Shown in pieces: positions 1 through 36,976 of a stretch of DNA of 36,976 nucleotides; position 1 is the first letter of the stretch, and the number at the start of each line of letters is the position of its first letter. The DNA is taken from contig JAUIDB010000036.1 in the NCBI GenBank assembly GCA_030429235.1, positions 1 through 36,976 of the forward strand, written 5' to 3'. The notes under the pieces were generated by a model. That model was not told the DNA's origin and ran no database searches. It saw nothing but the letters and a program-made list of their open reading frames with translations. The stretch is from Thermoanaerobaculia bacterium (GTDB lineage Bacteria; Acidobacteriota; Thermoanaerobaculia; Multivoradales; JAIOJS01). A program made the translations under genes and the position numbers.

Positions 1-5
1 GCCGA

Positions 6-326
6 TCACCAGCGATAGCGTTCGAGGTCGACCCGACCGTCGGTCGAGAACTCGACTCCCTCGGCCTCGAGCAGCTGCCGCTGAACCTCTTCGCACTCCC
101 AGTCGGGACGCGAGCTGATCCGCCCCTGGGCGTTCAGCACCCGATGCCAGGGGAGTTCGTCCTCTCCGTCGTAGTCGGCCAGGGCCCGTCCCACGTGTCG
201 AGCGTGCCGCGGATAGCCGGCGATGGCTGCGATCTGGCCGTAGGTTGCGACACATCCCGCGGGGATGTTGCGCACCACGGCGAAGAACCGGCGATTGCGA
301 GTCGCGCTGGCTGAAGGAGCAGCCAC
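6..326 (-). CDS. Alkyltransferase-like protein (ATL), MGMT DNA-binding domain
   Basis: A 106-residue protein matching the DNA-binding domain of O6-alkylguanine-DNA alkyltransferases. The active-site motif reads LPWHRVLNAQGRIS, with Trp60 in place of the reactive Cys of PCHRV, which defines the alkyltransferase-like (ATL) branch. ATL proteins bind O6-alkylguanine lesions, flip the base and hand the site to nucleotide excision repair without removing the alkyl group. The IPAGCVATYGQIA segment and GYPRHARHVGRAL helix fit the family recognition helix and Arg finger. The open frame continues upstream through the neighbouring gene; I place the start at GTG 326-324, 2 nt after the stop of the MBL-rhodanese gene, because homology ends there and ATL proteins are about 100-130 residues. 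No clear Shine-Dalgarno is present, so translational coupling is likely. The function assignment is firm; the start is moderately sure. Confidence 0.88.
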   Translation of the reverse strand: MAAPSASATRNRRFFAVVRNIPAGCVATYGQIAAIAGYPRHARHVGRALADYDGEDELPWHRVLNAQGRISSRPDWECEEVQRQLLEAEGVEFSTDGRVDLERYRW

Positions 327-328
327 TC

Positions 329-1735
329 TCAGTCGGCGGTAACCGGTAGTTCCGACCGACGCCAGGCCGCCATTCCGCCGGTGACGTTGAGCAACCGAGA
401 GTACCCATGGCGAGCGAGAACACTGGCGATCACGGTCGAACGGTACCCGCCGCCGCAGAACACGGCGATCTCTGACTCCGGGGGAGGCAGCTCGTCGCGG
501 CGCTCCAGCACCCACCCTCCCATCAGGTGGCGAGCCCCGACCACGTGGCCGGCCGCCCACTCGGCGTCCGAACGCACGTCGAGCACATGCACCTCTTCTC
601 CCGCGGCGAGGCGCGCCTGCAGGTCGGCCGGCGAGATCTGAGGCAGAGTCTCGACGGGCAAGCCTGCGGCGGACCAGCTGTCGAATCCGCCGGCTAACGA
701 CCCTTCGATCCGGTCGAGGCCGACTCGGATCAGCCCCCTGGCTCCCGATTCGACGGCGGCGGCGTCGCTGCCCACCAGAATGATCGGTTGGTCGTAGGGT
801 ACGACCCACGCCGCCCACGTCGAGAGGGAACCCCGCACCCCCACTCCGATGGCCCCAGGGACGTGCCCGGCGCCAAAAGCCAACTGGTCTCGGAGATCGA
901 CCACGACCGCACCATCGGCGGAGCGCTCGGCCACCTGGTGAGGGTCCAACGGGTTCAACCCCGGGATGCCGTCCAGTCGACGAGCTCCGACCGAGTTCAG
1001 CTCCTTCATCCGCCGGTAGTACGGCGGGAACGGGGGAACGTTGCCGAGGATCTTCTCGACGAAGTTGGCCTCGTCGAGGGCTGGGTCGAGGTAGGGATTT
1101 GCGATCCGCTCGTACCCGAGCGTCGAGTGTGGCCGACCACTCATCCCCGCTCCACACATCGAACCCGCCCCGTGTCCCGGGAGGATCTCGAGCCCGTCGG
1201 GAAGCTCCTGCAGTCGTTGCACACTCTGAAAAAGCTGGCGCGCCAGACCCCGCTTGGCCTCTTCGCCGAGGAGATCGGGACGCCCGAGTGAACCGACGAA
1301 CAGGAAGTCACCCGAGAGCAGAGCGATCGGAATCGTCTCGCTGCGCGCCCTGTCGAAGACCAGAAAACTCAGATGCTCGGGGGTGTGCCCGGGTGTGTGC
1401 AGAGCCTGGATGCGCACCCGCCCCAGCGGGATCGAGTCTCCGTCAGACATCGGCCGATGGGGGAAAGAGACCTCGTAGATCTCGTCATCGTCGTAGGCCG
1501 ACAGACGCAGTTCGGCGCCGCAGCGCGCGGCGAGTTCCCCGGCGCCGGAAGCAAAGTCGGCATGGATGTGGGTTTCGAGCACGGCCACGATCTCGAAGCG
1601 GCGCCGTTCGGCCCACTGCAAGTAGACATCGACGTCGCGGCGCGGATCGACGATGGCCACTTCGCGCGTCCCCTCGCAACCTACGGCGTAGGAGTACTGC
1701 GACAGTCCTCCGTCTTCGAATCGCTCCAACAACAT
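329..1735 (-). CDS. MBL-fold hydrolase with two rhodanese domains (persulfide dioxygenase-like)
   Basis: A 468-residue three-domain protein. Residues 1 to about 240 are a metallo-beta-lactamase fold with the metal motif THIHADFASG (residues 55-64), LHTPGHTPEH and SGDFLFVGSLGRPDLL, the arrangement of ETHE1/CstB-type persulfide dioxygenases, which oxidise glutathione or protein persulfide to sulfite using one Fe(II). Two rhodanese domains follow. The second has a complete active-site loop, CGGGYRS, near residue 428. The first (VVVDLRDQLAFGAGHVPGA) reads ILVGSDAAAVESG where the loop should be and lacks the Cys, so it is probably structural. ATG 1735 is chosen over TTG 1741 because GGGAG lies 6 nt upstream. 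It is first in a two-gene operon with the ATL gene. The likely role is cytoplasmic sulfide or persulfide detoxification; the exact substrate is inferred. Confidence 0.87.
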   Translation of the reverse strand: MLLERFEDGGLSQYSYAVGCEGTREVAIVDPRRDVDVYLQWAERRRFEIVAVLETHIHADFASGAGELAARCGAELRLSAYDDDEIYEVSFPHRPMSDGDSIPLGRVRIQALHTPGHTPEHLSFLVFDRARSETIPIALLSGDFLFVGSLGRPDLLGEEAKRGLARQLFQSVQRLQELPDGLEILPGHGAGSMCGAGMSGRPHSTLGYERIANPYLDPALDEANFVEKILGNVPPFPPYYRRMKELNSVGARRLDGIPGLNPLDPHQVAERSADGAVVVDLRDQLAFGAGHVPGAIGVGVRGSLSTWAAWVVPYDQPIILVGSDAAAVESGARGLIRVGLDRIEGSLAGGFDSWSAAGLPVETLPQISPADLQARLAAGEEVHVLDVRSDAEWAAGHVVGARHLMGGWVLERRDELPPPESEIAVFCGGGYRSTVIASVLARHGYSRLLNVTGGMAAWRRSELPVTAD

Positions 1736-1820
1736 CCTCAACTCCCTTCGTTGCGCTCGACGAGCCGATCAACTCGTCGCCCACCGGTGGTGGACACCCC
1801 GCCAGTGTACCGCCCTCCGC

Positions 1821-1832
1821 TAAGATCGCGCC
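1821..1832 (+). promoter_or_regulatory. TAAGAT -10-like hexamer for leaderless start
   Basis: TAAGAT at 1821-1826 lies 6 nt before the ATG of the beta-CASP nuclease gene, and there is no Shine-Dalgarno sequence. The spacing places the transcription start at or next to the ATG. No good -35 is visible. Confidence 0.4.
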
Positions 1833-3230
1833 ATGGCAGACATCACCTTCCTGGGAGCCTGCGGTACCGTAACCGGCAGCGCCACCCTCCTGTCGTGGGG
1901 AGCCGAGAAGATCCTGATCGACTGTGGCATGTTCCAGGGTCCGGACGAGGTCGAAGCCCTGAACTGGGAGCCGCTCCCGTTCCAACCCAAGGACCTGGCC
2001 TGCGTCGTGGTGACGCACGCGCATCTCGACCACACCGGCCGGCTGCCGCGCCTGGTAGCACAGGGCTTCGAGGGCCCAATCTACTGCAGTCGCGCCAGCA
2101 AGGGCCTGATCTCCCTGGTCTTGCAGGACGCCGGCAAACTGCAGGAGGAGCAGGCGCGCTACGCCCGCAAGCACGGCTACAGCCGGCACCGGGACCCACA
2201 GCCGCTGTTCACCTCGGGCGACGTCAAGAAGACGCTTCGACTGCTCCACCGCTTGGATTTCGGTAGCGAGCACGAACTCCTGCCCGGGATTCGCGTTCAG
2301 CTCTACCGGGCCGGCCACTTGCTGGGGGCCGCCTCGCTCGCCATCACCGCGAAAGGATCCGACGGACAACGTCGTACCTGGGGGTTCTCTGGCGACCTCG
2401 GGAGGTACGGAGTCCCGATCCTCAAGGACCCGCAGCCGATCGACAAACCACTCGCCGGACTGATCCTGGAGTCGACCTACGGCGATCGTCGCCACGTTCA
2501 GGCCGATGCTCCTACCGCGTTCCGCCGACTGATCGAATCGACCTTCGCTCGCGGCGGTTCGGTCCTCATCCCCGCCTTCGCCCTGGGCCGAACCCAGGAG
2601 GTTCTCTACCATCTGGCCCAGCTCGCCGACGACGGTGTGATCGATCCCAGCGATGTGTTCCTCGATAGCCCGATGGCCATCAAGGCCACCGACCTCTACC
2701 GGCAGGCTCGATCCGAGCACGACGAGGACATGATCGAGCTGGTGGAACAGGAGTTGGGTCCCCTGCGCCACGACCGCTTCTCGGCCTGCCGCAGCCCCGC
2801 CGATTCCAAGAAGCTCAACCGGCGCAAGGAACCCAGCGTCATCGTCGCCAGCAGCGGCATGGCCAACGGTGGCCGCATCGTGCACCACCTGATGCACCGG
2901 CTCCCCGACGAACGCAACGCGGTGATCTTCGTCGGCTACCAAGCCGCCGGGACCCGGGGTCGAGCCCTCGTCGACGGTGCCAACCAGGTCGCGATCCACG
3001 GCAAGGAGGTGCCGGTGCGGGCCGAGATCCGAGCGTTGCACATGCTCTCGGCCCACGCCGACTGCGACGAGCTCGTCCGCTGGTGCGACTCGCTCCCCGA
3101 GCCGCCGCAGCAGGTCTTCCTCAACCACGGCGAAGACCCGCAACGGAAAGCTCTGGCGGCAGCCATCACCGGTCGGCTCGGCTGGTCGCGACCCGAGATG
3201 CCGCTGACCGGCTACCGCACCGCCTGGTAG
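1833..3230 (+). CDS. MBL-fold/beta-CASP RNA nuclease (CPSF73/YSH1-like)
   Basis: A 465-residue RNA-processing nuclease. The MBL domain carries THAHLDHTGRLPRL (His62, His64, Asp66, His67), the distal metal ligands in RAGHLLGAASL and FSGDLGRYG, and LILESTYGDRRH. The inserted beta-CASP domain follows with GSVLIPAFALGRTQEVLYHL, VFLDSPMA and VASSGMANGGRIVHHL, then the C-terminal LSAHADCDEL and FLNHGEDPQRK. These are the CASP motifs A-C and the RNA-specificity region (RMMBL) of the YSH1/CPSF73 group. Bacterial members act as endo- and 5'-3' exonucleases with two zinc ions. The length is normal for a bacterial protein without KH domains. The start is ATG 1833, with a -10-like TAAGAT just upstream. 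It lies 43 nt before the epimerase gene and may share a transcript with it. Its physiological RNA target is unknown. Confidence 0.92.
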   Translation: MADITFLGACGTVTGSATLLSWGAEKILIDCGMFQGPDEVEALNWEPLPFQPKDLACVVVTHAHLDHTGRLPRLVAQGFEGPIYCSRASKGLISLVLQDAGKLQEEQARYARKHGYSRHRDPQPLFTSGDVKKTLRLLHRLDFGSEHELLPGIRVQLYRAGHLLGAASLAITAKGSDGQRRTWGFSGDLGRYGVPILKDPQPIDKPLAGLILESTYGDRRHVQADAPTAFRRLIESTFARGGSVLIPAFALGRTQEVLYHLAQLADDGVIDPSDVFLDSPMAIKATDLYRQARSEHDEDMIELVEQELGPLRHDRFSACRSPADSKKLNRRKEPSVIVASSGMANGGRIVHHLMHRLPDERNAVIFVGYQAAGTRGRALVDGANQVAIHGKEVPVRAEIRALHMLSAHADCDELVRWCDSLPEPPQQVFLNHGEDPQRKALAAAITGRLGWSRPEMPLTGYRTAW

Positions 3231-3273
3231 CTCGCCGAAAATCACCCTTTGACGCACCGCGAGGTCTGGTCTC

Positions 3274-4395
3274 CTGCACCCTACTGAAGAACACCCTCTC
3301 CTCCTGCTCGTCGGGACTCGACCGGAAGCGATCAAGCTGGCCTCGGTGGTGTACGAGTGTCGGCGTCGAGCGCTCCCCCACCGCCTGGTCAGTACCGGTC
3401 AGCATCGCGAGATGCTCGATCAAGCGCTCGGCGACCTCGACCTGCACCCTCACCACGACCTGCAGCTGATGCAGCCCGACCAGTCACTCGCCGCCCTGTC
3501 GGCCAGGGTTCTATCCACCCTTCCGGCGCTGCTCGAGCAGTTCGCACCGAGTTGGGTCGTGGTTCAGGGCGACACCACCACCGTGGCCATGGCCGCTCTG
3601 GCCGCGTTCTATCGCAAGGTCCCCGTCGCCCACGTCGAGGCCGGGCTCAGAACCGGCAAGCGATACGATCCGTTTCCCGAGGAGATCAATCGTTCCTTGG
3701 TCGGCCGGCTCGCCACCCTCCACCTCGCTCCGACCGAAGTGGCCCGAGCCAACCTTCTGGGCGAAGGGATCTCGCCCGATCGGATCGATGTCACCGGCAA
3801 CAGCGTGATCGATGCTCTCTACGCCACCCGCGATCGCGTGGCTCAGCGGCCGTTCGAGTCGTTGGGCCTACCGTCGACGTTGGAGACGCGAGATTTCATC
3901 CTCGTCACGGCGCACCGCCGAGAGAACCACGGCCCCGCGATGTCGCGGGTGTTCGAGAGCCTCCGTACGCTGGCAGATCGGCACCGCGATCTCGATATCG
4001 TATACCCCGTGCATCTGAACCCTCGGGTAGCCGACGCGGCCCGAGCGCAGCTGGGAGGAAGCGATACCATCCGCCTCATGCCCCCGGTTGGTTACCTTCC
4101 TTTCGTCAAACTCCTGACTCGGGCTCGACTCATCATCACCGACTCCGGTGGCGTTCAGGAGGAGGCGACTGCCCTCGGAACCCCCACGCTGGTGACCCGC
4201 GAGACCAGCGAACGACCCGAGGCACTCGCAAGCGGCGTCGCCCAGTTGGTGGGAACTGACCCGCACCGACTGCTGGCCGCCGCCGAGGAGGTTCTCGGAG
4301 GACGGGGCGGCGCCACCCCGAGCACGGTGTTCGGAGACGGTCAGGCTGGGCGCCGGATCATCGACGCCCTGCTCGCGACCGAGGCCTCGCCATGA
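3274..4395 (+). CDS. wecB: UDP-N-acetylglucosamine 2-epimerase (non-hydrolysing)
   Basis: Interconverts UDP-GlcNAc and UDP-ManNAc for envelope polysaccharide synthesis. Family signatures are the N-terminal GTRPEAIKLA loop (bases 3313-3342), VQGDTTTVAMAALAAFY, HVEAGLRTGKRYDPFPEEINR, DRIDVTGNSVIDAL, LVTAHRRENHG and ITDSGGVQEEATALGTPTLV. No ATG, GTG or TTG lies between the in-frame stop at 3250-3252 and the GTRPE motif. The first conventional start, GTG 3346, would delete that essential nucleotide-binding loop. I therefore place the start at CTG 3274, which has GAGG nine bases upstream and gives 373 residues, the usual family length. CTG 3304 is the alternative. The 3' end overlaps the next gene by ATGA, so the two are translationally coupled. 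The function is firm; the start is unusual. Confidence 0.88.
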   Translation: MHPTEEHPLLLLVGTRPEAIKLASVVYECRRRALPHRLVSTGQHREMLDQALGDLDLHPHHDLQLMQPDQSLAALSARVLSTLPALLEQFAPSWVVVQGDTTTVAMAALAAFYRKVPVAHVEAGLRTGKRYDPFPEEINRSLVGRLATLHLAPTEVARANLLGEGISPDRIDVTGNSVIDALYATRDRVAQRPFESLGLPSTLETRDFILVTAHRRENHGPAMSRVFESLRTLADRHRDLDIVYPVHLNPRVADAARAQLGGSDTIRLMPPVGYLPFVKLLTRARLIITDSGGVQEEATALGTPTLVTRETSERPEALASGVAQLVGTDPHRLLAAAEEVLGGRGGATPSTVFGDGQAGRRIIDALLATEASP

Positions 4396-5180
4396 ACTCC
4401 CCCACCCCCCGGCCCGCCGCCGAAGCATCTTCGCGACCTCGGCGTCAGGTGTGGATCGTCCTGCCGGCCTTCAACGAGGAGGCGTCGCTCCCGGGACTGC
4501 TCGACGACATCGACGAATCGATGTTCGAAGCCCATCTGCCGTACCGCATCGTCCTCGTCGACGACGGAAGCCGCGATGCCACCGCCGAGATCGCCGAACG
4601 CTATGCCACGAGCCTGCCCCTGACGGTCGAACGCCACGAAGTAAACCAGGGATTGGGCGCGACCATCCGCGACGGCCTGATGAAAGCCGCCGCGTCGGCC
4701 CATCCCAAGGACATCATCGTCACCATGGATGCCGACCGCTCCCATACCCCCCAGCTGATCCTCCGCATGGTGCGGCTCATTCGCGAAGGACACGATACCG
4801 TCATCGCGTCCCGCTACCGGCCCGGCAGTCGAATCCAGGGAGTTCCCTGGAGCCGGCGCTTTCTCAGCTACTGGGGTAGCTGGCTCTTTCGGATCCTCTT
4901 CCCCACCCCCGGAGTTCGCGACTACACCTGTGGGTTCCGAGCCTACCGAGCGGGAGTGCTCCAGGAGGTGATCGCCGAACACGGACGGGAATTCTTCGAC
5001 CAGACTGGATTCCAGTGCATGGTCGACATCTTGCTGAAACTGCGTCGCCGAGATCTCATCTTCGGCGAGGTTCCGTTCGTGCTCCGCTACGACCTCAAGG
5101 AGGGCGCCAGCAAGATGAACGTGGGCAAGACGATCCGCGACACGTTGACCTTGATCGCACGGCGGCGCCTCAACCCCTGA
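4392..5180 (+). CDS. Family 2 glycosyltransferase, polyprenol-phosphate mannosyltransferase-like (DPM1)
   Basis: A 262-residue GT-A fold glycosyltransferase. It begins with a short polar leader, then VWIVLPAFNEEASLPGLL, IVLVDDGSRDATAEI, HEVNQGLGATIRDGL and IIVTMDADRSHTPQLI (the DxD metal site), then VIASRYRPGS and YTCGFRAYRAGVLQ. This order and the DYTCGFR segment fit dolichol/polyprenol-phosphate mannosyl- or glucosyltransferases, which move a hexose from a nucleotide sugar to a lipid-phosphate carrier at the inner face of the membrane. No transmembrane helices follow, so it resembles the soluble DPM1 type rather than the GtrB type with two helices. It overlaps the epimerase gene by 4 nt, which points to a shared role in surface glycan or protein glycosylation. 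The sugar and acceptor are unknown. Confidence 0.87.
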   Translation: MNSPTPRPAAEASSRPRRQVWIVLPAFNEEASLPGLLDDIDESMFEAHLPYRIVLVDDGSRDATAEIAERYATSLPLTVERHEVNQGLGATIRDGLMKAAASAHPKDIIVTMDADRSHTPQLILRMVRLIREGHDTVIASRYRPGSRIQGVPWSRRFLSYWGSWLFRILFPTPGVRDYTCGFRAYRAGVLQEVIAEHGREFFDQTGFQCMVDILLKLRRRDLIFGEVPFVLRYDLKEGASKMNVGKTIRDTLTLIARRRLNP

Positions 5181-5199
5181 GCTGCGGCGCAGCCCAGGG
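5175..5199. terminator. Hairpin between converging genes
   Basis: CCCTG (5175-5179) pairs with CAGGG (5195-5199) and GCTGC (5181-5185) with GCAGC (5189-5193), with one A/C mismatch and a 3-nt loop. It overlaps the stop codon of the glycosyltransferase gene and lies between two converging genes. There is no long U-tract, so terminator function is inferred from shape and position. Confidence 0.45.
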
Positions 5200-5202
5200 T
5201 CT

Positions 5203-5790
5203 TCAGGGCGGAGCCAGGATTCGGACCACCGAGAGAACTCCGATCGGCTCTCCCTGGTCGACGACAGGGACCGAGATCTCGAGCACGTCGATCTCCAGCA
5301 TCGGATCGCGGTGCGGCCGGGTGACGAAGAGCGCTCCCTGCCCGCCGTCGAACGCACCCGTGAACAGGGATTCGTCGGCCATCGAGTATCCGCCCGCGTC
5401 CAGGGTCATGCAAACGACCGTACCCTGCCGGTCCATGGCGAACGCCTTGGAGAACCCAGGCTGGGTCGAGAGCAGCGCCTGAAGCGCCTGGGCGCAGTCA
5501 TTCGTCACGAGTTGCTGTACGAGGTCCGCCGGAGGTTCTCCGCGCCGCCAGGCCGAATCGATGGTATCGATCTCCTGCCTCGAGGGGGGAGCCTCGTTCT
5601 GGGACTGAACCTGGCTGACCACCCGCTGGACCAGACCCCAGACCTTGATGGTCTCGGCGTAGCCACGCAGCTGTTTCTTCATCCGGCCCGGCTGCCGCGG
5701 ATTCTCGAAGACCACTTCTTGAGCTGCGAGAGGCGGCGGCGCTGCGACCAGACATGCCAAGAGCACGACCAGCGGCGGCAAGCACCTCAT
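5203..5790 (-). CDS. Secreted single-domain Cache/PDC-like sensor protein
   Basis: A 195-residue protein with a clear Sec signal peptide, MRCLPPLVVLLACLVAAPP followed by PLAAQ, then a helical region (residues 30-105). The C-terminal part resembles a PDC/Cache fold: AFAMDRQGTVVCMTLDAGGYSM, then LEISVPVVDQGEPIGVLSVV. In chemoreceptors and histidine kinases such domains bind small ligands outside the cytoplasm. Here there is no transmembrane anchor or signalling domain after it, so it would be a free periplasmic binding module. The open frame extends upstream to 6003, but the start at 5790 is supported by the signal peptide and by TATACT 7 nt before the ATG with no Shine-Dalgarno. It stands alone, diverging from the membrane-protein gene at 5988. 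The ligand is unknown and the fold assignment is moderately sure. Confidence 0.72.
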   Translation of the reverse strand: MRCLPPLVVLLACLVAAPPPLAAQEVVFENPRQPGRMKKQLRGYAETIKVWGLVQRVVSQVQSQNEAPPSRQEIDTIDSAWRRGEPPADLVQQLVTNDCAQALQALLSTQPGFSKAFAMDRQGTVVCMTLDAGGYSMADESLFTGAFDGGQGALFVTRPHRDPMLEIDVLEISVPVVDQGEPIGVLSVVRILAPP

Positions 5791-5797
5791 TGCCTCG

Positions 5798-5827
5798 AGT
5801 ATAGGTCCGCCCGAGCGGTTGCGCCAA
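5798..5827 (-). promoter_or_regulatory. Promoter of the Cache/PDC-like gene, likely leaderless
   Basis: On the minus strand, TTGGCG (5827-5822) and TATACT (5803-5798) are separated by 18 nt. The ATG begins 7 nt after TATACT, so the transcript should begin at or very near the start codon. No ribosome-binding site is present. Confidence 0.5.
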
Positions 5828-5987
5828 GCAGGGTGCAACCGATCTCTCTCGACTCGAGTCGGCGGTTTCGTCCGCGTACGACACCTCACGTTCTTCAATA
5901 CGGCACCGATCGGTCCCGGGTTGCGAGCCCCGAAGCTGCGGTCGAGTACACTCTCCATCCAGTTGGCAGACCCACCGGAGAACGACG

Positions 5988-6524
5988 ATGCATGAGAATC
6001 CAACCTCGGACTCGCCCTTGGAGAACGCCCCCGCCCCCTGGACTCGGGTAGCCCTGGTCGGCGGTTTCGTCGCGATCACGCTGGGTGGCTGGTTGCTACT
6101 CGACAGCATGGGGGTGCGCCTGCCGCCACTGGGACGCCACTGGCCGATCTTCGTACTGCTCGGCGGGATCGCTTCGTTCCTCGACTTCCAGTTTGTGAGC
6201 CGTCGGGCCGGAGCGTTGGGTCTGGGCGTTCTCGGGCTGGGATGCGGCGCTCTCTTCTACGGTCTCAGCCTGGGGAAGCTGCGAGTCACCGCAATCGATG
6301 ACTGGGGCCCGGTGATCCCCCTGGTGATCGGTCTGGCGTTTCTCGCCACCTGGTCTGCCAGTGAGGTCAAGAGCAACGCGCATCTGGTGCTGGCCACCGC
6401 TGGGATCGCGATCGCCCTCCTGTTCTGGGGTTGGCAACTGATCGAACTCCAGTTGCTCTGGGGCGTCGGCCTGCTCGCGATTGGAGGGTTCTTCGTCTGG
6501 AAGGCCCTGTCCCAGAGAAAGTAG
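5988..6524 (+). CDS. Four-helix membrane protein, LiaF/DUF5668-like
   Basis: A 178-residue integral membrane protein. After about 18 polar residues come two hydrophobic pairs: WTRVALVGGFVAITLGGWLL plus HWPIFVLLGGIASFLDF, GLGVLGLGCGALFYGLSL, VIPLVIGLAFLATW and later ATAGIAIALLFWGWQL with LLWGVGLLAIGGFFVW. The repeated pattern of a helix, a short loop with a WP pair, and a second helix is typical of the small membrane module seen at the N-terminus of LiaI/LiaF-type cell-envelope stress proteins. ATG 5988 has GGAG 7 nt upstream. A 12-bp hairpin follows the gene at once. No enzymatic residues stand out, and the function is unknown. Confidence 0.75.
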   Translation: MHENPTSDSPLENAPAPWTRVALVGGFVAITLGGWLLLDSMGVRLPPLGRHWPIFVLLGGIASFLDFQFVSRRAGALGLGVLGLGCGALFYGLSLGKLRVTAIDDWGPVIPLVIGLAFLATWSASEVKSNAHLVLATAGIAIALLFWGWQLIELQLLWGVGLLAIGGFFVWKALSQRK

Positions 6525-6530
6525 AACTGC

Positions 6531-6562
6531 CTCGGTCGGCAGTGGGCTCCCTGCTGGCCGAG
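6531..6562. terminator. Bidirectional hairpin terminator between convergent genes
   Basis: CTCGGTCGGCAG (6531-6542) pairs over all 12 positions with CTGCTGGCCGAG (6551-6562), two pairs being G-U, around an 8-nt loop. It fills nearly all of the 39-nt gap between the converging membrane-protein and AraC genes. The minus-strand side continues into a moderately T-rich stretch, so it most likely ends the AraC transcript. Confidence 0.62.
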
Positions 6563-6563
6563 A

Positions 6564-7019
6564 CTACTCGGGCGACCGGGCGTGCCGCCTCGCCATCGAA
6601 GGACTGAGGCCCAGCTGCCTGACGAAGGCACGTTGGAAGGTCCGCGCCTCGACCAGACCGCAGCGGTAGGCGATCTCGCTGAGACTCAGCCGTGGATCCC
6701 GCATCAGTTCGAGCGCTCGGTCGACGCGAACTCGCTGGAGCCAGTTCTGGAAACTGACGCCCGTGCGGTTGCGAAAGTAGGTAGAGAAGTAGGTGCGGCT
6801 CAATGCCGCGCGCGCGGCGACGTCACTCAGGCGGATGGTCTGCGACAGGTGCGCACGCACGAAGCGGTCGACCCGACGCAATCGGGCATCGCCCTCGATG
6901 ATCGGCTGCACCGAGTCGACCAGACGAACCCGATGCAGCCCCGACCGTCGGGTGGAGGATCGGGTCCGCCGCACCCGAAGCGGCGCGCCCTTCTCCGACA
7001 TCATTCGAGATGGAATCAT
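6564..7019 (-). CDS. Short AraC-family transcriptional regulator
   Basis: A 151-residue protein that is essentially the AraC DNA-binding domain. The first helix-turn-helix is at about residues 61-85 (RLSDVAARAALSRTYFSTYF) and the second at about 110-135 (LSLSEIAYRCGLVEARTFQR), ending in the family GLSPSMARR. Only about 40 basic residues precede it, so there is no cupin or other ligand-binding domain. ATG 7019 is chosen because GGGAG lies 8 nt upstream and homology does not extend further; the open frame continues to 7244. It diverges from the endonuclease gene across 308 nt, so that gene and itself are the natural candidate targets. A regulator without a sensor domain may be controlled by its own level. 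Confidence 0.88.
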   Translation of the reverse strand: MIPSRMMSEKGAPLRVRRTRSSTRRSGLHRVRLVDSVQPIIEGDARLRRVDRFVRAHLSQTIRLSDVAARAALSRTYFSTYFRNRTGVSFQNWLQRVRVDRALELMRDPRLSLSEIAYRCGLVEARTFQRAFVRQLGLSPSMARRHARSPE

Positions 7020-7327
7020 CGATCTCACTCCCTTTTTCGCTCCAGGGTCCAGCCGGACTCGGAAGTGCTGCTGGCTTTTGGTCTCTCTACCTTGGAGTGA
7101 CGAATCAGGCCGAAACGTTTCATCACTCCCTCGTAGCACTGTCTGATCCAGAGCATCCAAGGCCAGGGTCGAGCTCGTATCGACATCTGAGAGTTGCCTC
7201 GACTCCGTAATAGATGACGCCACGAGCTGTCTCAAACATGCCAACCTGGTATTGCCAGGCGAGGCCTCGTCGTGACGTCAGCGGCAGGGCCATGTGGACG
7301 TGGACCCCCGAAAAGGAGGCCGATAGT
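7020..7327. other. Divergent regulatory region between AraC and nuclease genes
   Basis: A 308-nt gap without a convincing gene. It contains a 7-bp inverted repeat, GGAGTGA (7094-7100) and TCACTCC (7123-7129), which encloses the palindrome AAACGTTT (7113-7120). These are candidate sites for the AraC protein. No strong sigma-70 pair is visible on either strand. Reading frames crossing the region have no homology that I recognise and no good start. Confidence 0.5.
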
Positions 7328-7330
7328 TTG
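7313..7330 (+). promoter_or_regulatory. Strong Shine-Dalgarno deciding a TTG start
   Basis: AAGGAGG (7313-7319) is a near-perfect anti-16S match, 8 nt before TTG 7328. It fixes the nuclease start at TTG rather than at the upstream ATG codons 7214, 7238 or 7292, none of which has such a site. Confidence 0.72.
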
Positions 7331-8152
7331 GACAACTCATCGATCCACCCCGCGAGTCGTGACCTCGCGCACCTCGTCGACCTGTTCACCTTTCAGGGCG
7401 CCCCCCACAACCAGGACCCTGACCATGAGATCCAGATCCTGGTGAACCACGGTTACGTGGTGGGCTACTCGCCGACTCGGCTCCAGCCAGCCTGGGCTGC
7501 CTACCGGGTCGCAGGTTTCGAGCAGGACTTCGGCTTCGACCGACCCCATCTCTACTACGAAGACCACCGGCTCGATCCCAACCTGCAAATCGGATCGGGT
7601 ACCTTCGGGCAGCAGGACGGAGTTCGGTACCACGTCGGCCACATGGTTCCCAACGAAGTCATCAACCGGCAGTTCGGTCGGCTGGCCCAGATGGAGACCT
7701 TCTTCATGTCGAACATGAGCCCCCAGAGAGGGTCACTCAACACCGGTGTCTGGCTCGCCCTGGAGAACTCGATCCGCAAGATCGAAGACACGCCCGACAA
7801 GGATCACGTGTGGGCAATCGTCGGCCCCATCTTCGGCGATGCACCCGCCGAGATCGTGCGCCCCAACGGGCTCAGAGTTCCGATCCCCGACGCGTACTAC
7901 TGCTTGACGGTGGACCCGTTTCGCTATCCCTGGGACCGTGAGAGCAACGTCGACATCGCCTGCTTGCGCATTCCACAGTCCGCGCCCGGCGGAACTCCAC
8001 TCCCCGACTTCCTGACGGATCTCGCCGCCATCGAAGCCGAGACCAAGCTCGACTTCTTCCCGCGCTGGTCGACCGACCTCGGTGATGTCGCGCCCCCTGG
8101 AGAACTCTCCCCCGCCCGCTCTCGGCATCGTCTGCTCGATCAGTTCGTCTGA
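7328..8152 (+). CDS. DNA/RNA non-specific endonuclease (NUC1/Serratia nuclease family)
   Basis: A 274-residue beta-beta-alpha-metal nuclease. The catalytic core reads YHVGHMVPNEV (catalytic His105), then MSNMSPQRGSLNTGVWLALE with Asn138 (metal ligand) and Glu146, and Arg150, all spaced as in the Serratia enzyme (His89, Asn119, Glu127, Arg131). The usual DRGH motif is HVGH here, so the Asp-Arg pair is lost while His and metal ligand remain. HVWAIVGPIF is the family beta strand after the active site. There is no signal peptide with the TTG start, unlike the typical secreted members, so it may act inside the cell or leave by another route. It diverges from an AraC-type regulator. Activity is likely but unproven because of the altered motif. 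Confidence 0.83.
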   Translation: MDNSSIHPASRDLAHLVDLFTFQGAPHNQDPDHEIQILVNHGYVVGYSPTRLQPAWAAYRVAGFEQDFGFDRPHLYYEDHRLDPNLQIGSGTFGQQDGVRYHVGHMVPNEVINRQFGRLAQMETFFMSNMSPQRGSLNTGVWLALENSIRKIEDTPDKDHVWAIVGPIFGDAPAEIVRPNGLRVPIPDAYYCLTVDPFRYPWDRESNVDIACLRIPQSAPGGTPLPDFLTDLAAIEAETKLDFFPRWSTDLGDVAPPGELSPARSRHRLLDQFV

Positions 8153-8187
8153 GCGTCCGCCGGCCCAACTCGACGTCGCCACCGAGC

Positions 8188-8204
8188 CCCGTGGCCGCCA
8201 CGGG
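8188..8204. terminator. Hairpin after the nuclease gene
   Basis: CCCGTGGC (8188-8195) and GCCACGGG (8197-8204) are perfect arms; sterically this is six base pairs around a 5-nt loop. CCGAG (8182-8186) and CTCGG (8215-8219) can form an outer stem. It lies 35 nt after the nuclease stop. There is no T-run, so this is a weak candidate. Confidence 0.3.
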
Positions 8205-8210
8205 CAATGG

Positions 8211-8225
8211 TAGTCTCGGGCCATC
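8211..8225 (+). promoter_or_regulatory. TAGTCT -10-like hexamer
   Basis: TAGTCT (8211-8216) is 9 nt before GTG 8226. No Shine-Dalgarno is present. It is part of the TANNNT pattern seen before SD-less first genes in this window. Confidence 0.3.
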
Positions 8226-9854
8226 GTGAGTCCAATAGCGCAAGCAACCTTCGACGAGCGCCATCCCCTCAAAGGCCCTCGCTATTGGAGTCGCAAGGGT
8301 ACCGAAGGTCCCTGGGACGTCGTGGTTGTCGGCTCCGGCATGGGAGGACTGACCACCGGCGCCTTACTCGCCGACCTGGGCTACCGAGTTCTGATGCTCG
8401 AACAGCACTACGTGCCCGGCGGGTTCACCCATGCCTTCAGCCACAAGGGCTGGGTCTGGGACGTCGGGGTTCATGCCATCGGCGAAGTGACCGGACACAC
8501 TCTGTCGGGCCGTCTCCTGCGCCACCTCACCCGGGACCGACTCCAGTGGGCCTCGCTGGGTCCGGTCTACGAGGAGTTCCATTTTCCGGATGGACTTCGC
8601 GTCGATTTCCCCGACGACCCCGCACAGTTTCGAGCCAACCTGGTGGCCGCCTTTCCCCAGGAGGCCACCGCGATCGACCGTTACCTGCGGGTCGTTCGCG
8701 AGGCGGCAACGGCGATGCAGAATCACTATGCCTCCCGGGCGGCCCCCGCATGGACCGCCCCGCTCTTGGAGGCCTGGGCCTCGTGGCGGGTTCGACCCTG
8801 GTTGCAACGTACCGTAGAGGAGGTCCTCGGAAGCCTCACTGACGACGCCAGGCTGCGAGCGGTGCTCGCAGCCCAGTGGGGCTACTACGGCACCCCTCCC
8901 TCACAGGCTGCCTTCGGGATCCAGGCGATCGTGACCAAACACTTCCTCCACGGCGCCTACTATCCGGTGGGCGGAGCCCAGGAGATCGCCCGCTGCCTCT
9001 GCCGCACCATCGCCGAGTCGGGCGGCTGGACCCGAGTGGTCGCCGATGTCGAGCAGGTGTTGGTCGAGAACGGGCGCGCCACCGGAGTGCGTCTCGTCGA
9101 CGGCGAGGAGATCCGGGCCGCCAGAGTCGTCGTGGCCTCGGGGATCGGAGCTTCACTCGACCTGTTGCCCGAAACACTCCGCGCGGATCCGTGGAGCGAA
9201 GACGTACGATCCGTCGGTGCGGGACCGGCCCACCTCTGCCTCTACCTGGGTTTCCGCGGCGATCCTCGTCACGCCGGAGCTTCGGGAGCCAACAAGTGGT
9301 TCTACCGCACATGGGACTGGGACGAAGCCGTCTGGAACGTCACATCCGACCGGGCTCTCGAACCGTCTCCTGTGCTCTACACCAGTTTTCCTTCACTCAA
9401 GGATCCAGCCCATGACCCGGGTACCGAGGAACTGCACACCGGTGAAGTCGTGACCTTCGTACCGTGGCGAGAGTTCCAGCCCTGGGCATCGAGCCCGTGG
9501 CGCCGGCGCGGGAAGGACTACGAGGACTTCAAGCAGCGACTGACCCAGCAGATCCTCGACCAGCTCTTCGCCGAGATGCCGGACCTCGAACCCCTGGTCG
9601 CCTACTCCGAACTCTCCACCCCGGTTTCGACCGAGACCTTCTGTCGCCCGCTGCGCGGCTCGATCTACGGCCTCGACGCCACCCCCGAGCGCTTTCAGAA
9701 CCGCAAACTGCGGCCACGTGGTCCGGTTCAAGATCTGTACTTCTCGGGTGGCGATGTCACCTCCGGAGGGGTGATGGGCGCCTTTGCGGGGGGGCTGCTG
9801 GCGGCACTGGCCATGGAACCACTGGCGGTAGGGCGTCGCCTGCGGAAGCTCTAG
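8226..9854 (+). CDS. FAD/NAD(P)-dependent oxidoreductase, carotenoid isomerase/retinol saturase-like
   Basis: A 542-residue flavoprotein of the phytoene desaturase superfamily. The N-terminal Rossmann motif is DVVVVGSGMGGLTTGALLA (about residues 32-50), followed by VLMLEQHYVPGGFTHAF, the segment typical of CrtISO, CrtH and retinol saturase. VVVASGIGASLDLLP is the second FAD contact. The C-terminus has GSIYGLDATPERFQN and LYFSGGDVTSGGVMGAFAGG, the conserved FAD-closing region. These enzymes isomerise or saturate polyene chains of carotenoids and retinoids; no other carotenoid gene lies nearby, so the substrate is open. The start is GTG 8226. It is followed after 9 nt by the MOSC gene and then the efflux gene, suggesting one transcript. 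Confidence 0.87.
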   Translation: MSPIAQATFDERHPLKGPRYWSRKGTEGPWDVVVVGSGMGGLTTGALLADLGYRVLMLEQHYVPGGFTHAFSHKGWVWDVGVHAIGEVTGHTLSGRLLRHLTRDRLQWASLGPVYEEFHFPDGLRVDFPDDPAQFRANLVAAFPQEATAIDRYLRVVREAATAMQNHYASRAAPAWTAPLLEAWASWRVRPWLQRTVEEVLGSLTDDARLRAVLAAQWGYYGTPPSQAAFGIQAIVTKHFLHGAYYPVGGAQEIARCLCRTIAESGGWTRVVADVEQVLVENGRATGVRLVDGEEIRAARVVVASGIGASLDLLPETLRADPWSEDVRSVGAGPAHLCLYLGFRGDPRHAGASGANKWFYRTWDWDEAVWNVTSDRALEPSPVLYTSFPSLKDPAHDPGTEELHTGEVVTFVPWREFQPWASSPWRRRGKDYEDFKQRLTQQILDQLFAEMPDLEPLVAYSELSTPVSTETFCRPLRGSIYGLDATPERFQNRKLRPRGPVQDLYFSGGDVTSGGVMGAFAGGLLAALAMEPLAVGRRLRKL

Positions 9855-9863
9855 CGGCGCTCG

Positions 9864-10400
9864 ATGGACCTTCGACAGCTCACCGAGCAGTTCGGCGCCG
9901 GCGGCCGCATCGAAGCCATCCTGCTCCGTAGCGCGCGGCGGGGTCCGGTCGAAGCGTCCTCCGAGGCGGAGGCGGTCCCCGGCCGAGGGCTGCTCGGCGA
10001 CCATCGGGCTGAACGACTGCGCCGCGGAACGGCGAGACGGCGACGCGAGCTGACACTGGTCCAGTACGAACACCTACCCCTGATCGCCGCCTGGAGTGGT
10101 CTCCGGACGCTGGACCCCGCCCGCCTGCGCCGCAACCTCGTGCTTTCGGGCCTCAATCTCTTGGCCATGCGATCGCCGTTTCCCGATCACCCGCTGGTGT
10201 GGCAGTTGGGACCGGAGGTTCAGATCGAGATCACCGGACCCTGCGATCCCTGTTCCCGCATGGAGCGGGAGCTCGGAACTGGCGGCTACAACGCCCTCCG
10301 GGGCCACGGCGGGGTCACCGCCCGCATCCTCCGCGGCGGCACCCTCCGCGTCGGCGATCCGGTGCACCTGGCCGCGGAGGCGGGACGGCCCACCGACTAG
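9864..10400 (+). CDS. MOSC domain protein
   Basis: A 178-residue single MOSC (molybdenum cofactor sulfurase C-terminal) domain. Diagnostic segments are VPGRGLLGDHRAERL, LRRNLVLSGLNLL, EITGPCDPCSRMER with the conserved Cys, and YNALRGHGGVTARILRGG followed by LRVGDPVHL. Stand-alone MOSC proteins such as YiiM reduce N-hydroxylated compounds or carry sulfur to metal centres using molybdenum cofactor. The conserved Cys in CDPC is present. The gene sits 9 nt after the flavoprotein gene and 9 nt before the efflux ATG, so it is probably co-transcribed. Molybdopterin synthesis is represented in this window by moaA at 30955. The substrate is unknown. Confidence 0.88.
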   Translation: MDLRQLTEQFGAGGRIEAILLRSARRGPVEASSEAEAVPGRGLLGDHRAERLRRGTARRRRELTLVQYEHLPLIAAWSGLRTLDPARLRRNLVLSGLNLLAMRSPFPDHPLVWQLGPEVQIEITGPCDPCSRMERELGTGGYNALRGHGGVTARILRGGTLRVGDPVHLAAEAGRPTD

Positions 10401-10409
10401 ACTCCGTTG

Positions 10410-11633
10410 ATGGCGGACCACCCCGACCCCGAGCGCACCCGCGCGCAACTGCCGATGGCGGAGTTCGTCTCGTTGGTGGCACTCCTGAGTGCCCTGGTCG
10501 CCCTGGCGATCGACGCAATCCTCCCCGCCCTGCCCGACATCGGCCAAACTCTCGGGGTTTCCGATCCCAACCGCACCCAACTTGTGGTCTCCGTCTTCTT
10601 TGTCGGCCTGAGTCTGGGTCAGATGATCGCCGGACCACTGTCCGACGCGATCGGCCGCCGGCCCGTGGTCGGCATCGGCCTGGTCGTTTTCGCCCTCGGC
10701 TGCCTCGGCGCCATCCTGGCCCCGAGCCTCGAGTCGCTCCTACTGGCTCGCTGCCTACAAGGGGTTGGCCTCGCCTGTCCGCGCATCGCCAGCCTGGCCC
10801 TGGTGCGGGATCTCTTTCGCGGCGATGCGATGGCCCGAGTTCTCTCCTTCGTGATGGCCGTCTTCATCCTCGTTCCCCTGGTCGCTCCTGCCCTCGGGCA
10901 GCTGGTCCTCCAGGTCGCCGACTGGCGGGCGATCTTCGGCCTGTTCTTGCTTCTCGCCGCCGTCATCGGGATCTGGTTCGCCTGGCGTCAACCGGAGACC
11001 CTGGCCCCCCACCACCGCAGGCCGCTAGCCCTTCCCCGGCTCGCCGCCGCGACGCGAGAGGTTCTGACCTGCCGAACCACCATGGGTTACGTTCTCACCG
11101 CCAGTCTGATCTCAGGGGCCTTCATCGGCTACCTCTCCTCGGCCCAGCAGATCTTCCAGGATCTCTACCAACTCGGCCCGCGGTTTCCCCTGGCGTTCGC
11201 CGCCCTGGCCGCCGCCATCGGTATCGCCTCGGTGGTCAACGGTCGACTGGTGCGAGGCTACGGGATGCGGAAGATGGTGCGCTGGTCGCTGGTTTTCTCC
11301 GCCGTCCTCTCCGTCGGCTTCCTGGCCCTCTTCTGGCGGCAGGGCGGAGTGCCCCCCCTCTCGGCGTTCCTACTCTTCATGTTCCTCAACCTGTTCGCGG
11401 TGGGAATCCTGTTCGGCAATCTGAACTCGCTGGCGATGGAGCCGCTGGGGCATATCGCCGGGCTCGGTGCCGCCGTGGTCGGCTCGGTCACCACGCTGCT
11501 CTCTGCCGGACTGGGCGCTCTCGTCGGGGCCGCGTTCGACGGTACCGTGCTGCCCCTCACCGCCGCCTTCGCCGTAGGGGCCGTCGCCTCGCTTCCGGTC
11601 GTCGCCTGGACCGAACGACTGCCCCGGCCCTAG
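10410..11633 (+). CDS. Bcr/CflA-type multidrug efflux transporter (MFS)
   Basis: A 407-residue major facilitator with 12 predicted helices. The N-terminal half has SLVALLSALVALAIDAILPALPDIG and the antiporter motif region, GLSLGQMIAGPLSDAIGRRP (motif A), then LLLARCLQGVGLACPRIASL (motif C-like). This helix pattern and the ALPDIG segment after helix 1 match the Bcr/CflA drug:proton antiporter group, which exports compounds such as bicyclomycin, chloramphenicol or sulfonamides. ATG 10410 is used; TTG three bases upstream is the alternative. TAGACT ends 6 nt before the ATG and coincides with the MOSC stop, so an internal promoter is possible. The actual substrate cannot be read from sequence. 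Confidence 0.9.
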   Translation: MADHPDPERTRAQLPMAEFVSLVALLSALVALAIDAILPALPDIGQTLGVSDPNRTQLVVSVFFVGLSLGQMIAGPLSDAIGRRPVVGIGLVVFALGCLGAILAPSLESLLLARCLQGVGLACPRIASLALVRDLFRGDAMARVLSFVMAVFILVPLVAPALGQLVLQVADWRAIFGLFLLLAAVIGIWFAWRQPETLAPHHRRPLALPRLAAATREVLTCRTTMGYVLTASLISGAFIGYLSSAQQIFQDLYQLGPRFPLAFAALAAAIGIASVVNGRLVRGYGMRKMVRWSLVFSAVLSVGFLALFWRQGGVPPLSAFLLFMFLNLFAVGILFGNLNSLAMEPLGHIAGLGAAVVGSVTTLLSAGLGALVGAAFDGTVLPLTAAFAVGAVASLPVVAWTERLPRP

Positions 11634-11636
11634 GGC

Positions 11637-11702
11637 CGTCGGAACATCTTCGAACGCCTCGCCGTAGTCCTGAGCACCCGAGGCACCCTTCGAAGTCCGG
11701 CG
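11637..11702 (+). other. Structured spacer: three-segment long hairpin before the permease gene
   Basis: Three stacked stems share one axis: CGTCGGA (11637-11643) with TCCGGCG (11696-11702); CTTCGAA (11648-11654) with TTCGAAG (11689-11695); and GCCTCG (11656-11661) with CGAGGC (11679-11684), around a 17-nt loop. The first two stems abut on the 3' side. It starts 3 nt after the MFS stop and ends 23 nt before the permease ATG. With no U-tract it could be a processed spacer, a Rho-related end or a 5' leader. Confidence 0.6.
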
Positions 11703-11725
11703 TTCTGGGCAACCGGGAGGCGACG

Positions 11726-12973
11726 ATGAAACGTAGAGAAGCACTGAAGATGGCCTTTGCAGCCCTCCGTACCAACAAGCTGCGGTCGTCCCTCACCCTG
11801 GTAGGAATTATTGCCGGAGTGGCCTCGGTGATCTCGGTGATGACCGCCATCTCTGTCGTCCAGGGAGCGATCGAGCAGGAACTGAGCGTGCTAGGCACGA
11901 CCACCTTCCAGGTCCAGAAGTACCCTCCCGGCGACTTCGGCAACGACGTCGACTGGCGCGAGATCCGGCAACGCAAACCGGTCACGGTCGAGAACGCCAA
12001 CGCGGTGCGTGAACGGGTCAAGAACGTCGACCTGGTCGGTGCCGAGCTCTGGCAGGGTGGAGTCTCCGCCAGCTACCGCAACGAGCGCACCAACGGCCGC
12101 CTGTCGGTCGTCGGTGGTACTCCGGAGTACCCCGACAACAACACCCACTACCTCGACTTCGGACGCAACATCACCAACGAAGACGTCGCCGTCGGGCGCA
12201 GCGTCGCCGTGATCGGATTCGGCATCGCCGAGCAACTCTTCCCCTTCATCGATCCGATCGGCAAGGAGATCGAAATCCTGGGCCGCGACTACCAGGTCGT
12301 GGGTGTCTTCGGCGAGAAGAAGTCGAGCCTCGGAGGGAACTTCGACAACTACATCCTCATCCCGGTGAGCCGCTTCCAGCGCGCCTTCGGCATGCGCCAG
12401 GCCGACGGCAGCCTGCGGTCGGTGAACATGACCGTGAGGGCCCGAAGCCCCGAGGTGCTCAACGATGCCATCGAAGAGACTCGGGCGGTGCTGCGGGTCG
12501 AGCGGGGCGTGCCGCCGGGTGCCGACGACGACTTCTACTACTTCACCAACGACAGCATGATCAAACAGGTCGACCACGCGACGGCCGGCGTCAAGGTCGG
12601 CGCCTTCGTCATCGGCATCATCGCCCTGCTCGTGGCGGGTATCGGCATCATGAACATCATGCTGGTCAGCGTCACCGAGCGCACCCGCGAGATCGGGGTG
12701 CGCAAGGCGCTCGGAGCCCGGCGACGAGACATCCTCTGGCAGTTTCTCCTCGAGGCCATTCTCCTCTGCAACGTGGGAGGCGCCCTCGGTGTCGCCACCG
12801 GCGTCGCCCTCGGCAACGTGCTGATTCTCTTCACCTCGTTCGAGGTCTCGATCCCGTTCGACTGGGCCGTTGTCGGCCTCCTGTTCTGTACGGTCATCGG
12901 CCTGGTTTTCGGCCTCTGGCCCGCCCTCCGAGCCTCCCGGCTTCCCCCGATCGCGGCCCTGGGCTACGAGTAG
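11726..12973 (+). CDS. ABC transporter permease, MacB/FtsX type
   Basis: A 415-residue MacB-type permease. It starts with a cytoplasmic helix and TM1 (LRTNKLRSSLTLVGIIAGVA, VISVMTAISVVQGA), then a periplasmic MacB_PCD domain of about 240 residues, then three C-terminal helices of the FtsX domain, including VGAFVIGIIALLVAGIGIMN, the cytoplasmic motif VTERTREIGVRKALGARRRD, and VVGLLFCTVIGLVFGLWPAL. The last residues, ASRLPPIAALGYE, are the usual family end. Such permeases work as mechanotransmission devices or lipoprotein extractors, together with an ATPase and often a membrane-fusion protein. Neither partner is adjacent. ATG 11726 is supported by GGGAGG 5 nt upstream. The same frame stays open far upstream, but that part is the shadow of the MFS gene. 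Confidence 0.92.
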   Translation: MKRREALKMAFAALRTNKLRSSLTLVGIIAGVASVISVMTAISVVQGAIEQELSVLGTTTFQVQKYPPGDFGNDVDWREIRQRKPVTVENANAVRERVKNVDLVGAELWQGGVSASYRNERTNGRLSVVGGTPEYPDNNTHYLDFGRNITNEDVAVGRSVAVIGFGIAEQLFPFIDPIGKEIEILGRDYQVVGVFGEKKSSLGGNFDNYILIPVSRFQRAFGMRQADGSLRSVNMTVRARSPEVLNDAIEETRAVLRVERGVPPGADDDFYYFTNDSMIKQVDHATAGVKVGAFVIGIIALLVAGIGIMNIMLVSVTERTREIGVRKALGARRRDILWQFLLEAILLCNVGGALGVATGVALGNVLILFTSFEVSIPFDWAVVGLLFCTVIGLVFGLWPALRASRLPPIAALGYE

Positions 12974-13022
12974 CCGGGACCCCTCCGACCGCCCGGCGAG
13001 GCGGACGCCACTGGCCCCCTCC

Positions 13023-15992
13023 CTACTGGGACTCGACCACCGACGAAAGCCGGAAGCCACCGCCCCTGCTGGCCTCCGAACCGACCGGTGCGTAGTCGAA
13101 CTCCACGACCTCACCGCGCTCGAAGGTGGCCAGGAGCCGCCAACGAACCTCTTCGGCTGTCTCGAACGCTGCCAGGTCCACTCGCAGGTGGAAGCCGACC
13201 GGATCCGAGATGCCGTGCTCGGCCGCCAGATCCGATCGCTCGACCAGGAACCGCGTCCGATGCACGAACTCGTCGTCGGCGAAGAGATAGAGGTGGAGCG
13301 GTGCCTGCGAGCGAGCCGCGTCCAGGGCCCAACCAGCCAGGATCAAACCACGCTCGGTGCGCCGAGCCGTCGAGAACCTGGACTTGATACCATCCCCGCC
13401 GGTCACGGGAAGCCGAGTCCGATCCGGCAGGACGAGGTGCTCCGCACCGACGTCGGAGCGTTCCAACCGGTGCTCGCCGAAGGCGGGGAACCCGAACGGG
13501 TACTCCAGTTCCGCCGCCGTACCGCCGGGGAGCAGGGCCAGCACGCGCAAAGGCCCCAGCTCCTCGGCATCGATGACTCGACTCGGAACCCGGTACAGGA
13601 ACCCGCCGTAGCGCAGCGCTTCGCCGTAACGCTGACGCAACCCGGTGCGCTCGACGTGGGTTCGACCGGAAGCCAGCACCTGGTCTCCGCCGATCAGTAG
13701 GACTCGCTCGGCCACCCTCAACGCCTCGATATCAGCCGCCCAACCCGCCAACTCGATGCTGCCCTCGCGGACGTCGAAGCGGTCGAGGTACCCTGCCAGG
13801 CGACGCGAATCGATGGTGGCCACATCCCCTCCACATTCGAGCCACTCCCGCCCGATCTCGGCGGTGACCAGCTTCCAGCGGCAACGATTGGAGTCTCCGA
13901 TCCGACGCAACCTGGGTTCCGGTCCGGATCGCAGCCGAAACAACTCGACGTCGTTGCTGCCCGGCACCAGAGCGTCTTCGGCCACCATAGCTGAGAATCG
14001 ATGTTCCTCGCCGTCGAAGTACGAGCGCGTCAACGCCTGGACCACTCCGTTCAGGGCTACCAGCAGATGCACCGGCTCCGGGGCTGAGCCCACGAGGCTA
14101 CCGGTCAGATGGACCGGCTGGAACGCGTCCGCAGGATCGACCGCGCTCAACGCCTCGGGCCAGTCGAGGTCGACCGAGAGCTCGGCATCGCCCTCGATCA
14201 CGAGTTCGCTCAATGGGCGACGCCAGAGATCGCGATAAGGCCCAATCGCATAGTGCCAGGGGTCCTCGAGCGAATCGTCGATCTCCGCCAACCGCAGCAC
14301 GGCCTGATGGCTCGGCACGAGAGGGTCGGTGAAGTGGATCTTGGCCCCGTCCCCGGTGCGCACGGCCCATTTCCCGTTGCGCACGGCCGAACCCTCGAGG
14401 AGGGAGTATCCGTCGAAGGAGAGTCGATCGTCGCTCGCCCCCTCGGTGAGGTCCATCACCGTCGGAACGACGTCGATGATCTCGACATTGCGGTCGCTCT
14501 CGCCCCCTTCGCGCTGCTGCGGTCGCTTCACGAGGAGTGGCACCGGCAGCAGCTCCGCCGCGTTCGTGTCCGTGAGTTCGCGACGACTGTCGCCCGGCTG
14601 GAAACTGACACCATGATCCGCCAGGACCACCACCAAAGCCTCGTCGTAGAGCTCGACCTCCTCGAGCCGGTCGAGAATCTGCCCTAGGAGCCGATCGGTG
14701 AACGCCGCCTGGTGCAGGTAGCGCTGAAACCCCTGGACCACGTGCCAGGGGTCTTCGCTCCAGCGCTCGCGCGCCAGCCCGTGCGGGAACTTGCCCCGAT
14801 CGAGTGGTCCGTACCGCTTCCCGGTCGGGCTGTACTCCCAGGGGACGTGGGGCAAGAGCAGGTGCAGGTAGTACAGCGCCGGATCCTCGGTGGGCTCCAA
14901 CGCGTCCAGAAAGCGGTTCAGGTAGCCGATCTGGTTCTCGGGGCCGTCCACCTCGCGAGTCGAGGCTGCGGTCGATGCCGCAAACCCGCCCCAGTTGTTG
15001 TCGATCGGTGGCAGGTCGGATACCCAGTCGGCCGGCAGCAAGAGGTGCCCCAGGACGATCTTCAGATCGGCAGCCAGCGAGCGTAGGCGCACCTTCAAGG
15101 GCGCGGTGGGGATCTCACCGCAAGCCTCTTCGGGACAGAGCTGGGTGATCGACTCGAACACCACGAAGTCGTTCGCCGAACCGAGTAGCGAGAACAGGTT
15201 CTGCGGATAGCCCTGGTAGTTCGGTAGCTGGCCGTGATTCGGATAGTTCCCGGTGAGCAGGGCCGGGATCGCCAGTGCGGTGGCGTTGGCTACCGAGGTC
15301 GCCTCCGTGTACCAGGTGGCATCTTCGGCAAACCGCGCGAAGGATGGGAACCGACGATCGTCGATTCCACCGTCGGGGTGTCGAAGGGTCGCGAGCGCCA
15401 GTTCGTCGAACACGACGATCACCACGGGGGCCGAGAGTCTCCTCTCGGGCTGCGCGGCGAGCGTGGGAGTGGTAGCGGCCTCCAGGCCCGCGACCCCTGC
15501 GATGCCCGGCGCCATGAGGAACGACACGGGAAAGGTCAGACCTCCCGCCAGCAGCAACGAGATGGTGAATCCAGACCGTGCCTCGATCCATCGTCCCGGG
15601 ACCGAAGCGGCCCCGAGGAGAACGGCCCCCAGCAGAAGCAACGTCTGCCATCCCGCCTCCAGGCCCAACTGCGACCACCCAGGGCGCAGCAGCAGCGTGA
15701 CGAGACCGGCCAGCACGATCCGGTAGGCCGCGGCTCCGAGCCGACGGCGCAGCCGGCGGGCACCCCAGATCAGGCCCCAGAGCACCGTGGGTAGCACCCA
15801 GGAAACAGCACCGAGCAGAATCCAGAGATCGATGGGACGGGATCGGCGCGCCACGAAGAACTCCGGCCCCCGACCGAGGATCTCGTAGAGCGGCTGGGCC
15901 ACCGCGAAGCCGCAGAGCAGGAACAGTACGGCCCAGCGTCCCAGCTCGGAGCCGGGAGGAACGTCGCGACCCCGCGGTTCCCGGCTCTCCAT
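13023..15992 (-). CDS. Large membrane-anchored sulfatase/phosphoethanolamine-transferase-superfamily protein
   Basis: A 989-residue protein. Residues 15-170 contain about five hydrophobic helices. A sulfatase-like alkaline-phosphatase-superfamily domain follows: APVVIVVFDELAL (first metal ligand Asp196), NATALAIPALLTGNYPNHG with candidate nucleophile Thr238, YYLHLLLPHVPWEYSP, VVVLADHGVSF (Asp-His metal pair), and DVVPTVMDLTEG. Thr in place of the Cys or Ser used for formylglycine suggests a phospho-transfer or phosphodiesterase mechanism as in LtaS or EptA rather than sulfate ester cleavage. The last 350 or so residues are beta-rich and unassigned. ATG 15992 overlaps the upstream methyltransferase stop as TGATG, and the two are coupled. 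The active domain should face the periplasm. The substrate is unknown, probably a surface glycan or lipid. Confidence 0.85.
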   Translation of the reverse strand: MESREPRGRDVPPGSELGRWAVLFLLCGFAVAQPLYEILGRGPEFFVARRSRPIDLWILLGAVSWVLPTVLWGLIWGARRLRRRLGAAAYRIVLAGLVTLLLRPGWSQLGLEAGWQTLLLLGAVLLGAASVPGRWIEARSGFTISLLLAGGLTFPVSFLMAPGIAGVAGLEAATTPTLAAQPERRLSAPVVIVVFDELALATLRHPDGGIDDRRFPSFARFAEDATWYTEATSVANATALAIPALLTGNYPNHGQLPNYQGYPQNLFSLLGSANDFVVFESITQLCPEEACGEIPTAPLKVRLRSLAADLKIVLGHLLLPADWVSDLPPIDNNWGGFAASTAASTREVDGPENQIGYLNRFLDALEPTEDPALYYLHLLLPHVPWEYSPTGKRYGPLDRGKFPHGLARERWSEDPWHVVQGFQRYLHQAAFTDRLLGQILDRLEEVELYDEALVVVLADHGVSFQPGDSRRELTDTNAAELLPVPLLVKRPQQREGGESDRNVEIIDVVPTVMDLTEGASDDRLSFDGYSLLEGSAVRNGKWAVRTGDGAKIHFTDPLVPSHQAVLRLAEIDDSLEDPWHYAIGPYRDLWRRPLSELVIEGDAELSVDLDWPEALSAVDPADAFQPVHLTGSLVGSAPEPVHLLVALNGVVQALTRSYFDGEEHRFSAMVAEDALVPGSNDVELFRLRSGPEPRLRRIGDSNRCRWKLVTAEIGREWLECGGDVATIDSRRLAGYLDRFDVREGSIELAGWAADIEALRVAERVLLIGGDQVLASGRTHVERTGLRQRYGEALRYGGFLYRVPSRVIDAEELGPLRVLALLPGGTAAELEYPFGFPAFGEHRLERSDVGAEHLVLPDRTRLPVTGGDGIKSRFSTARRTERGLILAGWALDAARSQAPLHLYLFADDEFVHRTRFLVERSDLAAEHGISDPVGFHLRVDLAAFETAEEVRWRLLATFERGEVVEFDYAPVGSEASRGGGFRLSSVVESQ

Positions 15993-17371
15993 CAGTGTGC
16001 TTCGAGCAGATACAGCCTACGCTCGGTGTCGGCGATCTGAACCGACTCCCGAACTGCGAAGTACTCCCCGAATGCGGACTCGAAACCCTCGACGTGGTAG
16101 TGCGGGAAGATGTCCTCCCGCGAACTGAGCAGTCGATCGACCTGGGAGTCTCCCTTGGGGACGAACTCGATCACCAACCAGCGACTCAATCCCGCGAAGT
16201 ACTTTGCTACCTGGCCCAGGGGAACGTTGTTGCTAATGGCGAGATGGTGGATGAGAGCCAGGGCGAGCACGAGGTCCACCGGTCCCCGACTCTCGAGCGA
16301 CGCCCGCTCCTCGCCGGACCAACCGTTGCCCGGGCTGGGATTGGTCAGGTCCTGGAAGAGCGGTAGCAGCAGCCCGTCGTTCTCCGCTCGGCCCTTCTGA
16401 AAGGATCGTTCCACAGCGCCGAAGTCGATATCGAAGGCCACCGTGGGGATACCCCGTCGACTGGCGAGTCGGCTGAAACGGCCGGTGTTGGCGCCCAGGT
16501 CCCACACCGAAGACGGGGCCAGACGATCGATCCAGTCGTCGAGGTGTCGTTCCTTGGCCTCCAGGGCAAGGTCGGAGTACCGGTGCTCCTTCTCGTAGTA
16601 GTAGACCCACTCGCTCGCTCCGATCTTCCACCGCAGCGCCTCGGTCGTCCGACGCAGGCTATCGATCAGACCGAGGAGCCCCCGCTTGGACACCTTCGTC
16701 GACCGCCGCGGCGCTCCGCCCTCGGCCGAAGCCGAGTACCTTCCCTGGGCGCGGGCGTGCAGGTGGAGGTTGGTGACCAACCCGAAACGGAGCCAGGTCC
16801 GACGCCGCAGGAGGCCACTGGTGAGGTCGAGGGGGACACCATCGATGAAGGTGCGGAGGAGTTGGCCGAGTCGGACGTCGTGGTAGGCCATGAGGGCCAA
16901 CGGCGCGAGAAAGTGCTGGCAATACTGACGGTAGGCCACCCAGGCTTCGCCTTCGTGGTACTCGGTGAACGACAGGGTGTCGATCAGGGTCGGCCGCGCT
17001 CCGACGAACTGGATGTTGTAGGCGCTCGCGTCCTTCAGTGTCATCCCGTGATCGAGGGCGACGAGCTGGATCTCCAGCGTGGCCAGTGCCGCCGCCTTGA
17101 GCTGCCCGAAACACCACTCGTAGGGGTACGAGACGAATGGGATCTCCTCGGGTTGCAACACGGCGTAGACCGCGGGGTCGGAGTTCGTCGGCGCGACGCG
17201 CTGGTGGGGGATCAACAACCCTCGACCGGTCAGGGTCTCGTACAGGCCAGAGCCCATCAACTTCTCGAAGTCGGATGCGTAGCTCGAGTTGACCTGCCGG
17301 TAGAGCGTTCCATCCTGGCGATAGAGGAAACCGCTGGGATCGCGGAACGACGCCGCGAGCTGGTCGACCAT
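15992..17371 (-). CDS. NoeA-like SAM-dependent methyltransferase with unusual N-terminal domain
   Basis: A 459-residue bipartite protein. The C-terminal third is a class I methyltransferase: VWDLGANTGRFSRLASRRG (motif I, Asp291), VAFDIDFGAVERSF (acidic loop) and VDLVLALALIHHLAI (motif IV). The N-terminal 280 residues include HGMTLKDASAYNIQF followed by RPTLIDTLSF, a pattern reminiscent of the catalytic and metal-binding loops of aminoglycoside-phosphotransferase-like kinases. Similar two-part proteins are annotated near polysaccharide genes and as nodulation protein NoeA. I choose ATG 17371 over GTG 17464, which would overlap the upstream gene by 50 nt; no clear Shine-Dalgarno decides. It is the middle gene of a packed operon with the LDPGTGS membrane protein and the sulfatase-like enzyme, so the methyl acceptor is probably an envelope glycan. 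Confidence 0.82.
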   Translation of the reverse strand: MVDQLAASFRDPSGFLYRQDGTLYRQVNSSYASDFEKLMGSGLYETLTGRGLLIPHQRVAPTNSDPAVYAVLQPEEIPFVSYPYEWCFGQLKAAALATLEIQLVALDHGMTLKDASAYNIQFVGARPTLIDTLSFTEYHEGEAWVAYRQYCQHFLAPLALMAYHDVRLGQLLRTFIDGVPLDLTSGLLRRRTWLRFGLVTNLHLHARAQGRYSASAEGGAPRRSTKVSKRGLLGLIDSLRRTTEALRWKIGASEWVYYYEKEHRYSDLALEAKERHLDDWIDRLAPSSVWDLGANTGRFSRLASRRGIPTVAFDIDFGAVERSFQKGRAENDGLLLPLFQDLTNPSPGNGWSGEERASLESRGPVDLVLALALIHHLAISNNVPLGQVAKYFAGLSRWLVIEFVPKGDSQVDRLLSSREDIFPHYHVEGFESAFGEYFAVRESVQIADTERRLYLLEAH

Positions 17372-17414
17372 CAGACCAGTACGGTACCGAGGCGCAGGCT
17401 GAGGACCGGTCCGT

Positions 17415-17696
17415 TCACTCGTCGGACGGTTCCGGTCCTTCGTCGGCGCGACGCGAGGACCCACTGACGAGGTCTTTCAACTTCTGCCAGTACATGCGCA
17501 GCGTGAACGCCAGCCCCAGGAAACCCGCCACGACGGCCTGCAGAATCATGCTGCCGGTCCCTGGGTCCAGATACGCCTGGGCATCACCGCGCCCGATCAA
17601 CCACCCTCCGAGGGTCAGGAGCACAACCCGCTCGACGCGACCCGCCCGCTCGCCCTCGACCATCTTCTTGCATCGCATCGCTCGACAATACCGCAT
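17415..17696 (-). CDS. Small LDPGTGS membrane protein of an envelope module
   Basis: About 93 residues with two hydrophobic segments. RVVLLTLGGWLIGRGDAQA looks like a signal sequence or first helix; it is followed by YLDPGTGSMILQAVVAGFLG and a short helix ending FTLRMYWQKLKDLVSG, then a charged tail. The YLDPGTGS core with a downstream W-K-K helix recurs in small proteins next to polysaccharide and sulfatase genes, but no function is established to my knowledge. Several in-frame starts exist (17720, 17696, 17678, 17663); 17696 has GGAG ten bases upstream and is my choice. It is first in the operon with the methyltransferase, with a 43-nt gap to my chosen start for that gene. Confidence 0.7.
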   Translation of the reverse strand: MRYCRAMRCKKMVEGERAGRVERVVLLTLGGWLIGRGDAQAYLDPGTGSMILQAVVAGFLGLAFTLRMYWQKLKDLVSGSSRRADEGPEPSDE

Positions 17697-17772
17697 CTCG
17701 CGGGATTCTCCGAGAGGCATCGGCGGCGGCGGCGCGACCGAGGGGACCCATCCACCACGACCTAACCCGGTT

Positions 17773-18309
17773 TCAGGGATCTGAGTCGGTCGAGTCTGCT
17801 TCCGGCTGCGCTTCCGCGGTCGCCGGTGGCACCTCGGGCAGCCTGGTCAAGGTGTCGTGACTGGCGATCACGTGCGCCCAGGATCCCTCGGCGACCGGGC
17901 GTACGACCAGGTCTTCGGTCTCCAAGCGAACCGCTCCCTCGACTTCGAGGCAGACGCCCGTCCAGTTGGTGATGCCGCCGAACTCGAGGAACGACACGGA
18001 GAAGCTCAGCGCCACCGCGTAGTGTCCGTCGTGGCGATCGCCCGGCTCGCGCGCCGCGTTGACGAAACCCGTGAGGGGAAACTGCCGGTCGGGCAGGGAG
18101 GCAGGCTGGTAGCTTCCCTCGAGTCGACCCGTGTCGGAATCGACCGCACGCAGGTTCACGAGGGCGCCCAGATTGGTGCGCCAACTGCCGGTGAGATCGG
18201 CGCAGCTGACAGGTTCTTGCGACCGACCCGAGTCGGCACCGAGCGGAGTCATCAGGCCTCCGAGCAGCAACCCGGCCGCCAGAGTCCTGCAGTACCAATC
18301 GAAACGCAT
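17773..18309 (-). CDS. Secreted avidin/streptavidin-family protein with altered biotin site
   Basis: A 178-residue protein with a signal peptide (residues 1 to about 25) and an avidin-type beta barrel. Matches to streptavidin and avidin, in order: LTGSWRTNLGA (39-49), LEGSY (63-67), FPLTGFVN (77-84), SFSVSF (102-107), NWTGVCLEVEG (115-125) and SWAHVIASHDTLTRL (143-157). By my alignment, streptavidin Tyr43, Trp92, Trp120 and Asp128 are kept as Tyr67, Trp116, Trp144 and Asp152. Asn23, Ser27, Trp79 and Trp108 are replaced by Thr45, Ala49, Phe107 and Asp133. Cys36 and Cys120 sit where chicken avidin has its Cys4-Cys83 disulfide. ATG 18309 has GGAGG 7 nt upstream. A Pro- and acid-rich tail ends the protein. 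The fold assignment is strong; biotin binding is doubtful. Confidence 0.83.
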   Translation of the reverse strand: MRFDWYCRTLAAGLLLGGLMTPLGADSGRSQEPVSCADLTGSWRTNLGALVNLRAVDSDTGRLEGSYQPASLPDRQFPLTGFVNAAREPGDRHDGHYAVALSFSVSFLEFGGITNWTGVCLEVEGAVRLETEDLVVRPVAEGSWAHVIASHDTLTRLPEVPPATAEAQPEADSTDSDP

Positions 18310-18325
18310 TCGTCGACCTCCGTCT

Positions 18326-18338
18326 TTGTTCTGAACAA
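18326..18338. promoter_or_regulatory. Perfect palindrome before the avidin-like gene
   Basis: TTGTTC-T-GAACAA is a perfect 13-nt palindrome, 4 nt upstream of the GGAGG ribosome-binding site of the avidin-like gene and followed by ACTAGT (18338-18343). It is a candidate operator or a small RNA hairpin in the 5' untranslated region. Confidence 0.4.
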
Positions 18339-18400
18339 CTAGTGAGAGTCTTTCAGGTCCCTACCAACCCTAGCGCAGATGCCGACGAGCGACGTGGGGA

Positions 18401-18436
18401 TTGACATACTGTTTGTCGCACAGTACCATGCGAAAC
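18401..18436 (+). promoter_or_regulatory. PadR promoter with embedded operator, likely leaderless
   Basis: A consensus -35 TTGACA (18401-18406) is followed after 17 nt by TACCAT (18424-18429). The perfect inverted repeat TACTGT-N7-ACAGTA (18407-18425) fills the spacer and overlaps the -10, an ideal repressor position. ATG 18437 begins 7 nt after the -10 and no ribosome-binding site is present, so the mRNA is probably leaderless. Confidence 0.72.
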
Positions 18437-18787
18437 ATGGCAACGAAGGACCCCACCCAGAAACTCGAACTCGAACTCCGACGCGGGGTGATCGTGCTCG
18501 CAACCTTGACGCAGCTACGGTCCCCTCGATACGGCTACGAGTTACGGCAGGCCCTCGAAGAGCGGGGCCTGTCGATCGAGGAAGGCACGCTCTACCCGCT
18601 CCTCCGCCGCCTGGAGAAACAGGACGTACTGGCCAGCGAATGGCGAACCGACAGCGGTTCCCCTCGCCGCTACTACGTCTTGAGTTCCACCGGAAGGGCA
18701 CTACTTACCCAACTGATCGCTACCTGGCAAAACCTCAACCAGACCATGGAGCGACTACTCGACGAGGATTCGACCCGTGAAGCCTGA
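18437..18787 (+). CDS. PadR-family transcriptional repressor
   Basis: A 116-residue winged-helix regulator. The PadR signature covers almost the whole protein: LELELRRGVIVLATLTQL, SPRYGYELRQALEERGLSI, EEGTLYPLLRRLEKQDVLAS (recognition helix) and SGSPRRYYVLSSTGRALL (wing), then a short C-terminal dimerisation helix, so it is the short PadR-s2 type. It probably represses its own operon through the TACTGT-N7-ACAGTA repeat in its promoter. I prefer ATG 18437 over ATG 18428 because it falls at the predicted transcription start. Its 3' end overlaps the HAAS-type membrane protein gene by 11 nt, the usual partner arrangement. The inducer is unknown. Confidence 0.92.
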   Translation: MATKDPTQKLELELRRGVIVLATLTQLRSPRYGYELRQALEERGLSIEEGTLYPLLRRLEKQDVLASEWRTDSGSPRRYYVLSSTGRALLTQLIATWQNLNQTMERLLDEDSTREA

Positions 18788-19676
18788 ACCCATCATTCGA
18801 AAGTACGTGGCTGATGTGACCGCCCGACTGCCTCACCGCATGCGGCACGACATCGCGCTCGAGCTCACCTCCCTGTTGCAGGAAGAGCTGAACGCGCGCA
18901 CCGACGCGGAGGACCGCCCTGCCGACGACTCTCTGGCCCTCGAGATCGTGAACAACTTCGGCCACCCCGAGAAGGTCGCCGCTGAGTACCACACCCCTTG
19001 GACCATCATCGCGCCAGCGGACACTCGAGCGTTTTGCCTCACCGCGGTGGTGGGAGGAGCACTGGTGGCCGCGGCCCAGGTGCCGACGACCCTGCTGCGC
19101 CCCGAAGACGCACGAGAACCCAGTGAGTACCTGGTCTGGTGGTTGGGGGTTCTCGTGCTCCTGTTCGCCGCGCGAAGCCTGATCTCGAGGCGTCGCGACG
19201 AAGACCGAGGCTGGAAGCCGGCTCAGCTCAACCGAGGGGCTACGTTGGCCCTCGCCGCCCTCAGCTTCGTGGGGATTCTCGTCTATGGCGCACCAGCCTG
19301 GCTGTACGGACAGCTGACGGGCGGCCAGGAGCTGACCTCTTGGCTCCAGTACGACCCAGACTTCCACCGCGCGCGGCTCCCCTGGTTGCTGGCCCTGTGG
19401 GCCGCCCAGGGTCTGCTCCTCCTCGAAGTGGGGCGGCGCGGAGAATGGACCGAGACGCTACGCCGCGTCAACTACGGGCTGAGCGCCGGCGTGATCGTCG
19501 TGCTCGGGTGGTTTCTCTCGGCGGAGCGACTCTTCGTGGAAGCGGTGCCGAACGCCACCGCGCTGGCCTTCGTGCGAGCCTTCCTCTTCGCGTTGCTGAT
19601 CGATCTCGGGCTACGCCTCTACCTCGATCGCGGGCGGGTTCGTGACCTTCCCACCGGTACTGAGGCAGCAGCGTAG
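18777..19676 (+). CDS. PadR-associated membrane protein with HAAS-like N-terminal domain
   Basis: A 299-residue protein. Residues 1-75 form a soluble helical domain (IIRKYVADVTARLPHRMRHD, IALELTSLLQEELNA, LEIVNNFGHPEKVAAEY), the pattern of the HAAS/DUF1700-type signalling domain found next to PadR genes. Six or so hydrophobic helices follow, such as FCLTAVVGGALVAAAQ, YLVWWLGVLVLLFAARSL and ATLALAALSFVGILVYGAPA. HAAS domains are thought to interact with the partner PadR or membrane components and so link membrane state to transcription; the mechanism is not well established. GTG 18777 has GAGG 9 nt upstream and overlaps the PadR gene, indicating coupling. No catalytic motif is visible in the membrane part. 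Confidence 0.83.
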   Translation: MKPEPIIRKYVADVTARLPHRMRHDIALELTSLLQEELNARTDAEDRPADDSLALEIVNNFGHPEKVAAEYHTPWTIIAPADTRAFCLTAVVGGALVAAAQVPTTLLRPEDAREPSEYLVWWLGVLVLLFAARSLISRRRDEDRGWKPAQLNRGATLALAALSFVGILVYGAPAWLYGQLTGGQELTSWLQYDPDFHRARLPWLLALWAAQGLLLLEVGRRGEWTETLRRVNYGLSAGVIVVLGWFLSAERLFVEAVPNATALAFVRAFLFALLIDLGLRLYLDRGRVRDLPTGTEAAA

Positions 19677-19735
19677 AGTCCTGGAGCCCTGAGAGCGGAG
19701 ACCGGGCGCGACCGGAACGTGCCAGAATCGACGGC

Positions 19736-20668
19736 ATGAGGACCCCCTCGCACCCGAGACGTGGCATCGCGTCGGCCCTGCTCCTGGCCTGGCTTGGCAC
19801 CAACGGGTCGCTGGCTTGCGAGCCGGCGACCCGCTACCCACCGGCCGAACGGGTCGTGGCGATCGGCGACCTGCACGGCGATCTGGCCGCGACCCGCACC
19901 GTGTTCCAACTCGCCGGCGCAGCCGATGCCCAAGATCGATGGATCGGAGGAGACCTCGTCGTGGTCCAGACGGGCGACCAACTCGACCGGGGGGACGACG
20001 AGCTCGAAATCCTCGACTACCTCGACGCCCTCGCCGACCAGGCCGCGGCCGCCGGGGGAGCGCTCCACGTGCTCAACGGCAACCACGAGCTCATGAACGC
20101 CAAGCTCGACCTGCGATACGTCACCCTCGGAGGGTTCCTCGATTTCCTCGACGAACCCGTCGATCCCGAGTCCGCGACGCCCCAGCAGGTCGTCGAGGGC
20201 GTGGGCGATCGGATTCGGGCGATGCGCCCCGGAGGCCGGATCGCGCTGCGGCTGGCCCAACGCAACGTCGTGGTCATCGTGGGCGAGACCCTCTTCGTGC
20301 ACGGAGGGGTCCTGCCCCACCTGGTCGACTACGGACTCGAGCGGCTGAACCGCGAGACCCGACAGTGGCTCCTGAAGGAGGCGGCCTTCCCGCCACCGGT
20401 GCTCTTCCCCACGGAGGGACCGATCTGGAGTCGCAACTACTCCGACGAGACCGGCGACGAAGACTGCCGGCTCCTCGCCGAAGTCCTGGAGCGCCTCGAT
20501 CTCGAACGCATGGTGGTGGCGCACACCGTCCAGGAAGATGGCATCACCAGCGCCTGCGACGACCGCGTGTGGCGGATCGACGTCGGCATGGCCTCCCACT
20601 ACGGAGGTCATCCGGCCGCGCTCGAGATTCGAGGCGACGCGATCTCGATTCTCGCCTCGCCCCCCTGA
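19736..20668 (+). CDS. Exported Shewanella-like protein phosphatase (calcineurin-like metallophosphoesterase)
   Basis: A 310-residue metallophosphoesterase with an N-terminal signal peptide (ASALLLAWLGTNGSLAC). All metal-binding motifs are present: VAIGDLHGDL (Asp45, His47), VVQTGDQLDRGDDELE, HVLNGNHELMN, LFVHGGVLPHL and MVVAHTVQEDG. The GDxHGD/GDQxDRGDxE/GNHE combination with an insert between motifs fits Shewanella-like phosphatases, relatives of eukaryotic PPP enzymes that act on phosphotyrosine or phosphoserine. Cys28 after the signal does not make a good lipobox (SLAC), so periplasmic release is more likely than lipid anchoring. A CAGAAT hexamer lies 7 nt before ATG 19736. The gene stands between the PadR operon and the CBS gene on the same strand. 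The substrate is unknown. Confidence 0.88.
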   Translation: MRTPSHPRRGIASALLLAWLGTNGSLACEPATRYPPAERVVAIGDLHGDLAATRTVFQLAGAADAQDRWIGGDLVVVQTGDQLDRGDDELEILDYLDALADQAAAAGGALHVLNGNHELMNAKLDLRYVTLGGFLDFLDEPVDPESATPQQVVEGVGDRIRAMRPGGRIALRLAQRNVVVIVGETLFVHGGVLPHLVDYGLERLNRETRQWLLKEAAFPPPVLFPTEGPIWSRNYSDETGDEDCRLLAEVLERLDLERMVVAHTVQEDGITSACDDRVWRIDVGMASHYGGHPAALEIRGDAISILASPP

Positions 20669-20761
20669 CGCGACCATCGCGCCCCCGCCCGCGGCAACGG
20701 GTGGGTCGGTGCCTCGCCCGCTACTACCCCTCGGGGCGGCGAGAACCCGGCCGCGGTGCCA

Positions 20762-20776
20762 TAGCCTGGTCCTATT
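20762..20776 (+). promoter_or_regulatory. TAGCCT -10-like hexamer
   Basis: TAGCCT (20762-20767) is 9 nt before ATG 20777, with no Shine-Dalgarno sequence between. It fits the TANNNT leaderless pattern of this window. Confidence 0.28.
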
Positions 20777-21220
20777 ATGAACGCCAAGATACACGACCTC
20801 ATGACGGCCTCGGTCGTCACCACGCAACCCCACGTCACGGTGGACCGAGTCCGCCGGATCTTCAAACGGAACAAGGTGAGCGCCCTTCCGATCGTCGACA
20901 GCGAGGGGCATCCCATCGGGATCATCTCGGTGACCGATCTGGTTTCGGACCTCAAGCCGAACTCACGGATCAGCAGCGTCATGACCGAGCGGGTTTTCAC
21001 GGTACCGCAGTACAACGACGTCAGTGTCGCGGCCCGGATCATGCGCAAGCAGGGAATCCACCACCTCGTCGTGACCCACGAGAAGGAGGTCGTCGGCATC
21101 ATCAGTGCCTTCGACCTCCTGGAGTTGGTCGAGGACCACCGTTGGGTACCGAAAAACCCCGGCACCAAGGGTACGAAAGCCAAGGGCAAGAAGAAGAGCA
21201 AGAAGGCGAAGACCGAGTAG
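20777..21220 (+). CDS. CBS-domain pair protein with lysine-rich tail
   Basis: A 147-residue protein made of two CBS motifs. CBS1 is MTASVVTTQPHVTVDRVRRI with ALPIVDSEGHPIGIISVTDL, and CBS2 is VMTERVFTVPQYNDVSVAAR with HHLVVTHEKEVVGIISAFDL. Such Bateman modules bind adenine nucleotides (ATP, AMP, SAM or c-di-AMP) and act as energy sensors, usually fused to or partnered with an enzyme or transporter. The last 20 or so residues (from Pro-Lys-Asn-Pro-Gly-Thr) contain about ten lysines and no structure-forming residues, suggesting contact with nucleic acid or another polyanion. It appears to be monocistronic, with TAGCCT as a possible -10 element. The partner is unknown. Confidence 0.92.
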   Translation: MNAKIHDLMTASVVTTQPHVTVDRVRRIFKRNKVSALPIVDSEGHPIGIISVTDLVSDLKPNSRISSVMTERVFTVPQYNDVSVAARIMRKQGIHHLVVTHEKEVVGIISAFDLLELVEDHRWVPKNPGTKGTKAKGKKKSKKAKTE

Positions 21221-21231
21221 GGGCAGGCTGT

Positions 21232-21328
21232 CTGCTCGCCAACCCTTTACGGCGATCTGTCGTCCGCGGTGTCGGCGAGCAGCACTGCACCGCCACCGGG
21301 CCAGGACCAGACCCCTTCGTTCTGGCCC
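21232..21328 (+). other. Two tandem stem-loops and an alternative stem before a GTG start
   Basis: CTGCTCGCC (21232-21240) pairs perfectly with GGCGAGCAG (21274-21282); GGGCCAG (21298-21304) pairs with CTGGCCC (21322-21328). A third pair, GCGGTG (21266-21271) with CACCGC (21288-21293), would compete with the first or form a pseudoknot. The region ends 25 nt before GTG 21354. It may be the 3' end of the CBS transcript or a leader; there is no U-tract. Confidence 0.4.
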
Positions 21329-21353
21329 CCCTCCGGGGTACCATGCGGGCACC

Positions 21354-21797
21354 GTGAACCAGCTCTCACCCTCGACGCCCGAACCCGGCACCGGCCAGCG
21401 AGGCCGTGGACCACTCTTTGCCCTCGGCATCGCCTGCGGTGGCTGCCTGATCCTCGGTGTGGTCGCTGTCGTGGCGGGCGGTCTACTGATCAAGTTCGGA
21501 CTAGGGTTCTTTGCCGAACAGGTCGAAGCGGACCTGCGCGACAACCCGGTGATCATCGAGCATCTCGGCCAACTGGAAGAACTCGAGCTCGATTTCGAGG
21601 CCACCCTCGCCGCCCCCGGAGAGGACGACTACGTCTTCGAGGCTTCGGGAACCAAAGGAACCGGCACTCTTCGGGTCACTAGCGTCACCGTCGACGACGA
21701 GACGGAAGATGTCGTGGCCGGAACCCTCCAGCTGGCTTCCGGCGAGGAGTTCGACCTCTTCCCGAAACGTGAGAAGCGGCTCGAAGCCCAACCCTAA
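21354..21797 (+). CDS. Coa1-like small membrane protein
   Basis: A 147-residue protein. About 20 polar residues precede one long transmembrane helix (FALGIACGGCLILGVVAVVA, then GGLLIKFGLGFF). The remaining 100 residues, facing the periplasm, contain ADLRDNPVIIEHLG, YVFEASGTKGTGTLRVTSV and VVAGTLQLASGEEFDL, the layout of Coa1/Tim21-like domains: a helix whose product ends in the G of HLG, then a beta sheet with a GTKGTG turn. Coa1 assists cytochrome oxidase assembly in mitochondria; bacterial relatives are uncharacterised. No oxidase genes are nearby, so only the fold resemblance is claimed. The start is GTG 21354, with TACCAT 9 nt upstream and no ribosome-binding site. Its stop overlaps the end of the convergent membrane-protein gene by 4 nt. 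Confidence 0.68.
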   Translation: MNQLSPSTPEPGTGQRGRGPLFALGIACGGCLILGVVAVVAGGLLIKFGLGFFAEQVEADLRDNPVIIEHLGQLEELELDFEATLAAPGEDDYVFEASGTKGTGTLRVTSVTVDDETEDVVAGTLQLASGEEFDLFPKREKRLEAQP

Positions 21798-22147
21798 GGG
21801 GTTCGGGCGCTCCTCCACAGATACACCCCCGCCGCCAGGTGGAGCAAGCTCCACGCCACGTAGGTCGCGGTGAACTGACTCTCAACGTGTGCCTCTCGCA
21901 ACGGCGCCAAGGCGAAGAGGACGATTAGACCGAGCCGCAGGCAAGCCCAGAGCACGAGGGACGCCGACCAGATCCGCACGGCCCGGCCCCGCCGAGGCTC
22001 ACCGTGGCGGAACCCGGAGACCACCAGGCCAGCCAGCGCCAGCCACACGATCGCGGGTACGAAACTACCCAGAGGGAGATAGCCGGCCGCCTTCACCGCG
22101 AACGGCACGAAACTGAGCAGCGTCACCAGTTCCAGGCGGCGACTCAT
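21794..22147 (-). CDS. Small four-helix membrane protein, unknown function
   Basis: A 117-residue hydrophobic protein. Four helices are likely: LVTLLSFVPFAVKAAGYLPL, AIVWLALAGLVVSGF, AVRIWSASLVLWACLRLGLI and TYVAWSLLHLAAGVYLW, with an Arg-rich cytoplasmic loop (HGEPRRGRAVR). I do not recognise a family. ATG 22147 overlaps the stop of the M28 peptidase gene as ATGA, so it is translationally coupled to that gene. It converges on the Coa1-like gene with the two stop codons overlapping. A role with the secreted peptidase is possible but is based only on position. Confidence 0.7.
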   Translation of the reverse strand: MSRRLELVTLLSFVPFAVKAAGYLPLGSFVPAIVWLALAGLVVSGFRHGEPRRGRAVRIWSASLVLWACLRLGLIVLFALAPLREAHVESQFTATYVAWSLLHLAAGVYLWRSARTP

Positions 22148-23103
22148 GGTTCGGCTCCGAAGCCCGGGAGTTCCTCGGCAGAACCACCGATTCGACCCGG
22201 CAGACTGACCAGGACCCCGAACAGCAACTCCTCGGCCGTTTCCATGAGTCCGAAGTCAACCGTGTCCCACGTGTCCGAGTCCCGATGCATGTGGGGCGTG
22301 ATTTCATCTCCCCACAGCCCGGCGGTCGAGTACCCGGCATCCGCGAAGGAGCGATTGTCCGAAGCTCCCCGGCCCCCAGTGAAGGTGACCTCGATGCCCA
22401 GCTGGGCGGCCACTTCGGTGTACACCGCCTGCAGGGCGTAGTCACGGGAGATCTGCACCTCCAAGGCCCGATCTCCGTCTTCGTCCCAGGCCACCACGTC
22501 GAGGATGTGCGCCGAGTTGATCGTCCAGTCGAGGGTTCGGAGGTACCGGACAAAGGCCCGACTGCCGATCTCGTCGTCCTCCTCCTGATCGAACAGCACG
22601 AACACATACCGATAGGGTCGGTACGTTTCCTGCAGCTCTCGCGCCAGGGAGACGACCAGCGCGACTCCCGCCGCATTGTCGCCAGCCCCCGGGCTCCCGG
22701 GCTCGCTGTCGTAGTGCGCTCCGACGATGACCGTCTCCGCGCCGGCTTCCGTGGCTTCGAGAACCGCGTAGACATTGGTACCCCGGAAGGGAGGCAGCAG
22801 CAGGTCGACCAGCGGATTGGCGTTGCGGTGGCGGTAGCGATGGCGTTGTGGTTCGAGGCCCCCGGCCCGCAAGACGTCGACCAGGAACGTCGCGGCCAGC
22901 TCCCTCTGCTCGGGAGTGCTCCGCACCGAGAGACCGCGTGGAGCGACCTCGGGATCGCTCAGTCCCGCCACGATTTCGAAGTGTAGGGGATCGGAATCCG
23001 TCGCCGGGTCGAAAGCGGTCGCCGGGGCGACCACGACCCCAGCGAGACTCAGTACCACCAGCCACCCCACCGATCGACAAACGCTCTCGAGTCTCACCCG
23101 CAC
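22144..23103 (-). CDS. Secreted M28-family zinc aminopeptidase
   Basis: A 319-residue protein with an N-terminal signal helix (VGWLVVLSLAGVVVAPATA). The two-zinc M28 site is complete: VIVGAHYDSEPGSPG (His and Asp, the Asp shown by GAGDNAAGVAL bridging both zincs), VLFDQEEDDEIGSRAF (catalytic Glu plus Glu ligand), ILDVVAWDEDG (Asp ligand) and TPHMHRDSDTWD (His ligand). M28 enzymes remove N-terminal residues from peptides outside the cell or in the periplasm. GTG 23103 is chosen over GTG 23121 because AGGAGG lies 6 nt upstream of the former and within the latter's coding part. The stop overlaps the small membrane-protein gene. Peptide specificity cannot be predicted from this sequence. Confidence 0.9.
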   Translation of the reverse strand: MRVRLESVCRSVGWLVVLSLAGVVVAPATAFDPATDSDPLHFEIVAGLSDPEVAPRGLSVRSTPEQRELAATFLVDVLRAGGLEPQRHRYRHRNANPLVDLLLPPFRGTNVYAVLEATEAGAETVIVGAHYDSEPGSPGAGDNAAGVALVVSLARELQETYRPYRYVFVLFDQEEDDEIGSRAFVRYLRTLDWTINSAHILDVVAWDEDGDRALEVQISRDYALQAVYTEVAAQLGIEVTFTGGRGASDNRSFADAGYSTAGLWGDEITPHMHRDSDTWDTVDFGLMETAEELLFGVLVSLPGRIGGSAEELPGFGAEP

Positions 23104-23247
23104 CGTGCCCCTCCTCTCCACACGAGTTCACGATCCTAGCCGAAACCGGAGGCGTCACCCAGACTCTGGCCCCCTTCACTCGGATGGACACCTTCCGAAA
23201 GCCTAGTTTCCGGAGCGTAGCCCAACCGCACTCCGCACGGAGCTAGA

Positions 23248-25929
23248 ATGGGACGGTTGATCGACCAACAACTCGCTCACTTCCAGGTCACCGCCAAACT
23301 CGGTGAAGGCGGCATGGGAGAGGTCTACCGCGCCGTGGACACGCGACTCGGCCGCGAGGTCGCGATCAAAGTGCTGCCACAGGACTTTCTGGCGGACCCG
23401 GAACGGCTGGCTCGATTCGAACGGGAAGCCAAAGTCCTGGCGAGCCTCAGCCATCCCAACATCGCCGGCATCCACGAGATCGGCCAGGACGAGGGGACTC
23501 GCTTCCTAGTCATGGAACTCGTGCCCGGCGAGAACCTCGCCGAGCGCCTGACGCGAGGCCCCCTGCCGGTCGAAGAGGCCGTCTCGATCTTCCTCCAGAC
23601 GGCCTACGCGATGGCGGCGGCCCACGACCAGGGGATCGTGCACCGTGACCTCAAGCCGGGCAACGTGATGGTCACTCCAGATGGAGATGTGAAGGTCCTC
23701 GATTTCGGTTTGGCCCGAGCCGATGTTCCCGGGGTGCTCTCCGGCAGCGCCCCGTCGATGACGCACTCGCCGACCATGACCTACGAAGCCACTCAGGCCG
23801 GTATGCTGCTCGGAACGGCCGCCTACATGAGTCCCGAGCAGGCCAAGGGCCAGCCGGCGACCCGCGGATCCGACGTCTGGGCGCTGGGGTGCCTTCTGTT
23901 CGAGATGCTCTCGGGACAACGACCCTTTCGGGGCGAGACCCTGGCCGAAACCCTGGCGGCGGTCCTGCGAGGAGAACCGGACTGGGAAGCGTTGCCCACA
24001 GCCTTCCCGCGTCGCGCCCGCTCCGTGCTGCAGCAGTGCCTGACCAAGGATCCACGCCGGCGCTTTCACGACGCCAACGACGTCGGGCTACTCCTCGAGA
24101 AGGCGATGGCCGAAGGTGCCGATGCCCCAGAGCCCGCCCCCCGTCCCCGAGGCTGGGTGGCAGCTCTGGGTTGGATCGTTGCCTTCGTCGCACTGATCTG
24201 GGTAGGAGTCTTGGCCTTCCAGTATTCCGAGCCGCCCGCTCCGCCAGCACCTAGAGTCTCTCGCTTCCTGATCCAACCTCCCGCGCAAACGCCGCTGGTC
24301 TTCAACGACGTGCCGAACGTGACCATCTCTGCCGACGGACGTCAGCTCGCCTTCGTCGCGTCTCCGGCCGATTCGGGGGTTGGACAGATCTACCTGCGAG
24401 AGCTGGCGGAGTTGGAGGCGCGCCCGGTGGCGGGTACCGAAGGCGCGTCGCAACCGTTCTTCTCGCCCGACGGCGAGCAGCTCGCGTTCTTCGCCGGGGG
24501 AGAACTCCGACGGGTAGCCCGCGGGGGCGGCCTACCCTTCAAACTCGCCGACGCTCCCAACAACCGCGGAGCCGTCTGGTCGCGTGACGGAACCGAGATC
24601 TTTTACATCCCCGAGTACGCCACGGGAATCTACGCCGTAGCCGCCGGGGGCGGAAGTCCCCGCCTGGTGTTGGAGCCGAATGCCGAGGCGGGGGAACGGA
24701 CGTTGCGTTGGGTCGACACAACCCCCGGCCATCGCCACTTGATTTACACCGTCGGCCACCAGGACAGTCCCAACGACTACAGTGGAGCCTGGATCGAGGC
24801 TCTCTCACTCGAGACGGGTCAGCGGTCGGTCCTGGTCTCCGACGCCGCCATGGCCCGATTCGTCCCCCCCGATCGTCTGGTGTTCCTTCGCGATGCCGTC
24901 CTCTCGGTGGTCCAGGTCGACTGGGACTCGCTGACTCTGATCGGAGAGCCCGTGCCCGTCGTGCAGGGGGTCGGGAGCGAAACGAGCAGCGGCGCCGGGT
25001 TCTTCGACGTCTCGGACTCCGGCGATCTCCTGTACGTCCCGGGAGCCCTGACGCAGTTCGAAGCCAACCTCGTGGTGGTCGACGAGGACGGCCAGAGGAA
25101 AACGCTCGACCTCGACCCCCAGGGATACCACCATCCCAGGTTCTCTCCCGACGGCGAGCGGGTCTCGTTCACGGTCACCGACTCCAGCGCCGGCCAGACG
25201 GGCGACATCTGGATCTACACGTTGGCCTCCGGCAACCTGGAGCGCCTGACCTTCGGGGGTTCGGGGGTCTACGGCACCTGGAGCCAGGATGGATCCCGCT
25301 TGGCCTACAGCGACCTCCAAGACGGCGTAATCTCAGTCCTGCCAGCCGATGGCAGTACTCAGAAGAAGGTTCTCGTCAACCCTGAGGGCAACAAACTACC
25401 AGAGACCTGGAGCCCCGCCGGCGACCTCCTGGCCTTCACCAGTCTCGCTTCGACCATCGACATCTACCTGACCTCGCCCGGTGGAGAACCTCGACTCTTC
25501 GAGGCGAACGCCAGCGGCCCCGCGTTCTCCCCGGATGGGCGCTGGGTCGCCTTCACCTACCCGTCCAGCGGGGTCACGGACGTCTTCGTACGGCCGGTCG
25601 AAGGCGAAGGGCAGTGGCAGGTCTCCTGGGCCAGAGGCGGCTACCCGCGCTGGGCTTCGGACCGCAACGCGATCTACTACATCGATATCGAGGATCCAGA
25701 ACGCCGGATCCTGCGAGCCGATGTGCTGCCCGGCGACAGCTTCCGCACCGCCGGACCGGTCGAAGTCCTCTCTTCGTCCCGATTCGCTCGCACCACCACC
25801 GCGCCCGTCGTCAACTGGGACGTGTCACCCGACGGAACCCAGCTCATTTTCGTCGAACCCGACCGCGGGCTGGACGCCAGCGGCGGCGTCCAGGTCGTGC
25901 TGGGGTGGGCTTCGGAGTTGCTACCGTAG
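23248..25929 (+). CDS. Membrane Ser/Thr protein kinase with TolB-like beta-propeller
   Basis: An 893-residue receptor kinase. The cytoplasmic Hanks-type kinase covers residues 12-285: the glycine loop GEGGMGEVYRAV (19-30), VAIKVL with Lys41, HRDLKPGNVM with catalytic Asp134, LDFGLA with Asp152 and AYMSPEQAKG. One transmembrane helix follows a Pro-Arg linker (GWVAALGWIVAFVALIWVGV, about 308-327). The external part of about 550 residues carries TolB/PD40 propeller repeats such as ISADGRQLAFVA, FFSPDGEQLAFFA, RFSPDGERVSFTV, TWSQDGSRLAYSD and AFSPDGRWVAFTY. All catalytic residues are present, so it is an active kinase whose propeller probably senses a ligand or envelope partner. ATG 23248 has GGAG 5 nt upstream. 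It is monocistronic. This architecture is common in Acidobacteriota and some other phyla. Confidence 0.94.
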   Translation: MGRLIDQQLAHFQVTAKLGEGGMGEVYRAVDTRLGREVAIKVLPQDFLADPERLARFEREAKVLASLSHPNIAGIHEIGQDEGTRFLVMELVPGENLAERLTRGPLPVEEAVSIFLQTAYAMAAAHDQGIVHRDLKPGNVMVTPDGDVKVLDFGLARADVPGVLSGSAPSMTHSPTMTYEATQAGMLLGTAAYMSPEQAKGQPATRGSDVWALGCLLFEMLSGQRPFRGETLAETLAAVLRGEPDWEALPTAFPRRARSVLQQCLTKDPRRRFHDANDVGLLLEKAMAEGADAPEPAPRPRGWVAALGWIVAFVALIWVGVLAFQYSEPPAPPAPRVSRFLIQPPAQTPLVFNDVPNVTISADGRQLAFVASPADSGVGQIYLRELAELEARPVAGTEGASQPFFSPDGEQLAFFAGGELRRVARGGGLPFKLADAPNNRGAVWSRDGTEIFYIPEYATGIYAVAAGGGSPRLVLEPNAEAGERTLRWVDTTPGHRHLIYTVGHQDSPNDYSGAWIEALSLETGQRSVLVSDAAMARFVPPDRLVFLRDAVLSVVQVDWDSLTLIGEPVPVVQGVGSETSSGAGFFDVSDSGDLLYVPGALTQFEANLVVVDEDGQRKTLDLDPQGYHHPRFSPDGERVSFTVTDSSAGQTGDIWIYTLASGNLERLTFGGSGVYGTWSQDGSRLAYSDLQDGVISVLPADGSTQKKVLVNPEGNKLPETWSPAGDLLAFTSLASTIDIYLTSPGGEPRLFEANASGPAFSPDGRWVAFTYPSSGVTDVFVRPVEGEGQWQVSWARGGYPRWASDRNAIYYIDIEDPERRILRADVLPGDSFRTAGPVEVLSSSRFARTTTAPVVNWDVSPDGTQLIFVEPDRGLDASGGVQVVLGWASELLP

Positions 25930-25968
25930 CGTCCACCTCCGCTTGCTCCCGCACGGTCAAGCCAACCC

Positions 25969-27111
25969 TCAACGGGGATGAATCGGTCCCCCTCCGAAGC
26001 CTCTTTCCAACGGCTCTTCGCGGCCTCGAGCCGCCAGGACGAAGAAGACCGCGGAGACCAACAACAGGCCGAAAGCACTTCGATGAAGGCTGGTGCCGCT
26101 GCTACGGTAGAACAGGTCCTCGATCGACTCGGCGGGGTCTTCCGGGTCGTATCGGATCCTGACGACCTCGCCCACCTTCGTGGAGTAGCTCCGCTTGGCC
26201 GTTCCGAGATAGCGGCGACCGTGAACCCAGTGCGAGTAGGAGGCCGCGTCCTCCTCGAGCGAGATGATCTTGGCTTCGGCTCGGACCCATTCCCGGTAGT
26301 TGTCCTGCGCCCTGGCTCTCCACTCGATCACGGCGGCCGAGACCAGGAAGGTGACCGCGAGCGCCAGACAGATCCGAAACCGATAGTTGGTACCCCACGG
26401 AGCTGACGATCCACCGCCTTCGGCTCCTGGCTGGAGTTCGCCCCGGGCTCTTTCGGCATCGGATTCGCGCACCGCGACCTCGACAGCCCAAGAGAAGTCC
26501 TTGGTGCCCTCGACCAACGAACGACCATCGACCGTTTGCTCTCCGAGATTGGTCCAGAAGCCGATGCCCGCACTCACCAGGATGGACTCGACCACCAAGA
26601 GTTCGGCCTCGTTCTCTGGCCGGCCGACCACCACGAGCTTCTCGGTGTCGGCTGGTGGCTCGTGCGAACGATCCCGAGGCCGGGAATCCCGAGACGGCCA
26701 AGGCTCAGATTCCGGATGCTCATGGCGAGGATCGGTCTGGTCGAGCTCGTCGAGCAGCGAGGGAATCTGGATGGGAATTCCCTGCTGCTCTAGCGGCTCG
26801 AGCTGGGTCCAGCGATGCTCCGTACGCCAACGATCGTTGCCCTCCAGGTAGAGGAGGAAGAACTCTCTGAGTTCCTCCGAAGTGAGAGCTCTCTGGAGAT
26901 TTCCGTACCGTTGAGCGCCCAGTTCGTCCCGGTACTCGATATAGAAACCGTGCTCGAGATTTCCTAGCGCTTGCACGTAGTCGTCTTCCGTCCTCGACAA
27001 CGAAGCGAAGGAGTTCTCGTCCCCCTCCCCCACCAAGAGACTCAGCCCGTGCTGCACGGATTCCTCATCCGCGTCTTCGATCACCATCGTGCCGTTGATC
27101 TCGAGCCTCAT
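25969..27111 (-). CDS. Three-module membrane protein: Imm1-like, DUF2007-like and DUF3592-like
   Basis: A 380-residue protein with three parts. Residues 1-110 (from MRLEINGTMVIEDADEE to LEGNDRWRTEHRW) resemble small Imm1-like domains. After an acidic/Arg-Pro linker, residues 155-240 (KLVVVGRPENEAELLVVESI, GIGFWTNLGEQ, WAVEVAVRESDAERARGEL) match the DUF2007 putative signal-transducing fold. A transmembrane helix (RICLALAVTFLVSAAVIEW) then leads into a DUF3592-like periplasmic domain (EAKIISLEEDAASYSHWVHG, VGEVVRIRYDPEDPAESIED) and a final helix. ATG 27111 has GGGAGG 8 nt upstream; TTG 27138 is less likely. It converges on the kinase gene. No function is known for the combination; the names describe resemblance only. 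Confidence 0.68.
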   Translation of the reverse strand: MRLEINGTMVIEDADEESVQHGLSLLVGEGDENSFASLSRTEDDYVQALGNLEHGFYIEYRDELGAQRYGNLQRALTSEELREFFLLYLEGNDRWRTEHRWTQLEPLEQQGIPIQIPSLLDELDQTDPRHEHPESEPWPSRDSRPRDRSHEPPADTEKLVVVGRPENEAELLVVESILVSAGIGFWTNLGEQTVDGRSLVEGTKDFSWAVEVAVRESDAERARGELQPGAEGGGSSAPWGTNYRFRICLALAVTFLVSAAVIEWRARAQDNYREWVRAEAKIISLEEDAASYSHWVHGRRYLGTAKRSYSTKVGEVVRIRYDPEDPAESIEDLFYRSSGTSLHRSAFGLLLVSAVFFVLAARGREEPLERGFGGGPIHPR

Positions 27112-27209
27112 CGCCTCACCCTCCCAGGGGCGATTCAACGAATCACTCCCCGAAGTTCGTCATCTAGCCGACCCTAGACAGCACGATCCTTGTCGGTAGC
27201 CGGACGACG

Positions 27210-27258
27210 TCGGACTCAGTACTGCCACCCCACCGATGACAGGAGGCTCTGAGTCCGA
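27210..27258. repeat. 10-bp inverted repeat
   Basis: TCGGACTCAG (27210-27219) and CTGAGTCCGA (27249-27258) are perfect arms with a 29-nt loop, in the 162-nt gap between two minus-strand genes. It lies after the coiled-coil gene, so it may end that transcript, but no T-run follows on either strand. Confidence 0.5.
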
Positions 27259-27273
27259 GGCCACGGTCAACCT

Positions 27274-27504
27274 TCATCGCTTGGATACGTGGAAACGCAA
27301 CATCATCAAGCAGTTGCGAAGCCGCGAAAGACGTCGTTGGCGCTCCTGCACTGCGGCCGTGTCGGCGAGATCGGGTTGATCCGCCCGGATCTCGCGCTGC
27401 AGTTTGTCGAGTTCGAACCGCAGCTTTTCGATCTCGGATCGGGACATGCTCTTGAAGGTCCGCTCGGTGACCAGTACGTTCCCGTTGCCGATCTGCCGAG
27501 CCAT
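27274..27504 (-). CDS. Small coiled-coil protein, unknown function
   Basis: 76 residues with the chosen start. The protein opens with RQIGNGNVLVTERTFKSMS and continues as an almost continuous charged helix (SRSEIEKLRFELDKLQREIR, then VQERQRRLSRLRNCLMMLRF) suited to a coiled coil or helical hairpin. I do not recognise a characterised family. ATG 27504 has GGAGG 13 nt upstream, a long spacing; ATG 27534 gives 86 residues without a ribosome-binding site. The codon choice and regular heptads argue for a real gene. It lies 98 nt downstream of the NTF2-like gene's end on the same strand. Confidence 0.6.
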   Translation of the reverse strand: MARQIGNGNVLVTERTFKSMSRSEIEKLRFELDKLQREIRADQPDLADTAAVQERQRRLSRLRNCLMMLRFHVSKR

Positions 27505-27602
27505 ACCGAAGGCGCTACCTCCCTGGAATGCCATGCGCGAGATGCTATCAGGCGGGACCGACCCGATCGCCTCCCTGACAACCGATCGGCGGTCGAACGA
27601 GG

Positions 27603-28067
27603 CTAGCGATCGGGCAGGGGTGAGTCGTGAAAGGCGGCCCGTCGCCAGGCTCCGTCTTCATGGACCCAGAGATTGGTGAACCGCAGGCGGGAAGCGAACC
27701 GCTCACCCCGCTCGATTCCGTTGGAGGTCACGACTCCGGTCACCACGGCCGCCGAACCGTGGAGATCGATGCGCAGATCCTGGACCTCGTAGGTCTCGAT
27801 CACCAGGCCCCCCGACGCCAGGTCGGTCTGGCGGGAAGCGATCCACGCCAACCAGTCGGACCGGGAAACCAGGCTGCCAGAGCCGCCGTTGACGTGCACG
27901 TAGTCCGTGGCCAACAGGGCGTCCAGGGCCTCGACGTCGGCCACGGCGAAGGCCTCACCGAAGGCCTCGACCGCCGCCTCGACCGCTCGGGCCGGGTCCG
28001 CCGCGTCGGTCGCAAGCACCGGCAGCGCGGCCAGGAGCAGCACACAGATCGCGATCGAGTTCTTCAT
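27603..28067 (-). CDS. Exported NTF2/SnoaL-like protein (DUF4440-type)
   Basis: A 154-residue protein with a signal peptide (MKNSIAICVLLLAALPVLA) and an NTF2-like cone fold: AVEAFGEAFAVADVEALDAL, LLATDYVHVNGGSGSLVS, SRSDWLAWIASRQ, IDLHGSAAVVTGVVTS and RFTNLWVHEDGAWRRAAFHD. The pattern fits DUF4440/SnoaL-like proteins, which range from small-molecule isomerases to ligand-binding modules. ATG 28067 has GGGAGG close upstream. It follows the MqnA/MqnD-like gene by 19 nt and is probably in its operon. Substrate and catalysis are unknown. Confidence 0.83.
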   Translation of the reverse strand: MKNSIAICVLLLAALPVLATDAADPARAVEAAVEAFGEAFAVADVEALDALLATDYVHVNGGSGSLVSRSDWLAWIASRQTDLASGGLVIETYEVQDLRIDLHGSAAVVTGVVTSNGIERGERFASRLRFTNLWVHEDGAWRRAAFHDSPLPDR

Positions 28068-28086
28068 CTCGCCTCCCTGTCGTCAG

Positions 28087-28986
28087 TCAGTCGGGCGCGT
28101 ATTCGGCGGTGATGCGATGGGGGATGACTCCGGCCTCGAACCCGCGATCGAGCAACAACTGGACCGCGCGCTTCCCCGGAACCCCGTAGTCCTGAGTCCA
28201 TTGGTTGACGTACATCCCGACGAACTGGTCTGCTTTGTCTCGGCTGGTCTCCAGGCCTCGGGCATACTGCATCGCGAAGTCGAGGGCCTCGGCACGCCGG
28301 GCCAGGGCGTAGTCGATGCTCTCGCGTTGGAGTCGGCAAAGGCGCCGCTTGAGTGGTTCGGGGACATCCCGGCGAATGACGTTGCCCCCCAGGGGGAGCG
28401 GCAGTCCGGTGTCTTCTTTCCACCAGGCCCCGAGGTCGACAATGGAGTGAAGACCCTCGTCGCCGTAGGTCAGCTGTCCCTCGTGGATCACCACTCCTGC
28501 CTCGTACTCACCGCTGGCCACGACCTCGAGGATCTGATCGAACGGCACAAACCCGACCTCGGCCTTCGGCTGCCAAAGCCGCAGGGCCAGATGAGCCGAG
28601 GTCAGCTCTCCCGGCACCGCAACCTTGACGCCGGCGAGGCTGTCGCGAGAACGAGGCTCGCGGCTGACGACTACGGGCCCGTAGCCGTCGCCGAAGCTCG
28701 CTCCGGAGGGCGTCAACTGATAGGTGTCGGCGAGGTGAGCGTAGGCGTGGATCGACACCGCGCTGATCTCGTAGGTACCCTCGAACGCCGCCTGGTTCAG
28801 GGTCTCGATGTCACACAGCACGCTGGTGATGACGAGGCCGTCGATGTCCAGCAGCCCCTGGGTCAAGGCGTAGAACATGAACGCGTCGTCGGAATCGGGG
28901 CTGTGCGCGATCCGAACCCGGGTCAGGGTTCGCGTCTCCGCTGTCCCCACCTCGTCAGACTCGAGCGAGTCCTCGGTCTCGGTCAC
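28087..28986 (-). CDS. MqnA/MqnD-like periplasmic-binding-fold protein
   Basis: A 299-residue protein of the menaquinone-biosynthesis/substrate-binding superfamily. Hallmarks are RIAHSPDSDDAFMFYALTQG near the N-terminus (MqnD has SPCPNDTF here), ISAVSIHAYAHLADTYQL, GYGPVVVSRE, KVAVPGELTSAHLALRL and AGVVIHEGQLTY. MqnD cleaves cyclic de-hypoxanthine futalosine to 1,4-dihydroxy-6-naphthoate in the futalosine route; the variant SPDSDD motif makes the exact reaction uncertain. No other menaquinone genes are present. GTG 28986 starts 3 nt after the stop of the FAD oxidase gene and has GGGAG 9 nt upstream, so the two are coupled. A product or ligand role with that oxidase is possible. Confidence 0.78.
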   Translation of the reverse strand: MTETEDSLESDEVGTAETRTLTRVRIAHSPDSDDAFMFYALTQGLLDIDGLVITSVLCDIETLNQAAFEGTYEISAVSIHAYAHLADTYQLTPSGASFGDGYGPVVVSREPRSRDSLAGVKVAVPGELTSAHLALRLWQPKAEVGFVPFDQILEVVASGEYEAGVVIHEGQLTYGDEGLHSIVDLGAWWKEDTGLPLPLGGNVIRRDVPEPLKRRLCRLQRESIDYALARRAEALDFAMQYARGLETSRDKADQFVGMYVNQWTQDYGVPGKRAVQLLLDRGFEAGVIPHRITAEYAPD

Positions 28987-28989
28987 GAG

Positions 28990-30435
28990 CTAGTTCTCCC
29001 AGGGGTACTGAATGAACCCGGGCGCCAGGATCCCGCTCGGGTCCCAACGCTTCTTGGCTTCACACACCAGATCCCACTTGTCGCCGAAGTGGGCGGCCCA
29101 CTTTTCCGGGGTGTCGAAGGTGATGTAGCCCGAGAGGTACCGCTTACCGCCATACCCGATCGCCATCTCGGAAGCCATGTCGAGCGAGTTCAGCGCCTGA
29201 TCCAGGAATTTCTGCGGCACCGCCGGCAGGATCCCCCACCCCATGTTGAACTTGCCCTCGGGATGCATGAAGAGGGGCGAGTCGGAACTGACCGTACACG
29301 CCGGCCAGAGCAGCACGTGGCCGCCGGCTCCCAGGGCCTGGGGCGGTAGGTTCTCCTGCGCAAACTCGATGTAAGACTGCGCCACGTCCCACGGCATGAT
29401 CACCTCCATCCAGGGGTGCGCCATGTCCCAGGCGTTGGCTCGATGCCACAGCTCGAAGACGGGCTCGAGGCGGTTTAGGAACTCGAGTTGGGTGTACTCG
29501 ACCACCCCGAGGTTCTGGTAGTAGTTCAAACCGTCGATGAACTCGGCGTCATTCGGATCCTCCCCCTCGTCGTACTCGACGGTGAGAAACAGCGGGTACA
29601 ACCAGTAGGCGTACATCTGCATGCCTTTGGCCAACTCGATCCCTTCACCGATCCGCTTGGTGAAGATCGGGCAGGGAGCGCTGCGCGACTCGAGGGTGTG
29701 GTACTTGTCGTCCTCGGGATCCATGATCCGTTCGGCGTCCTTCATGAAAACCCCGAGATCGTCGTACAGCAGGTGGTACATCCGCACCTTCGGCTTGCAG
29801 GGCCGCACCATGACCTTGGCCCGAGTGATGATGCCGAACTGCCCGTATCCGCAACGGACCACGTCGAAGAGGTCCCGATTCTGCTCCCGCGAGCAGACGA
29901 TGACCTCGCCCTCACCGGTGACGACCTCGAGTTCGGTCACGTTGTCGGCCTGCAAACCGTAGCGGAAGCTGGCCGCCCCGATCCCCGCCACCGAGATAGT
30001 TCCGGCCACACAGACCGCGAGATTGTTGGTCAGCACTCGGGGCACGTACCCTCGGGGAACGGTGTAGTCGCAGAGTACGCGCCAGACGACGCCACCGTCG
30101 CAGTCGACCGTACCGGTGGCTTCGTCGATACCCCGGATCTCGTTCATCGAGCGGATATCCAGGACGAAACCACCATCGCTCGTCGACTGGCCGCTCTGAC
30201 TGTGGCCGTGGGCTCGCGGCGTCAGCGGGATGCCCTGCTCCCGGCAGTAGTTGACCAGCGCTACCACGTCTTCGGTGCCCCGCGGACGTGCCACTGCGCC
30301 GGGAGTCTCGAACTTCCAGCGCCCCCAGTCGGTGGCGTGCTCTTCGAGGGTCGCGTCGTCGAAGAAGACCCAATCGGCATTCTGCTCGGCAAAGGCACGG
30401 ATCGCCGAAGCGAAGGAACTACTATCAACCGTCAT
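28990..30435 (-). CDS. Cytokinin-dehydrogenase-like FAD-linked oxidase
   Basis: A 481-residue PCMH/VAO-type flavoprotein. RAHGHSQSGQS (residues 74-84) equals the GHSxxGQ motif of cytokinin dehydrogenases, where the His (His78 here) binds FAD covalently. GTISVAGIGAASFRYGLQAD, ELEVVTGEGEVIVCS and DLFDVVRCGYGQFGIITRAK follow the plant and FasE-type enzymes closely. The catalytic Asp of maize CKX1 (Asp169, in WTDYL) is Asn here (LTNNL), so cytokinin oxidation is doubtful and another amine or alcohol may be the substrate. The C-terminal domain ends in RWDPSGILAPGFIQYPW, typical of this family. ATG 30435 has AAGGAG 7 nt upstream; the longer frame to 30558 lacks support. It heads an operon with the MqnA/MqnD-like gene. 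Confidence 0.87.
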   Translation of the reverse strand: MTVDSSSFASAIRAFAEQNADWVFFDDATLEEHATDWGRWKFETPGAVARPRGTEDVVALVNYCREQGIPLTPRAHGHSQSGQSTSDGGFVLDIRSMNEIRGIDEATGTVDCDGGVVWRVLCDYTVPRGYVPRVLTNNLAVCVAGTISVAGIGAASFRYGLQADNVTELEVVTGEGEVIVCSREQNRDLFDVVRCGYGQFGIITRAKVMVRPCKPKVRMYHLLYDDLGVFMKDAERIMDPEDDKYHTLESRSAPCPIFTKRIGEGIELAKGMQMYAYWLYPLFLTVEYDEGEDPNDAEFIDGLNYYQNLGVVEYTQLEFLNRLEPVFELWHRANAWDMAHPWMEVIMPWDVAQSYIEFAQENLPPQALGAGGHVLLWPACTVSSDSPLFMHPEGKFNMGWGILPAVPQKFLDQALNSLDMASEMAIGYGGKRYLSGYITFDTPEKWAAHFGDKWDLVCEAKKRWDPSGILAPGFIQYPWEN

Positions 30436-30457
30436 GACGGGTCTCCTTGGTGGGGTA

Positions 30458-30469
30458 CTCGATATCGAG
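30458..30469. promoter_or_regulatory. 12-bp palindrome before the FAD oxidase gene
   Basis: CTCGATATCGAG is a perfect 12-bp palindrome 22 nt upstream of the ATG of the FAD oxidase gene, next to the AAGGAG ribosome-binding site. It is a candidate operator. Confidence 0.4.
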
Positions 30470-30512
30470 AGGGGGCGCGCCGGGGAGCTCCGTGGCGTCG
30501 CCAGGGTTTCTT

Positions 30513-30541
30513 TTTGTACCTGATTTGGCGGGCCCGAGCAA
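30513..30541 (-). promoter_or_regulatory. Possible sigma-70 promoter for the FAD oxidase operon
   Basis: On the minus strand TTGCTC (30541-30536), 17 nt, TACAAA (30518-30513). This is a weak match (3/6 and 4/6) but it sits in the only A/T-rich patch between the STAS and oxidase genes, about 80 nt before the ATG and ahead of the CTCGATATCGAG palindrome. Confidence 0.3.
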
Positions 30542-30591
30542 GGTCTGGGGACCGACAACGGCGGCCCGTTCCAACCCCGCGCCCCGGTCGC

Positions 30592-30942
30592 CTACCGCTC
30601 CTCGGTCGCGGCCTGACCGAGGGCCTCGTCGAGGTTCTCCGCCATCACGAAGAGCCGATCGAGTTGGGCGATGGCCAGGAGCTTGCGAATGCGGTCCGAC
30701 GGGTTGATGAGGATCATCTTGCGGTCGAGATCGCGGAACCTCCCGAGATACCCCACCAGTTCGCCAATGCCGGTCGAGTCGATGTAGTTGATCCGCGAGA
30801 AATCGATCAGGACGTGGCCCGACTCCTCCTCGAGGGCCCGCTGCAGTGCCTCAGCGAAGAACCGTGCACTCTCGCCGAGTTTGATTACCCCCTCGACGTT
30901 CAGCAGCGTGTTGCCCTGCAGCTTGCTTTTCTCGACGATCAT
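30592..30942 (-). CDS. STAS-domain anti-sigma-factor antagonist-like protein
   Basis: A 116-residue single STAS domain. VLIDFSRINYIDSTGIGELV contains the phosphorylatable Ser in DSTGIGEL, as in SpoIIAA and RsbV. KMILINPSDRIRKLLAIAQL and LFVMAENLDEAL complete the fold. In partner-switching systems the unphosphorylated protein binds an HPK-type anti-sigma kinase and frees a sigma factor; phosphorylation on the Ser blocks this. No anti-sigma kinase or PP2C phosphatase is near. ATG 30942 lies 12 nt after the moaA stop without a Shine-Dalgarno, so it is likely translated by coupling in the aconitase-moaA-STAS operon. Confidence 0.9.
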   Translation of the reverse strand: MIVEKSKLQGNTLLNVEGVIKLGESARFFAEALQRALEEESGHVLIDFSRINYIDSTGIGELVGYLGRFRDLDRKMILINPSDRIRKLLAIAQLDRLFVMAENLDEALGQAATEER

Positions 30943-30954
30943 GACGCGCCGACT

Positions 30955-31971
30955 CTACCCTCCGATTCGGAACATTTCGACCCGGGGTGCGACTCCGGGG
31001 CGTCCCTGGGACAAGCGGTCGGCCCGCTCTTCGGAGTACCGATCACGCCGCGTCCCCCAGATCTGATCGATCCGCTCGATCAACTGAGCGTCGTCGGCTC
31101 CTTCGCGCAGCGGGGTCTTGAGGTCGTGCCCGATAGCGCTGAAGAGACAGGTATAGAGTCGCCCCTCGGCCGACAACCGCGCCCGCGAGCAGTCGCCGCA
31201 GAAGGGTTGGGAGATCGAGGCAATGACCCCCACCTCACCCCCTCCATCGCGGTAGCGGTAGCGTAGGGCGGTGTCGTTCGGGGACCGCCGGGGCGCCGGT
31301 TCCAGGGGCAGAACCCGGTCGATCCGGTCGACGATCTCGCGCGCCGACACCACGGACTCCGGATCCCAGTCGTTCAGGGTGCCTACGTCCATGTACTCGA
31401 TGAAGCGCAGGACGTAGTCGTCACCCCGGAATCGGCGAGCCAGGGCCTCGATCTCGTGCTCGTTCTGCCCCCGGAGGACCACGGCGTTGATCTTGACCGG
31501 GGTCAACCCGGCTGCCGCTGCCGCCTCGATGCCTCGGAGGACTCCGTCCAGATCACCCCGTCCTCCGGTCAAGCGAGCAAAGGTCGCCGCCTCGAGGCTG
31601 TGCAGGCTGACCGTGACCCGATCGAGACCGGCGTCGCGGAGGGCCGGGGCTCGTTGCGGCAGCAGCAGGCCGTTGGTGGTCAGGGCGAGGTCGTCGACTC
31701 CCGCGATTCCAGCGAGACCCTCGATGAGATGAGACAGATCGCGCCGTAACAGGGGTTCGCCACCGGTGATGCGGATCTTCTCGACGCCGCGGGAGACGAA
31801 CAGCCGGGCGAGGCGGATCAGCTCTTCGTAGCTCAACACCTCGGCCCGAGGCAGGAATTCGTAGGCCCGGTCCTCGGGCATACAGAAAGTGCAGCGGAAG
31901 TTGCAGCGGTCGGTCACCGAGATCCGAAGATCGGTGAGGGGGCGACCAAACTGATCGCGGGGCTGTTCCAT
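30955..31971 (-). CDS. moaA: GTP 3',8-cyclase MoaA
   Basis: A 338-residue radical SAM enzyme for the first step of molybdenum cofactor synthesis, converting GTP to 3',8-cyclo-7,8-dihydro-GTP. The first [4Fe-4S] site is CNFRCTFC (Cys23, Cys27, Cys30), followed by KIRITGGEPLLRRDL for SAM binding and LALTTNGLLLP. The second cluster ligands appear in SQPFCGDCSRARLSAEG and YTCLFS. The protein ends in Gly-Gly (FRIGG), the conserved MoaA tail that enters the active site. ATG 31971 is 13 nt after the stop of the aconitase-family gene. No other moa or moe gene is in the window, though a MOSC protein that may use the cofactor is at 9864. Confidence 0.96.
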   Translation of the reverse strand: MEQPRDQFGRPLTDLRISVTDRCNFRCTFCMPEDRAYEFLPRAEVLSYEELIRLARLFVSRGVEKIRITGGEPLLRRDLSHLIEGLAGIAGVDDLALTTNGLLLPQRAPALRDAGLDRVTVSLHSLEAATFARLTGGRGDLDGVLRGIEAAAAAGLTPVKINAVVLRGQNEHEIEALARRFRGDDYVLRFIEYMDVGTLNDWDPESVVSAREIVDRIDRVLPLEPAPRRSPNDTALRYRYRDGGGEVGVIASISQPFCGDCSRARLSAEGRLYTCLFSAIGHDLKTPLREGADDAQLIERIDQIWGTRRDRYSEERADRLSQGRPGVAPRVEMFRIGG

Positions 31972-31984
31972 GGACCAGAACCTA

Positions 31985-33988
<2,004 letters not shown>

Positions 33989-34010
33989 GCAGGGTGTCTC
34001 CGCGTTCGGT

Positions 34011-34031
34011 CGGCGGCCTGGCTGACCGCCG
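34011..34031. repeat. 6-bp hairpin in the aconitase-family leader
   Basis: CGGCGG (34011-34016) and CCGCCG (34026-34031) with a 9-nt loop lie 22 nt upstream of the ATG of the aconitase-family gene. This may be a leader structure or chance in GC-rich DNA. Confidence 0.3.
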
Positions 34032-34108
34032 GGTGAGTAGCCCATTGTAACAGCGGCCAGATCGCCCGCCGCTCGTGCGACGCCAACAAACTCGAGCGGC
34101 AGCCGGGC

Positions 34109-34120
34109 TACACTTGGCGC
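34109..34120 (+). promoter_or_regulatory. TACACT -10-like hexamer for leaderless start
   Basis: TACACT (34109-34114) ends 6 nt before ATG 34121; no Shine-Dalgarno is present and no good -35 is visible. The transcript probably starts at the ATG. Confidence 0.4.
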
Positions 34121-35305
34121 ATGCCCCAGCTCCTGTCCGACGAGGATCTCCTCGCTCGGCTCGTCGCCTTCGATACGACGAGCCACCGGTCGAACCTCCC
34201 CCTCGTCGACTTCCTGTGCGAGTACCTCGCACGGCCCGGAGTCCGGATCTCTCGACACCTCGACCCCACAGGGGACAAGGCGAACCTCGTGGTCGAGGCC
34301 GGTCCTCCGGTCGACCCGGTGACCCGATCGGGCCTCGTCCTTTCGGGGCACACCGACGTCGTGCCGGCCGAGGAACCGGAATGGACGACGGATCCCTTCT
34401 CGCTCGCGGTGCGGGACGACAATCTCTACGCTCGCGGTAGTGCCGACATGAAGGGATTCCTGGCGCTGGCCACCAACCTACTGGCCCGGCTGGCCAATGA
34501 GCGGCTCGCCGCGCCGCTGGTCCTGCTCTTCACCTACGACGAAGAGGTCGGAACCCTGGGAGCCCGGCACTTCCGTCAGACCTGGCCGCTCGACCAACGC
34601 CCGCTCCCGCGCCGCGCCCTAATCGGAGAACCGACCGAGTGCCGGGTCATTCGGGTCCACAAGGGACACCTCAAGATGAAGGTGACCCTGCTGGGCGAGA
34701 GCGCCCATAGCGCCTATCCCCATTTAGGATCCAACGCCATCGAACCGGCAGCTCGCTTGATCGCGTCGCTACGGAACTTTCGGGTCGAACTCGAGGCCCG
34801 GCGGTTGCCCAGCTCCCTGTGGTTCCCGGAGGTACCCTTCCCGTCGCTCAACGTCGCGACCATTAGCGGTGGCACGGCCGTCAACATCGTTCCGGATCGC
34901 TGCGAGTTGGGATTCGGAGTACGGCTCCTGCCAGGGCTCGACGCCGAAACGTTGCAGCAGGAGTTGGCCGACCGCATCGCCGAGGCCCTCGACGGGTTTC
35001 CTCATCGGCTCGAGACCCTGTCGCTCAGTCCTCCTATGGAGCTACCAGAGGGTTCGTCGCTGTTCGACCAACTCCAAGCGGTCGCCGGCACCGGTGCCTC
35101 CGACGAACCCCCCGCGGTCTCCTTCGCCACCGACGCCGGCTGGTTCCAACAGCTCGGAATGGACTGCGTGCTCTACGGACCGGGATCGATCAAGGTAGCG
35201 CACCGACCCAACGAATTCATCCCCCGCGACGAACTGGTGGCTGCGGCGTCAATCCTGTCGACCTTCGCCTCCCAGGAGCTTGCCCTCGAGCCGGATCCGG
35301 GATAG
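34121..35305 (+). CDS. argE: M20 deacetylase, acetylornithine deacetylase (ArgE)-like
   Basis: A 394-residue zinc hydrolase. The M20 metal site is complete: VLSGHTDVVP (His77, Asp79), YARGSADMKGF (bridging Asp109), LFTYDEEVGTLG (catalytic Glu plus Glu), ALIGEPTECRVI (Asp/Glu ligand position) and KVAHRPNEFI (His). The lid domain has HKGHLKMKVTLLGESAHSAY. The whole length and the TTSHRSNLPLVDFL start match acetylornithine deacetylase, which removes acetate from N-acetylornithine in arginine synthesis; succinyl-diaminopimelate desuccinylase is a less likely alternative. It has a -10-like TACACT and no Shine-Dalgarno. It lies 39 nt before the Wzm-type gene on the same strand, although its role is metabolic. 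Confidence 0.85.
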   Translation: MPQLLSDEDLLARLVAFDTTSHRSNLPLVDFLCEYLARPGVRISRHLDPTGDKANLVVEAGPPVDPVTRSGLVLSGHTDVVPAEEPEWTTDPFSLAVRDDNLYARGSADMKGFLALATNLLARLANERLAAPLVLLFTYDEEVGTLGARHFRQTWPLDQRPLPRRALIGEPTECRVIRVHKGHLKMKVTLLGESAHSAYPHLGSNAIEPAARLIASLRNFRVELEARRLPSSLWFPEVPFPSLNVATISGGTAVNIVPDRCELGFGVRLLPGLDAETLQQELADRIAEALDGFPHRLETLSLSPPMELPEGSSLFDQLQAVAGTGASDEPPAVSFATDAGWFQQLGMDCVLYGPGSIKVAHRPNEFIPRDELVAAASILSTFASQELALEPDPG

Positions 35306-35344
35306 AACTCGGGCTTCGACCACCGACCAGCGACGACTCTCGCC

Positions 35345-36109
35345 ATGACGACTTTGCTCAAACACCGCGACCTGATCCTCTACCTCGTCGCTCGCGACCT
35401 CAAGGTGCGCTACCGCCGCAGCGTGATCGGACTGGTCTGGACCATGCTGCAGCCACTGCTCACCATGGCGGTCCTGGCTGTCGTGTTCTCCAGTCTGTTC
35501 CGCTTCGATATTCGGAACTACCCGGTGTACGCCCTGGCGGGGATCCTCTTTTTCAATTTCTTTCAACAGAGCATCATCACCTCGATGAACAGCCTGCGGG
35601 GCAATGCCGGACTGATCACCAAGCTGCCCGTACCCACCGCGGTGTTTCCCATCGCTACGGTGCTCTCCGGCGTCGTCAACCTGCTCCTGGCGCTGATTCC
35701 CCTGGTGGTCATCGTGCTGGTCACCGGGCATCCCGTGAAGCCGGCGATCCTCTTTCTTCCGATCTCGATTCTGATCGCGGCCCTCTTCACCCTGGGCGCC
35801 GGCCTGGTCCTCTCGCCACTGGCGGCGTTCTTTCACGACATCGTCGAGCTGGTCGGGGTGTTCATGACCCTGTTGATGTACATGACGCCCAGCTTCTACC
35901 CGATGGACATCGTGCCCCCCCGCTTCCTGTGGGCCGTGCGGTTCAACCCGGTACGCTCGATCATGGAGGTGTTTCGGGACCCGATCTACTACGGGAAGAT
36001 CCCCCCGATGAACCACCTCGCCCTCGCTACCGGCCTCGCCTTCATCGCGCTGGCGGTCGGGGTCTGGACCTTCCGTCGCATGAGCGATCGCATTGCCCTC
36101 TACGTCTGA
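35345..36109 (+). CDS. ABC-2 polysaccharide exporter permease (Wzm-type)
   Basis: A 254-residue membrane protein with six helices. The cytoplasmic start LILYLVARDLKVRYRRSVIG followed by GLVWTMLQPLLTMAVLAVVF is the signature of O-antigen and capsule export permeases; VYALAGILFFNFFQQSIIT, NAGLITKLPVPTAVFPIATV and TLLMYMTPSFYPMDIVP continue the family pattern. With its ATPase it carries undecaprenyl-linked glycan across the inner membrane. ATG 35345 has no clear ribosome-binding site. The Wzt-type ATPase begins 4 nt after the stop, so the two are coupled. A glycosyltransferase follows, indicating the start of a glycan-biosynthesis cluster that continues beyond the window. Confidence 0.92.
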   Translation: MTTLLKHRDLILYLVARDLKVRYRRSVIGLVWTMLQPLLTMAVLAVVFSSLFRFDIRNYPVYALAGILFFNFFQQSIITSMNSLRGNAGLITKLPVPTAVFPIATVLSGVVNLLLALIPLVVIVLVTGHPVKPAILFLPISILIAALFTLGAGLVLSPLAAFFHDIVELVGVFMTLLMYMTPSFYPMDIVPPRFLWAVRFNPVRSIMEVFRDPIYYGKIPPMNHLALATGLAFIALAVGVWTFRRMSDRIALYV

Positions 36110-36113
36110 ATCG

Positions 36114-36929
36114 ATGGTCGCCGAGAGCCCGATCTCTCCTCCCGTCGAGGATCCGAACTCGGCGGCGCCCCTGATCGAACTCGATCAGGTGGCGCTTTGC
36201 TACCGCCTCGCCAAGCAACGCATCCCGTCGATCAAGGACTACGCCATCCACTGGATGAAGGGGGCGCTGACCTATGAGCAGCTCTGGGCCCTACAGGAGA
36301 TCAATCTGACCGTCCGCCGCGGGGAGTCGATCGGCATCATCGGTCGCAACGGCGCCGGCAAGAGCACACTGCTCAAGGTCATCTCAGGCGTCTTGAAACC
36401 CACCCGAGGCCAGGCGACGGTCCACGGGCGCATCTCGCCGATTCTCGAACTGGGAACCGGCTTCGACTTCGAGCTCACGGGACTCGAGAACATCTACCTC
36501 AACGGACTGCTTCTCGGACGGAGTCGACGCGAGATCGACGCCAAGATCGATGACATCATCGAGTTCTCGGGCTTGGCAGACTTCGTGCGTTCGCCGATCC
36601 GCAACTACTCGTCCGGCATGGTGGCTCGGCTGGGATTCTCGATCGCCACCGCTTGGGTTCCCGAGATCCTGATCCTCGACGAGGCGCTTTCGGTGGGAGA
36701 CAACCGCTTCGTCCCCCGGTGCGAGGAACGACTGGCCCGCTATCGCGAAGCCGGAAGTACCCTGCTCATGGTCTCGCACAACCACGTTTCGCTCGCCGAG
36801 TTCTGTGACCGCGCGATCTGGCTCGACCAGGGCCGTCTGCTGGCCGACGGCCCGATCGACGAGGTCCTGACCCAGTACCTCGACTTTGCGAGTTCCGATC
36901 AGGAGACGCCCACCGAGAGTCCGACATGA
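36114..36929 (+). CDS. ABC polysaccharide exporter ATPase (Wzt-type, short form)
   Basis: A 271-residue nucleotide-binding subunit. Features are the Walker A GRNGAGKST (77-85), Q-loop region VHGRISPILELG, signature YSSGMVARLGFS, Walker B EILILDEALSVGD and switch VSHNHVSLAEF. LELGTGFDFELTGLENIYLN is diagnostic of the O-antigen/teichoic exporter class. The N-terminus (residues 20-60) contains an extended leader with KDYAIHWMKG, as in TagH and Wzt. There is no C-terminal carbohydrate-binding domain, so glycan length control through a Wzt-C domain is absent. ATG 36114 is chosen over TTG 36093, which would overlap the permease gene. It overlaps the next glycosyltransferase gene by ATGA. Confidence 0.93.
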   Translation: MVAESPISPPVEDPNSAAPLIELDQVALCYRLAKQRIPSIKDYAIHWMKGALTYEQLWALQEINLTVRRGESIGIIGRNGAGKSTLLKVISGVLKPTRGQATVHGRISPILELGTGFDFELTGLENIYLNGLLLGRSRREIDAKIDDIIEFSGLADFVRSPIRNYSSGMVARLGFSIATAWVPEILILDEALSVGDNRFVPRCEERLARYREAGSTLLMVSHNHVSLAEFCDRAIWLDQGRLLADGPIDEVLTQYLDFASSDQETPTESPT

Positions 36930-36976
36930 CGCCAGCCCCGGAGAAGCTCTCTCTCAGCGTCGTCGTCCCGGTCTAC
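36926..36976 (+). CDS. Family 2 glycosyltransferase, partial (N-terminus only)
   Basis: Only 17 residues are within the window: a short polar leader then LSLSVVVPVY, the first beta strand of GT-A family 2 glycosyltransferases, in which an Asn normally follows. ATG 36926 overlaps the stop of the Wzt-type gene as ATGA, so it is translationally coupled. It probably adds a sugar to the glycan exported by the adjacent ABC pair. The rest of the gene lies beyond the right edge. Confidence 0.75.
   Translation, partial: MTPAPEKLSLSVVVPVY

Follow-up and report, generated by a model that had tools for sequence, protein, structure and literature searches.

Avidins are the standard textbook example of dedication to a single ligand, and natural switches of their specificity are hardly documented. 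In streptavidin, W120 caps the pocket of the neighbouring subunit. Avidin domains are also found in the fibropellins, animal mosaic proteins with EGF repeats. The fibropellins do not bind biotin, and binding by the bacterial Metavidins has been doubted (PMC8033661). The same survey lists avidins mainly from Actinobacteria, Proteobacteria and Bacteroidetes (PMC8033661); its text contains neither the string "Acidobacteri" nor "Kordiimonas". A full-text literature search returned no paper combining Kordiimonas with avidin, nor any combining Acidobacteriota, avidin and biotin-binding protein. Altered-pocket avidins are already known.

The gene studied lies in a contig of 36,976 nucleotides from a Thermoanaerobaculia bacterium, hereafter the window. 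It occupies positions 17773–18309 of the minus strand as a complete open reading frame of 178 codons (178 aa), with an ATG at 18309 and its stop at 17773. Read from the sequence, a Shine-Dalgarno-like GGAGG (18317–18321, minus strand) stands 7 nt before the ATG, and residues 1 to ~26 (18232–18309, minus strand) resemble a Sec-type signal peptide, with a basic start, the core TLAAGLLLGGLMTPL and the motif LGA/DS. The avidin domain, delimited by Pfam and the AlphaFold models, covers residues 36–156 in eight strands (17842–18204, minus strand), and is followed by an acidic Pro/Ala-rich C-terminal tail, residues 157–178 (17776–17841, minus strand), which the same-genus relative also carries and the Kordiimonas protein lacks. 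Signal peptide, avidin domain and acidic tail make up the whole protein, with no partner domain. A search of the window genome found no second avidin gene.

The preliminary description had proposed an avidin barrel with its strands in order, and both profile and structure comparisons bear this out. The Pfam Avidin family (PF01382) matches residues 39–153 with 45.1 bits against a curated cut-off of 24 (E = 1.5e-11). It is the sole family found, no other Pfam entry appearing in the 178-aa protein even at E ≤ 10, so that no lipocalin-like family matches better; NCBIfam gave no match. With phmmer against the PDB, streptavidin comes first (1.4e-5), followed by zebavidin, AVR4, xenavidin and bradavidin. 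The full-length AlphaFold model (mean pLDDT 67) displays the eight avidin strands in order, and the model of the core (residues 33–160; pLDDT 75, pTM 0.72) reproduces the same strands, both being single-chain models from three-sequence alignments that are adequate for the fold and not for pocket geometry. Foldseek searches of the PDB with these models returned only avidins as top matches (best E 2.5e-6). VIA gave a Z of 13.6 for the full model and of 15.4 for the core against avidin, over 116 residues at 2.2 Å; the core superposes on both avidin and streptavidin with Z ~15, without any competing family. Among viral proteins, the best match to the core model is the predicted fold of an avidin family protein of Pithovirus LCPAC201 (BFVD A0A481Z7D4).

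The pocket was compared in an alignment of 31 sequences, comprising streptavidin, avidin and 28 others beside the window protein, with streptavidin numbering. All coordinates that follow are on the minus strand. Asn23 is replaced by Thr45 (18175–18177), Ser27 by Ala49 (18163–18165), Trp79 by Phe107 (17989–17991) and Trp108 by Asp133 (17911–17913). These are the four substitutions listed in the preliminary description, and all of them hold in the larger alignment. To them are added Ser45 to Pro69, Asn49 to Pro73 in the loop between strands 3 and 4 (18091–18093), and Ser88 to Gly112 (17974–17976). Hence, the biotin contact set is not conserved: N23, S27, S45, N49, S88, W79 and W108 are all replaced. 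The kept contacts are Y43 (Tyr67), W92 (Trp116), W120 (Trp144) and D128 (Asp152), named correctly before, together with T90 (Thr114), which had not been noted. A slip of the alignment at Thr45–Asn46, in which Asn46 would stand for Asn23, was rejected, as the Trp43–Ala49 stretch is exactly as long as its counterpart in avidin. As had also been recognised, Cys36 (18202–18204) and Cys120 (17950–17952) align with avidin Cys4 and Cys83; Cys36 is invariant across the two-cysteine group described below and is the probable disulfide partner of Cys120.

Overall, the window protein shares with streptavidin and chicken avidin the eight-stranded barrel, the strand order, Y43, T90, W120, D128 and a signal peptide. 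It resembles streptavidin at Trp92 and avidin in the Cys4–Cys83 pair, but differs from both in the seven replaced contacts, with ~26% identity over the domain. Its closest canonical relatives (L027, L028 and L002) have in common with it the short W79–W92 loop, Cys36/Cys120 and His146; unlike it, they retain N23, S27, S45, W79, W92 and W108. As stated earlier, the pocket is mostly kept in bacterial avidins; this stands for N23, retained by 26 of the 27 sequences compared from outside the clade described below, and for S27, retained by all 27, but not for the tryptophans of the proteobacterial avidins L044–L048. In these, N23 and S27 are kept, W79 is Gly or Ala, T90 is Val and W92 is Tyr. The loss of W79 and W92 there means that pocket change among bacteria is not unique to the window protein; judged from the aligned residues, it is of a different and independent kind.

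Close relatives are rare. An avidin-profile search of 149 genomes of the class gave matches in six, with a close relative only in the same-genus genome (L003; contig JAIOJS010000150.1 of a Thermoanaerobaculia MAG; 52% identity). The window protein alone had no match among the GTDB contigs, whereas a scan of these contigs with the two-sequence alignment recovered one more close relative, in Kordiimonas gwangyangensis, a member of another phylum (~50% identity). Among 147 genomes of the Kordiimonas order, only this gene and the more distantly related L026 were found, and the clade gene is present once among the 29 genomes of the family. All three close members carry T/A/P/F/G/D at six altered positions and the same cysteines; position 45 differs among them (P, A, S). 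In the maximum-likelihood tree they form a clade (support 100/98) that L026 adjoins (93/91), and the clade and L026 fall inside a seven-sequence two-cysteine group (98/98), to which the window protein belongs both by its two Cys columns and by its place in the tree. This group also holds a canonical avidin of the same order (L002) and Xanthomonas and Burkholderia plasmid avidins (L027, L028), and its other members retain nearly the whole biotin pocket. In L026, N23, S27, Y43, W79, T90, W92, W120 and D128 are kept, but position 108 is occupied by Asp and position 88 by Ala.

The pocket is unusually constant within the clade. Across the three members, treated as three sequences with independent columns, 11 of the 12 columns of the pocket do not vary, compared with 52 of 121 in the domain (43%; hypergeometric P = 4e-4). 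None of the six altered pocket columns varies (P = 0.005). At 12 sites the clade has a fixed residue that its near relatives lack, and 5 of these sites are pocket columns (P = 0.002). The dN/dS ratio over the domain, between the window protein and its same-genus relative, is ~0.2, an approximate value given a dS of ~1.5, near saturation. Together, clade conservation and dN/dS speak against decay and for a new kind of constraint on the pocket. The same replacements occur in another phylum, and therefore the pocket has probably been put to another use.

As for biotin itself, the streptavidin subunit routinely employed as an inactive one carries N23A/S27D/S45A (PMC12219509), and avidin loses almost all binding when charged residues replace two of its tryptophans (PMC8033661). 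As N23A/S27D/S45A inactivates streptavidin and all three sites are changed here, high-affinity biotin binding is unlikely. We lean slightly towards a conserved, re-specified avidin-fold protein, exported and probably disulfide-stabilised, that would bind another small molecule. The barrel would be exported, as its N-terminal Sec-type sequence suggests, and may form the usual avidin oligomer, to judge from the kept W120. It would no longer hold biotin tightly, and a different small molecule would be bound in the altered pocket. The likely binding surface would comprise Tyr67, Thr114, Trp116, Trp144 and Asp152 with the new acid Asp133 at the Trp108 position, and a pocket floor containing Asp133 would be well matched by a ligand that bears a basic group or a hydrogen-bond donor. 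Another ligand, a biotin derivative and a structural barrel had all been suggested for this protein, and these are guesses that sequence cannot separate; that the altered pocket is conserved in two phyla speaks for another ligand, an argument drawn from a clade of three known members in which folding alone would keep some pocket columns constant.

A purely structural role comes next. The barrel would then act in the periplasm or extracellularly as a stable unit for oligomerisation or structure, without a small ligand, much as in fibropellins, a use we consider fairly unlikely. Non-binding fibropellin avidin domains are known and two changed aromatics suffice to abolish binding by avidin (PMC8033661), a loss through a charged residue that the Trp to Asp change at 108 resembles; the cysteines and the interface Trp120 are also kept. 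A barrel with only a structural task should, however, let its pocket drift, whereas the six altered positions are identical across two phyla. Fibropellin domains and bacterial Metavidins are like the window protein in that their avidin fold holds an altered biotin pocket, but the 178 residues contain no second domain of the mosaic type, only the signal peptide and, in two of the three members, the acidic tail. The clade may overlap the published Metavidins (PMC8033661).

It seems quite unlikely that biotin or a close derivative (desthiobiotin, biotin sulfoxide, biotin methyl ester or a biotin-like antimetabolite) is bound with lower, reversible affinity. Y43, T90, W92, W120 and D128 remain for weak binding, and weakened avidins are known, wild-type bradavidin having a Kd of ~0.3 uM (PMC3344845). 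The window genome also carries bioB, and the cell therefore probably makes its own biotin, which fits such a role. On the other hand, each of the seven changes takes away a contact or substitutes it: the N23, S27 and S45 positions of dead streptavidin (PMC12219509) are all changed, and four more contacts are lost. It is very improbable that the protein supplies its own ligand by placing the acidic C-terminal tail in the pocket, as bradavidin does with its Brad-tag. The Brad-tag and the C1 extension of streptavidin are precedents, and the window protein and its same-genus relative both have the tail; yet the tail is poorly conserved, the tailless Kordiimonas protein has an identical pocket at the altered set, and the new pocket residue Asp133 is acidic like the tail itself. 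Finally, lost contacts and a patchy distribution could point to a decaying former biotin binder, which is hardly credible against the intact frame, Shine-Dalgarno and signal sequence, the dN/dS of ~0.2 and the same changes retained in two phyla.

If the pocket has been re-specified for another small molecule, its history may be partly legible. The clade occurs in two phyla and is absent from nearly all relatives there, which suggests horizontal transfer of its gene. L026 is a plausible intermediate towards the altered pocket, and the simplest path would place W108D first and the other pocket changes later. Tentatively, and stopping just short of even confidence, we suggest that horizontally spread exported avidins switched from biotin to another small molecule in steps, beginning with Trp108 to Asp, and that L026 may be a living intermediate. 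A phage or plasmid origin was considered and rejected: there was no phage match and no viral contig relative, and the plasmid matches were canonical avidins only, at 27–33% identity. With a conserved clade at hand, together with close relatives of the canonical type and an intermediate that is probably a single step away, the evolution of avidin specificity becomes directly testable; the clade is also a natural scaffold on which binders of other ligands could be built.

The genes around the avidin-family gene differ in all three genomes, with no neighbour shared among them, and the context therefore gives no clue to the ligand. In the window, a PadR regulator is divergent, and genes for a 101-aa small membrane-type protein and for methyltransferase-like and sulfatase-like proteins lie downstream. 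In the same-genus genome, the end of a GH25 muramidase gene overlaps the avidin start, and in Kordiimonas a gene for a PAS_5 protein precedes the avidin-family gene. A good sigma-70-like promoter (TTGACA, 17 nt, TACCAT) spans 18401–18429 of the window, at the TTG listed as the PadR start; the true PadR start is therefore probably further in.

Several other avidins encountered in the searches have distinctive settings. In a same-phylum genome (L009, ~1501–1785), an avidin frame is broken by TGA and TAA, either as a decayed copy or through assembly errors. In a same-class genome (L006, 267–2274), an ORF that looks aspartic-peptidase-like by eye adjoins a two-part avidin-like ORF, a pairing that resembles the published protease–avidin pairing of the Extended and beta6 clades. 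The avidin of a Burkholderia glumae plasmid (L028, 1–3393) lies between type I polyketide synthase and MFS transporter genes, an arrangement that suggests a biosynthetic cluster including a biotin trap.
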